IMG/VR virus record: IMGVR_UViG_3300030294_000039
Span: 1-58,385 of that record
DNA from: a virus
DNA length: 58,385 nucleotides
Strand: one strand, 5' to 3'
Shown here in pieces: positions 1 to 58,385 of this stretch (within the stretch, counting starts at the first letter, position 1; every line of letters starts with the position of its first letter). The notes under the pieces were generated by a model that had not been told where the DNA came from, did not search any database, and saw only the letters and a program-made list of their open reading frames with translations. Position numbers and translations under genes: made by a program.

Positions 1-1
1 T

Positions 2-859
2 AGTAAATATATGATTGATGACAGAAAGTGTATAATTGATAGTATATTTGATATGTATGGTAAAAATAAGAAGATTCAAAATAAATTAGATGTTATATCT
101 GCGCCATTGATTCAAGCTGCTATGGATTTATCTTTTGGTATTATGACTGAAATTCCTAAATCTCCAGAAGATACATTTCAAAGATTGGGTAGACTTAATA
201 GATGGGGAGAATATGATGTAGTTGATTATAATATTTTAGTTAATATTAATGATAAAAAAATAAATTTAAGTGAATTAGCTTCAATTAATCTTACTTATGA
301 CATAAAATTAAATAAATTGTGGATTGATTATTTAAAAAATAATATTATTGATAAATATGAATATACATTAGATGAATTGTACATTAAATACAATGTTTTT
401 AATTCAATGTATAAAAAAGAAATAAATGAATATATTAATGATAGATACATTAAAAGTAGAGAATCATTATCTAAATTATTTCCAAGAAAATATATAAATA
501 AAGATACAAAAAAAATAGTATCATCAGGTTCTAAACTTAGGGACAATGGATCAAATAATATTTATTGTATATATAAAATATATAATACTGATGAGTATAC
601 AGATGTATTTAGTATTGATTCTAATGGTTCAGATATGGATAAACATGAAGATAATACTACTCAAACTAATCAGATTCGTTCTATTAAGAAATTGTTAACT
701 GATAGTAGATTTGAATATAATAAACATAGATTATTAACAGGTAACAAATTTACTAGTAATAAATTATTTGAATCTGCAAAAAATCCTAAGACTCCATATA
801 TTTGTTACCATAAAGAATATCATCCAAAATTAGGGCTTATATCAATTTATTTATTATAA
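2..859 (+). CDS. Cas3-like SF2 helicase, C-terminal part (5' truncated by window edge)
   Basis: The reading frame is open to the window start, so this is the 3' part of a larger gene. It carries an SF2 motif V-like stretch (VISAPLIQAAMDLSF) followed by motif VI (QRLGRLNRWGE), in the arrangement of CRISPR-associated Cas3 helicases, and an upstream SKYMIDDR resembling their HSR[FY]..DR segment. The remaining 200 residues resemble a Cas3 C-terminal region (SGSKLRDNGSNNIYCIYK). Cas3 unwinds and degrades DNA recruited by Cascade. No other cas gene or CRISPR array is visible here, so partners would lie upstream. A stand-alone Cas3-like phage helicase is the main alternative. Confidence 0.65.
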   Translation, partial: SKYMIDDRKCIIDSIFDMYGKNKKIQNKLDVISAPLIQAAMDLSFGIMTEIPKSPEDTFQRLGRLNRWGEYDVVDYNILVNINDKKINLSELASINLTYDIKLNKLWIDYLKNNIIDKYEYTLDELYIKYNVFNSMYKKEINEYINDRYIKSRESLSKLFPRKYINKDTKKIVSSGSKLRDNGSNNIYCIYKIYNTDEYTDVFSIDSNGSDMDKHEDNTTQTNQIRSIKKLLTDSRFEYNKHRLLTGNKFTSNKLFESAKNPKTPYICYHKEYHPKLGLISIYLL

Positions 860-891
860 TTTGATTAATACAATTATTACCCTCATCTTTG
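860..891 (+). promoter_or_regulatory. Bacteroidota-type promoter (weak)
   Basis: TTTG at 860-863 and CATCTTTG at 884-891 are separated by 20 bases, matching the Bacteroidota -33/-7 pattern (TTTG / TAnnTTTG) with one mismatch in the -7 box. It lies about 40 bases before the 932 gene. Confidence 0.4.
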
Positions 892-931
892 TACACAATA
901 TTTTTAATAACTCACACTAAATAGTAAAATT

Positions 932-1168
932 ATGGGTAAAACACATAAAACATTAGTAAAAGCTAGTTATTTTTTAGAAAGAAAACTGGTAAAATACATT
1001 TCAAATCCAATAGTATATATTGAAGAAGATGGTATTAATGAGAAGAGTTTAAAGATACATTTAGATAATCCAAGCACAAGTTTAATTCATAATATTAATG
1101 AATGTGCGAATGAGACATATTTAAGATTTGGAATTAAGACAGTAATAAGAAAATACATAACTAATTAA
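932..1168 (+). CDS. Small hypothetical protein, 78 aa
   Basis: A basic 78-residue protein with no recognised domain. It stands alone, with a Bacteroidota-like promoter upstream and an intrinsic terminator that begins at its stop codon, so it is probably an independent early transcript. The predicted fold is mixed alpha/beta with no membrane segment. Function is unknown. Confidence 0.7.
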   Translation: MGKTHKTLVKASYFLERKLVKYISNPIVYIEEDGINEKSLKIHLDNPSTSLIHNINECANETYLRFGIKTVIRKYITN

Positions 1169-1200
1169 AAAAGAGAAGAGTTAAATCTTCTCTTTTTTTT
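1167..1200 (+). terminator. Intrinsic terminator
   Basis: The stem AAGAGAAGA / TCTTCTCTT is flanked by an A-run on the left and followed by eight Ts, directly after the 932-1168 gene. Confidence 0.85.
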
Positions 1201-1201
1201 G

Positions 1202-1229
1202 TTTGTGTCAAATATTATCCTTACATTTG
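1202..1229 (+). promoter_or_regulatory. Bacteroidota-type promoter for the SF2 helicase
   Basis: TACATTTG at 1222-1229 fits TAnnTTTG exactly, and TTTG at 1202-1205 is a possible -33 box with short spacing (16 bases). The helicase starts 23 bases downstream. Confidence 0.5.
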
Positions 1230-1251
1230 TAAATAATTTTAAATAAATATC

Positions 1252-3216
1252 ATGACAAAAAGTAATAATATCAATAATGTTAAACATCCCATTATTAGAA
1301 CAAAAAGTTTACGTAATGGTTCTGTAACAAAAAACAACAAGTCATATATAAGAACATATGATTTAAGTCGTTATAGTAATGATCAGTTAGTGAATGCATT
1401 ATATAGCAAAAAGTGGAACACAAACAGAAGAAGATTTATTGCTGATATATACTATTTATTAGATGAAAGGATTGCAGCAGGAAAATGTACTAAATATGAA
1501 ATTGACAATTTGAAATATTTAGCTAATATAAAAAAGCATAATATAGTAAAATCTGTCAATAATAATAGTAGAACAACTACCACAAATACTACAATTCCAG
1601 TCTCTAATAGTTTAGTTAGTTTAAAATATCGTATCAATAGTTTATCAAATGAAATATTTCGTATTACTGGTGCTAGATTTAAAAAGCTAAACAGGACTGA
1701 TGATGTATCAGATAAAGCACATGTATTTTATGATCAGATTTTTGCTTCATTACATTGTATACATAATATGTTGATGGCAAAAGATAATTATAAACATAGT
1801 AGATATAATATGTTAACTGCAGAAACTCAAGCAGGAAAAACAGGAGTTGTTCGTAATGTAATATTTTTATTGGAAACTTATCCTAAATTGAGAGAATATC
1901 TTGGTTTAGAATTTGGAGGTAGCGTAATAATAACTCCAATGTGTGACAATGCAAATAAAGAACAATTAAAAACTGATATTTCACATGGCGAATGCAGACA
2001 AGACAATCAAAAACTTTTAAAGTCAAAAGGAATCATGCATAATCCAGATATGCTTAGTTGGTCAAGAAATAATCAATATGGAAACTTGCATGACTGTATT
2101 ATATTTGTAGATGAATCTCACTTAGCATCAGGTGTTAGTGGTGCTATGAATAGTTATCTTCAAAAAAATAATATAAATTTGAATGGCTCTACTAATTTAT
2201 CTAAAAATAACATTTTTTTATTCACAATATCAGCTACTCCATATGAAGAGCATGTTGGTAATTTGTTATTTAAAAAAAAGAATACAATAGAGTTAGCTCA
2301 TGGACCTAATTATAAAGGATTGGATTATTTTTTGAAAAACAATTTTTTTAGACAATCATTTGATTTGTCAACTACTGAAGGTGAGAATCATTTTAAGAAT
2401 GAAGTAGAAAGTTTCAATCATAAAATTGGTTATTATATTGTCAGAATAAATATTAGTACAGATACTGATAATTTGATACCAGAAGGATTTTCAACTTTAA
2501 CATATTTTGAGAAAGATAAAGAAGTTATTAATGAAACATTGAGAAAAATACCTGATACACCTACTCTTATATTTGTAAAAGAGAAAATGAAACAATCATA
2601 TCAATTAGATAAACAAAATATTGTAATGATGTTTGATAGATCAGTTGTTCATGATTCTGATTATAGAACAAGTTTTATTGTACAAAGTTTTGCAGGTAGA
2701 TTTTGTGGATATCATAATTATAATGCTATTATATACACAGAAATAAATGATGTGAAACTTCATTTAGATTATTTAAAAAATAAAAATCATGTACCACACT
2801 GTAAGCGTGTTAATAATGATAAGAAATTTTCATTCAAGGAAAAAAATAAATCACAGCAGTCATCATATAGTAATAAAAATGACTTATCATATGCAAATAA
2901 CTTTACATTAAAGATTGGATATAAAACACAGAATGATGGTTATATAACATTAAACAATAATATCATAACAATATATTTAGATAATAAGAGGAATTTAGTA
3001 TTATCTAAAAAATCAAAAGTTGAAACAGAATTTCTTTCTTCTTATATTGAAGACTATGTTGTTTGCTCAGATATTAAAACACCTTGTAATTCATTTTTAG
3101 ATGCTAAGAATGCACTTGAATCGTATTGTAAGATAGTATCATCAAAAACAAAAATTGATGATGTGAAAACAAAAAATGGTAAAAAATTCATTGAATTATT
3201 GGAGTTTAATTTTTGA
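1252..3216 (+). CDS. Divergent superfamily 2 (DEAD/DEAH-like) helicase
   Basis: The 654-residue protein shows ordered helicase motifs. Walker A is AETQAGKTG (around residue 189), motif II VDESH (around 286), motif III TISATPYEE (around 325), and a motif VI-like QSFAGRFCGY (around 480). The first 110 residues are basic and low in complexity, with a Thr/Asn-rich stretch. About 130 C-terminal residues lack motifs. It should be an ATP-dependent nucleic-acid translocase, perhaps for phage replication, recombination or transcription. Walker A has QAGKT where GxGKT is usual, so it is a divergent family. The preceding promoter suggests early expression. The exact family is not certain. Confidence 0.75.
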   Translation: MTKSNNINNVKHPIIRTKSLRNGSVTKNNKSYIRTYDLSRYSNDQLVNALYSKKWNTNRRRFIADIYYLLDERIAAGKCTKYEIDNLKYLANIKKHNIVKSVNNNSRTTTTNTTIPVSNSLVSLKYRINSLSNEIFRITGARFKKLNRTDDVSDKAHVFYDQIFASLHCIHNMLMAKDNYKHSRYNMLTAETQAGKTGVVRNVIFLLETYPKLREYLGLEFGGSVIITPMCDNANKEQLKTDISHGECRQDNQKLLKSKGIMHNPDMLSWSRNNQYGNLHDCIIFVDESHLASGVSGAMNSYLQKNNINLNGSTNLSKNNIFLFTISATPYEEHVGNLLFKKKNTIELAHGPNYKGLDYFLKNNFFRQSFDLSTTEGENHFKNEVESFNHKIGYYIVRINISTDTDNLIPEGFSTLTYFEKDKEVINETLRKIPDTPTLIFVKEKMKQSYQLDKQNIVMMFDRSVVHDSDYRTSFIVQSFAGRFCGYHNYNAIIYTEINDVKLHLDYLKNKNHVPHCKRVNNDKKFSFKEKNKSQQSSYSNKNDLSYANNFTLKIGYKTQNDGYITLNNNIITIYLDNKRNLVLSKKSKVETEFLSSYIEDYVVCSDIKTPCNSFLDAKNALESYCKIVSSKTKIDDVKTKNGKKFIELLEFNF

Positions 3217-3267
3217 TTTTTTATTAACTACTATTAACAAAAAAATATAAATTTATATTGTATATTT

Positions 3268-3299
3268 TTTGCTTATTTAAATAATTTTTAGTATCTTCG
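3268..3299 (+). promoter_or_regulatory. Bacteroidota-type promoter
   Basis: TTTG at 3268-3271 and TATCTTCG at 3292-3299 are spaced by 20 bases. The -7 box departs from TAnnTTTG by one base. The next gene starts at 3344. Confidence 0.5.
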
Positions 3300-3343
3300 A
3301 TAGAAAGATATTAATTATTAATTTAAAAATTTAAAAATATAGC

Positions 3344-4120
3344 ATGAATTTATTGAATATTGAGCAAAACGTTGAAAAACAAGTAGTAAAATGTGAACAC
3401 ATAGTAGGAGCAAAGATTAAAACTAAATGGACTAAAAATGATGTTATTATAGCTTTTCTTTATACAAAATTTACATTAAGAAAAGTTGGAGTTACAGATG
3501 AAGCTACACAACTTGAGAATTTTGTTAATGAATATATTGGTTCTATTTCGAACTCATTGAAAATGGAATCACTGAATATTAAATATTTATTGTGTTTAAA
3601 ACATAATGAGCAACCAGAAGGATTAGAACATTATTCAAAAACACAGGAACTTGTTGTTAATGAATATGATAAATATAGTGAGAATGAATTATCAGAAATT
3701 GTAAACTTAATATTAGACAGTATGACTGAAGAAGAAAAATTGAAAAACATGGAAATGGCGGATGGAGTTAATGCAGAGATTAATGCAGAGAAAGAAAAAC
3801 ATCGTTTAGAAGTTCTTGCAAAAAAAGAAGAGAAAGCAAGATTAGCTCTTGTTAAAAAAACTCAGAAAGAAAAATACACAACCACATCAACAGATTATAA
3901 GCCAATGACATTTAAGCAGATGAATCCATCCAAGAAAAAATATGTTGCTAGCATTGTGAGTAATGTATTTGCAAATATTGGAGATGTTCTTGATCACAAA
4001 AAATATGGCAAAGGCTCTGTTAAAGATATAGTTGGAGACAGAATTACAATTAACTTTCGTGATAAAGCAGTAGGAAGTAAAATTTTATTGTTTGATGAAA
4101 AGTTTTTCAATTTAGTTTAA
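3344..4120 (+). CDS. Protein with PcrA/UvrD-type C-terminal tudor-like domain (paralogue 1)
   Basis: A 258-residue paralogue of the 8518-9267 product. The N-terminal domain (about residues 25-125) has the pattern WTKNDVIIA, IGS...SLKME.LNI, HNE.PEGL..YSK, and looks like a helical nucleic-acid-binding module. A charged helix (about 125-190) follows. The C-terminal 55 residues (IGDVLDHKKYGKGSVKDI and IKINF-like strands) match the tudor-like domain at the C-terminus of PcrA/UvrD helicases, which contacts RNA polymerase. No helicase motif is present. A role in redirecting host RNA polymerase is an inference. It has its own promoter and terminator. Confidence 0.6.
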   Translation: MNLLNIEQNVEKQVVKCEHIVGAKIKTKWTKNDVIIAFLYTKFTLRKVGVTDEATQLENFVNEYIGSISNSLKMESLNIKYLLCLKHNEQPEGLEHYSKTQELVVNEYDKYSENELSEIVNLILDSMTEEEKLKNMEMADGVNAEINAEKEKHRLEVLAKKEEKARLALVKKTQKEKYTTTSTDYKPMTFKQMNPSKKKYVASIVSNVFANIGDVLDHKKYGKGSVKDIVGDRITINFRDKAVGSKILLFDEKFFNLV

Positions 4121-4131
4121 ATAATATTAAA

Positions 4132-4171
4132 TGCAAGAAAACACCAGATTTAATCTTGTGTTTTTCTTGCA
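4132..4171 (+). terminator. Intrinsic terminator
   Basis: A long inverted repeat (GCAAGAAAA / TTTTTCTTGC with an inner ACAC..AGAT / ATCT..TGTG stem) follows the 3344-4120 gene. Confidence 0.75.
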
Positions 4172-4197
4172 TAATTGAATTATTATTAGTATATTTG
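4167..4197 (+). promoter_or_regulatory. Bacteroidota-type promoter for the lipoprotein operon
   Basis: TTG at 4167-4169 and TATATTTG at 4190-4197 are separated by 20 bases, and the -7 box is a full TAnnTTTG match. The lipoprotein gene starts at 4222. Confidence 0.6.
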
Positions 4198-4221
4198 TAT
4201 ATAAAATAATAATAATAAAAT

Positions 4222-4599
4222 ATGATTTATAGAAAAATAATATTAATATTAATCTGTGTTATTTTTAGTATATCATGTACAAGTAAAAAAGACAGAAGAA
4301 CTGAAAAATATATTGAAAGTAGTCTAATATCAAAAATATCTGAATATCAAAAAAACAATAATATTTATGCTACATATACATATGATGAAATGAAATCATC
4401 TATTGTTAATGATAGTATAAGTTTTTATGTTTTAAATTATGATATTACTGATATGTATGGTATAAAAAGAAAATCTTTTGTTTATGGATATTTCAATATG
4501 AATACTGGATATGATGTGACAGATGAAGATGGTTATAATGATGATAGTGATGATAGTTATGATAGTTATGATAGATTTATGAATACCCAAATTTTTTAA
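4222..4599 (+). CDS. Putative phage lipoprotein, 125 aa
   Basis: The N-terminus is a lipoprotein signal: MIYRK, a hydrophobic stretch, then a lipobox ending ISC at Cys19 followed by TSKKD. The mature part has no recognised domain and ends in an Asp/Tyr/Ser-rich acidic tail. A full Bacteroidota promoter sits just upstream, so early expression is likely. A lipoprotein expressed early by a phage could act in superinfection exclusion, but that is inference. The next gene starts 4 bases after its stop. Confidence 0.7.
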   Translation: MIYRKIILILICVIFSISCTSKKDRRTEKYIESSLISKISEYQKNNNIYATYTYDEMKSSIVNDSISFYVLNYDITDMYGIKRKSFVYGYFNMNTGYDVTDEDGYNDDSDDSYDSYDRFMNTQIF

Positions 4600-4603
4600 T
4601 GTT

Positions 4604-4972
4604 ATGGTGCTTGGTAAATTATATCGTAAAGATTTAAATAAAAATGAAAAACAAGTTTATGATCATGTTAAAAAATTGAGACACGGTGAACTTGTTGGAT
4701 TCACAATAGGTAATAAAAATGGTGATGATTCTTTTATTTGGAAACTAAATTTTAATGGAATAGAAAAATGTGAATTATATGGCAAATCACTCTATGATAA
4801 TAAACAATATTCTTTTAAATTTGTAACTGAATATGATGGTTACACAAGTAAATTGTCTAATTTTGATTATATGCTAATATATGTAATGAATTGGTATTAT
4901 AATTGTATTGATGAATATTTGATAATATCTTCACGTAGGAAAAAATTAATTCAAATTAATAACAAACTATAA
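4604..4972 (+). CDS. Hypothetical protein with tag-B-like C-terminus
   Basis: A 122-residue protein with no recognised domain, composed of short strands and basic segments. The C-terminus (ISSRRKKLIQINNKL) fits the tag-B motif R-[KR]-x-K-[IL]-x-x-[IL] shared by many unrelated small proteins in this window. It lies 4 bases after the lipoprotein gene and is probably cotranscribed with it. Confidence 0.6.
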   Translation: MVLGKLYRKDLNKNEKQVYDHVKKLRHGELVGFTIGNKNGDDSFIWKLNFNGIEKCELYGKSLYDNKQYSFKFVTEYDGYTSKLSNFDYMLIYVMNWYYNCIDEYLIISSRRKKLIQINNKL

Positions 4973-5026
4973 TATTTACAACTATTTAAAAACCTCATAC
5001 TGATTAGGTTAAGTGTAATTTTAATT

Positions 5027-5536
5027 ATGAAAAAAATTGGAATATTTTTGTTGTGTATTTTATTTTTAGTGTCATGTCAACTAAATGATTCAAAAAAAAC
5101 GGAAGAATGTAAAGTTGAAAAACAAAATTTTAAAGGTTTTTGTGATTTAATGATTGGTTCAGATTTCAAATCTATACCATCATATAATAAATTTAAAAAA
5201 ACGAATGAAGATTTGTATTATGCTGATACATATGAATTATCTAAAGATATTGGTTGTGTTTCTTTTGTTCGTGTTATGCTGAAAAATGGTAGAATAAAGG
5301 ATGTAGGATTTACAAGCAGCAGCATATCAAATAAAAATAAATTAGATTCATGCTTTAAATCATATAATTCAATCTATTTAAATCTTTCACCTTCTAATAA
5401 AAATAGAAAAGACTATAAATCAAATGATGATGTCATAATAACAACATTAATATTAAATAGTGAATATTTATATCATATGTATGGTCATAATCCAATTAAT
5501 TATTTTTATTTTGATTCAACTGGATTAGGTATCTGA
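5027..5536 (+). CDS. Putative phage lipoprotein, 169 aa
   Basis: A classic lipoprotein signal (MKKIGIFLLCILFLVSC, lipid-modified Cys17). The mature domain has several Cys residues (around 27, 39, 85 and 111) and no recognised fold. A terminator follows, closing the 4222-5536 group that contains two lipoproteins. Surface display on the infected cell is likely. A function in exclusion or host-surface change is only inference. Confidence 0.7.
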   Translation: MKKIGIFLLCILFLVSCQLNDSKKTEECKVEKQNFKGFCDLMIGSDFKSIPSYNKFKKTNEDLYYADTYELSKDIGCVSFVRVMLKNGRIKDVGFTSSSISNKNKLDSCFKSYNSIYLNLSPSNKNRKDYKSNDDVIITTLILNSEYLYHMYGHNPINYFYFDSTGLGI

Positions 5537-5551
5537 TTAATATCTGGTAAT

Positions 5552-5585
5552 AAAAAAGAGAATATTTTAATATTCTCTTTTTTTT
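5552..5585 (+). terminator. Intrinsic terminator
   Basis: The stem AAAAAGAGAATATT / AATATTCTCTTTTT is followed by a T-run, after the second lipoprotein gene. Confidence 0.8.
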
Positions 5586-5607
5586 ATATATACAACAAAA
5601 AAATCTC

Positions 5608-5868
5608 ATGAAAATATATAATTGTTTAAAAAAGGTAAATACTGAGGTTGAACCAACTGAAGTTGAATGTAGTCAAGCTGAATATTGTCCAACATATTTA
5701 GCATATTTAGGTAAATATGGTGAAGGATCAAAAGAAATTAAAATATGCAAAAATTCAGATTCTGGATATTGTACTAAATATCATCTCATAAATCAATATA
5801 AATGGAATGAATTGACTGATGAAGAAAAAATAAAATTGGTAAAAAATATTATCATAAAGGAAGAATAA
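5608..5868 (+). CDS. Cys-rich small protein, 86 aa
   Basis: Cysteines at about positions 6, 21, 27, 47 and 55 with nearby His suggest a small metal-binding domain. No family is recognised. It converges on the Cys-rich gene at 5870, with only one base between the two stops. Confidence 0.55.
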   Translation: MKIYNCLKKVNTEVEPTEVECSQAEYCPTYLAYLGKYGEGSKEIKICKNSDSGYCTKYHLINQYKWNELTDEEKIKLVKNIIIKEE

Positions 5869-5869
5869 T

Positions 5870-6124
5870 TTAATATTCTAAATCATTAGAGTTTAATTTG
5901 TCAATTTTGTCTTTTCTATCTTTTAATAAGAAATATTTATTCTCATCTACAAATAATCTACAAGATATACTATCATTAACTATATCATTAAAATATGGAC
6001 TATTTAAATTGTCACATGTTGTGTGAGTACTCTCATTATTATTAAATTCTTTACATAAATCATCTAGTAATATTGAAGTGTGTGAGTATTTTGAATACAT
6101 ACAGTTTAAGCAGTTATCATTCAT
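5870..6124 (-). CDS. Cys-rich small protein with tag-B C-terminus
   Basis: 84 residues with an N-terminal C-x2-C (MNDNCLNC) and further Cys at about 24, 37 and 55, suggesting zinc binding. The C-terminal region LLKDRKDKIDKLN fits the tag-B motif, followed by six more residues. Function unknown. It is 13 bases downstream of the ankyrin gene at 6138-7310. Confidence 0.6.
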   Translation of the reverse strand: MNDNCLNCMYSKYSHTSILLDDLCKEFNNNESTHTTCDNLNSPYFNDIVNDSISCRLFVDENKYFLLKDRKDKIDKLNSNDLEY

Positions 6125-6137
6125 GTGTTGTTTTTTA

Positions 6138-7310
6138 TTATAGGTTAAATTTACTTGTATTTATTAAATAATCAAATTCTTTCTCTATTTTAGGATTTAA
6201 AATGTCTTTAATATATTTTAAATTATCTATGTTGTCATCTAATATTGTTTTCTGATAGTCATATGATTTTAATATACTAATATCCATATGTCTTAATTTT
6301 GATATGATAGATGGATATTGTTTCATTTTATTAATCCAAAAATCCTCATTGTAATTAGTTATGAATTCAGTAGTGAATGAATTTTCATATTTACCATCAT
6401 AATTACTTATAATCCAATATGCTAATTCTAAATACTTTGTACTTAAAATTTTACCATTTCTATAATACTTAAAAGGTAATCCTTGTATTATAGAATAACC
6501 TTTATCTTTTACTTTATCAAGTATAACTCTTACAAATCTATCTAATTTTTCACTTATCATTAATGAAATCAAGTTATCTAATCTATATTGATATTTATCT
6601 TCTGAATGTGTAGCATATGAAGAAAATGAATAATCTTCCTCAATATTTTTAGAGTTAACTAAAAATGATACCGCATCTAAATTACCTTTATGAATAACAT
6701 TATAAATATGCCTATATGTTACTGGTACTCCTAAATTGATTAGATATTTTATAACATCAGGTTTGTCGTTGTATTTTGTTGCATAATCTATACAATTTTC
6801 TGGTGCTCGTGAAAATGTAGCATCTTTCTTTTTATTCGGATCTAATCCTGTGCTAATTAAAAACTTAACAATATCTAATTTTCCTTTAAAACAAGCAGTC
6901 ATTAATAAATCTTGATTGAAAGTTACTCCTAAATCTTTTAATAATTTGAATTTTTTGACATCTGAATTATGGTATACAAGATTATTTAAAAATTCTGGTT
7001 CTTTAATTAATGCTTTATAAATATTATCATTTTTTAATATAGATTTGAAATAAATATAAGGTAGTTCACAAACTGCTGTGTTATTTTTTGAAAATTTTTT
7101 TGCTGGTACATAATCAACTAATTTGACTGCTAATTCTGGAAGCTCTCTACAAGCAAAATAGAATAATCTATCTTCTTCGTATTCTGTTATATTCTTTGTG
7201 TTGATAATATTTATATAATGATTAACATCAATAATAGATTTAAAATCTTCATAAAAGCTATAAAATACTGGCTTTGTCTTTTTCTCATATATTTTAAAAT
7301 TTGTTATCAT
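6138..7310 (-). CDS. Tag-A family ankyrin-repeat protein
   Basis: The start MITNFKIYEKK is chosen over an ATG seven codons upstream because it matches the tag-A N-terminus. The C-terminus is INTSKFNL, the tag-A ending. Between them lie ankyrin-type repeats (for example around residues 115-200, with KLLKDLGVTF, LDIVKFLISTGLDPN, DVIKYLINLGVP). Ankyrin repeats mediate protein binding. This is one of three ankyrin proteins wrapped in the same terminal tags (others at 27198 and 54558), and the largest of them. Confidence 0.75.
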   Translation of the reverse strand: MITNFKIYEKKTKPVFYSFYEDFKSIIDVNHYINIINTKNITEYEEDRLFYFACRELPELAVKLVDYVPAKKFSKNNTAVCELPYIYFKSILKNDNIYKALIKEPEFLNNLVYHNSDVKKFKLLKDLGVTFNQDLLMTACFKGKLDIVKFLISTGLDPNKKKDATFSRAPENCIDYATKYNDKPDVIKYLINLGVPVTYRHIYNVIHKGNLDAVSFLVNSKNIEEDYSFSSYATHSEDKYQYRLDNLISLMISEKLDRFVRVILDKVKDKGYSIIQGLPFKYYRNGKILSTKYLELAYWIISNYDGKYENSFTTEFITNYNEDFWINKMKQYPSIISKLRHMDISILKSYDYQKTILDDNIDNLKYIKDILNPKIEKEFDYLINTSKFNL

Positions 7311-7332
7311 ATCATTATATATAAAAAACAAT

Positions 7333-8094
7333 TTAAAATTTTCTTTCGGTTTCCATTCTTTTCAATGTTTCATATGGTGTTTCTCCTTTTTTCATTGTGT
7401 AGCTACATCCAGTTGTACCTCCTTTCCAGGTACCTTTTCTTTCACCTATATCATCACTAAATTCTATTTCAATGTCTTTCCTTATTAATCTAATATACTT
7501 CAACCAAGTGAGCCATTTCCATCTCCATTCTCTTTCTTCTACTCTAATAGTTGCTAAACAATTTTGTTCTTCACCATATTTTGTTGTATATTTGTAAGTA
7601 TATGTTTCAGAAAAAATAATATCTTTCCATTTTGGATGATTCCAAAACTCCATATTCCTTGATTTTCTTGTTTCACTAAGCCAAGTACCATCTTTGACTA
7701 GACAGCTTGTTCTTATCCATTCCCAATGCCAAGGTAGATAAAAAGATTTGTATGTATAACCATAATTTACACTAAATTGCTTATCAGAAAAAGATATACC
7801 ATATGTTGGTGGAGTAGATTCATCATATAGATTCTTAGTGTATTTTATTTCTATTTTTGATTTTTTATCAGACAATGTTGATAATTTATCTTTTCTAATA
7901 TCTTTAATACTTTTTTTTATTTTAATTTTTTTATAATGTCTCCATGGTAGATTTATAAACAATTTCCCCCATATAAAATATATTTGAAGATTTGGACTTG
8001 GATCAAAATATCCTGCTATATGGTATTTTAAACTAAAACCACTCCAATCAGGAGTAAATTCAATATATTTATTTTTAAATGGTTTCAACTTCAA
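7333..8094 (-). CDS. Conserved phage protein of unknown function, 253 aa
   Basis: A Trp- and Tyr-rich protein with strong conserved-looking features, including GYFDPSPN, LPWRHY, WHWEWIR, the run WRWKWLTW and C-terminal ERKGTWKGGTTGCSYTM with a final KRMETERKF. From memory, this arrangement recurs in otherwise unrelated phages as an uncharacterised protein. The last residues KF are part of that native ending, so I do not count it as tag-A. It overlaps the 8075 gene by 20 bases. Confidence 0.65.
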   Translation of the reverse strand: MKLKPFKNKYIEFTPDWSGFSLKYHIAGYFDPSPNLQIYFIWGKLFINLPWRHYKKIKIKKSIKDIRKDKLSTLSDKKSKIEIKYTKNLYDESTPPTYGISFSDKQFSVNYGYTYKSFYLPWHWEWIRTSCLVKDGTWLSETRKSRNMEFWNHPKWKDIIFSETYTYKYTTKYGEEQNCLATIRVEEREWRWKWLTWLKYIRLIRKDIEIEFSDDIGERKGTWKGGTTGCSYTMKKGETPYETLKRMETERKF

Positions 8095-8389
8095 GTCTTG
8101 TTAATTTTATTATTCTTTTAACTAATATAATATTCTCTGGTAATTTTATGTTGTATAATTTTGTTAATGTGTCTTGTTTGAAATGAAATCCGTGATCATA
8201 ATCATATGCAATTTTTGCAAATTCGTCACCAGCATTCATCCAATCCATCCATTCAACTCCGCTATTATCTAAGCCATATGAAACACATTGTTTATATAGT
8301 TTCAATATTGCTGTTCTATTTTTTATAAATTTAGAGTAGTTGGTTTCTCTTTCGTCGTATTCCATGTTCATATTAGTATAAAATATCAA
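8075..8389 (-). CDS. Hypothetical protein, 104 aa
   Basis: A mostly helical 104-residue protein. Its end overlaps the start of the next gene (7333-8094), implying translational coupling. The real start may be the ATG six codons later (MNMEYDERET). No recognised domain. Confidence 0.55.
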   Translation of the reverse strand: MIFYTNMNMEYDERETNYSKFIKNRTAILKLYKQCVSYGLDNSGVEWMDWMNAGDEFAKIAYDYDHGFHFKQDTLTKLYNIKLPENIILVKRIIKLTRLEVETI

Positions 8390-8417
8390 ATATGTTTTTA
8401 AATCTGATATATTTAAT

Positions 8418-8444
8418 AGTAAAGATAGTAAAGATAGTAAAAAT
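8418..8444. repeat. Tandem 9-bp repeat
   Basis: Three head-to-tail copies of AGTAAAGAT, the last with one change, in the divergent intergenic region between the 8389 and 8518 starts. It could be a regulatory site or a simple slippage repeat. Confidence 0.6.
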
Positions 8445-8517
8445 AATTTGAATTAAAAACACAAAAATTAAATATGTTTTTCAAAAAATTATATATACTG
8501 AAAAATAACAGTTAAAT

Positions 8518-9267
8518 ATGAGAAATTTGAAGAGTTTTAACCAAATGTTTGAATATGCCACAGGTAATAAATTGAAAAATAGATGGACAAAAAATGATGT
8601 AATTATTGCATTATATTATGAAAAATTTGGATTGAGTAAAATTGGCATTGAAGATAGTAAAGTTGAAACCTTTGTGAATAAATATATTGGTTCAAATGAA
8701 CCGTCATTAAAGATGGAAGCACTAAATATAAGATATGCATTAGGAATAAAACATAATGAAGAACCAGAAGGATTATCAAGATATTCAAAAACTTGTATGG
8801 TAGTAGTAGATGAATATGATAGTTACACTGAATCAGAATTGAGAGAAATAGTAGAAGATATTATAGACAATACTACAGAAGAACAAATAGCTATAAATGT
8901 ATCACAGGCTGAAAATCAAAGAGAAGAAGTTCTTAAAAGAAGAGAAGCAAAAAGAAAAGAAAAAGAACTTAATCCAAGTAGAAGAAGAGGAAGACCAAGT
9001 CTTAGTGATGTTGAGATGAAACCTATGCCTAATGATGATTCAACTGATTCATATGGTAGACCAATATCTAAACTTGATAATATACAAACAGATGAACAAT
9101 CATTTGTTCAAGTTGGAGATGTACTTAATCATATTAAATTTGGTAGAGGTGAAGTAATGTCAGTAAATGGTAATTTGATTGAATTGGATTTCTTTGAAAA
9201 TGATTTAGGATTAAAAAAAGTAGTATTTAAACCTGAATTATTTAAATGGACACCTGATTCATTCTAA
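8518..9267 (+). CDS. Protein with PcrA/UvrD-type C-terminal tudor-like domain (paralogue 2)
   Basis: 249 residues, clearly paralogous to the 3344-4120 product over its N-terminal domain (WTKNDVIIALYYEKFGL, SLKMEALNIRY, PEGLSRYSK) and C-terminal domain (VGDVLNHIKFGRGEV, then short strands ending FKPELF). The C-terminal module matches the RNA-polymerase-binding tudor-like domain of PcrA/UvrD, without any helicase. The linker contains RRRGRPS, an AT-hook-like core (GRP). The first residues, MRNLKSFNQMFE, resemble the tag-A N-terminus, but there is no C-terminal tag. Transcription control is inferred. Confidence 0.6.
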   Translation: MRNLKSFNQMFEYATGNKLKNRWTKNDVIIALYYEKFGLSKIGIEDSKVETFVNKYIGSNEPSLKMEALNIRYALGIKHNEEPEGLSRYSKTCMVVVDEYDSYTESELREIVEDIIDNTTEEQIAINVSQAENQREEVLKRREAKRKEKELNPSRRRGRPSLSDVEMKPMPNDDSTDSYGRPISKLDNIQTDEQSFVQVGDVLNHIKFGRGEVMSVNGNLIELDFFENDLGLKKVVFKPELFKWTPDSF

Positions 9268-9322
9268 ATGAACCTTTAAAAATAAATATATAAATAAAAA
9301 TTCAAAAAACAAAAGAATTATT

Positions 9323-10657
9323 ATGACGCAAATAATCAAACTAAACAATCAACCTGAAAACTTAATCAGTCAATTAAAAGACAAAGAATTATTAATATAT
9401 GAAGATATTCAAGGCTCTCAAATATTTGTAAAATGGGATGGTACAAAATTCTTAATAAGACCAAAATCAATTAGTAACACAGATCTAAATTTTGTAGATC
9501 TGGCTATTCAAAAGTATTATAATAATGTATTTCAATATATTTATACCCTTCCCGATTTTGTAACTAATTTACTATCAAAGAATTGGTGGTTCTGTTTTGA
9601 GTATTTTCCAGATAATCAACCAGGTAACATAGAATATAAAAAAATTCCAAAGAACAATCTAATTTTAACTTGTATAGTTAAAGGTACAAAATATAAATAT
9701 AATTATAATGAGATATTAGAATACTCTAAATTATTTAATGTAGATTCTTTACCAGTGATATTTAAAGGTAAATTGAACGATAAACAGTTAGAAGTGATAA
9801 ACTTGTTCTTACATACATCAGAAGAAGATTTGGAGTATGTTTATGGTGAGTCTAACTTTGCATATTTTTTCTATAAGATATTAAATCCTCAATTAAATAA
9901 TTCATTTTTAATGGATGGCTTCAATGACAATTTGGAAAAAATAATAGTTAGAATAAATGGTGATGATGAATTTTCATTTGAGATATTAAATCCATCTTAT
10001 GAAAGAATGAATCTTGATAGTAAAACAGATTACTTAGAAAATTATTCATTAATATTGCTAAATTTTTTAGAATTCATACAACTAATAAGTTTTGAGAAAG
10101 TTAAGCTTAAAGAAATAACAAAAGAAGAATTATATATTGAATTAATTTCAGCTATATTTAATGATTATGTTGAAAATATTACTAAAGAAATAAAGGATTG
10201 GAATTTAGCTATTCCTACATTTTTCTCAGAAGATAAATTTAAAATTAATACATTTTTGTTGAAAAATGATAAAACTATTGATTATATAAAATCTGATGAT
10301 AAAATTGAGTATATTTTTAAACTTATTTTGAGTTCATTTAATAAGAAATTGAAGAAGCCTATTGGCATTTTTAATGATAAAACACTAGAATTGTTTAATA
10401 GTGACGTAGATAAAATATCTATTTATTTAGATAATATATTAAAAGTAAATCGTGAATATTTACTTAAAAATAATGATTTGTTGAATTTTAAGGATTATTT
10501 CAATGTTAATTTCAACACTGATTATAATGATATGATTTATCCAGATGTTTCAAAATTAGGTGCAGAAATACCATCAGGAGGAGAAAAAAAGAAAGAAAAT
10601 CCAAAAGACACATTAAAAGGTGGTATACCAATTGATTTAAAGAAAGGTAAATTCTAA
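9323..10657 (+). CDS. Possible nucleotidyltransferase/RNA-ligase-like protein
   Basis: A 444-residue protein with FVKWDGTKFLIRPKS at about residues 38-52, which resembles motif I (K-x-D-G) of covalent nucleotidyltransferases (ligases and capping enzymes). WWFCFEYFPDNQPGN (around 94) and NNLILTCIVKG (around 117) would be the later ligase-type strands. The C-terminal half is helical, and the tail is Gly/Lys-rich (GGEKKKENPKDT). If the motif is genuine, Lys39 would be the nucleophile. The match is short, so a non-enzymatic role remains possible. Its stop overlaps the convergent endonuclease relic. Confidence 0.4.
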   Translation: MTQIIKLNNQPENLISQLKDKELLIYEDIQGSQIFVKWDGTKFLIRPKSISNTDLNFVDLAIQKYYNNVFQYIYTLPDFVTNLLSKNWWFCFEYFPDNQPGNIEYKKIPKNNLILTCIVKGTKYKYNYNEILEYSKLFNVDSLPVIFKGKLNDKQLEVINLFLHTSEEDLEYVYGESNFAYFFYKILNPQLNNSFLMDGFNDNLEKIIVRINGDDEFSFEILNPSYERMNLDSKTDYLENYSLILLNFLEFIQLISFEKVKLKEITKEELYIELISAIFNDYVENITKEIKDWNLAIPTFFSEDKFKINTFLLKNDKTIDYIKSDDKIEYIFKLILSSFNKKLKKPIGIFNDKTLELFNSDVDKISIYLDNILKVNREYLLKNNDLLNFKDYFNVNFNTDYNDMIYPDVSKLGAEIPSGGEKKKENPKDTLKGGIPIDLKKGKF

Positions 10658-11651
10658 TTTATAATAGACAATAATTCAGAATAATCTTTGTTTATAACAA
10701 ATATAAAATTAAAGCCATTATTTATAGTGGCTTCTTTTTTAGCTTCATTTTTTTCTTTTTCAAGTTCGTAAGTATAACTACTTTTAATTTCAACTATCAA
10801 ATTATAATTAGGTAAATAAAAATCAGGATAATATTTTTTATTTTTATTATCAAAAATATAATCAATATATTTAGCATTTTCTATTTTATAATCATCACTA
10901 AAATTAATAAGAAAGTCTAACTCATAAGTTCCTCTATATAAATATTGCTTATATTCTTTTAATTGAAATGCTGATTTTTGAGACTTTTTAAAAATTTCAT
11001 AATTTTGTATAGGATATTCTACGCCATATCGTTCTAAATTTATATTTTTAATTTTTTCTTTAATTTCATAATTTTGTATAGGATATTCTACGCCATAATC
11101 AGCAAGACTTTTTTTATTTTCTTATTTTTTATTTCTTGATTTTGTGAATTATGTTCAACCCCATATCGTTCTAAATTTGTTTTCTTACTTTTTTCATTAA
11201 TTTCATAATTTTGTAAAGCACACACCGTGCCATATTTTTTAAAATTTGTTTTTTTAATTTTTTTATAAAATTCAATATTTTGTGTTGGATATTCTACACC
11301 ATATTTTTCTAAATTTGTTTTTTTGCATTTTTCATTATATTCTTTTGTTTTTGAATAATTATAGACACCATATTTATTTAACATTATTATTTTAACTTTT
11401 TCTTGACCACACGCACTTGAGCATGAATAGAAATTGCATTTTATGAAACTTTTATAATAAAATCTATATTCCATTATTTTTTCATTACCACATACATCAC
11501 ATTTAACAACAATTTTTTGACTACTACCTTTAGATAAATCTTCTGTATTTATTTCAATGATATCTTTTAATTTGCACTTATATCCTTTTAATATTAACTC
11601 ATAAATATTTTTTTTATTGACTTTAATTATAATTTTATTAGTTAATATCAT
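10654..11651 (-). pseudogene. Frameshifted homing endonuclease (PD-(D/E)xK type)
   Basis: The first part (11651-11088) has a Cys4 zinc-finger-like region (CDVCGN ... CNFYSCSSAC) and repeats of the form KKTNLEKYGVEYPTQN, common in phage homing endonucleases. The frame then breaks at an A-run near 11105. Adding one A restores further repeats and a nuclease core YYPDFYLP...LIVEIKSSYTYE, ending at TAG 10654-10656. So either the gene is inactivated by a one-base homopolymer deletion, or this is a sequencing error. It would cut DNA to spread itself. It follows a ribbon-helix-helix gene with a 4-base overlap. Confidence 0.75.
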
Positions 11652-11830
11652 AATATTATCATTTTTTTCTGAAGTTCTTCTTTGATTGTAGAACTTTTAC
11701 ATAATTCAGATATTATACAATTCTCTAAGAATTTAGAACGGTTAGAAACTGTGTTATTTATAGTTTCTAATAATTCAGGATTTAATGATATTGATATTAT
11801 AATTTTTTTATTCTTAACTTTCATAATCAT
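11648..11830 (-). CDS. Ribbon-helix-helix-like small protein
   Basis: 60 residues: a basic strand (KNKKIIISISLNPELLETI) followed by helices (NRSKFLENCIISELC), in the pattern of CopG/MetJ DNA-binding proteins. Its ATGA overlap with the endonuclease gene suggests it controls or accompanies that element. Confidence 0.55.
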   Translation of the reverse strand: MIMKVKNKKIIISISLNPELLETINNTVSNRSKFLENCIISELCKSSTIKEELQKKMIIL

Positions 11831-11970
11831 TTAGTATTTTTATTGTATATATTAATAAAATAAAGTCTAAAAATGCTAATAAAATAGCATTTTTTGTTAA
11901 AGTTATAATATTCAGAACATTAATAAAATAAACTTTTTTGAATTTTATTTATATTAGAATAAAAAATATA

Positions 11971-12129
11971 ATGCGTAAAAAAGTGTCTGATGAAAATAAA
12001 AGAAAGCATGTTTCATTCTCAATTGATCCAGAAGTTTATGAATTATGGAAGAAATATTGTGAAGATAATGATATTGAGAATTATTCTGAATATATTGAGA
12101 AAATTATAGTTGAAAAAATGAAAAAATGA
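11971..12129 (+). CDS. CopG-type ribbon-helix-helix protein
   Basis: The start at 11971 (MRKKVSDENKRKHVSFSID) is preferred to an ATG 11 codons upstream, which lacks a plausible leader. The HVSFSIDPEVYELWKKYCE strand-helix and the second helix (NYSEYIEKIIVEKMK) fit the ribbon-helix-helix fold. It would act as a dimeric DNA-binding regulator. It is followed by the 12126 gene with an ATGA overlap. Confidence 0.65.
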   Translation: MRKKVSDENKRKHVSFSIDPEVYELWKKYCEDNDIENYSEYIEKIIVEKMKK

Positions 12130-12404
12130 AAATAGAAGAATTAAAAATTAACCAAACAATAAAATACAAAAAAGAAATACCAGATGTTTTATCAATAGAT
12201 AAAGAATATATTATTACATATAGTAGTTATCTTGGTACTGATATTGTGTCTATTAATAGGAAAAAACGAAAATCTATGAATATTATTGCAATAAAATGTG
12301 ATGATGACGAAATTCATGATTTTTTTCAGAATGAATTTGAAGAATATTTTTATACTGAAAAAGATTATAGGAAAGAGAAAATAATTAAATTGAATTATAT
12401 TTAA
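12126..12404 (+). CDS. Hypothetical small beta-rich protein with tag-B C-terminus
   Basis: 92 residues of short beta strands (EYIITYSS, TDIVSI), then HDFF.NEFEEYF and a C-terminal YRKEKIIKLNYI that fits tag-B well. Its outline (strands, an acidic FF segment, then R-K-x-K-I-x-x-L) is shared with the 52333 protein. It is coupled to the ribbon-helix-helix gene upstream. Function unknown. Confidence 0.6.
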   Translation: MKIEELKINQTIKYKKEIPDVLSIDKEYIITYSSYLGTDIVSINRKKRKSMNIIAIKCDDDEIHDFFQNEFEEYFYTEKDYRKEKIIKLNYI

Positions 12405-12421
12405 TTTAGTATTATCATATA

Positions 12422-12462
12422 AAAATGCACCATTATCAATAGTATCGATAATGGTGCATTTT
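12422..12462. terminator. Bidirectional terminator between convergent genes
   Basis: A 16-bp perfect stem (AAAATGCACCATTATC / GATAATGGTGCATTTT) lies between the forward 12126 gene and the reverse 12461 gene. Confidence 0.85.
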
Positions 12463-12787
12463 ATATGTTAAATTTATTTGTTATTATTCTAATTTCTGAT
12501 ATAAATCTATATGCAAGCCAGTCCTCTAAAATTGCGCCAGTTTCAATATCTTTAACATCAACACAAAAATCATCAATATCTTCTATTGTTAAGTATTGAT
12601 GCTCAATCATAATAGTTTCTTTTTGGTGCTCACTATCTTCATTATAAATTCTTAATACTAAGTATTTTTTACCTTTTTGTGGTTCACTATACATATTATC
12701 ATATCCACCATGAATACAAGTGACTTCATCTCCTAATGAGAAATATATATCATTATAATGTTCGAATATTTTAAAGTCTTTTATCAT
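12461..12787 (-). CDS. Tag-A family protein with KYxVLxIY domain
   Basis: N-terminus MIKDFKIFEHYN and C-terminus ITNKFNI are tag-A ends. The middle has GDEVTCIHGGY, GKKYLVLRIYNE, DFCVDVKDIETG and WLAYRFISEIRI. The same module forms the N-terminal half of the 50425 protein, evidence of domain shuffling in the family. It is last in its reverse operon yet keeps the C-terminal tag, so the tag is not there merely to start a next gene. Confidence 0.7.
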   Translation of the reverse strand: MIKDFKIFEHYNDIYFSLGDEVTCIHGGYDNMYSEPQKGKKYLVLRIYNEDSEHQKETIMIEHQYLTIEDIDDFCVDVKDIETGAILEDWLAYRFISEIRIITNKFNI

Positions 12788-13275
12788 AAGTTAAATTTGT
12801 TTGCTGTTTTATTCAATTTAAATTCTTCGAATTCTTCTGGTGTTAATACTCCAGTTGTTTTAAATATTACATATCCTTCGTTTTTTAAATCTTCTGTGAA
12901 ATCTTTAATTTGATAATTTGGATAATAAAATACTTCAGACCAATCTTCATTACCTTCATCTGTATATTCACCTTCATCACTAAAATAATATCCTATTGTA
13001 ATACCAGGTGATTCACTCATAAATCCAAGTTGAGAAATATCACTAAATAATACTATTGATGAATTTGATACAATATCATCAAACAAATTTAAATAATCAC
13101 TTTCAACTTCATAATCAGAGTTATTAATTTCTTCTTTTCCTTCTTCTGTTAATGATATTTTTAAATTACCATTTTCTAATCTTTTCAATGTTAAATATTC
13201 ACCATTTCTTAATTCACTATCATCAAGTGATATCATATTTTCGTTTACATTAAATTTATTAAATTTTGTTATCAT
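12784..13275 (-). CDS. Tag-A family protein, 163 aa
   Basis: The N-terminus MITKFNKFNVNEN is a divergent tag, while the C-terminus KTANKFNL is typical. The middle is acidic (SDEGEYTDEGNEDW) and beta-rich with no recognised domain. It overlaps both neighbours by ATGA, continuing the coupled chain. Confidence 0.65.
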   Translation of the reverse strand: MITKFNKFNVNENMISLDDSELRNGEYLTLKRLENGNLKISLTEEGKEEINNSDYEVESDYLNLFDDIVSNSSIVLFSDISQLGFMSESPGITIGYYFSDEGEYTDEGNEDWSEVFYYPNYQIKDFTEDLKNEGYVIFKTTGVLTPEEFEEFKLNKTANKFNL

Positions 13276-13373
13276 ATATTAAATTTTTTTGTATCAAAAT
13301 GTAGTTTCATTTTTTCTATGAAATCAGACATTACAATTTTTGGATTTTTCTTTATTTCTTCTAGATATATATT
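13272..13373 (-). pseudogene. C-terminal fragment of a tag-A gene interrupted by an IS element
   Basis: This reverse-strand piece encodes the end of a protein finishing FDTKKFNI, a tag-A C-terminus, with its stop overlapping the ATG of the 12784-13275 gene. It lacks a start. Removing the IS (13374-14299) and one ATT target copy joins it in frame to the fragment at 14300-15355 (junction reading SESYNIYLEEIKK). The two pieces are therefore one gene broken by transposition. Confidence 0.85.
13371..13373. repeat. IS target-site duplication, left copy (ATT)
   Basis: ATT directly abuts the left inverted repeat and is repeated at 14300-14302. Deleting the IS plus one copy restores the reading frame of the split gene. 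Confidence 0.85.
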
Positions 13374-13393
13374 GAAGTCGTCTTGACTTTTTG
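13374..13393. repeat. IS left inverted repeat
   Basis: GAAGTCGTCTTGACTTTTTG pairs with the right end at 14280-14299 with one mismatch. Confidence 0.9.
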
Positions 13394-13431
13394 AGGAGGG
13401 AAACAATATTTAAAAGAAGGGAACGTTTTGT

Positions 13432-14295
13432 ATGCGACAAAACAACAATAACATTCCCTTCATGGTGCACCAAGTACTTGACAAAGATACAATAAGAATT
13501 GAAATACTGCCTCATTTATCGGTAGCAAAAAGAGGTTTTAAGACCACAAGTTGTCTGATTGAAGTAGTAAATAGCATTTTATATAAGCTGAAAACAGGCT
13601 GTCAATGGTATCTGTTGCCAGTAAGAAGTTTGTTCTCAGATGTAGTCTTAAGCCATAAAACCATTTTTGGTCATTTTCGCAAATGGTGTAAGAGTGGTGA
13701 GTGGGAATACTGTTGGACGAAAATACTGGAAAAATACAAGTCGTTCTTGGATTTATCTAGTGCCGACTTGGATGGTAGTCATGCCACAGCACTTCGCGGA
13801 GGCGAAGAAGTGGCTTATCAGGGTAGGAAGAAAAGGAAAACGACAAATTCTTTGTTTCTTTCTGACCGACAGGGTTTACCTTTAGCTTTATCAAATCCAA
13901 TTGCAGGTAACCATAATGATTTATATGCAATTGAGAAATCCTCAGAAGAACTATTTTCAACTTTAGGGGAGGCAAAGATTAGTACAGATGGTCTTTTTAT
14001 TAATGCTGATTCTGGTTTTGATTCAAAAAACTTTCGATCGATTTGTGAAAAATGGGGAGTAATTCCCAATGTTGCTTTCAACTATCGCAATGGTGAAAAC
14101 AAAGATGAGTATTTATTAGATGATTTACTTTACAAACAAAGATACGTCATTGAAAGAACAAATGCTTGGATGGACAGTTTCAGATCGCTGCTTAATAGAT
14201 TTGATTATACGGTTTCAAGCTGGAAAAGCTTCAATTACATAGCTTTTATGATTATATTATTCAAGAAAATTAAAACTAACAAAAAGTCAAGATGA
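13432..14295 (+). CDS. IS5-family transposase
   Basis: The 287-residue protein has an N-terminal helix-turn-helix region (about residues 20-90: CQWYLLPV, TIFGHFRKW) and a DDE catalytic core. Asp is in DLDGSHA (around 112), Asp in NADSGFD (around 193), and Glu in YVIERTNAWMD (around 239). It catalyses cut-and-paste transposition of the surrounding 926-bp element. The stop lies inside the right inverted repeat, as is common in compact IS elements. Length and motifs suggest it is intact. Confidence 0.93.
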   Translation: MRQNNNNIPFMVHQVLDKDTIRIEILPHLSVAKRGFKTTSCLIEVVNSILYKLKTGCQWYLLPVRSLFSDVVLSHKTIFGHFRKWCKSGEWEYCWTKILEKYKSFLDLSSADLDGSHATALRGGEEVAYQGRKKRKTTNSLFLSDRQGLPLALSNPIAGNHNDLYAIEKSSEELFSTLGEAKISTDGLFINADSGFDSKNFRSICEKWGVIPNVAFNYRNGENKDEYLLDDLLYKQRYVIERTNAWMDSFRSLLNRFDYTVSSWKSFNYIAFMIILFKKIKTNKKSR

Positions 14296-14299
14296 CTTC
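14280..14299. repeat. IS right inverted repeat
   Basis: CAAAAAGTCAAGATGACTTC is the reverse complement of the left end except for one base. ATT (14300-14302) follows as the second target copy. Confidence 0.9.
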
Positions 14300-15355
14300 A
14301 TTATATGATTCACTTATATCATCTCCTGAAACACCATCATTATTATATTCTGATATTTTATCAGATAATCTTTCATTGAAAGTTTCATTTAGATCTTTTG
14401 TGCTTCCATTGTAACCATAGTAAGGTTGTGAATAATCAATGACATCATCTTGATAACTATCATCATATTTTTTTATGATAAATTTAGCTTTATATGCATC
14501 AGTTTTTGTGTCAAATTTTAACCATAACATTGGTTCTTTACTGTTGTTATAATTATTCCATTTTATAGAATCTCTTGATACTCCAAAAAACGAATATGCC
14601 TTACCAATTATATCACTCCAAGCTTCTGCTTCATCTGCTGCTTCATGTCCTGAGCGAATACAATCTAATAACATTCCTTTAAGTTCATCCATATCATATT
14701 CTTCTATTATATCAACTATATCAGAGTAATCAGAAATATTGTCAATATCTTCAATATCAATATCAATATTATTATTAATTAGTTCAAGAGTGAGTAATAC
14801 CTTAATTATATCTATATTTTCTTTATCCAAAGTCATGTTATCATTAATACTAAAACTTGAGTCGTTATATTGAAATAAATCATATGCGTCACCAGATAAC
14901 ATTGTTGAGATAAAATTATCTGATGTATTATCACCAATCTTAAAATAGTCAGAAAAAAAAGGAAAATCTTTAACAACTAGCCAATAATCATCATCATCTT
15001 TTACTATCTCTTTACATTTTAGATTTTCTCCATAATAATTCAACAACTCAACATTGTCTTCGATTGTTTCTTTCAAATCAATATTATCATCTTCTAATGT
15101 ATAAAAATCTCCTCTATAAAAATCAAATACCATTTTATCATCATTTTTGTTATTTGTATTTAAAAAAATGTTAGAAAAATTCCCTTTATATGAATCCATA
15201 TTAATATTACCATCTTTTGACCATTCAGTTAATGCATCAAATGAGTTTGCTTTTTCTATTTTCCAATTTTCATTTTCGAATAGTATTGTGAAATCTCTAT
15301 TAGATTGCTCTAAATTTGAATCATTTATTTCCTTGAAATAATATAAATGTTTCAT
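14300..15355 (-). pseudogene. N-terminal part of the IS-interrupted tag-A gene
   Basis: It starts MKHLYYFKEIN (tag-A N-terminus) and runs about 350 residues to SESYN before entering the IS, where a few junk codons follow. The middle is acidic, rich in Asp/Asn, with no recognised domain. HEAADEAEAWSDIIGKAYSFFG is a notable helix. With the 13272-13373 fragment the original product would be about 384 residues, the second largest tag-A member in the window. Confidence 0.85.
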
Positions 15356-15356
15356 G

Positions 15357-15794
15357 TTATATGTTGTATTTTTTTGTTGTTTTATATATTTCTATTCCAC
15401 CAACCTGATAAATACAATTTAATAAATAAGAAATACTATCTACATCACCAATGAATCCTGGATTTGAATCGTCATCAAGATTATTTATTGGAAATCCTTC
15501 AATAAATAATGATTCATCTAATCCTCCTGATTGCGCACCACTATTCCAAATTGTATATCTTACACCAAATATTTTAACTAATGCATAAGCACCTTGATAT
15601 AAATCATGCACCCTGATATCATCAATTTTTAATATGTTATCATTGTATAATTGAGATATTATTTCAGTTAAACTCTCTTGTAAATAATAAATCAATGTTG
15701 ATTCTTCACTGTCATCGTCAGGATTGTCTTTAACATATTTCCAATTAATATGTCTGTTCAATTCACCTGATTCATATATTTTTAAGTGTTTCAT
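15357..15794 (-). CDS. Tag-A family protein (paralogue pair, member 1)
   Basis: N-terminus MKHLKIYESGE and C-terminus TTKKYNI, a Phe-to-Tyr variant of the tag. The whole protein is paralogous to the next gene upstream (15799): both contain NPDDDS, a D-L-x-Q-G-A-Y-A segment, FPINN(L/M)D and GGIEIY. The pair is a recent tandem duplication within the cassette array. Function unknown. Confidence 0.72.
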   Translation of the reverse strand: MKHLKIYESGELNRHINWKYVKDNPDDDSEESTLIYYLQESLTEIISQLYNDNILKIDDIRVHDLYQGAYALVKIFGVRYTIWNSGAQSGGLDESLFIEGFPINNLDDDSNPGFIGDVDSISYLLNCIYQVGGIEIYKTTKKYNI

Positions 15795-15798
15795 ATTT

Positions 15799-16230
15799 TT
15801 ATATGTTAAATTTTTTTGAAGAAAGATATATTTCTATACCACCAGATTTATAAATATCATTTAATAAATCTGATATTTCTTCAACATCTCCTTTATAGCC
15901 AGGTATTTCATCTTCATCCATATTATTTATAGGAAATTTTCCAATGTATAAATAATCTAATGAATATATTTCACTTATTCTATAGTTTTTGTTAAATATT
16001 CTAACTATAGCATAAGCGCCTTGAGATAAATCAAATCCTCTGATATTTATTATTTCTACTATATTATCATTATCTAATAAAGATACAACTTCTTCTATTT
16101 TATTTTGTAAATCTTTAATTAAACTAGCTTCATCACTATCATCATCAGGATTGTTTTTGACATAATTCCAATCAATATCTTTACTCCATTCACCAGTTTC
16201 ATAGATTTTATATGATTTTATGTGTTTCAT
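15799..16230 (-). CDS. Tag-A family protein (paralogue pair, member 2)
   Basis: N-terminus MKHIKSYKIYETG and C-terminus SSKKFNI. It aligns along its length with the 15357 product, sharing NPDDDSDEASLI, DLSQGAYAIVRIF, FPINNMDED and GGIEIY. It is first in a reverse chain running to 12461, preceded by a TATATATAA element. Confidence 0.72.
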   Translation of the reverse strand: MKHIKSYKIYETGEWSKDIDWNYVKNNPDDDSDEASLIKDLQNKIEEVVSLLDNDNIVEIINIRGFDLSQGAYAIVRIFNKNYRISEIYSLDYLYIGKFPINNMDEDEIPGYKGDVEEISDLLNDIYKSGGIEIYLSSKKFNI

Positions 16231-16244
16231 TAAAATATTTTTTA

Positions 16245-16260
16245 TTTATATATAAAAAAA
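16245..16260 (-). promoter_or_regulatory. Possible phage promoter element (TATATATAA class)
   Basis: On the reverse strand this reads TTTTTTTATATATAAA, about 15 bases upstream of the first gene of the reverse tag-A chain. Similar elements precede several late-type operons here. In AT-rich DNA the match could be chance. Confidence 0.3.
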
Positions 16261-16261
16261 C

Positions 16262-16292
16262 TTGCACAATAAAAAAATTTATATTATCTTTG
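16262..16292 (+). promoter_or_regulatory. Bacteroidota-type promoter upstream of the tRNA region
   Basis: TTG at 16262-16264 and TATCTTTG at 16285-16292 are 20 bases apart, a full -7 match. It could drive the 16412 gene and, by readthrough, the leader and tRNAs. Confidence 0.6.
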
Positions 16293-16360
16293 TATTGGTT
16301 TTTAATGTCTATTACTTGTTGTGAAACAAATGACGTTTAATTTTAATTTCATAATTAAAA

Positions 16361-16394
16361 AAACTCTCACTGATGAAAATTCAGTGAGAGTTTT
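16361..16394. terminator. Hairpin terminator or sRNA 3' end
   Basis: The 13-bp stem AAACTCTCACTGA / TCAGTGAGAGTTT is about 70 bases after the 16262-16292 promoter. The forward T-run is short, and the reverse strand has seven Ts. A short untranslated RNA of about 95 bases ending here is possible. Confidence 0.55.
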
Positions 16395-16411
16395 GAAAAA
16401 TTAAAAATATA

Positions 16412-16615
16412 ATGAAAGAGTTGATAGATGATAGTTTAGTTCCAGGTAGAGGATATTATTATTTACTAGATTGGAATGAATCTGATAGATGGGAAACAAT
16501 GTTCAGACTATTCGAAAAAACCAGACTGTGTGATTTAGAATTACATGAATACATACAGTTGCTTGAAATTGCAACAAAAAAAGATTTAGAAGCATTAAAA
16601 ATAGAAAAAACTTAA
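16412..16615 (+). CDS. Small hypothetical protein, 67 aa
   Basis: A helical, acidic 67-residue protein (GRGYYYLLDWNESDRWETM, then LHEYIQLLEIATKKDLEALK). No domain recognised. It lies between the early promoter and the Gln leader, so it may share their transcript. Confidence 0.6.
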   Translation: MKELIDDSLVPGRGYYYLLDWNESDRWETMFRLFEKTRLCDLELHEYIQLLEIATKKDLEALKIEKT

Positions 16616-16661
16616 TAAAATTATATTACTATATACATTACAATAAAAAATTAAAATTCTT

Positions 16662-16715
16662 ATGAATAACAATATCTCAAATATGATTCAGCAACAACAA
16701 CAAACTTACGTTTGA
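16662..16715 (+). CDS. Gln-rich leader peptide of the tRNA operon
   Basis: The 17-residue reading frame MNNNISNMIQQQQQTYV contains five consecutive Gln codons (CAG then four CAA, 16689-16703). Its TGA (16713-16715) overlaps the first stem of a set of alternative hairpins. The tRNA genes that follow all carry anticodons for CAA or CAG. This is the design of an attenuation leader: ribosome position reports the supply of charged Gln-tRNA. Coding is inferred from arrangement, not from homology. Confidence 0.6.
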   Translation: MNNNISNMIQQQQQTYV

Positions 16716-16799
16716 TTGGGTTAGCATCATGTTTGTTTTTCACCCAATCCTGAAATGGTTTGGGTTTTTTTGTGCCCAACTTTTTAAGTTGGGTTTTTT
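16714..16799 (+). promoter_or_regulatory. Candidate Gln-responsive transcription attenuator
   Basis: Five segments alternate in complementarity. 1 is GATTGGGT (16714-16721), 2 is ACCCAATCC (16742-16750), 3 is GGTTTGGGT (16757-16765), 4 is CCCAACTT (16775-16782) and 5 is AAGTTGGG (16786-16793). Pairing 2:3 (8 of 9) is followed by seven Ts, and 4:5 (8 of 8) by six Ts, so both are terminators. Pairing 1:2 (8 bp) with 3:4 (5 bp) would remove both. A ribosome stalled on the Gln codons leaves segment 1 free (readthrough). One that reaches the stop codon covers segment 1 (termination). This is inference from pairing. Confidence 0.6.
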
Positions 16800-16808
16800 G
16801 TTAAATAC

Positions 16809-16879
16809 TGCTCTATGTTGTAATGATAGCAATCAGGAATTTGGATCCTGCAGATTAGGTTTGAGTCCTAATAGAGCAA
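16809..16879 (+). tRNA. tRNA-Gln (anticodon UUG)
   Basis: Cloverleaf: acceptor TGCTCTA / TAGAGCA (7 bp), anticodon stem CAGGA / TCCTG with loop ATTTGGA (anticodon TTG), T-arm TTAGG-TTTGAGT-CCTAA, discriminator A. The weak U1-A72 pair is a known glutamine identity feature. CCA is only partly encoded (CA follows). Confidence 0.85.
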
Positions 16880-16893
16880 CAACACAATGTCAC

Positions 16894-16978
16894 TGCCTTG
16901 TGATGGAATTGGTTAAACATGTCAGTCTTTGAAACTGATGCTCATATGAGCTTGTGGGTTCGAATCCCACTAAGGCGA
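16894..16978 (+). tRNA. Class II tRNA with Leu-like body and UUG anticodon
   Basis: Acceptor TGCCTTG / TAAGGCG (U1-G72 and G7-U66 wobbles), D-arm with GAATTGG as in Leu tRNAs, anticodon stem TCAGT / ACTGA, a long variable arm (TGCTCATATGAGCTT) and T-arm GTGGG-TTCGAAT-CCCAC, discriminator A. The seven-base loop CTTTGAA puts TTG at 34-36 (16929-16931), which reads CAA (Gln). A normal Leu tRNA would have TAG, CAG, CAA or TAA there. One base change (A35 to T) from Leu-UAG would produce it. Charging identity cannot be decided from sequence. Confidence 0.75.
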
Positions 16979-16988
16979 CAAATTATAT

Positions 16989-17061
16989 TGTTCATTAGCG
17001 CAATTGGTAGAGCGTCAGATTCTGGATCTGAAGGTTGAAAGTCCGAATCTTTCATGAATAA
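16989..17061 (+). tRNA. tRNA-Gln (anticodon CUG)
   Basis: Acceptor TGTTCAT / ATGAATA, D-arm GCGC..AATTGGTAGA..GCG, anticodon stem TCAGA / TCTGA with loop TTCTGGA (CTG), T-arm GAAAG-TCCGAAT-CTTTC, discriminator A. The T-loop starts TCC where TTC is usual, so function may be slightly impaired. Confidence 0.82.
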
Positions 17062-17070
17062 CAAATACAT

Positions 17071-17142
17071 TCTCATATTGTATAACGGCTATTACATTTG
17101 TTTTTGGAACAAATAATCTAGGTTCAACTCCTAGTGTGAGAA
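17071..17142 (+). tRNA. tRNA-Gln (anticodon UUG), second copy
   Basis: Acceptor TCTCATA / TGTGAGA, anticodon stem TTTGT / ACAAA with loop TTTTGGA (TTG), T-arm CTAGG-TTCAACT-CCTAG, discriminator A. It diverges strongly from the copy at 16809, so it is not a recent duplicate. A terminator follows. Confidence 0.8.
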
Positions 17143-17148
17143 CAAAAA

Positions 17149-17178
17149 ACTCTGAAATTTAAATTTCAGAGTTTTTTT
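17149..17178. terminator. Bidirectional terminator closing the tRNA operon
   Basis: A perfect 24-base palindrome (ACTCTGAAATTT / AAATTTCAGAGT) flanked by A-runs and T-runs. It ends the tRNA transcript and also the reverse-strand gene at 17159. Confidence 0.85.
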
Positions 17179-17437
17179 TATAATCATTGTACTTTTTTAA
17201 GAATTCCTCATCATTTGATTTATTAAATTTCATTTGATATTGTAATATTTGACCTAATTCTATTCCAGATAATTCACCTGAATCAAAGCCAAGTTCTTTT
17301 ATTATTTGAAATATTGTTTTGTTTTTCATATCTTCTTTACTTGTTGTTCTGAATTTGAATTCTAATTCCATTGCTAATTTTTTAATTTTTTCAGGAATAT
17401 CATATTCAAAAAATTCATAAACTTTAATATGCTTCAT
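17159..17437 (-). CDS. Tag-A N-terminus protein without C-terminal tag
   Basis: It starts MKHIKVYEFFEYD (tag-A) but ends YNDYKKNSEI, with its stop inside the shared terminator palindrome. A helical 92-residue protein. The terminator may have replaced the missing C-terminal tag. A TATATATA element lies just upstream. Confidence 0.65.
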   Translation of the reverse strand: MKHIKVYEFFEYDIPEKIKKLAMELEFKFRTTSKEDMKNKTIFQIIKELGFDSGELSGIELGQILQYQMKFNKSNDEEFLKKYNDYKKNSEI

Positions 17438-17459
17438 ATGTTATTTTTTATGATATATA

Positions 17460-17520
17460 TAAAAAAAATAAGTGCTATAATTTGTGTTTAGATCTTCACA
17501 GACATATTCACATAGCACTT
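17460..17520 (-). terminator. Terminator for the 17547-18287 gene
   Basis: On the reverse strand the stem TAAGTGCTAT / ATAGCACTTA (33-base loop) is followed by eight Ts, just downstream of the 17547-18287 gene. Confidence 0.6.
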
Positions 17521-17546
17521 ATTACCAATAATCATTTATGACGACA

Positions 17547-18287
17547 TTAAATTTTTATGTTGTATATTTCAAGTATAGTTTTTATGTCAAGTTTGAGAAA
17601 TTCCTCAAAATCTTTTTCTATGACATCATATTTTTTGCATTTAGTTGTTAAAGATTTATATATGTTTGTAACTATTTTATCTGAATTTTGAGTTTTGTTG
17701 ATATCAGATAATGATTTTGATAATCCTTCTAAGAAGATAACAAGTTTTTCTTTTTCTGAATATTGTGTAAATTTTCTAATATTTCCAGTTTCAATTTGAA
17801 TTCCATTAATATTATCTAATTTTAATTTTCTTTGCTCACTTATAGAAATCTCATCAAATTGATATGAATACATATTTTTATTTATTCCTCTTAATTTTAG
17901 ATAGTGATAATCAAATGTATATCCTCTTTGACGTTTCTTAAATTGCAATTCTACATAATAAATTGCTCCTTCTTTTGTTTGAATTGAGCTACTGCGATTA
18001 CATCTAACATATTGTCCAGTATAGTCTATATTATCAGTATCTAATGTTTTTGATTTTACTATGAAAGTATCATGTACATACAAATAATCACCATTTTCTA
18101 ATTTAAAATTAATAGCTGAATAATATGTTAAGCCTTTTATTAAAACTCGTTTTTCTTTATTTGTACTTGCTCCAGTATCATATAATTCAATAGCATAATA
18201 TTCTCCACCTTTTATTAATTTTATTGAACTTTTTGGGTATACACAAATAACTTTCAATGGTGATTTTAATATTGTAGTGTGGTCCAT
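17547..18287 (-). CDS. Hypothetical protein with repeated small beta-barrel-like modules
   Basis: The 246-residue protein has two similar beta modules: GGEYYAIELYD...LIKGLTYYSA and EGAIYYVELQF...YHYLKLRGI. SISEQRKLKLDNI follows, an internal stretch resembling tag-B. The C-terminal 90 residues are helical. It may be a tag-B small protein fused to a helical domain. Function unknown. Confidence 0.6.
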   Translation of the reverse strand: MDHTTILKSPLKVICVYPKSSIKLIKGGEYYAIELYDTGASTNKEKRVLIKGLTYYSAINFKLENGDYLYVHDTFIVKSKTLDTDNIDYTGQYVRCNRSSSIQTKEGAIYYVELQFKKRQRGYTFDYHYLKLRGINKNMYSYQFDEISISEQRKLKLDNINGIQIETGNIRKFTQYSEKEKLVIFLEGLSKSLSDINKTQNSDKIVTNIYKSLTTKCKKYDVIEKDFEEFLKLDIKTILEIYNIKI

Positions 18288-18296
18288 TTATTATTT

Positions 18297-18506
18297 TTAT
18301 TTATGTTTTAATCCAAATGTTATACCTATCTGCATTCCAGATAAATATGATTTTATCATTTCATTTGTATTATTACCTTGAGTAGAATATCTAAGATCAT
18401 TGTCAATTAATACTATTCCAGTATTACCTGTAATTATTACATTTATTGACGGTATTATATTTTTGATATCACGTATCATGAATTCAATATCTATATTTAG
18501 TAGCAT
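18297..18506 (-). CDS. Small hypothetical protein, 69 aa
   Basis: 69 residues with a hydrophobic strand-helix pattern (INVIITGNTGIVLIDND) and a C-terminal SGMQIGITFGLKHK. No domain recognised. It sits between the 18512 membrane protein and the 17547 gene in one reverse operon. Confidence 0.5.
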   Translation of the reverse strand: MLLNIDIEFMIRDIKNIIPSINVIITGNTGIVLIDNDLRYSTQGNNTNEMIKSYLSGMQIGITFGLKHK

Positions 18507-18511
18507 AATTT

Positions 18512-18943
18512 TTAGAATATGATATTATATATGTTTGTTAATAATAATATATCTGGAATTTTGTAAAATAACAAATTTATTATTATTATAGTTAAAATTG
18601 GAATTGAAAAAAATGAGTCAAAAAATATAAATGCTTTTATAAAAATTTTATTTTTTATGTATTTGAATACAATAGTTTTTATAAATGACATACATATTAA
18701 CACTAAAAATAAATTTGAATTTATTGTAAATAAGCCAATAAGTGTTAATAATGTATAGATAATATCTATTAGTGTCATTTTAGAAAAAAATAATAATATA
18801 TTAGAATTCAGTTTTTTAGTAATATTTTTACCATAATAAACTGATATCATATTAATTCTATAAAACATTTTAAATTTTATACTTTTGTGAATTTCAAATG
18901 AAAGACACATTCCTATCAGCAATATAAATATTAAATTAATCAT
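18512..18943 (-). CDS. Membrane protein, 143 aa
   Basis: Mostly hydrophobic, with about four predicted membrane helices (for example MINLIFILLIGMCLSF, then ILLFFSKMTLIDIIYTLLTL). No family recognised. Its start overlaps the stop of the small gene at 18940. Inner-membrane location is likely. Confidence 0.6.
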   Translation of the reverse strand: MINLIFILLIGMCLSFEIHKSIKFKMFYRINMISVYYGKNITKKLNSNILLFFSKMTLIDIIYTLLTLIGLFTINSNLFLVLICMSFIKTIVFKYIKNKIFIKAFIFFDSFFSIPILTIIIINLLFYKIPDILLLTNIYNIIF

Positions 18944-19107
18944 AAATTTTTTCCTCTATATGGTTCAATACTTGGTCCTGTACTAAATCCCCGTTCTAAT
19001 ATTGTACCCATGTACTTGTATTCTTCATTTTTGCTCATGTCGTTGAAATCTTTTTCTGATGCGCACCATACTAAGGTGTCTCCGTATAAAAATAGATAGT
19101 AATTCAT
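18940..19107 (-). CDS. Small hypothetical protein, 55 aa
   Basis: A 55-residue reading frame beginning MNYYLFLYGDTLVWCASEKD and containing YKYMGTILERGFSTGPSIEP. Its TGA overlaps the ATG of the 18512 membrane protein (ATGA), as in other coupled genes here. The codon use and the well-formed protein support coding. Confidence 0.65.
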   Translation of the reverse strand: MNYYLFLYGDTLVWCASEKDFNDMSKNEEYKYMGTILERGFSTGPSIEPYRGKNL

Positions 19108-19123
19108 ATTATTTATTTATTAA

Positions 19124-19726
19124 TTAATTTGTTAATTTATTAATTTTTTGCTTTCTTATATCCTTTATATCATCTAATATGACTTCAACTGAGTCATCCA
19201 TTGATGATTTTGAAATAGATGAGTCAACAGTGTAATTACTTTTGTCCTTTTGAGCTTTCCAAAATTCATGTCTTATGACTTGTATGATATCATACGCTTC
19301 TCTGCATGTTTCATCAACTTGTTTACTGTGAATACCAAAATATGCACTATAAAAAGTACTATCACCAGTAATTAAATATTTTATTTCACTTAATCTAGTT
19401 TTTATTTCTCTTGTTCTATCATGAAGTTTTGCCCAATCTGGAGATAATTTCAAATTTTTGACATCTTTCCATTTTTTTACTTCATTACCATTACCCCAAC
19501 TACCTTCTGTTTTTATATAACTTTTACCAATCTCTACAATTTTTCCTCTCATTGTTTCATCACCAACTTCAAGTTGTTTTTTATCTGTAAATTGTTCAGT
19601 TATAGAATTATCAATTGTTGGATGATTTAAAACTTCATCTAATTGAAGCATTCCAATTCTCGAATATAAATCAAGAGATTTTTGAATTAATCTTAGTTGT
19701 TTGTTTGATAATTTTATGATTGCCAT
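19124..19726 (-). CDS. Conserved phage protein with tag-B C-terminus
   Basis: 200 residues. The N-terminal KLSNKQLRLIQKSLDLYSR, with IGMLQLDEVLNHPTI, resembles an uncharacterised protein seen in several phages (from memory). The region GDETMRGKIVEIGKSYIKTE forms a strand pair. It ends DIRKQKINKLTN, a tag-B match. Helical elsewhere, function unknown. Confidence 0.62.
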   Translation of the reverse strand: MAIIKLSNKQLRLIQKSLDLYSRIGMLQLDEVLNHPTIDNSITEQFTDKKQLEVGDETMRGKIVEIGKSYIKTEGSWGNGNEVKKWKDVKNLKLSPDWAKLHDRTREIKTRLSEIKYLITGDSTFYSAYFGIHSKQVDETCREAYDIIQVIRHEFWKAQKDKSNYTVDSSISKSSMDDSVEVILDDIKDIRKQKINKLTN

Positions 19727-19729
19727 TAG

Positions 19730-20092
19730 TTATTTGATGTATACTAAGTATGTAATTGTTTTGTCTTTGTAAGGTGAGACTTGAAAACGAAATCTACTGT
19801 CATCGTTTTTATCTTTCTCTGTGATGTACATATAATGTTCAGAGTTCATGTTAGTCCAATCATCAAATTGTTCTTTTGTATCAAATTCTGGTTCCATGCC
19901 ACCATGAAATTCATCAGAAATAGCTTCTTTAATAGCAATAAAACAATCATCAGGAATAGGATTTGACTTATCAACGCCTGATTTGTCTAATATAGTACCG
20001 ATAACTCCTACCATTTGATTAAAGTAAAGATATTTACATTTTGATAATTCATCTAGTGCAATAGCACTAACTTTTTGATAACTTACTTTCAT
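19730..20092 (-). CDS. Hypothetical protein, 120 aa
   Basis: A helical N-terminal half (ALDELSKCKYLYFNQMVGV) and an acidic middle (HGGMEPEFDTKEQFDDW). No tag and no recognised domain. Spacing of 3 bases to the next gene suggests a common transcript with 19124 and 20097. Confidence 0.6.
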   Translation of the reverse strand: MKVSYQKVSAIALDELSKCKYLYFNQMVGVIGTILDKSGVDKSNPIPDDCFIAIKEAISDEFHGGMEPEFDTKEQFDDWTNMNSEHYMYITEKDKNDDSRFRFQVSPYKDKTITYLVYIK

Positions 20093-20096
20093 GATT

Positions 20097-20369
20097 TTAA
20101 TAATTTATGAATAATGAATAAACTGTTTTATTTCCTATTTCTTCTTTATAATCTTCTATGAATTTTTCAACCCAATATTGAAAAGTTGTAACATCTTTTT
20201 CTCCTAATTCAATTAATGGATAAGCTATTGGAGTTTCAAACATATCTGAATGTCTATAATCTTTTTCCATGTCACAAACGTCATCCCAATCCCATCCAGA
20301 ATTTTGAGATACATAGTCTATTAATATAGAGTTATCAATGCATAAATCAAATTCAAAATTTATTTTCAT
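20097..20369 (-). CDS. Small acidic hypothetical protein, 90 aa
   Basis: 90 residues with SGWDWDDVCDMEKDYRH and PLIELGEKDVTTFQYWVEKF. The start overlaps the stop of the 20366 gene. Acidic and partly helical. Function unknown. Confidence 0.6.
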   Translation of the reverse strand: MKINFEFDLCIDNSILIDYVSQNSGWDWDDVCDMEKDYRHSDMFETPIAYPLIELGEKDVTTFQYWVEKFIEDYKEEIGNKTVYSLFINY

Positions 20370-20635
20370 GATACTAAATATTTATTATTGTAAATAGTTT
20401 CAATATCAATACATTTTATTTTTATAAATGATTTAATTCTATCTATTCTTCCTGATGAAACTTCTGTTTGGTTAGATATGTTAAATAGAATATAAGATTT
20501 ATCAAATCCCATAACAACAAGTCTTAAGTCATATTTTTTTTGTTCATATATAACAGACTCTTTCAATTCTTTTAGTAGAATTGTTTTTTGATCTGACAAA
20601 TCAATTACTTGTTGTATTTTATCTTCTGTTTTCAT
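20366..20635 (-). CDS. Small hypothetical protein, 89 aa
   Basis: 89 residues with a helical N-terminus and a beta-rich second half (LRLVVMGFDKSYILFNI). It is first in a reverse operon with a full Bacteroidota -7 box just upstream, so it is likely an early gene. Confidence 0.6.
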   Translation of the reverse strand: MKTEDKIQQVIDLSDQKTILLKELKESVIYEQKKYDLRLVVMGFDKSYILFNISNQTEVSSGRIDRIKSFIKIKCIDIETIYNNKYLVS

Positions 20636-20639
20636 AATG

Positions 20640-20647
20640 CAAAGATA
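20640..20647 (-). promoter_or_regulatory. Bacteroidota -7 box for the 20635-17547 reverse operon
   Basis: On the reverse strand this reads TATCTTTG, a full TAnnTTTG match, 5 bases before the gene start. A TTTG (reverse complement of 20664-20667) is a possible -33 box with short spacing. If used, the transcript would be almost leaderless. Confidence 0.45.
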
Positions 20648-20759
20648 TACATAATTTTTGACACAAAAAAAAGTTAACCAAAAATTAATAACTTTTTAAG
20701 ATTATTTAATAGTTCGGTAAAAATGATGAAAAATAATGAAATCATTCATAGTTTATTTT

Positions 20760-21089
20760 TTATTTATTTATAGAATTGTAATAATTCCAAAATAATTTAT
20801 TATCACGTGATAATATAGACATATGTTCTTCCCATGAATAATGTTCCTCTTCAGATTTTTCAAATTTTGTTTCAATATATCGTTCTAGATTATTTGATGC
20901 TGATTTATAAAATTTATCAAAATATTTACATTTTTCTTTATCTGTAAATTCAGATAATTCTTTGATTGCAGATTTTTTTTCACCTAATTTTTCTTTTAAA
21001 TCTAATTGTTCAAGTTCTTTTGTCTTTGATTCAATTTCTTTGATTAGTTTTTCTCTTGTATTTTCTGCGTCTGTTTTAATTTTTTTCAT
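20760..21089 (-). CDS. Coiled-coil hypothetical protein, 109 aa
   Basis: Highly charged and helical, with a coiled-coil-like N-terminal half (AENTREKLIKEIESKTKELE). The C-terminal half has SWEEHMSILSRDN. It is 9 bases from the 21099 nucleotidyltransferase gene and probably cotranscribed. Confidence 0.6.
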   Translation of the reverse strand: MKKIKTDAENTREKLIKEIESKTKELEQLDLKEKLGEKKSAIKELSEFTDKEKCKYFDKFYKSASNNLERYIETKFEKSEEEHYSWEEHMSILSRDNKLFWNYYNSINK

Positions 21090-21098
21090 ATTTATTTT

Positions 21099-21875
21099 TT
21101 AAAATGGATAATCATTTTTAATATCAGATTTATAATATTTTTCATATTCATCATCAGTCCATATTTTATAATTATAGTTAGGTTTTAATTCTAATGATAA
21201 TATTTTCATCATTCTTTCAATTTTAATTTTTTTATTATTAATTAAATTGGTTATTCGTATATAATAAGATGGTTCTAAATTAGTCCAGCCTCTTTTAGTT
21301 AACTTATTCTCTCTGAAATTTGTTCTCTCTATATTGTATAATGTTGCCCAGTTATTAACTTGAAATGTTTTTGATAAACATTGAATTATAGCATCTTTAC
21401 AAGATTCTTTAAGTAATATTATATCATAACATTTTTCAATAAAAACACCACAGCAGGACAAATCAACATTTTTAATTAGAGAATAATATGCATTTTTATA
21501 AAGTTTATATGCATCAAGTTTCCTTACGTCTCCAAATGATGGTCTGATTATTTGAATAATTTTATTGTTTTTATTTATTAATGTCCAAGGATCTTGAATA
21601 ATTGATATTCCTTTATACATATTTAATGTATCTATATCATACAAATCTATAATTTTATAATCTTTACAATTAATTAAAAATGTTCTTAGTATTTCTGCAG
21701 ATTTAGGCATACAAAGAATATCCACATCGTGAATATCAAGTCCTGCTATACTATCTCTAACCGCTCCTCCATATATGGTGATACAATCTGATTGATTAAA
21801 TAATTCCTTTATATCGAATTCAATATATTCTGTAATTTTTTTTGTAATATTATTTGTAATTTCTTCTAATTTCAT
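21099..21875 (-). CDS. CCA-adding/poly(A) polymerase-like nucleotidyltransferase
   Basis: 258 residues. ITIYGGAVRDSIAGLDIHD with the following VDIL gives the G-G-[AV]-V-R-D signature and D-x-D metal-binding pair (Asp50, Asp52) of the class II CCA-adding / poly(A) polymerase family. It is shorter than bacterial tRNA nucleotidyltransferases (about 400 residues), with a reduced C-terminal domain. Some tRNAs here lack a complete encoded CCA, so tRNA end repair is one possible role. Nucleotide modification of another RNA is equally possible. Confidence 0.7.
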   Translation of the reverse strand: MKLEEITNNITKKITEYIEFDIKELFNQSDCITIYGGAVRDSIAGLDIHDVDILCMPKSAEILRTFLINCKDYKIIDLYDIDTLNMYKGISIIQDPWTLINKNNKIIQIIRPSFGDVRKLDAYKLYKNAYYSLIKNVDLSCCGVFIEKCYDIILLKESCKDAIIQCLSKTFQVNNWATLYNIERTNFRENKLTKRGWTNLEPSYYIRITNLINNKKIKIERMMKILSLELKPNYNYKIWTDDEYEKYYKSDIKNDYPF

Positions 21876-21878
21876 ATT

Positions 21879-22406
21879 TTAATAATAACCATTGTTCCAT
21901 TTAAATATATTTTTTGAATTAAAGTCAACAATAGGATTTGAATCAATTTTATAAGATTCTATAACTAAGTCAACAAAAAAATCATCATCTATATTTTCTG
22001 CTATTGTTTTTGCGAATTTTTTATTTGAATCATCAATATCTTTCAAACTGCAACTGATACAATTATCTATAGCTTCATCATATTCAGAAATTATCATTCC
22101 TGTGCAAGCATATGGAATTTTATATCTTCTGAAAAACTGATCAGCATAACACCATATTCCTACACACTGTTTATCTCTAATAAATTGAACCATACTTGAA
22201 TCTATGATAAGACTTTTTTTATCAGCAGATAATAGCCCGTTAGAACAGCCATGACCCATCATAATAATTCTATCATGAGATTTTATTAATCTCTTGAGTT
22301 TAGATTTTGATGGTAATGATCTAATAACTGTCCAATCTTTATTTTTATAAATTTCAGATAATGAATCAGTTGTTCTATCTATTGGATGAATGACCAAAGT
22401 TTTCAT
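21879..22406 (-). CDS. Caspase-like (clan CD) peptidase candidate
   Basis: Start MKTLVIHPIDRTTD is chosen over an ATG eight codons upstream that overlaps the preceding gene more. The pattern resembles caspase/gingipain-type proteases: a strand ending IIMMGHGCSNGLL (catalytic His in MGHG), then a strand CVGIWCYADQF with a Cys in the expected position. From memory, similar short proteins occur uncharacterised in Bacteroidota and their phages. Substrate unknown. Fold assignment is inference. Confidence 0.5.
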   Translation of the reverse strand: MKTLVIHPIDRTTDSLSEIYKNKDWTVIRSLPSKSKLKRLIKSHDRIIMMGHGCSNGLLSADKKSLIIDSSMVQFIRDKQCVGIWCYADQFFRRYKIPYACTGMIISEYDEAIDNCISCSLKDIDDSNKKFAKTIAENIDDDFFVDLVIESYKIDSNPIVDFNSKNIFKWNNGYY

Positions 22407-22593
22407 GTTCTTCATATAAACTTTCTCCATGAGTGATTGATTTTAATATTGTGATAAATATAATATCTAATAATATACCTGATAAAAAGCCTAGTAATGC
22501 ACCAGTATATGACCAAAAAAATGATCCTATTAAACAAAATATGATAGGATATCCAATGATAACAGAGATTGTAATTATTGCTTTCTTTTTCAT
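22375..22593 (-). CDS. Small membrane protein, 72 aa
   Basis: Two predicted membrane helices (KAIITISVIIGYPIIFCLIG and TGALLGFLSGILLDIIFITI) and a short polar tail. It ends with TAG and overlaps the start of the caspase-like gene by about 30 bases. A Bacteroidota -7 box is upstream. It could anchor or partner the protease, which is only contextual inference. Confidence 0.6.
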   Translation of the reverse strand: MKKKAIITISVIIGYPIIFCLIGSFFWSYTGALLGFLSGILLDIIFITILKSITHGESLYEEHENFGHSSNR

Positions 22594-22630
22594 GATTTTT
22601 TATTTGATGATTAGAGTATTATATTTTAGA

Positions 22631-22638
22631 CAAAGATA
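22631..22638 (-). promoter_or_regulatory. Bacteroidota -7 box
   Basis: Reverse strand TATCTTTG, 38 bases before the 22593 start. No clear -33 box is seen. Confidence 0.45.
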
Positions 22639-22690
22639 CAATAATATTTTTGAATAAAAAAACTATAGTATAAAAATTATATATAATGAT

Positions 22691-23023
22691 ATGAAAATTT
22701 TAAAATTTTATGAAAGTTTAACAGATGACGTAAAAATAGGAGATTATGCATTGATGAAAATTGCTGTTTATAATAGTTTTGTGACTAGCGATAAGATATA
22801 CTATAAATATATAAATACAACAATTGGTAAGATATGTAACATACGTAAATATAATGGAATTAATATTTCATATGAAAATGTTCCTTATGAAATTAAAGGT
22901 TATTTTTGTAACAATTCTGATGGTTTATATGAAAGAAATTTTAGTAATGATGAACTATTCGAATATGGTAAAACAATAGAGGAATTACAACTGAAATTAC
23001 AAACAAAAAAATTTAATATATGA
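22691..23023 (+). CDS. Tag-A family, GDYV-domain protein
   Basis: N-terminus MKILKFYESL, C-terminus QTKKFNI. The middle carries the GDYV-type domain found in many members: KIGDYALMKI, TTIGKICNI, SYENVPYEIKGYF, then a closing helix before the tag. This looks like a small SH3-like beta barrel. It is first of three coupled forward cassettes, and shares ESLTD..(N/K)[IV]GDY with the next gene, a recent duplicate. Confidence 0.75.
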   Translation: MKILKFYESLTDDVKIGDYALMKIAVYNSFVTSDKIYYKYINTTIGKICNIRKYNGINISYENVPYEIKGYFCNNSDGLYERNFSNDELFEYGKTIEELQLKLQTKKFNI

Positions 23024-23355
23024 AATATTTGAAATATTATGAAAGTTTAACAGATAATTTAAATGTTGGTGATTATGTATTGATTAAAATTAACATATCT
23101 AAATATAATCAAAAACAAATAGAAACAGAAAATTTTATAAATAGTACTATTGGCAAAATATATAGTATTGATAATAGATACATAAATACTGATATTCGTG
23201 TATTATATGACGATGTACCTGAAAGTATCAAAAGTTATTTTAATATTAAAAATGGTTTATGTATAAGAAGTTTTGATATTGATAGAATAGTTGATCATAG
23301 TAAAACAATAGAAGAATTAAAAATGAAAATAGAAACAAATAAATTTAATATATGA
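23020..23355 (+). CDS. Tag-A family, GDYV-domain protein
   Basis: N-terminus MKYLKYYESLTDN, C-terminus ETNKFNI. Same domain as the 22691 product (NVGDYVLIKI, STIGKIYSI, YDDVPESIKSYF). It overlaps both neighbours by ATGA. The similarity of the first 15 residues to the 22691 product suggests tandem duplication. Confidence 0.75.
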   Translation: MKYLKYYESLTDNLNVGDYVLIKINISKYNQKQIETENFINSTIGKIYSIDNRYINTDIRVLYDDVPESIKSYFNIKNGLCIRSFDIDRIVDHSKTIEELKMKIETNKFNI

Positions 23356-23873
23356 AATATTTAAAAAATTTTGAAGGAAGAGAATCTGATTATAGTAAAA
23401 AGGATAAATATCAATATTTAGAAATAGAAGAAGAAAAAATGATTAGTGATTTTATCACTGATTATATAAAAAACTTGAATATTTTAGATAAAATTGATAA
23501 ATTAACATTATCTGAATTAGAATCAGATAGATTTGAATATAGAACAATATTCAATAATCTTATTGGAATAAACAACTCATATACTGAGCCTAATAGTTTT
23601 TATAGAAATATAGACAATTTTATTAAAGAACATAAAATTGAATCATCTATTACTACTAACCGTAATACTGTGTTTAAAATTGAAGATAAAATGTATAAAT
23701 ACTACAAACCTGAATTTATTAAAAAAGTAGACAATAGAATAATTGAATTTGTGTCTAATATAACAGATTTAGCTAAATTTAAAAAATATTATGAGAAATA
23801 TTCAAACAATTTTAGTTCTAAGGTAAAAGGAGCTTTTGATTTTATGTTTAACGCTGATAAATTCAATTTGTGA
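23352..23873 (+). CDS. Tag-A family helical protein, 173 aa
   Basis: N-terminus MKYLKNFEGRES, C-terminus NADKFNL. The middle is largely helical and charged, without a recognised domain. Its stop is TGA. The last codons (TTC AAT TTG) differ synonymously from those of the upstream copies, showing that the tag is kept at protein level. Confidence 0.72.
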   Translation: MKYLKNFEGRESDYSKKDKYQYLEIEEEKMISDFITDYIKNLNILDKIDKLTLSELESDRFEYRTIFNNLIGINNSYTEPNSFYRNIDNFIKEHKIESSITTNRNTVFKIEDKMYKYYKPEFIKKVDNRIIEFVSNITDLAKFKKYYEKYSNNFSSKVKGAFDFMFNADKFNL

Positions 23874-23917
23874 AAATTTATATATAGTTTATAAAATAAA
23901 AATAAAAATAAAAAATT

Positions 23918-24430
23918 ATGAAAAAAATTAAATATTTCGAATCATTTGTATCAGAAAATATTGTATCAGAAAATATTGTATCAGAAAATGTTAAAGATAA
24001 AGTAAATGAAGATGTTGAAGATAAAGTAAATGAAAATATATGGGCTGAGTTATTTTCTAATGTATCATCATTGAGTTCAATTGAACAAGTTTATTATTGG
24101 CTAGGTATTTCAATTGATGCTGTTGCTGTAGGTTTAATAGGAAAAAATATTGCATCAGTAGCTACTAGTGGTGTAGTTGAATTGTTGAAAAATAACAAAT
24201 TAGGTGAACGTGGTAAGGAGTTTGCTGAAATGATTACAAGACTAGGACAAAAAGGCGCTTCATTATTTAAAAGAAAAGATGTTGATGAAGAAGTTGTGGA
24301 AGAAGTTAATATTGAATTAGCACATTACAACGATATTATAGACAGATTAAAACAAGGTGAATTGGGAATAGAAGGTGTTAATCTTGCTAAAAAAGTAGAA
24401 AATGCACAAGAAGCTGCTGAAGAAGTATAA
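23918..24430 (+). CDS. Tag-A N-terminus protein, possible virion/core protein
   Basis: It starts MKKIKYFESF, followed by three tandem VSENI/V units and KVNEDVEDKVNEN. Then comes a helical domain with a hydrophobic segment (YYWLGISIDAVAVGLIGKNI) and a charged C-terminal half ending AQEAAEEV, without the C-terminal tag. The layout (short N-terminal tag, spaced V-S-E sites, helical body) is what one would expect of a processed phage internal or core protein. That is inference. Confidence 0.6.
   Translation: MKKIKYFESFVSENIVSENIVSENVKDKVNEDVEDKVNENIWAELFSNVSSLSSIEQVYYWLGISIDAVAVGLIGKNIASVATSGVVELLKNNKLGERGKEFAEMITRLGQKGASLFKRKDVDEEVVEEVNIELAHYNDIIDRLKQGELGIEGVNLAKKVENAQEAAEEV
23948..23992. repeat. 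Triple 15-bp in-frame tandem repeat
   Basis: Three copies of GTATCAGAAAATATT (the last ending GTT) encode VSENI-VSENI-VSENV at the N-terminus of the 23918 protein. Confidence 0.9.
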
Positions 24431-24452
24431 TAAAATATTATTTAATAACATG

Positions 24453-24488
24453 AAAAAAGTCATTCTTATATTTAAGAATGACTTTTTA
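24453..24488. terminator. Bidirectional terminator
   Basis: The 14-bp stem AAAAAGTCATTCTT / AAGAATGACTTTTT ends the forward tag-A group and would also stop the reverse transcript carrying the two micro-ORFs. Between it and 24831 no long gene is present, only the micro-ORFs, their repeats and a promoter box. Confidence 0.85.
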
Positions 24489-24560
24489 ATTTTTTTTGCT
24501 TTTTTGGCTTATCTATTATATTTTATATTTTATATTTTATCTATTATATTTTATATGTTA

Positions 24561-24593
24561 TTATCTCGGTGGTGAGTTACAACTATTTTTCAT
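24561..24593 (-). CDS. Micro-ORF 2, MKNSCNSPPR
   Basis: A 10-codon reading frame paralogous to micro-ORF 1 at 24653-24688. The shared core SCNSPP is encoded with three synonymous and no non-synonymous differences. Each copy is followed by TAACATATAAAATATA. It lies on a likely short reverse transcript between the 24736 promoter box and the 24453 terminator. Function unknown. The repeat could also be a structured RNA. Confidence 0.45.
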   Translation of the reverse strand: MKNSCNSPPR

Positions 24594-24652
24594 ATTATCT
24601 ATCTTTATTATTATATCTATTTTTGATTTATCTATTTTATATATTTTATATG

Positions 24653-24688
24653 TTAGTTTATTGGCGGTGAATTACAACTTTTTTCCAT
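24653..24688 (-). CDS. Micro-ORF 1, MEKSCNSPPIN
   Basis: An 11-codon reading frame about 48 bases downstream of a full Bacteroidota -7 box on the reverse strand. Its core matches micro-ORF 2. The peptide has one Cys and a Pro pair. No homologue is known to me. Confidence 0.45.
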   Translation of the reverse strand: MEKSCNSPPIN

Positions 24689-24735
24689 ATTAAACAATTT
24701 TGTTAGAGTGAATATATTTAGTTTTAATTACAGTA

Positions 24736-24743
24736 CAAAGATA
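24736..24743 (-). promoter_or_regulatory. Bacteroidota -7 box for the micro-ORF transcript
   Basis: Reverse strand TATCTTTG in an intergenic region with no large reverse gene downstream, so it must serve the micro-ORFs or a short RNA. Confidence 0.5.
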
Positions 24744-24831
24744 CTTAGTTTTTTTGATATATGAAAATTATATTATAATTATAATAATAATTTAGTATCT
24801 TTTAATATAAATATATTATTTATGACACTAA

Positions 24832-25176
24832 TCAATTATTATCATTTTTTTTATATTTATCAGGATTACGTTTTTTATCATTAATAATGAAAGATGATAT
24901 TTTATATACTTCTGATATAATATTTTTATTACCTGGTAATTTTAAATATTTAATCTTTACTTTATTATCTGGATTTAAAATCTCATCTTCAATTAATTCC
25001 ATTGCAATTGATAAACAAAAAATATGAAGATCTCTAATATCTTCATTTTCTTTTTCATATTTACAAGCATAATCATAACTTATTGGCTCAGAAACATCAA
25101 TATTATTAATCTTGTTGAGTTTACATTTTCTGATTAATTTGTTAGATGAACTTATTTTATTAATAGTTACTTTCAT
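24832..25176 (-). CDS. Hypothetical protein, 114 aa
   Basis: 114 residues, Lys/Asn-rich, with a helical middle (RDLHIFCLSIAMELIEDEIL) and a polar tail. No tag. It overlaps the upstream 25160 gene and shares its promoter. Function unknown. Confidence 0.58.
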   Translation of the reverse strand: MKVTINKISSSNKLIRKCKLNKINNIDVSEPISYDYACKYEKENEDIRDLHIFCLSIAMELIEDEILNPDNKVKIKYLKLPGNKNIISEVYKISSFIINDKKRNPDKYKKNDNN

Positions 25177-25600
25177 ATTCTGTTGAGTTTAATTCTCCAA
25201 TTTTCAACATCCTGATTAACAAATTTGAATCTTTAAATGAGTGTGTAGAATATCTAACTCTTTTGTTAATAAATGTTTTGTTAGATGTAAAATAAGATAT
25301 ACCAGAGCAACTAACATTAATTTTACTACCACATTTTTTATTCATTGAGAATACACCAGGTGTTTTTATATAATTAATTTCTGGTTTTGATAAAATACAT
25401 TTTTTATATAATGTATAGTTTTCACTCCTGAATTTTTGCTGCCATACAATATAAATTTCATCTTCATTAAAATTTATATTATCTAAAAAAGATTCTAGTT
25501 CTGTGCTAGATGTAATGATCAAATCAAATCCTTTTTCAGTTTGATTAACCATTTTGAAGATGTCTTTATCTTTTTGATTGATTGTTATAAATTTTTTCAT
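25160..25600 (-). CDS. Hypothetical protein, 146 aa
   Basis: 146 residues of alternating strands (FDLIITSSTE, DEIYIVWQQKF) with four Cys in the second half (CILSK, CGSKINVSCSG). No recognised family. It is preceded by a well-spaced Bacteroidota promoter, so early expression is likely. Confidence 0.6.
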   Translation of the reverse strand: MKKFITINQKDKDIFKMVNQTEKGFDLIITSSTELESFLDNINFNEDEIYIVWQQKFRSENYTLYKKCILSKPEINYIKTPGVFSMNKKCGSKINVSCSGISYFTSNKTFINKRVRYSTHSFKDSNLLIRMLKIGELNSTEYESNY

Positions 25601-25624
25601 TATTATATGTTTTAAAATTTAATG

Positions 25625-25655
25625 CAAAGATAATACATTTTTTTAAATACACAAA
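25625..25655 (-). promoter_or_regulatory. Bacteroidota-type promoter
   Basis: On the reverse strand TTTG (25652-25655) and TATCTTTG (25625-25632) are separated by 19 bases, a full match to the consensus, 25 bases before the 25600 start. Confidence 0.65.
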
Positions 25656-25669
25656 ATAATAATATATTT

Positions 25670-25855
25670 TTATTTGGATAATATTGGAGTGTTCAATAAA
25701 GCATATGATAGTGTAATGACAAATAATATAGTTATAATTATCAATCCAGATATTTTATATGCTGCTGATTTATTACCAAGTTTAATGTTGAATAAAACTA
25801 AAATCATCATTATTACTAAATATAGAATGTTTGTTATAAATATAAATGAATTCAT
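25670..25855 (-). CDS. Small membrane protein, 61 aa (tentative)
   Basis: Two hydrophobic stretches (NILYLVIMMILVLFNI and KISGLIIITILFVITLSYAL) fit a two-helix membrane protein. An overlapping frame on the other strand is also open, but its composition is less protein-like. Its stop overlaps nothing. Confidence is limited by length. Confidence 0.4.
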   Translation of the reverse strand: MNSFIFITNILYLVIMMILVLFNIKLGNKSAAYKISGLIIITILFVITLSYALLNTPILSK

Positions 25856-25996
25856 TTATTATCAATTGTTTTTTATTTGTATTTTATTTATTATTAAAAG
25901 TTTATATATTATTTAAAATATGTATATTTAAATAAAAAAATAATTAATGAAACAAAGGTGTTCAAATCGTCTATATTAAAGAAAAAATAATATTAA

Positions 25997-27181
25997 GTGG
26001 TTTCAAAATCTAGTGATTATATTTGGCAATTTGTTTCAAAGGATTTTCAGTATTTAACGCAAATAAAAAAATTAGAATATAAAGGTGTGAACTTACAATG
26101 CTCATATCTTATCAATATCGTACATGAACTTATTATCAAATATTATTTTAGTAATAATACAGATTCTAAGTTTAAATTATCATCACTCATATTGAAAAAA
26201 AGGTATGGAGAATATTATAATTATTACATAAATTATTTATGTGAGCAAGGATTCATGGTAATGGTTTCTAATTATTGTGTTGGTAAAAAAACTAAGACAT
26301 ATAAATTAAATATTGATTATACATATGATGTATTAAGATGGAAAAATTATGATACAAAATTATTAAAAAAAATAAATAATAGATACGAAACATCTATAAC
26401 TGAGATGAGTTTTAGCTCTATCCAAGTAGGTATAAGGAGTAAGATAATAGAATCATTAACCAAGATTGATATTGATTATAAAGGAGCTTTAAAACTACTT
26501 AATGATAGAAGGAATAGTGGTGAGATGTGTGAGCCAAAATATCAAAAGAATTTAATATCAGTTGAAAATATAAATTCAAAAAGTATATATTTTAATTTTG
26601 ATGATTATGGCAGATTTCATACAAATTTTACAATTCTTAAGAAAGAAATTCGTAATCAATATTTAAGTATTGATAATGAGATGATTTCTGAAATTGATAT
26701 TAAGAATTCTCAGCCATTATTCTTTGCTGTTCTATTAAAAAAAGAACTGCCACATATAAATGGTGATACTAAAAGGTATTTTGATTTGGTGAAAGAAGGT
26801 TTAATTTATGAAGATATTATTAATAATTCAAAATTAACTGAAAGGTATGAGGCTAAAGAACTTATGTACAAAGTTTTATTTGGTAATAATTTAAAAACTA
26901 ATAAAAAATTGAATAAAATATTTCAGAAATTATATCCATCTGTTTATGAGTATATTTTAGAATTTAAAGATAAAAAAAACAATTATAAAGAATTATCTCA
27001 TGAACTTCAAAAAATGGAGAGTGATTTTGTGTTTAATACCGTATTAAAAGAAATTTATGAAACATATCCTGATATTATATTGTTTACTGTTCATGATTCA
27101 ATAGTATGCTCTAATTCTAATTATAATAAAGTTAAAGTAATATTTGATAAACATTTTAAAGAATTGATTAAAAATTTATAA
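25997..27181 (+). CDS. Family-A-polymerase-like protein (palm motifs)
   Basis: 394 residues starting at GTG, directly after an in-frame stop, with no ATG nearby. Residues 1-110 look like a winged-helix region. GRFHTNFTILKKEIRN (around 205) and EIDIKNSQPLF (around 232) resemble motif A surroundings of family A DNA polymerases. ILFTVHDSIV (around 361) resembles motif C, V-H-D-[SE]. It is much shorter than Pol I and seems to lack a 3'-5' exonuclease. A primase-polymerase or replication-initiation role is possible. Homologues occur, from memory, on Bacteroidota mobile elements. Confidence 0.55.
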   Translation: MVSKSSDYIWQFVSKDFQYLTQIKKLEYKGVNLQCSYLINIVHELIIKYYFSNNTDSKFKLSSLILKKRYGEYYNYYINYLCEQGFMVMVSNYCVGKKTKTYKLNIDYTYDVLRWKNYDTKLLKKINNRYETSITEMSFSSIQVGIRSKIIESLTKIDIDYKGALKLLNDRRNSGEMCEPKYQKNLISVENINSKSIYFNFDDYGRFHTNFTILKKEIRNQYLSIDNEMISEIDIKNSQPLFFAVLLKKELPHINGDTKRYFDLVKEGLIYEDIINNSKLTERYEAKELMYKVLFGNNLKTNKKLNKIFQKLYPSVYEYILEFKDKKNNYKELSHELQKMESDFVFNTVLKEIYETYPDIILFTVHDSIVCSNSNYNKVKVIFDKHFKELIKNL

Positions 27182-27197
27182 TTTTTAATCAATTTAT

Positions 27198-27863
27198 TTA
27201 TATGTTAAACTTTTTTGTGTTGTATATCATATTAACACTTTTAAATTCATTGCACAATTCTTCTATTATTTTAAGATTTGATTTTTTCATCAAATGATAT
27301 ATAAAATCATATCCTTTATTGTCTTTTATTTCTATATTTGGTTCTTCTTTGAGAAGATTTTTTATCATTTTCAAAGAAACATTGATATCTATTCTTATCT
27401 CTGAATTTTCTGCAACTTTAATTAATGGAGTTCTATTAAAAATGTCTGTTTGTTTATTTAAATCTGTTAAAGGTATTAGTATATGTAAGAAACTCCAGAA
27501 TTTATTTATATAATCTGTTGACTGATGTTCTAATCCTTGTAATTTATCTATCATTTTAAACATTGCAGAGTCATTATCAAATGGAAATTTTCCAAGTTCT
27601 GGTGTATAAGAAAATATATTTGAATCTGCTCCTTTATCTAAAAGTATTTTACCAAATTCAAATCCACTGTTATTAATAGCAATTAATAATGGAGTCCAAC
27701 CATTATCAATTTCTTGATAATTGATATTCACGTCTGGATGTTCATCAAGAAATTCTATAAATTTTGGTAGCATAAATTGATTTTCATGATAGCATAAACT
27801 TATAAGCCTTTTTTCGTCCTCATTATTATTTATGATATTTTCAAAATATTTTAAATGCTTCAT
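27198..27863 (-). CDS. Tag-A family ankyrin-repeat protein
   Basis: N-terminus MKHLKYFENI, C-terminus NTKKFNI. The middle contains ankyrin repeats (GWTPLLIAINNSGFEFGKIL, LLDKGADSN, NRTPLIKVAENSE, IEIKDNKGYDFIYHLMKKSN). Ankyrin proteins bind other proteins, and phage or symbiont examples often target host factors. It is last of the reverse 31780-27198 array and keeps its C-terminal tag with no gene to couple to. Confidence 0.8.
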   Translation of the reverse strand: MKHLKYFENIINNNEDEKRLISLCYHENQFMLPKFIEFLDEHPDVNINYQEIDNGWTPLLIAINNSGFEFGKILLDKGADSNIFSYTPELGKFPFDNDSAMFKMIDKLQGLEHQSTDYINKFWSFLHILIPLTDLNKQTDIFNRTPLIKVAENSEIRIDINVSLKMIKNLLKEEPNIEIKDNKGYDFIYHLMKKSNLKIIEELCNEFKSVNMIYNTKKFNI

Positions 27864-27864
27864 A

Positions 27865-28238
27865 TTATAAGTTAAATTTGTTTGTTGTGTTTTTAAACTC
27901 CCAATCTACTATCCATTTATCAAGTTCAACTTCTTCGTTCAATTCACAATAAACTAAATCAATTTTTATTGATCTATTTCTAGCACAGAACGCCTCATAT
28001 AAGTCATTAAGATTATCCATTGCACTAAATTCTCTTAACATATCGTTATTGAATTTATCATCATCTCCATGATTATGATATACTTCATATATTAAATTTT
28101 TAAGATGAATAAATCCTTGAAGTTCATTATTACAAAGATATACTTCTGGATTATCATTATTATCATTACTTATAATTGTGCAATAATTACTCCATTCCTC
28201 ATTATTTATTTCTTCAAATATTTTAGTGTATTTTCCAT
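27865..28238 (-). CDS. Tag-A family protein with frameshifted start
   Basis: The C-terminus TTNKFNL is a perfect tag. At the N-terminus the cassette start reads ATG-G-AAA-TAC-ACT-AAA-ATA-TTT-GAA: one extra G at 28235 puts the ATG out of frame with KYTKIFEE. Either the extra G is a mutation or error, or translation begins upstream at 28338, inside the neighbouring gene. The middle (YLCNNELQGFIHLKNLIYEV) is unrecognised. Confidence 0.6.
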
Positions 28239-28240
28239 TA

Positions 28241-28705
28241 TTATAAGTTAAATTTTGACAAGTCATTTCTTCTTTGTTTAGCATTTGTATATGATTGCTT
28301 ACCTTGTTCATCTCCACCTTGTCTTTTATTTTTATCAATCAAACCTACTAGCCAAGATTCCATTGAACTTGAACTTTTACCTTCAATATCTTCTCTTGCT
28401 TCTTTTGGTAGCCATATATTATACATTTTTATTTCTGGTTGAAATCTTGATCTTATTTCTAAACCTGCCATTGATGATAGACTATGAAGATCTGGTGTAA
28501 TTCTAACCATATTTTCAATATCTAACTCCTTTTTGTATAATCCTCCTTTTGTTTCTTTAAATTTGTCTGATGCAAGGAAAACATAAAAATCGTGTGTTTC
28601 ATAGTCAGGATTTTCACTTAATAAATCTCCTAGAATGTCAACTTTTTCTTGTTCTTTCTTAATCTGTTCTTCATCTTTAGCTTCGTAAGTTTTCATGTGT
28701 TTCAT
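28241..28705 (-). CDS. Tag-A family protein, 154 aa
   Basis: N-terminus MKHMKTYEAKDEE, C-terminus DLSKFNL. Acidic helical first third, then strands (HDFYVFLASDKF, MYNIWLPKEAREDI) and a basic Gln-rich linker before the tag. No domain recognised. It is 3 bases from the neighbouring cassette start remnant. Confidence 0.7.
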   Translation of the reverse strand: MKHMKTYEAKDEEQIKKEQEKVDILGDLLSENPDYETHDFYVFLASDKFKETKGGLYKKELDIENMVRITPDLHSLSSMAGLEIRSRFQPEIKMYNIWLPKEAREDIEGKSSSSMESWLVGLIDKNKRQGGDEQGKQSYTNAKQRRNDLSKFNL

Positions 28706-28723
28706 ATTTTTAATTTGTTTATT

Positions 28724-29137
28724 TTATATGTTAAATTTATCTAAATTTATAAACATAGATACATCTATATTATCTGATAATGAATCATAAATTTTTTTTA
28801 TAAGTTTTAAACTAATTCCATTTGGAATGCCAGAAAACTCATGTTTTTTCAATGATTTCATTGTTTTAAGTACTAAGTTATTTTTAATAATATAGTCTTT
28901 AATATTAATATTAAGAGGAGTAAATTTCAACCAATTTGTCCATTCAATTAAATAATAAAAATCTTTTGTGTTTCTATTATCATGAAATAATAAAAATACT
29001 AAATTATATTTTGAATTCTTATTGTCACCTATGTAACAGCAAATTGTTTCATCTTGTATATACATTTGTCCTGGTATCAAATTTGGATATCCAATCATAT
29101 TGTCATACTTGTTTTCAAATTCTTTAATATGTATCAT
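28724..29137 (-). CDS. Tag-A family protein, 137 aa
   Basis: N-terminus MIHIKEFENKYD, C-terminus INLDKFNI. The middle has LIPGQMYIQDETICCYIGDN, YNLVFLLFHDNR and FYYLIEWTNWLKF, a beta-rich core with a Trp-rich segment. Overlaps the upstream cassette by ATGA. Function unknown. Confidence 0.7.
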   Translation of the reverse strand: MIHIKEFENKYDNMIGYPNLIPGQMYIQDETICCYIGDNKNSKYNLVFLLFHDNRNTKDFYYLIEWTNWLKFTPLNINIKDYIIKNNLVLKTMKSLKKHEFSGIPNGISLKLIKKIYDSLSDNIDVSMFINLDKFNI

Positions 29138-29481
29138 ATATTAAATTTTTTTGATAATAATGCTATTTCAATATCTTCTTTGTTTTCAGAATTCACTATT
29201 ATTGTTCCATACCTGGTTCTTTTGAATATTTTACCAGTTTCTTCATCAAATCTAAACCATGGGTGCTGTATTTCATATGGTACATTTTCATACTCTATAG
29301 ATACGTTATCAAATATTTTCTTAGGATCTTCTATTTCTATAATTCTACCGATATTATTATTTATAAAATACATAAATTCTTTTGAACCCATACCTCTGTA
29401 TCCATGAATATTAGCTAATGCATAATCTCCAATTTTTATATCCTTTTTATTGTAATTTTCAACTGATTTTAAGTGTTTCAT
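29134..29481 (-). CDS. Tag-A family, GDYV-domain protein
   Basis: N-terminus MKHLKSVENYN, C-terminus LLSKKFNI. GDYV-domain features: KIGDYALANI, FINNNIGRIIEI, SIEYENVPYEIQH. It belongs to the same subfamily as 22691, 23020, 29938, 30220, 31400, 46469, 46795, 47567, 48737 and 49063. ATGA overlap on both sides. Confidence 0.75.
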   Translation of the reverse strand: MKHLKSVENYNKKDIKIGDYALANIHGYRGMGSKEFMYFINNNIGRIIEIEDPKKIFDNVSIEYENVPYEIQHPWFRFDEETGKIFKRTRYGTIIVNSENKEDIEIALLSKKFNI

Positions 29482-29936
29482 AAGTTAAATTTTTCTGCTT
29501 TTAATGTTGCATTAAAACTATCTTCTAAATTAGTCAATAATGACTCTATTTCATTTGATGGTATAATATAGTTACAATATCCATGTGTAGAATTATCTAT
29601 TATATAATTATAAAATATTGTTTTTATCAAATCAAATAGTATATAGTCGTTTGCTGTTTTGCTTTGTATTACAGTAGCTAATCTATAGTTATTGTCATAA
29701 TCTAAATTTAATACAATTTCAAATAAACAATAAGAATAATAAGAATAATCTATAATTATCTTATCATGAGAATCAACTTTCATCTTTAGTGTTGTTTTAT
29801 TCTCTTCTGTGATATCTAATTTTTTAATTAATGATAACAGTTTTTTAAATCTATCACCTATATTATATAATGTATTATTTAATGTTTTTAAATCTCCATT
29901 TTTGACTACTTTTTTATATCTGTGAATATATTTCAT
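29478..29936 (-). CDS. Tag-A family helical protein
   Basis: The start at 29936 (MKYIHRYKKVVKN) matches the tag-A N-terminus and follows the upstream stop directly. An ATG nine codons earlier lies within the upstream gene. C-terminus TLKAEKFNL. Helical with a strand core (KIIIDYSYYSYCLFEIV). Function unknown. Confidence 0.7.
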   Translation of the reverse strand: MKYIHRYKKVVKNGDLKTLNNTLYNIGDRFKKLLSLIKKLDITEENKTTLKMKVDSHDKIIIDYSYYSYCLFEIVLNLDYDNNYRLATVIQSKTANDYILFDLIKTIFYNYIIDNSTHGYCNYIIPSNEIESLLTNLEDSFNATLKAEKFNL

Positions 29937-29937
29937 A

Positions 29938-30219
29938 TTATAAATTAAATTTATTTGAATCAATATATACTCTCAATTCATCTTCACTATCAGACCAATA
30001 TTTTAGTTCTGACATTGGAAATTCCGCAGTACATCCTATTGATTTACAATATATTAAAAAATGAGATTCATCTACAATAGAATCAATTTTAAATATGCTA
30101 CTTTTTGATTCTTCGTAAAAATCTAGATTGCTTGTTATATATCGTTCAGATTTTATTATTACATAATCTCCTTCTTTTGGATATGTGTGAACCATTTCAT
30201 ATGTTTTAAGATATTTCAT
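29938..30219 (-). CDS. Tag-A family, GDYV-domain protein (short)
   Basis: N-terminus MKYLKTYEMVH, C-terminus DSNKFNL, 93 residues. PKEGDYVIIKSERY and SSIFKIDSI form a shortened GDYV domain, followed by ELKYWSDSEDELRVYI, the closing helix typical of the subfamily. Confidence 0.72.
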   Translation of the reverse strand: MKYLKTYEMVHTYPKEGDYVIIKSERYITSNLDFYEESKSSIFKIDSIVDESHFLIYCKSIGCTAEFPMSELKYWSDSEDELRVYIDSNKFNL

Positions 30220-30546
30220 TTAAATGTTAAATTTTTTTGACAATAATAATGCTTCCAAATCTTCTTTATATTTAGATTCATGAGTGATTTCATAATTTCT
30301 AGTACTATAGGTACTATCTTTTCCTAATATGACATTAAAAGGTATTATTTCTTTATCATATTGTACTTTTATTGAGTTTTCATTTCCTATCGGATTTATA
30401 TGTATTGCAACTATTTGTCCAATATTATTATTAAAAAATTTTCTTTCATTAGGAGTAACAGAACAAGGATATATTATTACATAATTTCCTATTCTTTCTT
30501 TTTCCTCTGATGTTAATTGTTTTTCAAATGATTTTAAATATCTCAT
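30220..30546 (-). CDS. Tag-A family, GDYV-domain protein
   Basis: Start at 30546 (MRYLKSFEKQL) by match to the tag and ATGA overlap with the upstream gene. C-terminus LLSKKFNI. RIGNYVIIYP, FFNNNIGQIVAI and KVQYDKEIIPFNV correspond to the GDYV domain strands. Confidence 0.73.
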   Translation of the reverse strand: MRYLKSFEKQLTSEEKERIGNYVIIYPCSVTPNERKFFNNNIGQIVAIHINPIGNENSIKVQYDKEIIPFNVILGKDSTYSTRNYEITHESKYKEDLEALLLSKKFNI

Positions 30547-31403
30547 AAATCCATCAATCTGTTTGTGTAAAGATAATAACAAAAAGCAGTAAATATCTTA
30601 TCTCTTGAATAATTTTCAACTAAAATAGGAATATTTAAATATTCTTTATATTTATCAGATATACCATCTTCAAAATTAACTATAAAATCATCAAATATGG
30701 TGAGTGAATTGTCCATTATAATCTTAGAATAAATTTTATAAGGATCTTTATCTTTTGACTTTTGTTTAAATTCATCTGCTGTTTTTGCTCTTTCTACATT
30801 TATAAATAATATTTCACGAATTTCATCTGCACTTATATTTGATTGAACATTTTTTAAATGATTTACAATAATATCTGATATAATATTTGCTTTTTTGCCA
30901 TACATATTTTTAACAATTCTTGTGAAGTTTTCTGCAAAATCTATTTTAAATTGATTTGTGAATTTATCGAATTCTACTTCAGACTTTTTTATTTTTCTTT
31001 CTGCTGAATAGTCAGATAACCAACCACCTGATACAATAACATATGATTTACATCCCCTTTTAATTTTACTTAAAATATCAGTTATTGTTGTTTTTACTCT
31101 ATCTACTTTTTTCCAATCTTCGTTTCCAAAATCATCTCTTTCTATCAATTCAAATGTTTCAATATAATATTCTGATTCATGTGAGAATGACACAAATATT
31201 TTATCCTTGCAAATGGATATTATCAAATTATTTGTTGGTTCTGTTAAATATTTGATTATTTCTTTTTTAACTTTCAATGATTTCCATTCTGCATCACTTG
31301 AAATTTCATAATTTCTTTGCATACTTTTCATTACAGAATTTGGTACTCCTATATTAGTAAGAGATGTCTTTTCGAAAATTTTATATGTTTTTATGTGTAT
31401 CAT
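30543..31403 (-). CDS. Tag-A N-terminus protein with diverged C-terminal tag, 286 aa
   Basis: N-terminus MIHIKTYKIFEK. The C-terminus TNRLMDL aligns with TNKFNL at DNA level with a 3-base insertion, so the tag has drifted. The body (ISSDAEWKSLKVKKEII, SGGWLSDYSAERKI, then helical segments) is not recognised. It overlaps both neighbours by ATGA. Confidence 0.68.
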   Translation of the reverse strand: MIHIKTYKIFEKTSLTNIGVPNSVMKSMQRNYEISSDAEWKSLKVKKEIIKYLTEPTNNLIISICKDKIFVSFSHESEYYIETFELIERDDFGNEDWKKVDRVKTTITDILSKIKRGCKSYVIVSGGWLSDYSAERKIKKSEVEFDKFTNQFKIDFAENFTRIVKNMYGKKANIISDIIVNHLKNVQSNISADEIREILFINVERAKTADEFKQKSKDKDPYKIYSKIIMDNSLTIFDDFIVNFEDGISDKYKEYLNIPILVENYSRDKIFTAFCYYLYTNRLMDL

Positions 31404-31780
31404 ATGTTAAATTTATTTGTATCAAGTTTTATTTTTAAAATTTCTTTATTTTTATCGAATGAAATTTCATTGTTAATACTCTGTATATTAAAATCAACTG
31501 TGAATGTTGCAATTGCATAGTTTTCATTATAATTAAATTTTCTAAATTTAGATAATATATTTTTTGGTATATTATCATATTTAATATGTAAAATCCAAAT
31601 GTTATTCAAGCATTCACATTTATTTATCATTACACCTATATTATTGTCAATGAAATTTTTTGCGTCATCAGTATATATAGTTGTATGGTCTTCATCTAAA
31701 TATTTAGATGATATTATAATATAATTATTATAATTTGGTATTTCATTTTTATTCTCAAATATTTTAAAAATTGTAATCAT
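31400..31780 (-). CDS. Tag-A family, GDYV-domain-like protein
   Basis: N-terminus MITIFKIFENKNE, C-terminus LDTNKFNI. YIIISSKYLDEDH, FIDNNIGVMINK and HIKYDNIPKNILSKF correspond to the GDYV subfamily, with the first glycine motif lost. It is first gene of the reverse array of ten coupled cassettes. Confidence 0.72.
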   Translation of the reverse strand: MITIFKIFENKNEIPNYNNYIIISSKYLDEDHTTIYTDDAKNFIDNNIGVMINKCECLNNIWILHIKYDNIPKNILSKFRKFNYNENYAIATFTVDFNIQSINNEISFDKNKEILKIKLDTNKFNI

Positions 31781-31872
31781 AAAAAATTAATTTTCAATTT
31801 TAATATATATATATATATTAAATTTGAAAGTAGAATTTTTAAAATTAATTAATTAAAAAATCATTTTTTTTA

Positions 31873-31887
31873 TTTAATATATAATAC
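31873..31887 (+). promoter_or_regulatory. Possible phage promoter element (TATATATAA class)
   Basis: TTTAATATATAATAC lies about 28 bases before the 31915 virion-like gene, in an AT-only intergenic region. Weak evidence by itself. Confidence 0.28.
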
Positions 31888-31914
31888 AAATAATAAAAAA
31901 AACAAATTAAAAAT

Positions 31915-32277
31915 ATGAAAAGAACGAAAATTATAGATGGCGCATTTTTTAGCTACCAACCAACTGGAAACACAGCACCTTGGGGTGAAGGATATGAATT
32001 TCATGATGATGAATCAGAAATTTTAAATTATCCAGGTTTTGAAATAACAGGTATGAGAACTATTACAGATCATTTTATTACAGGAACTACTACATTAGTT
32101 GATAATGATGTTTATGTTGATTACAAATATTTGTCTGGTGTTACTGTTGTAACAGGTACTGTTAGTATTTATGAATACCCTACAACAACTACAACAACTA
32201 CAACTGTTGTGCCAACAACTACAACAACTACAACTGTTGCGCCAACAACTACAACTACTACGACTGTTGCACCATAA
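31915..32277 (+). CDS. Virion-like protein with poly-Thr/VAP repeats
   Basis: 120 residues. The first 90 form strands (IIDGAFFSYQPTG, YPGFEITGMRTITDHFITG). The C-terminus is three runs of about seven Thr separated by VVP or VAP. Such Thr-rich linkers are frequent in structural proteins of large Bacteroidota phages, where they may be glycosylated or act as spacers. Similar Thr runs occur in the 34503 protein. Confidence 0.65.
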   Translation: MKRTKIIDGAFFSYQPTGNTAPWGEGYEFHDDESEILNYPGFEITGMRTITDHFITGTTTLVDNDVYVDYKYLSGVTVVTGTVSIYEYPTTTTTTTTVVPTTTTTTTVAPTTTTTTTVAP

Positions 32278-32316
32278 ATTAGTTAAATAGGTTTTTGATA
32301 TAATGTAACTAAAAAT

Positions 32317-32331
32317 ATTAATATATAAAAG
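32317..32331 (+). promoter_or_regulatory. Possible phage promoter element (TATATATAA class)
   Basis: ATTAATATATAAAAG lies 9 bases before the 32340 start, between two virion-like or membrane genes. Weak. Confidence 0.22.
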
Positions 32332-32339
32332 AAAACGTT

Positions 32340-32579
32340 ATGTTAGAAAAAATCAAATTATTTTTTAAAAAAGTTGGAGAGGTATCTGTATCTTTGTTTA
32401 ATAAGTTTATAATATGGTTTAAGACAAATTGGTTTATGATTGTTAATTATATCATAATAGTGGTATCTTATTCTATTATTTATGGTAATGATGCTGCTAT
32501 TTTTGCTGAAACTTTATTAGGACTTTGGATATTTGTTTCAATTGCTTATGGAGGATATAAAATATTCATTAAGAAATAA
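32340..32579 (+). CDS. Small two-helix membrane protein, 79 aa
   Basis: A basic N-terminal amphipathic helix is followed by two membrane segments (FMIVNYIIIVVSYSIIYG and LLGLWIFVSIAYGGYKIF) and a basic tail. Size and topology would suit a holin or other phage membrane protein, but no lysis gene is adjacent. Terminator follows. Confidence 0.6.
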   Translation: MLEKIKLFFKKVGEVSVSLFNKFIIWFKTNWFMIVNYIIIVVSYSIIYGNDAAIFAETLLGLWIFVSIAYGGYKIFIKK

Positions 32580-32616
32580 AAAAAAGCCACTGAATTTTAT
32601 TCAGTGGCTTTTTTAT
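32579..32616. terminator. Bidirectional terminator
   Basis: The stem AAAAAGCCACTGAAT / ATTCAGTGGCTTTTT lies between the convergent 32340 and gp32 genes. Confidence 0.88.
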
Positions 32617-32634
32617 AATTAATATAACTATATT

Positions 32635-33606
32635 TTATTCTTCACTATCAATATCAAAGAAATTATTAGCATCATCATCATCTCCTCCAAAAGTATCTTC
32701 GTTGTTTTTAACATTTTTTGATTCTTTTGTTGAAACATTGTCATTAGATGAGCTTTCTGCTTCTTTTTTAGCAAAAGATGTTTCATTACCAGAAATAATG
32801 TCAAGTATTTGAGATACTTTATATTTATCTTCAGCTAACCATTCTTTTGGTTGATGATCTTCAAGATCTACTGTACGTTCTTTCAAAAACGACATAACTT
32901 TTTCTTTAACTTTAGGATTTGTGATTTTATTCTTTCCTGTTTTTTCGTCAATTTCAACTGGAACCTTAGCTAATCCCTTTGGTGTCATAATTTTGATAGG
33001 AGATACTTCTAAGAAAGTACTTGAGTCATAATTAGGATATTCACCAAGTTGCTTCATAACCAATTTAAAATCCCTTCCGTTTGCGAGATCGAAAACATTG
33101 CATGGATCACCAGAAATACCATCTTTTTGATCTTTGATTTTTTCTTTGATTTTGTAACCATAAGGATAGATTAAAATCTTACCTTCTGCATCACGATTTT
33201 GTTCATCTTCAACAACTAAAATATAAGAATAATATTTAGTACTTCTACTAATTAATTCTGCTTTTTCAACTTCAGATGCGTTTTTTGAGTTCTTCAATTT
33301 CCAATACATTGTACAGATATCACATTTGTCTGTGAAATTTTTCATACAATCATAGTAACCTTGAAGTTCTGGATGATTTTTAAAATCAACATAGTGTTGA
33401 TGTTTTTCGATTGCAGATAATGATACTTTACCATCTTTTGTAAGATTAGGTAAAAACCTAATGGTTGCAACATAACCTTTCTTTTTGTCAGTAATTTTTG
33501 GACGATAAATACCATCTAAACTACCACCTTTTTTTTCTAGAAAATCTAGTGTTTCGCTTTGTGCGTCAATTGAGTCGAATAAATCGACATTTTCAAATTC
33601 TTTCAT
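32635..33606 (-). CDS. 32: Single-stranded DNA-binding protein, T4 gp32-like
   Basis: 323 residues. It has the gp32 layout: a basic N-terminus, a zinc site of His, Cys, and C-x2-C (H near residue 70-77, YYDC, KCDIC around 85-97), the core strands ending NYDSSTFLE, and a Ser-rich linker leading to a very acidic tail (GGDDDDANNFFDIDSEE). gp32 coats ssDNA during replication and recombination and contacts partners through the acidic tail. This is the best marker that the window is from a T4-superfamily-type phage. Confidence 0.85.
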   Translation of the reverse strand: MKEFENVDLFDSIDAQSETLDFLEKKGGSLDGIYRPKITDKKKGYVATIRFLPNLTKDGKVSLSAIEKHQHYVDFKNHPELQGYYDCMKNFTDKCDICTMYWKLKNSKNASEVEKAELISRSTKYYSYILVVEDEQNRDAEGKILIYPYGYKIKEKIKDQKDGISGDPCNVFDLANGRDFKLVMKQLGEYPNYDSSTFLEVSPIKIMTPKGLAKVPVEIDEKTGKNKITNPKVKEKVMSFLKERTVDLEDHQPKEWLAEDKYKVSQILDIISGNETSFAKKEAESSSNDNVSTKESKNVKNNEDTFGGDDDDANNFFDIDSEE

Positions 33607-33710
33607 GCCTTTAATTTTTTTTTTTATAGCCTTTTAGCTTTAAATATTCCAAACCTATTAAAGTTTGAAACATTTATAATTTATATATGAGAATATATAA
33701 AAAGTTTGAT

Positions 33711-34055
33711 TTAATTTTTAAAAATATATTTAATCCAAGAAAAACATTTCCTATTTTTTAAATAATTTGAATTTTTACTATTTGAATAAGCTTCTCTTTC
33801 AAATGATATATTTCTGTATGCATCTTTATAAAAAAACATCTTTATGAACCATTCAATTAAATAGAACAAATAAAATATTATTATTAACATTTCTATTTGT
33901 TGTCTCCAATGAATTTTTTCATGATCAATTGTGTCTTTATCTTCAATGTTTTTAACAAAAATACCAAATGGACATAGTGTTATTCCAACAACGTTATTTC
34001 CTATTAAATGTATTAAAAATTTTGTAAATAGTTTAATTTTTGGTTCAAAAATCAT
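33711..34055 (-). CDS. Membrane-associated metalloprotease-like protein
   Basis: 114 residues with DHEKIHWRQQIE (an H-E-x-x-H motif), a membrane segment right after it (MLIIIFYLFYLIEWFI), and ISFEREAYSN, which supplies a second conserved Glu. The order HExxH, membrane helix, FEREAY recurs in small Bacteroidota proteins, from memory. Zinc-dependent activity is plausible but untested. Confidence 0.55.
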   Translation of the reverse strand: MIFEPKIKLFTKFLIHLIGNNVVGITLCPFGIFVKNIEDKDTIDHEKIHWRQQIEMLIIIFYLFYLIEWFIKMFFYKDAYRNISFEREAYSNSKNSNYLKNRKCFSWIKYIFKN

Positions 34056-34064
34056 AATTATTGA

Positions 34065-34427
34065 TTAAATTAAAAAAATGTTTATACTCATCTCTTTATC
34101 TTTATTATAAATATCATCATAATTATATCCAAGAGATTCAAGTTTTATTGATAACATATTTTTTAAATTGTATAAATTAAATATCCAAAAGTTTGAATAA
34201 AACGAATCATATTCATCATAATTAAATATGTCAACATTCTCAATTTCTTTTAGTGTTTGTTCTAAAAAGTCAACACAGAATTCATCATATGAATATTGAT
34301 ATTTTATTTCATTATCATACAATTCTTTGTTAATTAAGCATATGGTGTTTTTATATGACTTGTAATCCTCAACAAATGAATTAACTAATGCTTCTTTTAT
34401 TACCTTTTTTCTTTCATAAATTCTCAT
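34065..34427 (-). CDS. Hypothetical helical protein, about 120 aa
   Basis: The start at 34427 (MRIYERKKVIKEALV) is chosen over an ATG 22 codons upstream that would overlap the divergent promoter region. Helical and acidic (FLEQTLKEIENVDIFNYDEYD). Its stop is 9 bases from the 33711 metalloprotease-like gene's start. Function unknown. Confidence 0.55.
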   Translation of the reverse strand: MRIYERKKVIKEALVNSFVEDYKSYKNTICLINKELYDNEIKYQYSYDEFCVDFLEQTLKEIENVDIFNYDEYDSFYSNFWIFNLYNLKNMLSIKLESLGYNYDDIYNKDKEMSINIFLI

Positions 34428-34465
34428 ATTTTTATATATTATTATTTTTATTTGTAAGTTGGTAA

Positions 34466-34480
34466 TTTTTATATATAATA
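34466..34480 (+). promoter_or_regulatory. Possible phage promoter element (TATATATAA class)
   Basis: TTTTTATATATAATA lies 22 bases before the large virion-like gene. The same string occurs before the 54558 tag-A array. T4 late promoters (TATAAATA) are a loose analogy. Confidence 0.38.
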
Positions 34481-34502
34481 ATGAAAAAAGCATCTAAATT
34501 AA

Positions 34503-36887
34503 ATGAACGTAACTCAAGGAGTTTTTAAAAATACTAGTATCTATGGAATGACATTTATAGATAAATACTCAGGAATAAAATCAATTATAACAAGTGAAGG
34601 CTATATGTCTAAATTTTTAGATAAGGCAAATACTAATACATCTCAAACATCTACTATTTTATCAGATGATAATACTTATTATAACATAGTTGAAGATTGC
34701 ACTTTAAATAATTGTAATATTGAGACTGGTAGATTTATTAATTGTATTATAACTGGAAATAATGATATGTCAAATTATATAAAAAACGGATATTTTAGTG
34801 GCTGTACATTTTATAATTATGTTATTGATGACGGTAAATTTGTTGGCTGTTCAATGGATGATACTAATATTTTCAATAATGGTTTTTGGGATAATGAAAA
34901 TTCTGATTTTTCATGGACAAAACCATGGACAAGTGGAGTATGGAATAGTGGTAAATTTGATAATCCTTATGGCTGGTATGGTGGAACATTTAATGGTGGA
35001 ACATTTGAGAATAGTTATTGGTCAGGAGGTACTGCCAACGGAGGTACATTTATTGGTATAAAATGGCATGATGGACTAGTACGTTATGCTGATTTTATTG
35101 ATGAATGTATATTCGAAAATGGTGTGTTTAATAATGGAACATTTACAGATAGTTCATTTAATGGAGGTTATTTTAATGGAGGTACAATGAAGAATTCAAA
35201 TATTTATGGTAGTTCAGTGAAGTCTGTTATAAATGGAGGAATAATTTTTAATTGTAATATTGATGGAGATGTTGATATTAATGGTGGATATTTTGAAAAT
35301 GATTCAAATTTATATTCAATATATAATGCAAATGTATACAATTCAAATATGTCAAATTTAAATGTCATAGGTGGTAATTTTTATAATGGAAATTATAAAA
35401 ATATAATTTTTTATGGAGGTGATATATTTAACGGTTTCTATTATAATATAAATTCATCAGTATTAAAAATGCTAAGTGAAGATGGAAATTTTTTAATAAT
35501 GGAAGATGGTAGTAATGCATTATTTGAAGAAAGTGCAAATGAATTATTATTTGGATTAACTATTCATAATGGAACATTTAGAAATAGTATATTTGAAGAT
35601 ACAAATATAAAAAATGGAAATTTTACTAATTGTTATTCAAAAAATAGTCTTTTTGAATATAGTGTATATACTGATGGAAATATGCTTGATTGTGTTTGGA
35701 GAGATGGATATTGGAATGATGGAGCATTTATTACTACTATGATAAATTCAGGATCATCAAATTCATTAGCAATAAATGTAAATGCAACAACAACATCAAC
35801 TACTACAATTTATTCTAGTCCAACCACCACTACAACTACTACTTACTCTGGTTTAACTACTACAACCACCACTACAATGTTAGGTACATTTATAATAAAT
35901 AGTATTAATTATAGTGAATTGTTTGATAATTCTGTCGATATTAAATTTAGTGGAGTACCATCAGGATCAACAACTATCATAATTTATTGCTCATCAGATG
36001 GAATAAATTACGATTTTAGTTCAGCAGGTAATGTAGTTTCTCCTAGAAAATTTAGTTTAAATGGCAAGCCAAATACTACATTAACATTTAAATTGACAGC
36101 ATTAGGAGGTATTAGTCCAGTAGATTCAAATATTTACTTATTTAATAATGTAAATACAACTACAACTACTACATCTTCATATAATCCTATATCTTCTGTA
36201 GATTTAACTGAAAAATCTATGTATTCATTATATATGTTTATTTATGGTGGAGTTCCTCCATATACATATACATTTTCAGCATATCCTGAAACTTGTGGAT
36301 CATTGTCAATAAGTCCTGGTACAACAAACATAAATAGTAACACACTATCATATACAGCTGGAAATTATATCGGCGCGATATATCATGTTGTTGCATCTGT
36401 TCATGACTCAGTAAACACATTACATAATGTATATTCTAATGAGTTGATAGTAACTATGACATGTTTAGTTCCTAATACATTAATTACAATGTTTGATAAT
36501 TCAACTAAGTTATTAAGTGATATTAATATTGGAGATAAGTTGTTATCAATTTCTAATGATGCATATGTTGAATCCAATGTTACTAGTAAGTCAACACATC
36601 TTGTTTTTAGTATAGTTAACATTAATCAAGGTTTATTAGAATCATCAGAAGGACATGTACATTTAATTAAAATTGAAGATTCAATAATTGAAATAGATGC
36701 AATAAATCTTAAAGTTGGTGACATTTTAATAAATAAAGATAAGCAAGAAGTTCCAATAACAAGCATATCGATAGTAAATATGGAGCAATTAGTTATAAAT
36801 ATATCGACTGATTTAGGTACATATATAGCGAACAATATACTAACACATAATAAATCTATTTGTCGTGAGCAAATTCAATTGATTTAA
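34503..36887 (+). CDS. Repeat-rich virion protein with C-terminal Hint (intein-like) domain
   Basis: 794 residues. About residues 60-420 are pentapeptide-like repeats (GGTFNGGTFENSYW, NGVFNNGTF, GGYFNGG), predicted to form a beta helix. Thr-rich linkers and two Ig-like segments follow (about 425-650). Residues 654-783 form a Hint domain: first residue Cys654 in MTCLVPNTLITM, NIGDKLLSI, a block B-like EGHVHLI, and a terminal ILTHN. The next residue is Lys784, not Cys/Ser/Thr, so cleavage is more likely than splicing. An 11-residue tail ends the protein. Probably a fibre or surface structural protein. Confidence 0.72.
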   Translation: MNVTQGVFKNTSIYGMTFIDKYSGIKSIITSEGYMSKFLDKANTNTSQTSTILSDDNTYYNIVEDCTLNNCNIETGRFINCIITGNNDMSNYIKNGYFSGCTFYNYVIDDGKFVGCSMDDTNIFNNGFWDNENSDFSWTKPWTSGVWNSGKFDNPYGWYGGTFNGGTFENSYWSGGTANGGTFIGIKWHDGLVRYADFIDECIFENGVFNNGTFTDSSFNGGYFNGGTMKNSNIYGSSVKSVINGGIIFNCNIDGDVDINGGYFENDSNLYSIYNANVYNSNMSNLNVIGGNFYNGNYKNIIFYGGDIFNGFYYNINSSVLKMLSEDGNFLIMEDGSNALFEESANELLFGLTIHNGTFRNSIFEDTNIKNGNFTNCYSKNSLFEYSVYTDGNMLDCVWRDGYWNDGAFITTMINSGSSNSLAINVNATTTSTTTIYSSPTTTTTTTYSGLTTTTTTTMLGTFIINSINYSELFDNSVDIKFSGVPSGSTTIIIYCSSDGINYDFSSAGNVVSPRKFSLNGKPNTTLTFKLTALGGISPVDSNIYLFNNVNTTTTTTSSYNPISSVDLTEKSMYSLYMFIYGGVPPYTYTFSAYPETCGSLSISPGTTNINSNTLSYTAGNYIGAIYHVVASVHDSVNTLHNVYSNELIVTMTCLVPNTLITMFDNSTKLLSDINIGDKLLSISNDAYVESNVTSKSTHLVFSIVNINQGLLESSEGHVHLIKIEDSIIEIDAINLKVGDILINKDKQEVPITSISIVNMEQLVINISTDLGTYIANNILTHNKSICREQIQLI

Positions 36888-36922
36888 TAATACATTAAAT
36901 TATAAAATAAAATAAAATAAAT

Positions 36923-37294
36923 ATGCCAATAACATCTTCTGTAATTATAGATAGATATCCAAATGGAGATATTGCATCAGGACAGTTAGTTGATTTTTTT
37001 ATAACTAGCGGTTACACATCATATTCCACATATAAATGGTATTTAATATCAGGTAGTACAAGTACTTTAATTAGTACTCAAAGCGGTTGTACTGTATTAT
37101 TTAGTGATATCGGAAATTTTTCAGTGAATTTAGAATTATCTAATTATCCAGAATCTTGGACTGGAGGACATTTCTATGGTGGAGATTTTGAAGGATTTTT
37201 TGGAGGAGGCACATTTAATTATGGTAAATTAAATGGCTATGATATTAATAAAATAAACACTAACAATAAAATATTTATTGAAAAAATAATTTAA
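36923..37294 (+). CDS. Ig-like/GGxF-repeat virion protein, 123 aa
   Basis: Residues 1-85 resemble a PKD or Ig-like domain (SGQLVDFFITSGYTSYSTYK, FSDIGNFSVNLEL). The C-terminal part has GGHFYGGDFEGFFGGGTFN, the same GGxF repeat type as the preceding 794-residue protein. It likely belongs to the same appendage. Confidence 0.6.
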   Translation: MPITSSVIIDRYPNGDIASGQLVDFFITSGYTSYSTYKWYLISGSTSTLISTQSGCTVLFSDIGNFSVNLELSNYPESWTGGHFYGGDFEGFFGGGTFNYGKLNGYDINKINTNNKIFIEKII

Positions 37295-37339
37295 ATTAAA
37301 CTTATAATTTTTTTAATAATAAAAATAAATAAAAATTAA

Positions 37340-38146
37340 ATGGAAAAAAATTTAGAATTTATAAAAAAATACTATCCTTTATTGTTTTTTGTTATGATTG
37401 TATTGTTGTCAGTGGTTCTTTTTCAAACTTGTTCGAATCTAAGTAAAGAAAAAGCAAATAATGAATTTCAATCTAAATTATATACACAAAATATTAGAGC
37501 AATGACTGATAGCGTATCAAAAGAATATAATAAAAAATTAGATGCTTATGAGTTTACAAAAGATAACTTAGTTTTAAATAAATTATCAGATTTGGAACAA
37601 TATAACAAATCGTTGTCAGACCAATTAAAAAATGTAAAAGGAGATGTATTATCTGCTATACAATCAAATGTTGAAGGAAATCTTGGAGGTATACAAGGTT
37701 CAAACAATTTAGCAGTTTTAGATAGTGCATCAAATCATTATGGGTTAAAGTTTTCAACTAATTATGTTGATAGTGGATTTAGACAAAAAATTGTTGGAAC
37801 AAGTAAATTTTATGCTATTCCAAATGAAAGTACAAAGAAATGGAATATTAAGCCTGACGTTACTGTTCTTGATACAAATTTGACTAGTATTAGCGTAACT
37901 TATGGATTTAAAGACTTGAAAAATAAATATCAAGTATTTGCAATATCTAAATCACCAAAAGTTCAAGTGACAGATTTAACTGGCGGATATTTTATTGATA
38001 AGCAAATTGTACCACCTGCAAAACCAAAAAAATGGGGAATTGGACCTTATGGAGGATTTGGATTAAACACAGCACCTAATTTAGGTAATCCACAATTTGG
38101 TTGGAGTATAGGATTTGGCTTACATTATAATATTTTACAGTGGTAA
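37340..38146 (+). CDS. Membrane-anchored coiled-coil protein (spanin-like possibility)
   Basis: 268 residues: one membrane helix (about 12-30), a coiled-coil region (about 35-105), a beta-rich domain, and a C-terminus GPYGGFGLN ... FGWSIGFGLHYNILQW that resembles an outer-membrane beta-strand ending. An inner-membrane anchor, periplasmic coiled coil and outer-membrane-like end would suit a spanin, but this is inference. Related sequences occur in Bacteroidota phages (from memory). Confidence 0.55.
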   Translation: MEKNLEFIKKYYPLLFFVMIVLLSVVLFQTCSNLSKEKANNEFQSKLYTQNIRAMTDSVSKEYNKKLDAYEFTKDNLVLNKLSDLEQYNKSLSDQLKNVKGDVLSAIQSNVEGNLGGIQGSNNLAVLDSASNHYGLKFSTNYVDSGFRQKIVGTSKFYAIPNESTKKWNIKPDVTVLDTNLTSISVTYGFKDLKNKYQVFAISKSPKVQVTDLTGGYFIDKQIVPPAKPKKWGIGPYGGFGLNTAPNLGNPQFGWSIGFGLHYNILQW

Positions 38147-38147
38147 T

Positions 38148-38378
38148 ATGAAAATAGATTTTAATATAAACGAAAAAAATTCTATAACAATAACAGTTAT
38201 AGAATTATCAAACAACAGAAAACGCATTTCAGTGCCATTGGATACTTTAAGTCGTAAAAAAACAAAAATGGCTATAGATATATTAAGAAATATTGATAAT
38301 AATTGGCTAAATAAACAAATTTATATTAAAAAACGTGAAAATCGTAAAAATAAATTAACTGAAATATGGAAAATATGA
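38148..38378 (+). CDS. Small protein with tag-B-like C-terminus, 76 aa
   Basis: The start at 38148 (MKIDFNINEKNS) follows the previous stop by one base and is preferred to an internal upstream ATG. ITITVIELSNNRKRISVPLD is a strand pair. It ends KKRENRKNKLTEIWKI, a weak tag-B match. The following gene overlaps its end. Confidence 0.6.
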   Translation: MKIDFNINEKNSITITVIELSNNRKRISVPLDTLSRKKTKMAIDILRNIDNNWLNKQIYIKKRENRKNKLTEIWKI

Positions 38379-38527
38379 TACCAAATAAAAATGGAAGAAT
38401 TTATCCTAAAGAATTATTTGAAAAATACTTAGATGAATATAATAGAACTATATTTAAGCAATTAATAAAATCAGAAAGAAAAACTAAATTAAAAAAAATA
38501 GAAAATGTACAATTCAGAAATGACTGA
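38366..38527 (+). CDS. Small protein with tag-B-like C-terminus, 53 aa
   Basis: A 53-residue frame (MENMIPNKNGRIYPKELFEK...) overlapping the 38148 gene by 13 bases and the 38505 gene by 23. It contains SERKTKLKKIENV, a tag-B match, near its end. The tight overlaps suggest a coupled group of three. Confidence 0.58.
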   Translation: MENMIPNKNGRIYPKELFEKYLDEYNRTIFKQLIKSERKTKLKKIENVQFRND

Positions 38528-38804
38528 ATGGGATAATATAAAAGAATTCGTTAATTTACATATTAAATTTACTAGAAGAGATTTATATGTTTATGGATTT
38601 TCTAGAACAGGAGAGCAATATATTTTACTTTTGAAGCATGTTGGATTTGTAAATAAAGTAGATATTGCTAAATATGAGAGATTGTGTAAAATTCCTGATA
38701 CATTATCATCAACTAAAATATCTAATTTGGTAAAAAACAAATATAATTGTGTAAAATATATTAGAAAAATTAAATTAATAAATATTAAAACTCTTTACGA
38801 TTAA
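38505..38804 (+). CDS. Small protein with tag-B-like C-terminus, 99 aa
   Basis: A 99-residue protein with a possible helix-turn-helix (FTRRDLYVYGFSRTGEQYI) and CVKYIRKIKLINIKTLYD at the C-terminus, a tag-B match. Translation may start at the ATG five codons later. Terminator follows. A DNA-binding role is only suggested. Confidence 0.6.
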   Translation: MYNSEMTEWDNIKEFVNLHIKFTRRDLYVYGFSRTGEQYILLLKHVGFVNKVDIAKYERLCKIPDTLSSTKISNLVKNKYNCVKYIRKIKLINIKTLYD

Positions 38805-38818
38805 GTAAAGAGTTTTTT
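38788..38818. terminator. Bidirectional terminator
   Basis: The stem AAACTCTTTAC / GTAAAGAGTTT plus eight Ts lies between the convergent 38505 and 38819 genes. Confidence 0.85.
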
Positions 38819-40111
38819 TTATATGACATTCATTATAATTGTGTTGCTAACATAAATACCACTCATTACACATAAAACTTCAGCATCGTTTGGTATTGAA
38901 TAAGGTGAAGATGTATATAAATTATTATTTGTACCTACTAAAAATCCATTAACATACCATTGAAATGACGGATTTACATAGCAAGACGAAAATGCATAAA
39001 AATTAGCACTATCATAATTATGAATAGTAGTAAAATCAGTATTAATTTCAAATAATGGTGGAGTGACTTCTACAGTGATATTATTACTTGTATAATTAAT
39101 ATTAAAATCATTATCTCTAACAACACAATAAACAACATCATCTGTGTTGAAGTTATTGTATGAAAAAATTTTATTATTTGTTCCTACAGAAAGTGAAATT
39201 CCATTTCTAATTATAAACCATTGATAATTAATATTTTGAGAATATCCTAAATTTGTTGATGTAAAAATTATAGAATTATTCGAGCAAATAGGTACTTTAT
39301 TATTAACAAAATTAATTGGAATATTAGAAGATATAGTTATATTATTATTACCTGAAATTAGTGATATATTTTGAGTTTTTTTCTCATCTGAATTTATATG
39401 TACTGTAACATTATTTATAATATAGCCATCTTTATAGCTCTTTATTATATTATCACCTTTCACTGAATTTAAAATATAATATCCATTTGAATCTGTTGTG
39501 TGTATTCGTTTTGATCCTGATAATGTTACCATTACACCTGGTGTTGGAATTCCATTTATACTAACAATACCACTTATTGTTGAGAATCCAACATTTAGAA
39601 TGTTGCAATTATAGAATACAACTCCATCAGATACTGATTTATATAAATAGCCTCCTCTGCATGATATTTTACTAATTTGTTGATATTTTAATGAATATCC
39701 AGATGGTATGTCATTATAATGTCTATTTATTACAATTTCATTTTTTGATTGATTTACATATAATATTTTATATCCTAAATAATATCTATTGCTACCCTCA
39801 TCAGGAACAGACGGATTTTCAAGATTGAAAATGTTTGACATTGATTTAGTTGATGCATATGTAATATATGCAGTATCTCCTACAACGAAATTACTTTGAA
39901 CTTCAGTGTAAATTTTTATATAACCGTTCCAATTTGAATAAATTTCTAATATATTAACAGCATTCTTGATATTAATATAGTCATTAGTTTTTTGTGCTAC
40001 TTGAGATTTTATTAAATTTATGTTACCATTCAATGATGACGATACATTTGATGATGTTACTCCAGATGTATTTACTGTTATTCTATTTGTTGATAATTTT
40101 ATTGTTGGCAC
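38819..40111 (-). CDS. Ig-like virion surface protein, 430 aa
   Basis: It starts at GTG (MPTIKLSTNRI). About residues 170-250 form a carboxypeptidase-regulatory-like domain (TISGIVSINGIPTPGVMVTL, DSNGYYILNSV). About 255-430 contain two Ig-like domains (INYQWFIIRNG, PSFQWYVNGF). Such domains decorate phage tails and capsids and bind carbohydrates weakly. A TATATATAA element lies just upstream on the same strand. Confidence 0.65.
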   Translation of the reverse strand: MPTIKLSTNRITVNTSGVTSSNVSSSLNGNINLIKSQVAQKTNDYINIKNAVNILEIYSNWNGYIKIYTEVQSNFVVGDTAYITYASTKSMSNIFNLENPSVPDEGSNRYYLGYKILYVNQSKNEIVINRHYNDIPSGYSLKYQQISKISCRGGYLYKSVSDGVVFYNCNILNVGFSTISGIVSINGIPTPGVMVTLSGSKRIHTTDSNGYYILNSVKGDNIIKSYKDGYIINNVTVHINSDEKKTQNISLISGNNNITISSNIPINFVNNKVPICSNNSIIFTSTNLGYSQNINYQWFIIRNGISLSVGTNNKIFSYNNFNTDDVVYCVVRDNDFNINYTSNNITVEVTPPLFEINTDFTTIHNYDSANFYAFSSCYVNPSFQWYVNGFLVGTNNNLYTSSPYSIPNDAEVLCVMSGIYVSNTIIMNVI

Positions 40112-40131
40112 GATACTAACTATTATTTTTC

Positions 40132-40145
40132 TTATATATAAAAAA
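40132..40145 (-). promoter_or_regulatory. Possible phage promoter element (TATATATAA class)
   Basis: On the reverse strand TTTTTTATATATAA, about 20 bases upstream of the 40111 GTG start of an Ig-like virion gene. Confidence 0.32.
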
Positions 40146-40236
40146 TATTAATTTCAATTAATAATAGTGTATATATTTGGTAATATATTTATAAGTAACT
40201 ATCTTTATATAATTAATCAATTAAAAATTAAATACT

Positions 40237-40692
40237 ATGTGGATAAAAATTAATGATGTACCTTTACATATGAGTTTAATCATAAACATTAGTAAAATTG
40301 AAAAAATAAATAGTGATAATATTAATCAATTCTTTGATAGATTTCGTACATTTGATTTATCAAATGTACGTCATAGAAATAGTATTGATATTGTTGAACG
40401 TGGGTTTAAATTAGAACGTGTATATAATCATTCTAAACAAAACAGTATAGGTGAGCTATGTCATTATGAAAAAGGTAATTTTCCTGGTGAAATTATTATA
40501 AAAGAATCAAATTTTAAAATGAATAGTGACAAATATTTATTTGAAGTTAATTATAAAAAAATGAATGATGATGAAATATATAAAATATCATCAGAAATAT
40601 ATGACACATTTGAAGATGCAGAAAAAACACAAGACTTTTTATTATCAAAAATGAACGATATTGAAATGTCAGTAAGTAATATTAAAATATAA
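40237..40692 (+). CDS. Hypothetical protein, tandem paralogue 1
   Basis: 151 residues. It shares MWIKIN, then NISKIE, K-F-K-[ML]-N..K and a final NDIEMSVSNIKI with the adjacent 40703 product, so the two form a tandem duplicate. Beta-rich core with helices. Function unknown. Neither tag A nor tag B is present. Confidence 0.65.
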   Translation: MWIKINDVPLHMSLIINISKIEKINSDNINQFFDRFRTFDLSNVRHRNSIDIVERGFKLERVYNHSKQNSIGELCHYEKGNFPGEIIIKESNFKMNSDKYLFEVNYKKMNDDEIYKISSEIYDTFEDAEKTQDFLLSKMNDIEMSVSNIKI

Positions 40693-40702
40693 TAATATAA
40701 AA

Positions 40703-41170
40703 ATGTGGATAAAAATTAATGGATTACCAATACAAGTCAGTTCAATTAAAAACATAAGTAAAATTGAACAAATATCAGAAGATATGATAATTAAATACTA
40801 TAATAAAAGTTCAAGAAACAGGTTTTATAGTTCAGATGATATTAGTGAAAGCAGTAAAATTCAATATGTTAATAAATATATTACGTCAAATAACAAATCA
40901 ACTGGAAACGTAATTAATTATTTAAAAAAAGAAGATGGTTCAGATGATTATGACCATATTATAAAATCCACATTTAAATTGAATTGTGACATATTTATAT
41001 TTTATATTTGTGCAGAAGAAATATCATATTCTGAAGGTAAATGTAATTTATTTAATAATAATATTTATTCAAAAATTTTTGATACAATTGAAGAAGCGCA
41101 AGTTGTTCACAATAACTTATTGACAAAATTAAATGAAATTGAAATGTCACTTGTCAATATTGAAATATAA
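40703..41170 (+). CDS. Hypothetical protein, tandem paralogue 2
   Basis: 155 residues, paralogous to the 40237 product at both ends (MWIKINGLPIQVSSIKNISK and NEIEMSLVNIEI). This pair also shows conserved termini around a more variable middle, as in the tag-A family, but with different sequences. Confidence 0.65.
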   Translation: MWIKINGLPIQVSSIKNISKIEQISEDMIIKYYNKSSRNRFYSSDDISESSKIQYVNKYITSNNKSTGNVINYLKKEDGSDDYDHIIKSTFKLNCDIFIFYICAEEISYSEGKCNLFNNNIYSKIFDTIEEAQVVHNNLLTKLNEIEMSLVNIEI

Positions 41171-41172
41171 AA

Positions 41173-41373
41173 ATGAATTATAATGATATTTATAAGATTC
41201 CAAATATATCTGAGCTAGATAATTTAGCATATAGATTATATTGGAATGATAATCGTACATGTTTTGAAGGAAATGTAAATTTTTTAAAAAACCGTATTAA
41301 ATATATTAAATATTATGACTCAGCAAATCTATATTTAAGGAAAGAAAAAATAAAAAAACTCAGTAAGATTTGA
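41173..41373 (+). CDS. Small protein with tag-B C-terminus, 66 aa
   Basis: 66 residues starting MNYNDIYKIPNISELDNLAY and ending LYLRKEKIKKLSKI, a good tag-B match. Two bases separate it from the previous stop. Terminator follows. Confidence 0.62.
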   Translation: MNYNDIYKIPNISELDNLAYRLYWNDNRTCFEGNVNFLKNRIKYIKYYDSANLYLRKEKIKKLSKI

Positions 41374-41390
41374 TTCTTACTGAGTTTTTT
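41353..41390. terminator. Bidirectional terminator
   Basis: The stem AAAAAACTCAGTAAG / CTTACTGAGTTTTTT lies between the convergent 41173 and methylase genes. Confidence 0.88.
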
Positions 41391-42230
41391 TTAATAGTTC
41401 ATTACAATTATTTCAACTGATGTTTTTTTACCATTCTTTGAAATTTTATCATAATCAAAATTGAGTTCTTTATATCTAAATCCATCTCTTATTAATTGAT
41501 TTAATAACCAAGATTTTTTATTGTTGTGTTCTAGTAATCCACTAATCATAAATGTAGAACCATCTTTGCTCAAATTTAAAAGATAATCGTGTAATTGAAT
41601 ATCCATCTCTTGTTGATATACAACATTGTACCCAGCCTCTGAGATTTGATTTTTTGATATGTTTCCATTGGTATCTTCACAGTACCCATATGGCGGATCA
41701 GCATATATAAAAGATGGCTTTAATATTTTAATATCATTGAAATTTTTATTACTAAAAACAATTTTATCTTTATATTTTCTTATATGTTCAGTGAACTCAA
41801 TTACTTTTTTTTCTGTGCTATTATTCCATGAGCGATTTCCCCACGTCTGATTAAAGTCACCTGACTTGTTAAATCTCATCAAATTAGAGTTACAACATAA
41901 CATCAAAGCCCATAATCCTTCAGGCGTTTTATTTTTATTGTAATCTTCCCTTAGTTTTATGTAATCATCTTGATTTTCTTTATTAGGACATAACATTTTA
42001 GTTTTTTTAATTATATCATCAGATTCAAGTAATCCTTTATGTATTCCTATTAAATCTGATATTATATCATTAGCTAGTACTTTTATATATTTGTCTACAA
42101 CATTTGTATATATTGACCCACCTCCGCAGAAAAGGTCAATAAAATAATCTTTAGTATAATCCATCTCTGGTATTAATTGATCAAGAAGTTTGTATTTGCT
42201 TCCAGTATACGAAAATGGTGTATTTATCAT
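41391..42230 (-). CDS. dam: DNA adenine (N6) methyltransferase, Dam type
   Basis: 279 residues, close to the usual length of Dam. Motif X FSYTGSKYK (6-14), motif I DLFCGGG (32-38, SAM binding), GNRSW around 130, and motif IV DPPYGY (around 177). It transfers a methyl group from S-adenosylmethionine to adenine N6. Phages use such enzymes to protect DNA from restriction or to time packaging. The recognition site cannot be read from sequence. Its ATG overlaps the stop of a decayed upstream gene. Confidence 0.88.
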   Translation of the reverse strand: MINTPFSYTGSKYKLLDQLIPEMDYTKDYFIDLFCGGGSIYTNVVDKYIKVLANDIISDLIGIHKGLLESDDIIKKTKMLCPNKENQDDYIKLREDYNKNKTPEGLWALMLCCNSNLMRFNKSGDFNQTWGNRSWNNSTEKKVIEFTEHIRKYKDKIVFSNKNFNDIKILKPSFIYADPPYGYCEDTNGNISKNQISEAGYNVVYQQEMDIQLHDYLLNLSKDGSTFMISGLLEHNNKKSWLLNQLIRDGFRYKELNFDYDKISKNGKKTSVEIIVMNY

Positions 42231-42484
42231 TTGTTGTTAGATTTGTTGTTAGTTTTTGATGATGTGCACTTATTAGTTTTTGATGATGTATTAACATTTA
42301 AACTTTTAATTATTAATAATTTACTTCTTCTTTCTTTTTTCAAAAAAGAATCTTTAATTGCTTTTGATGTTTTAACTGATGCGATAATATAAGACTAGTC
42401 ATTGGATACTATCATTCTATTTTCTTCCAAATATGAATCACTATATATGATAATCCCTTGTAAAGTAAAATATTTATTCAGCAT
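42227..42484 (-). pseudogene. Frameshifted small gene with tag-B-like motif
   Basis: A frame from ATG 42484 (MLNKYFTLQGIIIYSDSYLE) stops at TAG 42395. Reading on in another frame gives SYIIASVKTSKAIKDSFLKK, then ERRSKLLIIKSL (a tag-B match) and an Asn/Lys/Ser-rich tail, with a stop that overlaps the methylase ATG. The two halves fit one gene broken by a small insertion or deletion near 42400. Confidence 0.55.
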
Positions 42485-42794
42485 TGTATTTTAGTATTTC
42501 TATTATTTTATTATTTCTTTGTTCTTTAATGTTTATAAAATATTTATCAATATCACATTTAAGCCAAATTGAACATTCTTTTTTTATTGTTTTTTGTTTT
42601 TCATCAAATGTAGAAACTGTATCATTATTTAAGTGTTCTATTACGTTTTTAATTTTGTTATTTTCTATATAATAATATTTTTCTTTAATATAAAATATTT
42701 TATATTTTTCATTAAAAGTATATTTTTCTGATGTAAAATGATTACTCATATTAATATCCTTCACTAAAATCAAAATATCTCCAATTTTATACAT
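42474..42794 (-). CDS. Small protein with tag-B C-terminus, 106 aa
   Basis: MYKIGDILILVKDI opens a beta-rich domain (EKYKIFYIKEKYYYI). The C-terminus NIKEQRNNKIIEILKYNAE fits tag-B. The opening K-I-G-D-I-L-I resembles the GDYV motif of the tag-A subfamily, hinting that the same small fold is used in both tag sets. Confidence 0.6.
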   Translation of the reverse strand: MYKIGDILILVKDINMSNHFTSEKYTFNEKYKIFYIKEKYYYIENNKIKNVIEHLNNDTVSTFDEKQKTIKKECSIWLKCDIDKYFINIKEQRNNKIIEILKYNAE

Positions 42795-42795
42795 T

Positions 42796-43149
42796 TTAAT
42801 TTTTAATTAAAAATAAATCAAATTTACTTGCTACTTCTTTTAATCTATTATTAATGTCTTCAACTACATCATCATACTTATCAATAGTATTTTTATTATC
42901 CATAAAATACACTTCCCAAAGCCAACCTCTTAGCTCTTGTAAATCACTAAAAGTTTCTATTAATTCTGATGCTTTAATAGGGTCATCTGAATATAATTTT
43001 ATAAGTAATTCAGAATAAGGCTCTATGCAAACAACTGAACTTATTTCTATATAATTATCTTTTTTATATACTTCTATATCAACTATAGATATTTTTTTAT
43101 ATTTTAATCTAAAATTCATTTTATAATTTTTTATTTTAATATTTTCCAT
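42796..43149 (-). CDS. Hypothetical protein, 117 aa
   Basis: A strand-rich N-terminal half (YKKISIVDIEVYKKDNYIEI) and helices with LQELRGWLWEVYFMD. The end, VASKFDLFLIKN, is not a tag. Translation may begin at the ATG ten codons later (MNFRLKYKK), which avoids overlap with the 43131 gene. Function unknown. Confidence 0.57.
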   Translation of the reverse strand: MENIKIKNYKMNFRLKYKKISIVDIEVYKKDNYIEISSVVCIEPYSELLIKLYSDDPIKASELIETFSDLQELRGWLWEVYFMDNKNTIDKYDDVVEDINNRLKEVASKFDLFLIKN

Positions 43150-43421
43150 TTATTTATTTTATTTAGTCTAGTTAATTTATTTAAACGTATAATTTTATCA
43201 GTATATCTATATTCACAATTATAATCCCAATTAGTATATGCTAAAAAAATTCCCAAGAAATGAATATTTAAGTCAAAACAGGTGTCTTCCTTACGTCCTT
43301 TCTTTGCTCCATTTGTACTACAATGAAAAAGTTTCCAGTGTTTTTTGTGATAACTTATTGATATTGATTTGCTACAATATCGTTTCTTACCATTAATTTT
43401 TTTATTAAACCAGATTGTCAT
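43131..43421 (-). CDS. Conserved phage-type protein, 96 aa
   Basis: Contains GRKEDTCFDLNIHFLGIFLA and TNWDYNCEYR, a pattern I recall in an uncharacterised protein of other large phages. Basic and Trp/Tyr-rich, with a possible Cys-based site. Ends RLNKINKWKILK, a weak tag-B resemblance. Confidence 0.55.
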   Translation of the reverse strand: MTIWFNKKINGKKRYCSKSISISYHKKHWKLFHCSTNGAKKGRKEDTCFDLNIHFLGIFLAYTNWDYNCEYRYTDKIIRLNKLTRLNKINKWKILK

Positions 43422-43422
43422 T

Positions 43423-43638
43423 TTATGTCATTAGTTTTCTTTGATAATTACTTAAATATTTTTCATTTGTGTGAGGATCACCATATTTGTCAATTGGAAT
43501 TTTTTGTTATAATCCTTTCCAACTATTTCCAACTGTAAAATTTCTAACTGTTAATAGATTATTTTTGCTTAATGCAGTGAAGAAATCTCTTGAGTGAGCA
43601 TTATATACAGTTTGTCCTACAAAAACTTGTGCTTGATT
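43423..43638 (-). pseudogene. Decayed gene fragment
   Basis: A reverse-strand frame without a start reads NQAQVFVGQTVYNAHSRDFF, then KNNLLTVRNFTVGNSWKGL. It meets one TAA, then continues in the same frame with QKIPIDKYGDPHTNEKYLSN to a second stop. A stop also lies directly upstream. The coherent protein on both sides of the TAA suggests a relic of a longer gene. Family not recognised. Confidence 0.5.
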
Positions 43639-43649
43639 TTATAAAATAA

Positions 43650-44111
43650 TTATCCATTTAATTTTATTATTTTTTTCTTTCTAGTAATTTTTTTAAGTAA
43701 TTCTATCTCATCTAAAAATAATTTATCTGGATTATTTATATCATCACTATAAGTAACAATTTTTTCGTCATTAAGATATATACATTTAAATATATATGGA
43801 CCGTTATTACCTTGAAGATAATTTATTTCTAGTCTTAAAATATCCTTTGTGTATGTTGTAATATCATACTCAAATAAATCTTTCTTCTTAATTAACAAAT
43901 GATTATATTTTTTACCAATAATAACAATTTTGTTATTATATTCTATACAGCAATAATTTTCACGCTTTTTTATTCTGTTTGAATTTATGTAAACGCCAAA
44001 AGTGTAACCAGAACCATTTAAAATATAAGATTCATAGATATAATATTCTTTATTTTCTATTATAATTGAATATTCATTTTCGATAAATTCAAGTTTAAAT
44101 TCACTCTTCAT
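43650..44111 (-). CDS. Beta-rich protein with tag-B C-terminus, 153 aa
   Basis: 153 residues of alternating strands (EYSIIIENKEYYIYE, NKIVIIGKKYNHLLI, PYIFKCIYLNDEKIV). The C-terminus KKITRKKKIIKLNG fits tag-B. Overlaps the 44101 gene by 11 bases. Function unknown. Confidence 0.6.
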   Translation of the reverse strand: MKSEFKLEFIENEYSIIIENKEYYIYESYILNGSGYTFGVYINSNRIKKRENYCCIEYNNKIVIIGKKYNHLLIKKKDLFEYDITTYTKDILRLEINYLQGNNGPYIFKCIYLNDEKIVTYSDDINNPDKLFLDEIELLKKITRKKKIIKLNG

Positions 44112-44499
44112 ATAATTTGTTTAATTTTCTCAATTTGAATTTTCTGATTTTATTTTTATATTTTGGATCATATTTTTCCCAATGAGAATAAAATTTATTT
44201 AATAGTATATTTAAATCAATTTTATCTCCATTCTTTTTTTGATGGTAATACATTAATATTATAGATGATATATCATCAGGATGATCTATAAAATAATTAT
44301 CAATAAACCAGTTTTTCAATTCGCTTTTTTCTTCCCATAATTTAAAATTATTTCTTACCCACATACCTAACCCCATATGTGAAATTGATATTGACTCTTC
44401 TTCATTTGTTTTTAGCCAATCTTTTTTTCCAACAATGTCTAAATTGTCAATAATTTTATATGTTTCTTCTAAGTTATTTGGAATTTCAAATTTGATCAT
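44101..44499 (-). CDS. DUF6794-like protein with tag-B C-terminus, 132 aa
   Basis: SHMGLGMWVRNNFKLWE and HPDDISSIILMYYHQ match the pattern of a small domain seen in many bacteria and phages (DUF6794 from memory). The extra C-terminal part carries KIRKFKLRKLNKLYEE, a tag-B match. It overlaps its neighbours in a coupled operon (45809-43650). Confidence 0.6.
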   Translation of the reverse strand: MIKFEIPNNLEETYKIIDNLDIVGKKDWLKTNEEESISISHMGLGMWVRNNFKLWEEKSELKNWFIDNYFIDHPDDISSIILMYYHQKKNGDKIDLNILLNKFYSHWEKYDPKYKNKIRKFKLRKLNKLYEE

Positions 44500-45367
44500 T
44501 TATACTATAGTTTATTTTTTTGATTTTTTCTCTTCTATAATCTGATAGACTTTGTGTGTGTAGTGTGAGATATTGAGATTCTACAGTAGAACCAATTGGA
44601 ACAATTGTATAATGAAATGTATATTTTGTTTCTATTGGAGTTTCAATTTTATCAAATACAATATTTTTTTGTTCATCTACGAATACAAAACAATGCACAC
44701 CAACACCATCATTATGAATTTGATTTGTACGTCCTAATATAACACAATCCTCTTTTAATGAATTATCTATTTCGTATTTAACTCGATTAAGATCATAGAT
44801 ATATTTGTATAAAAAATTTTTAGTTTTAGAATTTGATACATAAAAATTAGGTGGTCCAATTCTGCCTGCCACTGCTATGTAGCTACCTGCTGCTGTGATT
44901 CTACTACAAATATTATTTTTTATTTTTTTTGGTTTATCAGAATAGGATTCTTGACTATATTTTTTATCAATTTCTTCTAATATAATATCATAAATATCAA
45001 TTTTTTTAATATCATTTTTTAAATTTTCTCTGTTTTTGTTACCTAATTCTAAAATAATAGGTATAAATTTACTTCTCATTTCATTGTTTATAATAGATTT
45101 AATATGTATAGTTAATTGTTCATCTGTATATATATTATTAGTAATAGTGAAGTTAAATTTGTTAAGATTTATATTTTTACTACACATATTAACAGCAAAT
45201 GTATTTGGATATATAGATTCATTGATTGCTCCCATTGTTGAACTTGATGGAGTTGTCATATTTGAAAAATTTGTGTCCAGATAACTAATCTGTGGCATTA
45301 AACTATTAACTGGAAATATTGTGAACATATCATTCTCTAATTCTGATAAATTAATTTTTTTATTCAT
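44486..45367 (-). CDS. Possible structural protein with tag-B C-terminus, 293 aa
   Basis: A polar N-terminal half is followed by ICSRITAAGSYIAVAGRIGP and PNFYVSN, with CVILGRTNQIHNDGVGVHCF. The AAxG-x-GPxNFxVxN pattern weakly recalls segments of T4-like capsid proteins. The end LSDYRREKIKKINYSINDQI contains tag-B. It is coupled at both ends. The structural assignment is tentative. Confidence 0.5.
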   Translation of the reverse strand: MNKKINLSELENDMFTIFPVNSLMPQISYLDTNFSNMTTPSSSTMGAINESIYPNTFAVNMCSKNINLNKFNFTITNNIYTDEQLTIHIKSIINNEMRSKFIPIILELGNKNRENLKNDIKKIDIYDIILEEIDKKYSQESYSDKPKKIKNNICSRITAAGSYIAVAGRIGPPNFYVSNSKTKNFLYKYIYDLNRVKYEIDNSLKEDCVILGRTNQIHNDGVGVHCFVFVDEQKNIVFDKIETPIETKYTFHYTIVPIGSTVESQYLTLHTQSLSDYRREKIKKINYSINDQI

Positions 45368-45809
45368 TCTGATTTATTATTTTTTTCAATTTAAATTTTC
45401 TTAATTTACTAGGATTAAAAAATTTTTGTAAATATTCTGCATATGCTACTATACTCAATAAATATTCTTCTTTATTATAAATAATATTATTTATATACAA
45501 AATTGAGTCATTATATTCTTTTTCAGAGAATTTTTCAAAGTTACATTTTTTTAAATGTTCAAAATTTTCAGTATATTTTTCTAATTGATTAATAGTTTCC
45601 ATGTTATATTTTTTTTGTTCTTTTGCTATTGATAATAAATATTCAGAGTAACTTATAGTATTTTTGTCTCCTATCATTATAATAGTTTTAAAAAAAATAA
45701 TCATATTATAATATTCTAAATAAGATAAACCATATCTTGTAATAAAAAAATTATCATTCATTATAACTGCATATTTTTCTAATTGTTTACTGATTTTATT
45801 ATTTTTCAT
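45360..45809 (-). CDS. Helical protein with tag-B C-terminus, 149 aa
   Basis: 149 residues, predominantly helical (SEYLLSIAKEQKKYNMETIN, KYTENFEHLKKC). It ends PSKLRKFKLKKIINQNE, which fits tag-B. First gene of the reverse operon 45809-43650. Confidence 0.6.
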   Translation of the reverse strand: MKNNKISKQLEKYAVIMNDNFFITRYGLSYLEYYNMIIFFKTIIMIGDKNTISYSEYLLSIAKEQKKYNMETINQLEKYTENFEHLKKCNFEKFSEKEYNDSILYINNIIYNKEEYLLSIVAYAEYLQKFFNPSKLRKFKLKKIINQNE

Positions 45810-45856
45810 TAATAAGAATTTATTTTTATTTTTTATAGAAAGAAAAAAGCTTTTAG

Positions 45857-45873
45857 TTTTTTAATATATAAAG
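45857..45873 (+). promoter_or_regulatory. Possible phage promoter element (TATATATAA class)
   Basis: TTTTTTAATATATAAAG lies 15 bases before the Nudix gene, which heads the forward tag-A array. No Bacteroidota-type box is seen here. Confidence 0.35.
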
Positions 45874-45887
45874 AAAAAAGAATTTTA

Positions 45888-46469
45888 ATGGAAAAATTTA
45901 CACAGATAAAAGATAAGCCAGTTATACCAGATGAAGAAACGTTATTTGATGGTAAATATTTAGATGTGATTCAATATAAGGAGACTGAAATACTAAAAGG
46001 GCACGATTGTGTTGCCATATTGCCATATTTCAGGGATGAGGCTACATTTCTTATGAGATTAGAATATCTTCCTGCATATCAATATAAAAATAAAGAAATT
46101 CCAAATCTTAGAAATGTGACTAATTATTTGACTGTTATTACTGGAGGAATTGAAGAAAATGAAACACCAGAACAAACAATAAGAAGAGAATTATATGAAG
46201 AAGGAGGTATAGTTTTAAATAATTTGTATCAATTTGATGTTGAAGGTCCATTCTTCACTGATAAATATAGTACAACTCAATTATATCTTTGCTTTTTAGA
46301 ATTACCAGTTAATACTTATCGTCAAATGAAACCACCTACTGATGGCTCTAAAAATGAAAAATTATCTAAATGTATAAGAGTTTCTATATCAGATGTTAAT
46401 CAAATAGTAAATAATGATTTAGTTACTAAATGTTTAATTACAAAATTATTAAAAAGAATTGAATCATAA
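45888..46469 (+). CDS. Nudix hydrolase
   Basis: 193 residues with a complete Nudix box, G-x5-E-x7-R-E-L-x-E-E-x-G-I, in GGIEENETPEQT followed by IRRELYEEGGI (around residues 85-107). These enzymes hydrolyse nucleoside diphosphates linked to another moiety (dNTPs, ADP-ribose, NADH, RNA caps) using the Glu-bound metal. Sequence length and a sugar-nucleotide-like N-terminal strand fit ADP-ribose pyrophosphatase-type members, but the substrate is unproven. Its stop overlaps the first tag-A gene of the 46-51 kb array. Confidence 0.88.
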   Translation: MEKFTQIKDKPVIPDEETLFDGKYLDVIQYKETEILKGHDCVAILPYFRDEATFLMRLEYLPAYQYKNKEIPNLRNVTNYLTVITGGIEENETPEQTIRRELYEEGGIVLNNLYQFDVEGPFFTDKYSTTQLYLCFLELPVNTYRQMKPPTDGSKNEKLSKCIRVSISDVNQIVNNDLVTKCLITKLLKRIES

Positions 46470-46798
46470 TGAATCATTTGAAAACATTTGAAAAATTGAA
46501 TGAAAATGAGCCAGAAGTTGGTGATTATATACTTGCAAAATGGAAAAATGCTGCTGATGATCATCCTGCTAATATTTTTGTAGCAAATAATATAGGTAAA
46601 TTGATAAAAATTGAAATTGATAAATATGATGTTGTATTTTTTTTAGTAAAATATAATAATATACCAAAAGAGTTAGAATTATATAAATCTATGAATAATA
46701 ATACTTCTTTTGAATTAAAAAAAGAAGATTTAATAAAATGGAGTAAAAATGAAGAAGATTTAGAAATGATATTACAATCAAACAAATTTAACTTATGA
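46469..46798 (+). CDS. Tag-A family, GDYV-domain protein
   Basis: N-terminus MNHLKTFEKLNEN, C-terminus LQSNKFNL. EVGDYILAKW, VANNIGKLIKI, KYNNIPKELELY and LIKWSKNEEDLEMIL show the full GDYV-domain pattern. It shares NENEPEVGDY with the next gene, indicating a tandem duplicate. Confidence 0.77.
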   Translation: MNHLKTFEKLNENEPEVGDYILAKWKNAADDHPANIFVANNIGKLIKIEIDKYDVVFFLVKYNNIPKELELYKSMNNNTSFELKKEDLIKWSKNEEDLEMILQSNKFNL

Positions 46799-47127
46799 TT
46801 ACAAAATTTAAAATATTTGAAAATGTCAATGAAAATGAGCCAGAAGTAGGTGATTATGTGATTGCATCTTCAAATGATTTTCTTATTGATTTAAATGAAT
46901 TCACGAAAAATAGAATTGGTAGATTATATAACATATTTAAGCCTTTGTATGTAGATGATTTATCATACACTGTCATATATGATAATATACCAAAAGAGTT
47001 AGATTGTTATACATTTAAAGTATATGATGAAGAAGCAATATCATTAGACAAAGAAGATATAAAATATTGGTCTAAAGATAAAGAAGATTTAGAAAAAATA
47101 TTAATGACAAATAAATTTAACTTATGA
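46795..47127 (+). CDS. Tag-A family, GDYV-domain protein
   Basis: N-terminus MITKFKIFENVNEN, C-terminus LMTNKFNL. EVGDYVIASS, KNRIGRLYNI, IYDNIPKELDCY and IKYWSKDKEDLEKIL. Duplicate of the 46469 gene. ATGA overlap at both ends. Confidence 0.77.
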   Translation: MITKFKIFENVNENEPEVGDYVIASSNDFLIDLNEFTKNRIGRLYNIFKPLYVDDLSYTVIYDNIPKELDCYTFKVYDEEAISLDKEDIKYWSKDKEDLEKILMTNKFNL

Positions 47128-47567
47128 AACACATTAAAGAATATAAAATATTTGAAGGAGAATACTACACAGATTATGAATTACAAGAATTTAAAAATAA
47201 ATTGCCAAAATTTGCAAGATTTATTAGGAGATTCATAATTCAATTTGGTTATGATTGTGTTGATATGAGTGAAGGAGATGATATTCAATTTTCATTTTAT
47301 GCTAAAAATACTAATAAAGTATTATTTTCTATAATGACTGGAAATGATGAGTATTTTGTATTAGATTCATTTAGAAATAGTAATAATATTATAGTATCAG
47401 AAATACCTGAATACTTAAAAACAATAAACGGAATTAGATTTAATAAACAAATATTAAATTCTGATGAATATGAATATTATATCACAGGTGATGTTGATGA
47501 TGTTATCAATCAAATAGGCAAAGATAAATTAATTATGTTTGCAAGCGCAAAAAAATTTAATGTGTAA
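47124..47567 (+). CDS. Tag-A family protein, 147 aa
   Basis: N-terminus MKHIKEYKIFEG, C-terminus ASAKKFNV, a Val variant whose stop TAA overlaps the next ATG. The middle (ELQEFKNKLPKFARFIRRFI ... EYYITGDVDDVINQIGKDKL) resembles that of the 47914 product, so they form a second paralogous type in the array. Confidence 0.72.
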   Translation: MKHIKEYKIFEGEYYTDYELQEFKNKLPKFARFIRRFIIQFGYDCVDMSEGDDIQFSFYAKNTNKVLFSIMTGNDEYFVLDSFRNSNNIIVSEIPEYLKTINGIRFNKQILNSDEYEYYITGDVDDVINQIGKDKLIMFASAKKFNV

Positions 47568-47917
47568 TGAAGTATTTAAAAACATTTGAAAATATTAAAA
47601 AAAGTCTTAATTTAGGAGATTATGTAATATGTGAAGAGATACCATCTAATGGATTAGAAAAAAGAAATTTCAAAGATGTTATTGAATTTGAGAGATACAA
47701 CATTGGTAAATATGTAAAGAGTATTAATGGAAATGGGAAATTCAAATATGCAATTTATTATGATAATATACCTCAAAAATTTAAAGATAAATTTTTTATG
47801 AGAGAAGGTGATATAGATAAATATTGTAGAGTAATGTCTAGAAAAGAAATAATTTTTAATTCAAAAAATAAAGAAGAATTAGAAGCAATAATTAATGCAA
47901 ATAAATTTAACATATGA
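47567..47917 (+). CDS. Tag-A family, GDYV-domain protein
   Basis: N-terminus MKYLKTFENIKKS, C-terminus NANKFNI. LNLGDYVICEEI, ERYNIGKYVKSI, IYYDNIPQKFKDKF, then the closing helix FNSKNKEELEAII. Typical subfamily member. Confidence 0.77.
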   Translation: MKYLKTFENIKKSLNLGDYVICEEIPSNGLEKRNFKDVIEFERYNIGKYVKSINGNGKFKYAIYYDNIPQKFKDKFFMREGDIDKYCRVMSRKEIIFNSKNKEELEAIINANKFNI

Positions 47918-48336
47918 AATATTTAAAAACATTTGAAAAAAAATCTAAAAATATTAGTAATGTTGATGATATTAAAAAATTGTTAAGTCATTTAATTGAG
48001 ATTTTCACATATTATGGTATTGATTATTCAAACTACTATGAAAATAGAAAATATGAAACAGAGTTTCATTCTTCTGGTACAACACTGTTTGAAGTTTCAG
48101 TTGATACTGTTCTTGGTAGTCACTTATCTATTCATATATTCAATGGTGATCCATTTTATATCTTTCTGTTGTTTTATTTTAAAAACATTAAAGAGTTAAA
48201 AATTGATTTTGAAAGTAACACTAAGATAGTATTTGATATAATAGGAGATGTGGATAATATTATTGAACAAATAACAAATGATGACATTGATTCTAATTTT
48301 AAATTACATAATTCAGTAAATAAATTTAACTTATGA
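47914..48336 (+). CDS. Tag-A family protein, 140 aa
   Basis: N-terminus MKYLKTFEKKSKN, C-terminus SVNKFNL. Related in the middle to the 47124 product (DIKKLLSHLIEIFTYYGID, IVFDIIGDVDNIIEQI). Strand-rich. ATGA overlaps. Confidence 0.73.
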   Translation: MKYLKTFEKKSKNISNVDDIKKLLSHLIEIFTYYGIDYSNYYENRKYETEFHSSGTTLFEVSVDTVLGSHLSIHIFNGDPFYIFLLFYFKNIKELKIDFESNTKIVFDIIGDVDNIIEQITNDDIDSNFKLHNSVNKFNL

Positions 48337-48740
48337 AGTATATAAAGAAATATGAAAAAATTGTAGAATATGATGATATAGAAATATCAGAAGGATCATA
48401 TTGGATTATTTATGGAAGTGTATATGATGCAATATTAATTCTTAAAAAATTCAAAAAGTTATTTCCAAGTGATGAATATGAACTTGATATAAATAGAACA
48501 ATAAATAGATTATATAAAGATAAAGGAAGAAATATTATTGGAGTGTATTGTTATTTTAGTTCATATGATTTTTCTTATTCATTATTAAAAAATGAAGAAG
48601 ATAAAATTAGAATATATAATAATTGGCTAAAAGTTGATGTATATGACTTTAAAGGTGAACTAAAACTAGTTAATCATGAATTAGTATTAGATGATTCTGA
48701 GAAAATAATGCTTGATAATATAAACAAATTTAATATATGA
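48333..48740 (+). CDS. Tag-A family protein, 135 aa
   Basis: N-terminus MKYIKKYEKIVEY, C-terminus NINKFNI. The middle (GSYWIIYGSVYDAILILKKF, YSLLKNEEDKIRIYNNWLKV) has no recognised domain. ATGA overlaps on both sides. Confidence 0.72.
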   Translation: MKYIKKYEKIVEYDDIEISEGSYWIIYGSVYDAILILKKFKKLFPSDEYELDINRTINRLYKDKGRNIIGVYCYFSSYDFSYSLLKNEEDKIRIYNNWLKVDVYDFKGELKLVNHELVLDDSEKIMLDNINKFNI

Positions 48741-49066
48741 AATACATTAAAACATTTGAAAAAGTTATTTATCCATTACTATATAAAGAAGGAGATTATG
48801 TTTTATTAGACACGGAGAAAATAAATAAAAATAATAAATCTAATAATTATACTGATCAAAATATTAATTATGATAATAGATTTGGAATTATAAACACACA
48901 AGAATTTGATGATAGTTTTCCATTTCCGTATTTGGTTAAAACATATGCAGCAGGAGAAGATGAAGAAGGACTAAATACCTCAGATAGTGAAATAGTAAGA
49001 TTAATGACGCCAGAAGAAATTAAAAATTTCAAAATAAAAATTGATGCAAATAAATTCAATATATGA
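48737..49066 (+). CDS. Tag-A family, GDYV-domain-like protein
   Basis: N-terminus MKYIKTFEKVIYP, C-terminus DANKFNI. KEGDYVLLDTEKI, FGIINTQEFDD, PYLVKTYAAGEDEEG. Here the second half of the domain is replaced by an acidic loop. The tag codons AAATTCAATATA use TTC for Phe. Confidence 0.74.
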   Translation: MKYIKTFEKVIYPLLYKEGDYVLLDTEKINKNNKSNNYTDQNINYDNRFGIINTQEFDDSFPFPYLVKTYAAGEDEEGLNTSDSEIVRLMTPEEIKNFKIKIDANKFNI

Positions 49067-49389
49067 AATACATTAAAACATTTGAAAATAAAAATAAAGT
49101 ATTTAAAGTAGGACAATATGTAATTGCTGAAAATATACCATATAAACCAAATCTTAAAAGTTTTTTTAATGATAATATAGGATTAATTATTAAAAAAGAA
49201 AAATATACTAATAGTATTAATGTAAAAATCACAGAATACATTGTAAAATACGAAAATATTCCAGATAATATAGAAACATATTTCATGAAAAACTCTATTC
49301 ATTTTTACTCAGATGATTTAAGGTTGGCAACTGAAGAAGAAATAGAAAAACACGAATTAAATAATATAACAAATAAATTTAATATATAA
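49063..49389 (+). CDS. Tag-A family, GDYV-domain protein
   Basis: N-terminus MKYIKTFENKNKV, C-terminus ITNKFNI. KVGQYVIAENI, FNDNIGLIIKK, VKYENIPDNIETYF, LATEEEIEKHEL. It ends in TAA and is separated from the next cassette by 8 bases. Confidence 0.76.
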   Translation: MKYIKTFENKNKVFKVGQYVIAENIPYKPNLKSFFNDNIGLIIKKEKYTNSINVKITEYIVKYENIPDNIETYFMKNSIHFYSDDLRLATEEEIEKHELNNITNKFNI

Positions 49390-49397
49390 AAATAAAC

Positions 49398-49742
49398 ATG
49401 AAATACCTAAAAGAATTTACTGATTATAGTACAAGAGTAAAAAATTGGGATTTTTCTAATACTGATAGAAATTTTGATGATTCATTGGGGCAAAACGAAT
49501 TTGATACTTCATTTAAATGGGTGGAGCAATTTGGAGGTAGAGAATTGTTATCAAGCAAATCTATAAGGAATGGTACATCATTTTTAAAAGCATTAGAAAA
49601 TGGTGATATTACTATTGAAGAAATTGATAATGTGACAAAAGGTAAGAATGAACAAGCAGGTGATATACCATTTAGTGAAACATATGTTGCTAAAAATATA
49701 GTGATCCCTCACATAGAAGATTATAAAATGAAAGAAAAATAA
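49398..49742 (+). CDS. Tag-A N-terminus protein with nonsense codon before the tag
   Basis: It starts MKYLKEFTDYS and ends EDYKMKEK at TAA (49740-49742). In the same frame the next codons read N-K-Y-N-L-stop (49743-49760), a recognisable C-terminal tag. So either one nonsense mutation removed the tag, or the stop is read through at some rate. The body (SFKWVEQFGGRELLSSKSIR) is unrecognised. Confidence 0.72.
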   Translation: MKYLKEFTDYSTRVKNWDFSNTDRNFDDSLGQNEFDTSFKWVEQFGGRELLSSKSIRNGTSFLKALENGDITIEEIDNVTKGKNEQAGDIPFSETYVAKNIVIPHIEDYKMKEK

Positions 49743-49760
49743 AACAAATATAACTTATAA

Positions 49761-50162
49761 ATGAAATATTTAAAAACATATGAATCAATAGATAAATTAA
49801 TAACAATTGAACTTTTTGACTTTTGTAATTTCTTTGGTATGCATAAAGCAGTTCAAAAATTAATTGATTTGAAAGATAATTCTGACTCTGTTGGATTTAT
49901 TATTTCAGATAATCCACATGAGCATATTTATAAAAAAAAGGACAATATGGAAATGAGAGAGAAAATAACATTTGATGATGAGTTCAATGTTAATGCAGGT
50001 GATGAATTTTCAATACGAATAGGAGATTATACTTTTAGCTATGGTTTTTTAAGAGCATTAAATGAACAGAATGAGCCAGGTGTTACTATGAATTTTTATA
50101 ATGTTGATATCAAAGATGAAAATGTATTATATTATATTAGAACTAAAAAATTTAACATATAA
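49761..50162 (+). CDS. Tag-A family protein, 133 aa
   Basis: N-terminus MKYLKTYESIDKL, C-terminus RTKKFNI. The middle includes FCNFFGMHKAVQKLIDLKDN, then NAGDEFSIRIGDYTFSYGFL, a strand-rich part. Function unknown. Confidence 0.72.
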   Translation: MKYLKTYESIDKLITIELFDFCNFFGMHKAVQKLIDLKDNSDSVGFIISDNPHEHIYKKKDNMEMREKITFDDEFNVNAGDEFSIRIGDYTFSYGFLRALNEQNEPGVTMNFYNVDIKDENVLYYIRTKKFNI

Positions 50163-50165
50163 TAT

Positions 50166-50236
50166 ATGACATAATTAAAAAAATATCAAAAATTGATTTT
50201 GAATTAAAATACAATACAAATAAATTTAATATATGA
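50166..50236 (+). pseudogene. Emptied tag-A cassette (relic), 71 bp
   Basis: The sequence starts like a cassette (ATGACATAATTAAAAA against the usual ATGAAATATTTAAAAA) but meets TAA in the third codon. It reaches a perfect C-terminal tag, NTNKFNI-stop, only about 40 bases later, and the TGA overlaps the next ATG. Nearly all of the middle is missing. It looks like a cassette that lost its contents by deletion. Confidence 0.65.
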
Positions 50237-50421
50237 AAAACTTAAAAACATTTGAAGAATATGTTGGTGTTGAATATGTTCCATATAAGCCACAACACAA
50301 ATCTTATAAGAATGAAGAGAAAAAGAAGAAGAAAAAGAAAAATGGCGGAGGTACTCTTGAGCCAGTTGATGTTATGTCTAATAAAACTAAAGATATGGTA
50401 TCATTTCAGACAAAATTCTAA
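50233..50421 (+). CDS. Tag-A N-terminus short basic protein, 62 aa
   Basis: N-terminus MKNLKTFEEYVG. A Lys-run (about nine Lys) sits in the middle. It ends VSFQTKF, a tag cut two residues short, and the following DNA TAAATTATG resembles a rearranged tag-junction. Possibly a degenerating cassette. Confidence 0.65.
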   Translation: MKNLKTFEEYVGVEYVPYKPQHKSYKNEEKKKKKKKNGGGTLEPVDVMSNKTKDMVSFQTKF

Positions 50422-50424
50422 ATT

Positions 50425-51081
50425 ATGAAATATATAAAGAGATTTGAAAGTAATGATTATATTGTTTATTCATTAAATGATATTGTAATTTGTTCTACAA
50501 AACATGACAGATTTCATGACTATACTGGTATAATAACTCAGAATGGTGAATTAGAATATGATAATGAAAAAGAAATTAAATATTGTAGAGAATATAAAGT
50601 TATACAAATATATTGGAGTGGAAGAGGTTATAGAAATGTAACAACCAATTTATTATATAATGCATATGTAGATGTTCAAGATATTGAAACTGATGAAATA
50701 ATAACTATGAAAGACGCAAATATGTTTACATTGAAATCTGAATGGAAAATTCCAGATGAACCAATGATAGGAGATTATGTATTATGTGAAATAAATAGTA
50801 ATAAATATAGTGATGATAATATTTTTGATGAATATATAAATAATAACATTGGAAGAGTTACTATGCAAAACGAGAAAAATGAATATGTAATTGAATATAG
50901 AGATATACCTGAAAAAATGATAGGAGAAATAAATCAGTTTTATAATAATACAAATCCATTTATTAAAGATTTAGGTAAACATAAATTTAAAATTAAAGAT
51001 ATTGAAATGTATTCTAAAAACAAAAAAGAAGTTGAAGAATATTTAAATATTAAAAAATCAACAAAAAAATTCAATTTATAA
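50425..51081 (+). CDS. Tag-A two-domain fusion protein, 218 aa
   Basis: N-terminus MKYIKRFESNDY, C-terminus STKKFNL. Residues 12-110 match the module of the 12461 protein (REYKVIQIYWSGRG, VDVQDIETDE, FTLKSEWKI). Residues 112-205 are a GDYV domain (MIGDYVLCEI, INNNIGRVTM, IEYRDIPEKMIGEI). Two cassette middles have been joined under one pair of tags. It is the last gene of the forward array, with a terminator after it. Confidence 0.76.
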   Translation: MKYIKRFESNDYIVYSLNDIVICSTKHDRFHDYTGIITQNGELEYDNEKEIKYCREYKVIQIYWSGRGYRNVTTNLLYNAYVDVQDIETDEIITMKDANMFTLKSEWKIPDEPMIGDYVLCEINSNKYSDDNIFDEYINNNIGRVTMQNEKNEYVIEYRDIPEKMIGEINQFYNNTNPFIKDLGKHKFKIKDIEMYSKNKKEVEEYLNIKKSTKKFNL

Positions 51082-51108
51082 AAATCTATAATTATTCATA
51101 GATTTTTT
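51081..51108. terminator. Bidirectional terminator
   Basis: The stem AAAATCTAT / ATAGATTTT with T-runs on both strands lies between the convergent 50425 and 51096 genes. Confidence 0.75.
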
Positions 51109-51428
51109 AATTTTAATAACTTATATTTACGATATTCATTTTTCCATTTATTATAAGATATTTCAATTCCATTTAAATGATATGTTTCAGTGATAGAATT
51201 TATACATTTTATTAATAGTATAGATGGCCCAAAATAATTATGTAATGCATTATTTTTATAATATGAAATTTCAGATTTGTTATTTAGTTCATGGATTATT
51301 TTAACATATTTATATTTCTTAATAAAATTTTCTATTTTTTTAACATCATCTTTCTTAACTGAAGAAAATTTTAATGAATGATATTCTATATCGTTTTCTA
51401 TTATTATGGTTGATTTGTGATTATTCAT
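51096..51428 (-). CDS. Small protein with HxxxGP motif and tag-B C-terminus, 110 aa
   Basis: It contains YYKNNALHNYFGPSILLIKC and TETYHLNGIEISYNKW, the N-x-L-H-x-x-x-G-P and Y-x-x-N-G-x pattern of a small beta repeat found in phage and bacterial proteins. It ends WKNEYRKYKLLKLKNL, a good tag-B match. Its ATG overlaps the stop of the frameshifted tag-A gene upstream. Confidence 0.62.
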   Translation of the reverse strand: MNNHKSTIIIENDIEYHSLKFSSVKKDDVKKIENFIKKYKYVKIIHELNNKSEISYYKNNALHNYFGPSILLIKCINSITETYHLNGIEISYNKWKNEYRKYKLLKLKNL

Positions 51429-51738
51429 AAATTGAATTTATTCGTGATTAAATCTAATTCATATTTCTCAATTTCATACTTACCTAATTTTCTTTCTATT
51501 CTATTATTAGTTACCCATAATGAGAAGTTATCAGGAGTTAAACAATGGTAATAAATATATTCACTATGAACAGGAGGATCAATATATATTATTTTAGTAT
51601 ATCTTGGTTTATTGCCAATAAATCCTTTTGCATATAACTTAACTTAACATAATCATCTATATTATATTTTTGAACTTCGTTATCTTCATTATCTTCATTT
51701 TCATTTAATGCTAGGTTGAACTTTTTTATGTATTTCAT
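51425..51738 (-). pseudogene. Frameshifted tag-A gene
   Basis: From ATG 51738 it reads MKYIKKFNLALNE...DDYVKLSYMQKDLL and then stops. The sequence holds a direct repeat GTTAAGTTAAG. Removing one 5-base TTAAG copy gives VKLYAKGFIGNKPRYT and then RIERKLGKYEIEKYELDLI, ending in the tag ITNKFNL at TGA 51425-51427. The middle includes PPVHSEYIYYHCLTPDNFSL. Thus a 5-bp tandem duplication inactivated an ordinary tag-A cassette. Confidence 0.8.
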
Positions 51739-52289
51739 AAGTTAAATTTTGATGCAGTAGTTTTTAGTTTATCTATAGTTATTATTTTAGAGCACATAGA
51801 ATTTTCAAATTTTAATTCTTCAACACCATCTAATTCAACAGAAACAAGAGCACTTTCATTAACATACTGAAATTTTAATCCTTTTATTACACCAGAATAT
51901 TTTATATCAGTCATAAAATCAACTGCTCCATCTGATATAAATTTGCCTATAATTTCATCCCTTAAAAATTTTGAATAGTGTTTATTCGGATTGTATATTG
52001 ACATATAAAAATCATGATACAATTTTGATATGTTTATTTTTAGTTCATCTTTAGTTTCTACAAAATTTCTTTCTTTTGTTACTATTTTGAATTTCTCATA
52101 TAGTTCTTTTTCGCTAAGTTCATTGAAATCAGAATGTAAATTGTGATATACTTCATCATCTTCTGGATCTATTGTACCACTTTCAAATCCTGGTACATCT
52201 TGTGGTATATCTTCTTCTTTTCTAGGCTCAAACATATCACCATATTCGCCTCTTAAATCATAGTTTTCAAATTTTTTCAAGTATTTCAT
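51735..52289 (-). CDS. Tag-A family protein, 184 aa
   Basis: N-terminus MKYLKKFENYDLRG, C-terminus TTASKFNL. An acidic linker (PRKEEDIPQDVPGFESGTID) leads to a helical section and strands (GVIKGLKFQYVNESALVSVE). Function unknown. It overlaps the frameshifted cassette by ATGA. Confidence 0.72.
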   Translation of the reverse strand: MKYLKKFENYDLRGEYGDMFEPRKEEDIPQDVPGFESGTIDPEDDEVYHNLHSDFNELSEKELYEKFKIVTKERNFVETKDELKINISKLYHDFYMSIYNPNKHYSKFLRDEIIGKFISDGAVDFMTDIKYSGVIKGLKFQYVNESALVSVELDGVEELKFENSMCSKIITIDKLKTTASKFNL

Positions 52290-52302
52290 AATAATATATA
52301 TA

Positions 52303-52335
52303 AAAAAAAGTTAGTAAAAATTACTAACTTTTTTA
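52303..52335. terminator. Terminator between reverse operons
   Basis: The stem AAAAAAAGTTAGTAA / TTACTAACTTTTTT lies at the 3' end of the 52333 gene and just upstream of the 52289 tag-A gene, on the reverse strand followed by seven Ts. Confidence 0.8.
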
Positions 52336-52590
52336 TAAATTTGACAACTGTTCTATTTTATCTTTTCTTTCTTGCTGTATTGAAGAAAAAAAATCATAAT
52401 AATAATATTCAGACATACCTATATAAGAATCAACATATTGATTAGATTGATTTAATCTAAATCTATATAACTGATTATCGCATTCAAGTGATATAAAATC
52501 ATCTTTTTCAAAAACACTAAAAATGCCTATTATAGTATAATATTCATTCAGTTTAAAACAATTGAAACTTTTTTTACAATGAGCTTTCAT
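52333..52590 (-). CDS. Small beta-rich protein with tag-B C-terminus, 85 aa
   Basis: LNEYYTIIGIFSVFEKDDFI, LYRFRLNQSNQYVDSYI and YYYYDFFSSI, then QQERKDKIEQLSNL (tag-B). Its outline resembles the 12126 protein, suggesting one small fold under tag-B. Function unknown. Confidence 0.6.
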   Translation of the reverse strand: MKAHCKKSFNCFKLNEYYTIIGIFSVFEKDDFISLECDNQLYRFRLNQSNQYVDSYIGMSEYYYYDFFSSIQQERKDKIEQLSNL

Positions 52591-52705
52591 TAATTTTTTC
52601 CTTTCTTAAAAAACTATTAATACCATAATTTTTATTGATATATTTTGCTGTTATTTAGTATTTAATCCAACTAGACTTAAAAATAAATAGCAACAAAGAA
52701 TTATC

Positions 52706-52780
52706 TTAATCTACATATTTGTGAATGTTTGTTGAATCATCAACTTCATTAAAATTATATTTTAAAAATTTTTGACTCAT
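52706..52780 (-). CDS. Possible 24-residue peptide coupled to the 52777 gene
   Basis: A short frame MSQKFLKYNFNEVDDSTNIH... whose ATG overlaps the TGA of the 52777-53253 gene. It may be a genuine short gene or the remains of a longer one. The rest of the 52591-52705 gap shows nothing recognisable. Confidence 0.3.
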   Translation of the reverse strand: MSQKFLKYNFNEVDDSTNIHKYVD

Positions 52781-53253
52781 TTCTTTTTCTTTTCATGTCT
52801 TTTTGTTTTAGATTGATTAAAATTTATACCACTAATACTTGGTTTTGATATACTAAAATCTAAACTATTTGATGATGTTTTAAAATCTTTTTTTACATTT
52901 TCTGTTTTTTTAATTTCATAACTGTTTTCTAACATTTTAATATCATTAATAAAATCAAGTTGACTTTCATTAGGAGTTTCACATCCTTTATCAAACATAA
53001 TATATTCATCATCAATACTGATATATTTTAAATAATCACTCATATTAAAAATACATTTTGTTGTCTCTCCAAATATCAAATCATTATACTCTGTTATTGT
53101 CCAAGATTTTGATTCATAATTTTTAAATATATTAATATCATCTTCATTTTTTATAAATATATTAATCCATTCAACATAATCAATAATCATATCTTTTTGC
53201 CTATTACTCATTCCTTTTTTTGAAACAACAAAACTGCTTGATTCAATTTTCAT
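52777..53253 (-). CDS. Hypothetical protein, 158 aa
   Basis: A helical and strand mixture (KDMIIDYVEWINIFIKNEDD, YNDLIFGETTKCIFNMSDYL) with a low-complexity Ser/Lys-rich tail ending KTKRHEKKKK. No recognised family and neither tag. Confidence 0.57.
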   Translation of the reverse strand: MKIESSSFVVSKKGMSNRQKDMIIDYVEWINIFIKNEDDINIFKNYESKSWTITEYNDLIFGETTKCIFNMSDYLKYISIDDEYIMFDKGCETPNESQLDFINDIKMLENSYEIKKTENVKKDFKTSSNSLDFSISKPSISGINFNQSKTKRHEKKKK

Positions 53254-53294
53254 TTATTTACTATTATTTTTTTAATTTGAATGATTTAAACAAT

Positions 53295-53558
53295 TTATGA
53301 TATATTCCATTCAGATTTTATTTTATCTTTTAATAAGACAACACATTTGTTTTTTGTTAGTTCCATAAACAACAATTCTTCTTCTATTTTTGCTTCTCTC
53401 ACATATTTCCATTCTGAACATATTTTATATTCTCCTGACTGAGTTCGTCCATGTATGTGTTCACATACTATAGTATATTTTTCTTTATAATTTAATGATA
53501 AGCAATAAATATCACCATCATTAACATATAGTTTTCTACCTTTTTTATATACTTTCAT
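53295..53558 (-). CDS. Small beta-rich protein, 87 aa
   Basis: KVYKKGRKLYVNDGDIYCL, EKYTIVCEHIHGRTQSGEYK and LLFMELTKNKCVVLLKDK suggest a five-stranded small barrel. No tag. It lies 3 bases after the GmhA-like gene, in the same reverse transcript. Confidence 0.57.
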   Translation of the reverse strand: MKVYKKGRKLYVNDGDIYCLSLNYKEKYTIVCEHIHGRTQSGEYKICSEWKYVREAKIEEELLFMELTKNKCVVLLKDKIKSEWNIS

Positions 53559-53561
53559 TAT

Positions 53562-54146
53562 TTATTTTTTGAACATATATTCTTCAACTATTTCACAAAT
53601 GATATGTCCAATCATAATATGAGATTCTTGTATTCTTGGAGTATCTTCTGATGGTACATTAATCATCAAATCACACATTCCTTTAAGCTTACCACCATCT
53701 TTACCTGTGAATGCAATAGTTATCATTCCTAACTTATTGGCTTCATCACATGCATTTAAAATGTTATTTGAGTTACCTGATGTTGATATTCCTATTAATA
53801 TATCATTTTCTCTACCCATTCCTTTTATTAATCTTGAGTATATATCATCAAACGAATAGTCGTTTGCAACAGCAGTTAAATATGATGTATTTACATGTAA
53901 TGCTTCAGCAAATAATGGATCTCTATCTATATAAAATCTACCAGATAATTCTGCCGCTATATGTTGAGCATCAGCAGCACTACCACCATTACCACACAAA
54001 AGAACTTTACCTCCATTTTTAAAGCAAGCAATCAATAAATCAGAAACATCTTTAATTATGCTAATTAAAGTATCATCAGAATATATTAGTTCTTTGGCAT
54101 TTATTGATTCTCTTATTATATCTTTAATTTTTTTCATTTTTTTCAT
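53562..54146 (-). CDS. gmhA: Sedoheptulose-7-phosphate isomerase, GmhA type
   Basis: 194 residues, the usual length. SIS domain with VLLCGNGGSAADAQHIAAEL, ELSGRF, ISTSGNSNNI (sugar-phosphate loop) and a C-terminal TPRIQESHIMIGHIICE carrying the conserved Gln/Glu and His of the active site. It converts sedoheptulose 7-phosphate to D-glycero-D-manno-heptose 7-phosphate, the first step to ADP-heptose. DiaA shares the fold but lacks some active-site residues. No other heptose gene is in the window. Start could be the ATG three codons later. Confidence 0.87.
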   Translation of the reverse strand: MKKMKKIKDIIRESINAKELIYSDDTLISIIKDVSDLLIACFKNGGKVLLCGNGGSAADAQHIAAELSGRFYIDRDPLFAEALHVNTSYLTAVANDYSFDDIYSRLIKGMGRENDILIGISTSGNSNNILNACDEANKLGMITIAFTGKDGGKLKGMCDLMINVPSEDTPRIQESHIMIGHIICEIVEEYMFKK

Positions 54147-54176
54147 CTCTCTTTATTATCTTCTATCATAAAAATG

Positions 54177-54452
54177 TTATTTTTCTTTAATAGTCTTTTT
54201 AGTAGACTTTTTAGTAGTTGTTTTCTTTTTTACTTCTTTTTTAATAATTCCAATGTCTTTAACTAAAATATACGGTCCTTTAAATGTGTTGCTAGTGTAT
54301 GCTTTACATTTATCTATTTCTAATTCAATTAAACATTTTTTGCAATAATTTGTATAGTATTCTCTATCAGGTACTAATGCAACAAAAACTTCTTTTGATG
54401 TAAATTCATTTAAGCACTCTGAACAAACATGAGCATCTTTTTTCTTTGCCAT
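54177..54452 (-). CDS. Zinc-ribbon protein with Lys/Thr tail, 91 aa
   Basis: Two C-x2-C pairs (VCSECLNEF and YCKKCLIEL, about residues 10-13 and 37-40) form a zinc ribbon. The C-terminus is Lys/Thr-rich (KKTTTKKSTKKTIKEK). A nucleic-acid-binding or transcription-related role is plausible, not shown. Confidence 0.65.
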   Translation of the reverse strand: MAKKKDAHVCSECLNEFTSKEVFVALVPDREYYTNYCKKCLIELEIDKCKAYTSNTFKGPYILVKDIGIIKKEVKKKTTTKKSTKKTIKEK

Positions 54453-54518
54453 ATGTAATTTTATTTTTTAATTCGCCAAATATAGTAATTAAATTACATA
54501 TTGACAAATGATTTTATA

Positions 54519-54534
54519 TTTTTTATATATAATA
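54519..54534 (+). promoter_or_regulatory. Possible phage promoter element (TATATATAA class)
   Basis: TTTTTTATATATAATA lies 23 bases before the first gene of the 54.5-58.4 kb tag-A array. It shares TTTTTATATATAATA with the element at 34466. Confidence 0.4.
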
Positions 54535-54557
54535 AAACAAGAAACTGAAAATTATAT

Positions 54558-55325
54558 ATGAAATATTTAAAAAGATATGAGAGAGTAATAAGTGAAAATG
54601 ATACTGATTATTATGAGTTGGTTAATAAACTTCATGAATTGATACATGCGGTTCAAGTTAATAACATAAACAAAATTAAAATAATTTTAAGTCGAAATAT
54701 AAATCTAATTAATCTTTCTGATGGAAATGAAGATAATCCTAAAACACCATTAATAAAATCAATCAATAATAGTATTCGTCTTGATAATGTAACAAAATTA
54801 TTAATTGATTTAGGAGCAGATGTAAATATACCAGATGGTAAAGATATTACTCCATTATTTTATGCAATAAGTAAAGGTTATGTAGATGTAGTTGAATTAT
54901 TAATAAATGCTGGAGCAGATGTTAATTATATAATGAAAGACAATTATAAAAAAAGACAATTCAACATTTTTCATAATTCTCCATTATTAAAAGCAATAGA
55001 TTTATATAATATGTGGTATAATGATAAAGAAAAACGTCATGAAGGAGAATACATTAAAATTATAGAATTGTTAATAAATTCTGGAGCTGATTTAGAATAT
55101 AAAATCAGAGAGATAACTCCATTATTAGTATCAATATCAACTAAAAGTAAAGACATATCATTTTTGTTAATTGAAGGTGGAGCGAATTTAAATGCAAAAA
55201 ATAAAGATGGTGTTGATGCTTTTTCCTTATTGTCTAAATTAGATCAGAAATATGTCATTAAAAATTATTCAAAACAATATGAAAATTATTTATTTATTAA
55301 AAAAACTGAAAAATTTAATTTATGA
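54558..55325 (+). CDS. Tag-A family ankyrin-repeat protein, 255 aa
   Basis: N-terminus MKYLKRYERVISE, C-terminus KKTEKFNL. At least four ankyrin repeats: KTPLIKSINNSI..LLIDLGADVN, ITPLFYAISKGYVDVVELL with INAGADVNY, IKIIELLINSGADLEY, ITPLLVSIST..LLIEGGANLN. Likely a protein-binding effector. It heads the third array and has a promoter-like element upstream. Confidence 0.85.
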   Translation: MKYLKRYERVISENDTDYYELVNKLHELIHAVQVNNINKIKIILSRNINLINLSDGNEDNPKTPLIKSINNSIRLDNVTKLLIDLGADVNIPDGKDITPLFYAISKGYVDVVELLINAGADVNYIMKDNYKKRQFNIFHNSPLLKAIDLYNMWYNDKEKRHEGEYIKIIELLINSGADLEYKIREITPLLVSISTKSKDISFLLIEGGANLNAKNKDGVDAFSLLSKLDQKYVIKNYSKQYENYLFIKKTEKFNL

Positions 55326-55753
55326 AATATATAAAAAAATTTGAAGATAATGACAATGATAATATATTATATCATAAATATGATATAGTAATTAATGAGT
55401 GGTATAAAACTTTTGAAATTTTTTTAATTTTAAAAGATGTTTATAACTTAGATGAAGAATTTACTTGTATTTATATTGGCAGTATTTGTAAAATTAATGA
55501 TATAAATCCATATTATAATATTAGATTTAGTGAATTTGCAGTTAATATAGAAACAAAGATATTAAATTCTGATTATATAAAAATAAATAATAAATATAAA
55601 GATTTGATATGTGATGAGATATTTGTTAAAAATGATAAAGCAACAAAACATTATTTAAGTTTAATAGAAATACTTTGCGGTGTTAATTTAAAAGATTTAC
55701 CAGAGTTGAAGAATCATTATTTGAAAATGTCAACTAGCAAATTTAATTTATAA
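55322..55753 (+). CDS. Tag-A family protein, 143 aa
   Basis: N-terminus MKYIKKFEDNDND, C-terminus STSKFNL. Middle with INEWYKTFEIFLILKDVYNL and LSLIEILCGVNLKDLPELK. Not recognised. It overlaps the ankyrin gene by ATGA, ends in TAA, and still carries a complete tag. Confidence 0.7.
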   Translation: MKYIKKFEDNDNDNILYHKYDIVINEWYKTFEIFLILKDVYNLDEEFTCIYIGSICKINDINPYYNIRFSEFAVNIETKILNSDYIKINNKYKDLICDEIFVKNDKATKHYLSLIEILCGVNLKDLPELKNHYLKMSTSKFNL

Positions 55754-55765
55754 AAAAACAAAATT

Positions 55766-56224
55766 ATGAAATATTTAGAGAGTTATAAAGAGATAAATCC
55801 AGATGATATTAAAGTTGGTGGATCATATGACAAATTACCAGGAGTAATTATTAGTGATAAACTGTATAATAAAATACCGTATATTATTAATTTTTTAAAT
55901 TCAAAAAAAATAAAATTTCAATTGTTTACTAATAATGTATATTTTTTTATCATATTAAATTCTAGTAGTTATCTTGAATTATTACCATATAATTACAATA
56001 CTATGGAACATGTAATTCCTCTTTCAGATGACTATAATGATAAAAACACAGATAATCTGTTAAATAAATTACAATTAAATTGGTATGAAAATAGATTCAG
56101 AACATATAATAAAGACGTTGAATTTATAGAATTTAAAATTGAAACATCTGATGATATGACAGAATTAAAAGAATATATTGACAACCTTTTAATTAAAAAA
56201 ATTGCCAATAAATTTAATCTATAA
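55766..56224 (+). CDS. Tag-A family protein, 152 aa
   Basis: N-terminus MKYLESYKEINPD, C-terminus IANKFNL, with Leu encoded by CTA where most copies use TTA. Strand-rich first half (GVIISDKLYNKIPYIINF, KIKFQLFTNNVYFFIIL). Function unknown. Confidence 0.7.
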   Translation: MKYLESYKEINPDDIKVGGSYDKLPGVIISDKLYNKIPYIINFLNSKKIKFQLFTNNVYFFIILNSSSYLELLPYNYNTMEHVIPLSDDYNDKNTDNLLNKLQLNWYENRFRTYNKDVEFIEFKIETSDDMTELKEYIDNLLIKKIANKFNL

Positions 56225-56242
56225 AAAATTATATATATCATT

Positions 56243-57613
56243 ATGAGATACATTAAGACATATGAATATTACACACCTATTAAAATAAATAATGAAAAAC
56301 CTTTCAAAATTGATGACGATATTGCAGATAAAATTGCATACATACAAGATAGTCTTAATAAACTTAGAAAAAGAGTTCAAAATGAAAAAGATAGAAAAAC
56401 TCAAGCTGATTTAAATAGAGAGATAAATGATAAAGTCAAAAGGCTTAGTGATTTGACATTTAAACAAACAAAACAAGTTGCATATTTAAAAAATAATCCA
56501 ATAACAGAAAGTTCTGATATTGTTAATGATACACCAAATCTAATTGAAGTTTTATCATCAAAAAAATTTAAGCCAGAAGATATAGAAAAATATATAGGAT
56601 TTGATGAAGATGAAGCTATGATATGTATAGAAAAAGAACTCAGATATCCTTATAAATCTGATCCCGCATATGATGAACAAGGAGTAACTATAGTAATAAA
56701 CTCTAAAATTCTTGAAGATTTATTTAATATTGAGCATAATTCTTTACAATTTGCTTTGCAATTTAATCACTATAATAGTTATGAATATGATGTTGATAGT
56801 GATGAATTAAATTACTTGGGTAGTTACACAAAAAAAGAGACAAACGATAAATTAATAAAATTAGCTAAAAAGTTTGGGTTTAAGTTTAAAATAAATCCTA
56901 AAGAACACGGAGAAATCGTTGATTTTTTTGAATATTTAGGTTTGAATGATGATATAGAAACATTCAAAAATGAAATGAGTATGGCACACGAACGTGCTGT
57001 AGAAGAAGCAGCAAGAGAAACATTGAAAAAAATGCCATTTAATATTGATGACAATAGTAATAGTGATACTGATAGACAAAAATATAATATAGAATTAGTA
57101 TTTGAATATAAAACTATTATAAATTATATGAAAAAATATAAATTAGATGTAAAAACAATTAAAGAGTTTTTATCAAATATATCAGAATCAGATGAATTGA
57201 GTCCTGAATCAATTGAATATGAAGATAGTTATAGTTATATTAATTATGATGATTTATCAAAATCTATTGATGATGTTGTTGATAAATATTTAGAAAATCC
57301 TGATGACATATTTAAAGTTTGGATTGAAAAAGACAATTTAAATATGTTCAAAAAATTTGAAAAAAAATATGCATTTTATGACTATACATATGATTTTTGG
57401 TTTAATAGCAACAGGCATAGAAATAATTTATTAGTAATGGCTAAATTATATAATGGTAAAATATTAGAATGGTTTAAAACTTATAATTTCCAAAAATATT
57501 TAATTGGAGATGATATGGATAATTACAAATTATTAAAAAATGCAGAAATACTAAACACAGAAATTGAAAGTGAATTCAGTTATATTGTAAACGCAGATAA
57601 ATTTAATATATAA
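56243..57613 (+). CDS. Tag-A family large protein, 456 aa
   Basis: N-terminus MRYIKTYEYYTPI, C-terminus VNADKFNI. The largest intact member. A coiled-coil region (about 30-75) precedes a mixed domain (about 100-210) and a helical region (AHERAVEEAARETLKKMP). The last 150 residues (NMFKKFEKKYAFYDYTYDFW, LLVMAKLYNGKILEWFKTYN) resemble the C-terminal part of the ankyrin protein at 6138, as both end in a LL.N..I....I..EF.Y.(V/I)N pattern before the tag. Confidence 0.72.
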   Translation: MRYIKTYEYYTPIKINNEKPFKIDDDIADKIAYIQDSLNKLRKRVQNEKDRKTQADLNREINDKVKRLSDLTFKQTKQVAYLKNNPITESSDIVNDTPNLIEVLSSKKFKPEDIEKYIGFDEDEAMICIEKELRYPYKSDPAYDEQGVTIVINSKILEDLFNIEHNSLQFALQFNHYNSYEYDVDSDELNYLGSYTKKETNDKLIKLAKKFGFKFKINPKEHGEIVDFFEYLGLNDDIETFKNEMSMAHERAVEEAARETLKKMPFNIDDNSNSDTDRQKYNIELVFEYKTIINYMKKYKLDVKTIKEFLSNISESDELSPESIEYEDSYSYINYDDLSKSIDDVVDKYLENPDDIFKVWIEKDNLNMFKKFEKKYAFYDYTYDFWFNSNRHRNNLLVMAKLYNGKILEWFKTYNFQKYLIGDDMDNYKLLKNAEILNTEIESEFSYIVNADKFNI

Positions 57614-57617
57614 AAAT

Positions 57618-58001
57618 ATGAAACACCTAAGATTATTTGAAAATTTTGAAGATGAAGAAGATATTGATATTTCTGAAGAAGAAGATGATGATGACGATGA
57701 CGATGAAGATTTTGAACATTATACTCATTATAATGAAGGAGATTATGTAAAATTAGACAAAGATGAAAATGAGTGGGATGCTATAGGATTATTTGCTAAG
57801 ATAATTGAAGTTAACAGTCATAGGTTAGATGAATACGAAAACGAGATGTTTGAACCAAGGTACAAAGTAAATTCAATTGATAAAAAAACTAACTCATTAC
57901 ATGATTTTTGGGTTGGAGAGAGTGAAATTGATTGTAACTTAACACCAGAGGAAATTGAAGAATTTGATTTATTATTGAAAGCAAGTAAATTTAACATATA
58001 A
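57618..58001 (+). CDS. Tag-A family, acidic GDYV-domain protein
   Basis: N-terminus MKHLRLFENFEDEE, C-terminus LKASKFNI. An Asp/Glu-run (residues 15-33) precedes NEGDYVKLDKDENEW, IGLFAKIIEV and RYKVNSIDKKTN, a GDYV-type domain. The next gene repeats the opening LFENFEDE. Confidence 0.74.
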   Translation: MKHLRLFENFEDEEDIDISEEEDDDDDDDEDFEHYTHYNEGDYVKLDKDENEWDAIGLFAKIIEVNSHRLDEYENEMFEPRYKVNSIDKKTNSLHDFWVGESEIDCNLTPEEIEEFDLLLKASKFNI

Positions 58002-58003
58002 AA

Positions 58004-58385
58004 ATGAAACATATAAAATTATTTGAAAATTTTGAAGATGAACATGATATAGATTTAATCGTTGATAATTATATAGAAGCATTAATTTGGACTCAAGAAG
58101 GTGTTGGAGAAGATGCTGATGGTAATGATCCAATGGATGGTAAAAATATATCAGATATTAATAAAGAATCAAAAGAAGAAATAAAAAAAGAAGTTGAATG
58201 GTTTATTAATTCAGCAGGTGATGTATTTGAAGAACTATCAGATGATCAAATTGGACATGATTTGTGGCTAACAAGAAATGGACATGGATCTGGTTTTTTT
58301 GAAAGAATCGAAGAAAAAGAAAATTTAGAAATAATAGAGGAATTGTGTGATATACTAGGAAATGCTGAAGTTTTTGTAAATGACG
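58004..58385 (+). CDS. Tag-A N-terminus fused to a conserved phage domain (3' truncated)
   Basis: It starts MKHIKLFENFEDEHD (tag-A) and runs off the window. After residue 20 it contains IEALIWTQEG, SAGDVFEELSDDQIGHDLW and LTRNGHGSGFFERI. From memory, this pattern defines an uncharacterised domain found in unrelated phages, without such a tag. So a widespread phage domain has been placed behind the tag. The C-terminal tag would lie beyond the window. Confidence 0.7.
   Translation, partial: MKHIKLFENFEDEHDIDLIVDNYIEALIWTQEGVGEDADGNDPMDGKNISDINKESKEEIKKEVEWFINSAGDVFEELSDDQIGHDLWLTRNGHGSGFFERIEEKENLEIIEELCDILGNAEVFVND

Follow-up and report, generated by a model that had tools for sequence, protein, structure and literature searches.

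What is a 17-codon open reading frame with five glutamine codons in a row doing just upstream of four tRNA genes that all carry glutamine anticodons? The window, by which we mean the whole stretch of DNA analyzed, is an IMG/VR virus record of 58,385 bases with a GC content of 23%. Downstream of a same-strand gene that ends at 16615, it contains the following features.

16662–16715, + strand: leader open reading frame, MNNNISNMIQQQQQTYV, 17 codons, stop TGA; relatives have counterparts
16681–16689, + strand: segment 0, ATATGATTC, partner of 16724–16732 (fold; clade A comparison)
16689–16703, + strand: sensor codons, five Gln (CAG CAA CAA CAA CAA)
16714–16721, + strand: segment 1, GATTGGGT, overlapping the stop codon; 5' half of the antiterminator
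16724–16732, + strand: partner of segment 0 (fold; clade A comparison)
16742–16750, + strand: segment 2, ACCCAATCC, common to the antiterminator (1:2) and the terminator (2:3)
16757–16765, + strand: segment 3, GGTTTGGGT, 3' arm of the first terminator (hairpin −10.5 kcal/mol; stem covariation)
16765–16771, + strand: T-run of the first terminator
16775–16793, + strand: second terminator hairpin, segments 4 and 5, accessory
16794–16799, + strand: T-run of the second terminator
16809–16880, + strand: tRNA, anticodon TTG (Gln), from ARAGORN and RF00005
16894–16979, + strand: tRNA, anticodon TTG (Gln), length 86 bases, long variable arm, from ARAGORN and RF00005
16989–17062, + strand: tRNA, anticodon CTG (Gln), from ARAGORN and RF00005
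17071–17143, + strand: tRNA, anticodon TTG (Gln), from ARAGORN and RF00005

We interpret this region as a ribosome-mediated transcription attenuator placed before a Gln-only tRNA operon, one of a set of such devices in large phages, and put the probability of this reading at roughly 0.86. The anatomy, its conservation, the covariation of the terminator and the match between leader and tRNA content are read from the sequences themselves. In the proposed mechanism, the leader would be translated while the RNA is being made. When charged tRNA-Gln is scarce, the ribosome would wait on the Gln codons with its leading edge just short of segment 1, and segment 1 could pair with segment 2 before segment 3 is made; no terminator would form and the tRNAs would be transcribed. 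When charged tRNA-Gln is plentiful, a ribosome at the stop codon would cover segment 1, 2:3 would form and transcription would end. In the window's clade, the segment 0 hairpin is predicted to block 1:2 when the leader is untranslated, leading to termination in that state as well. The net effect would be that the phage makes tRNA-Gln when decoding of Gln is slow. Leader and switchable hairpins very probably constitute a shortage sensor that turns the Gln tRNAs on, with no bench data as yet; translation, stalling, termination, the read-through response, kinetic control and the physiological signal are all inferred, and host tRNA loss or decoding overload during infection is a candidate for that signal.

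The arrangement is that of a classical system. Ribosome-mediated attenuators control amino-acid operons in enteric bacteria through the trp, his, leu, thr and phe leaders. The phage locus meets three criteria for the trp type: a leader ORF with cognate codons, an intrinsic terminator between the leader and the first gene, and an exclusive alternative pairing that would be freed by a stalled ribosome and covered by one at the stop, with equilibrium favoring the terminator.

The initial annotation described a 17-residue leader with five consecutive Gln codons, followed by genes that read the codons of the leader. Both statements hold. Counting both strands of the window, the only run of at least four CAR codons is that of the leader at 16689–16703 (four runs of exactly three codons lie elsewhere), and no five-codon run appeared in 20,000 dinucleotide shuffles of 16600–16808. 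The four tRNAs, with anticodons TTG, TTG, CTG and TTG, score 49.5–58.3 bits against RF00005 (gathering score 29) and are the only Rfam matches at gathering score in the whole window. The second of them (16894–16979) combines a Gln anticodon (TTG) with a long variable arm as in Leu and Ser tRNAs, and the amino acid charged onto it is uncertain; similar long-armed tRNAs are also present in records G002, G004 and G006. By eye, ACA or a similar sequence follows all four tRNA genes (16880–17147), with no encoded CCA end.

The fold of 16650–16805 is better than that of 200 out of 200 shuffles (z = −4.4), and 16200–17500 contains five terminator-like sites versus 0.4 expected. No other part of the leader region complements the terminator 5' arm as well as segment 1, which 2 of 300 shuffles equal. 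The five segments that the annotation had proposed, pairing as 1:2 plus 3:4 or as 2:3 plus 4:5, are all present as described, but 3:4 and 4:5 are, as far as the comparison goes, accessory, and the pairing of segment 0 (16681–16689 with 16724–16732) had not been listed. The 4:5 hairpin is absent from G023 and has a mismatch at the base of its stem in G002 and G005; the clade B devices shown have a single terminator each. Segment 0 pairs in 95.6% of cells across five distinct clade A rows, compared with at most 40.0% when the alignment is slid, and its covariation in these five rows is not significant (85 of 500 shuffles).

Is the device conserved? It recurs among large phages in 16 distinct sequences, of which two come from public genomes of 635–642 kb. 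Related phages are not independent samples. In all 16, an open, Gln-rich leader frame comes first; immediately 3' of its Gln run lies a segment that can pair with the terminator 5' arm, and the terminator follows. The next ARAGORN tRNA is Gln in every case. A gp32 protein search gave 28 loci (the window encodes a gp32-like single-strand binding protein at 32635–33606). Leaving out five short contigs, 23 of these records were searched with the tRNA region, and 12 matched. G001 (330,208 bases), a longer record that is near-identical to the window, is identical to it over 511 bases. A thirteenth record, G018 (308,405 bases), has the device without a DNA match to the tRNA region. These 13 first-round records collapse to six distinct device sequences.

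More distant relatives were reached through a gp32 alignment and four public huge-phage records with 41.5–46.2% gp32 identity; the Gln device is present in LR756502.1 (642,428 bases) and LR745206.1 (634,780 bases). The LR7xxxxx records, including LR745206 and LR756502, presumably belong to the Al-Shayeb et al. 2020 study. Four of 36 further viral records, drawn from 80 later loci, also hold the device (G029, G030, G039 and G049), and a leader pattern returned six stretches, four of them new (L369 repeats G049 and L370 repeats G030). Clade B leaders usually end ACAGATTGA, with the terminator a few bases upstream of tRNA-Gln. A search of the genome contigs collection with the pattern of these leaders gave no match. 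A tblastn search of the phage collection with two leader peptides also found no match, a result too weak to mean absence because LR756502 and LR745206 hold relatives. Two variants were observed along the way. G023 has a small cysteine-rich ORF (MNKGRRNELTRLKFKKRL..., with CSCEMCSPYKYKR) between the leader and the Gln tRNAs (L041, 1617–1826). The Gln leader of G039 (L312, 529–600) runs through GATTGA, the stop site elsewhere, and ends 18 bases later; whether this is a natural variant or a sequencing error remains open.

Covariation supports the two pairings unequally. Among 12 distinct terminator stems, 99.0% of 96 cells are paired, compared with at most 57.1% when slid, and 26 cells in six of the eight pairs are changed on both sides, a count reached in 0 of 500 shuffles. 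For the antiterminator, 86.3% of 80 cells are paired over eight homologous pairs, versus at most 44.3% when slid. In the Gln devices 1:2 is kept mostly by invariance: only two pairs are changed on both sides, and 315 of 500 shuffles do equally well. Thus the compensatory changes in relatives that the annotation had suggested as a check are strong for the terminator stem and weak for 1:2, and one of its conditions for refutation, pairing segments that are not conserved in relatives, is not met.

The position of the pairing is also maintained. In 15 of the 16 sequences, the 14-base stretch most complementary to the terminator 5' arm is found at the leader stop or immediately after it, and in G039 at the homologous GATTGA. 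By hand count, the last Gln codon of the main run lies about 13–14 nt from the pairing core; in G023 the stop comes earlier, yet this distance is unchanged. The antiterminator energy is matched by no more than 5 of 300 shuffles in 14 of 16 sequences. It is weaker in L371 (27 of 300) and in G039 (28 of 300), where the leader continues past segment 1. In G029 the antiterminator pairs in another register, not the homologous one.

We modeled the switch by folding the RNA left free by a ribosome whose footprint reaches 15 nt downstream of the first nucleotide of the codon in the P site, an assumed value. A ribosome with its A site on the last Gln codon of the main run is predicted to let 1:2 form in 16 of 16 nascent RNAs (7.0–13.7 expected pairs). 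Moving the A site to the stop codon removes this pairing from every one of them (at most 1.2 expected pairs). Once the whole terminator is present, equilibrium favors 2:3 over 1:2 in 15 of 16, the exception being G006, and kinetic control must therefore be assumed: the switch would depend on 1:2 forming first and lasting long enough, an inference for which the kinetics are unmodeled. Without a ribosome, the nascent RNA has at most 0.3 pairs of 1:2 in 10 of 16 sequences and 4.0–11.8 in the other six, so that the untranslated state differs, in the model, between clades. The low value in clade A arises because 16681–16689 pairs with 16724–16732. The proposal that the region is an attenuator is thus supported by comparison, through the 16 sequences, the terminator covariation and the footprint folding in 16 of 16; translation and transcription remain inferred.

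The same folding leaves some room for a leader that is translated without acting in the trp manner. The nascent peptide, or coupling to its translation, could for example stabilize, process or release the transcript, with the hairpin as a processing site. Such a role would agree with equilibrium folding that mostly favors the terminator hairpin in all states, and a tRNA precursor needs processing anyway. It does not account for conserved T-runs directly after the hairpins, for the conserved alternative pairing, or for leader residues that follow the tRNAs instead of forming one conserved peptide. We consider it unlikely.

Could the hairpins simply terminate transcription of the upstream gene in the ordinary way, with the Gln-rich ORF a chance frame? 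A same-strand gene does end at 16615, and simple terminators of similar sequence occur in unrelated phages without tRNAs: L099, L100 and L109, which matched the terminator pattern, were rejected as devices for having neither tRNA nor leader and are ordinary terminators. Against this, leader, spacing and pairing recur in 16 distinct sequences, and the composition of the leader tracks the tRNAs. Furthermore, a loose leader-hairpin pattern run on 2.9 million viral contigs returned 42 stretches, 13 of them of this family; a Gln tRNA lies within 600 nt in 12 of the 13 (the thirteenth is cut off too early), versus 0 of the other 29, which have no tRNA of any kind within 600 nt. Ordinary terminators are therefore a very improbable explanation.

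Direct sensing of uncharged tRNA by the RNA, with the ORF incidental, has even less in its favor. T-box riboswitches bind the tRNA itself, need no leader peptide and switch genes on when the tRNA is uncharged; they would give the same logic, and the regulated products here are tRNAs. No T-box match was found in the window at the gathering threshold, nor in 16400–16820 up to E 1. Rfam leader families likewise gave nothing at gathering score, and the three sub-gathering matches in 16400–16820 are to unrelated families. The Gln codons belong to an open frame whose start and stop are conserved, and elsewhere leaders read several different amino acids, leaving hardly any reason to credit a T-box-like sensor.

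The attenuator reading extends beyond Gln. A leader-run scan upstream of tRNAs gave the first non-Gln case, a Lys leader before Lys tRNAs in LR756504, and a terminator scan before tRNA clusters gave leaders in which the amino acids of an operon are combined. The idea that the device is special to Gln was dropped after these finds; a search for runs of at least four identical residues had missed the mixed leaders. Hence the annotation's reading of the Gln device is supported but covers a single case, as the same architecture stands with other amino acids before other operons. Examples of such leaders are as follows.

MKNLTNIFWHFHFKATRRLG..., before His and Phe tRNAs
MKTTMTITISRSRSSRSLPLVV, before Ser, Arg, Ser, Ser, Arg and Ser tRNAs
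MNNILHINLLNSLCLLGIKLIG, before five Leu tRNAs
MTTMNLNMTMNLTLNVVNITL..., before Asn, Arg, Leu, Val, Ile, Thr and Met tRNAs
MKTVNTNIAIVEIAVIGGAEEG..., before Glu, Ala, Ile, Val and Gly tRNAs
MNNINNIYSIYRNCNINYNMEEICIDMINDYINDDENNVGRTG, in G001, before Glu, Asn, Asn and Met tRNAs, with Cys, Ile and Tyr tRNAs further on

LR756501 (735,411 bases) and LR756504 also contain other devices. Both had been candidates for phages with Gln tRNAs and no leader (W04 and W01, respectively) and were rejected as such: their operons are mixed, and the leaders, MNFRIINMIQEQMQQIQN... in W04 and MKTKKQQYKQYQPQYK... in W01, hold Gln together with other residues. Several leaders of G028 (288,572 bases; among L349–L355 and L364–L367) are identical to those of LR756504, which suggests, on sequence identity alone, that G028 is a close relative of this huge phage.

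Devices were listed by rule: a terminator within 300 nt of a tRNA and an ATG-initiated ORF of 8–45 codons, the longest being taken, that ends between −10 and 70 nt before the terminator. Of 263 tRNA starts preceded by at least 60 nt of free DNA, 68 have a candidate, and these comprise 61 distinct leaders. The 1:2 duplex is reached by at most 10 of 200 shuffles in 46 of 60 listed devices, or 35 of 47 without the Gln-only operons. In the other 14 of the 60, more than 10 of 200 shuffles reach the antiterminator; these include some members of good families, and some of them are probably false calls. The list retains probable false calls (G002 L122, W03 L394, L371 at 9806 and W06 L419). The Lys device of W01 is outside this list and outside the test of 43 devices described below, and is included in the count of 279 tRNAs.

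To what extent does each leader match its own operon? Leaders were shuffled among operons within the same genome, which keeps the composition bias of that genome. The true pairing ranks first, alone or in a tie, in seven of eight genomes (1 of 40,320 arrangements in LR745206), and in G018 it is among the best 2 of 24. Over 43 devices, none of 200,000 shuffles reaches the observed match, and the same is true of the 37 without Gln-only operons. In eight phages, 279 of 341 tRNAs have a listed leader upstream of them on their own strand and within the same fetched stretch, and for 268 of these the amino acid is found in the nearest upstream leader, compared with a mean of 181 and a maximum of 238 in 20,000 shuffles. 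Seven of the 11 unmatched tRNAs have anticodons that ARAGORN could not read. Coverage is poor in LR756501 (27 of 59 tRNAs), G029 (12 of 24), LR756500 (5 of 17) and a Lak phage (3 of 28), and the 450 nt before the first tRNA of the T4 cluster contain neither a T-run of five nor a matching leader. That the leaders are small functional proteins, sharing amino acids with the tRNAs through phage codon or amino-acid bias, fits the Asn, Lys and Ile that AT-rich genomes favor in both, but the within-genome shuffles preserve this bias without ever reaching the observed match, the Gln, His, Trp, Pro and Ser-Arg leaders are unlike products of AT bias, and Gln amounts to 333 codons in the 97 listed ORFs of the window, making this explanation scarcely credible.

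In 14 stretches two devices stand in series. One, L112, cannot be judged, as its second set contains the first. In all 13 informative pairs, the first leader is richer in the amino acids proper to the second block than the reverse (5/1, 5/0, 5/1, 5/1, 7/2, 4/2, 3/1, 3/1, 2/1, 3/2, 4/0, 3/1 and 3/1), with the caveat that first leaders are often longer, which favors this count. Judged by their sequences, devices in series look nested. We think it likely that, in a clade of large and huge phages, tRNA operons are arranged by amino acid under attenuators of their own, with leader peptides that name the amino acids of the tRNAs behind them and upstream leaders listing the next operon too, and that the phage would thereby read the charged-tRNA pool of the host, one amino acid at a time, and restore what is missing.

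Codon choice was compared in small numbers. Ser-Arg leaders use only CGN codons for Arg (3 of 3 in G039 and 2 of 2 in LR745206), and the Arg tRNAs have anticodons GCG/ACG and ACG, respectively. In the Asn-Leu-Thr leader of LR745206, every Arg codon is AGA (2 of 2), and the tRNAs behind it include Arg-TCT; the corresponding leader of G039 has one AGA and one CGA. No such separation is seen for Ser codons.

A prospective test used a DNA pattern built from the H-K-F-S-W leader alone, with no tRNA included. It matched 11 viral loci, of which ten have at least 455 nt downstream and the eleventh ends after 74 nt. In all ten testable loci the first tRNA is His, Phe or Lys and lies within 250 nt; of the ten, G039 and G049 had been known before, and a single leader is common to three. 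Among the H-K-F-S-W devices, covariation extends to 1:2 as well: five of seven pairs are changed on both sides over seven rows, reached in 0 of 500 shuffles. This alignment omits L427, whose DNA contains no terminator, and the devices of W04 and G029, which have a different register or weak pairing.

Like trp-type leaders, the phage devices combine a short ORF, in which cognate codons stand in a run, with hairpins that exclude one another, a terminator followed by a T-run, ribosome position as the predicted switch and, in the clade of the window, a hairpin predicted to serve the untranslated state. Unlike them, they stand before phage tRNA genes instead of biosynthetic or synthetase genes, often list several amino acids in one leader, occur in series with amino-acid lists that look nested and are found several to a genome. 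The pheST synthetase operon is likewise controlled by attenuation and also concerns genes that act on tRNA charging; it is cellular and raises the synthetase, whereas the viral device would raise the tRNA. T-boxes share the switching on of genes when tRNA is uncharged and differ in binding tRNA, where the phage device has a leader peptide.

The main answers to why phages carry tRNA genes have been codon usage and the replacement of tRNAs destroyed by host defenses. If the devices work as read, slow decoding of an amino acid leads a phage to express the tRNA for it, and the purpose of phage tRNAs becomes testable operon by operon. Transcription and translation would have to be coupled at the tRNA operons, and this would be at odds with phage transcription inside a protein shell closed to ribosomes. 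The devices would also be ready-made sensors of charged-tRNA shortage, and a leader that lists the expected amino acids may help to assign unclear tRNAs.

The class of mechanism is old; its use on phage tRNA genes, the multi-amino-acid leaders and the nested series are, we believe, new. The annotation knew of no such control of phage tRNA genes, and we also found no paper on leader-peptide attenuation of these genes in the open full-text literature (PMC), subscription papers and preprints being outside the scope of the search. Huge phages are described as carrying up to 67 tRNAs, plus synthetases (Al-Shayeb et al., 2020; PMC7162821), and in the main text of that article neither ‘attenuat’ nor ‘leader peptide’ occurs. 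PMC5331693, in the portion available, is not about attenuation of phage tRNA genes.

Other features of the window and its relatives were recorded. Recoding of amber codons to Gln, considered as a reason for the Gln tRNAs, is unsupported: TAG ends 2 of the 97 listed window ORFs, and read-through of TAG leaves four ORFs with an internal TAG and adds one ORF of at least 100 residues. CTA-anticodon tRNAs, called Pyl by ARAGORN, are present in the relatives L115, L120, L122 and L363. Two genes before the leader region, at 13432–14295, lies an IS4/5-type transposase gene (PF13340, PF13359 and PF01609). Many predicted proteins of the window start with MKHIK.., MKYLK.. or an MKHLKxxE-like sequence, a repeated N-terminal motif.
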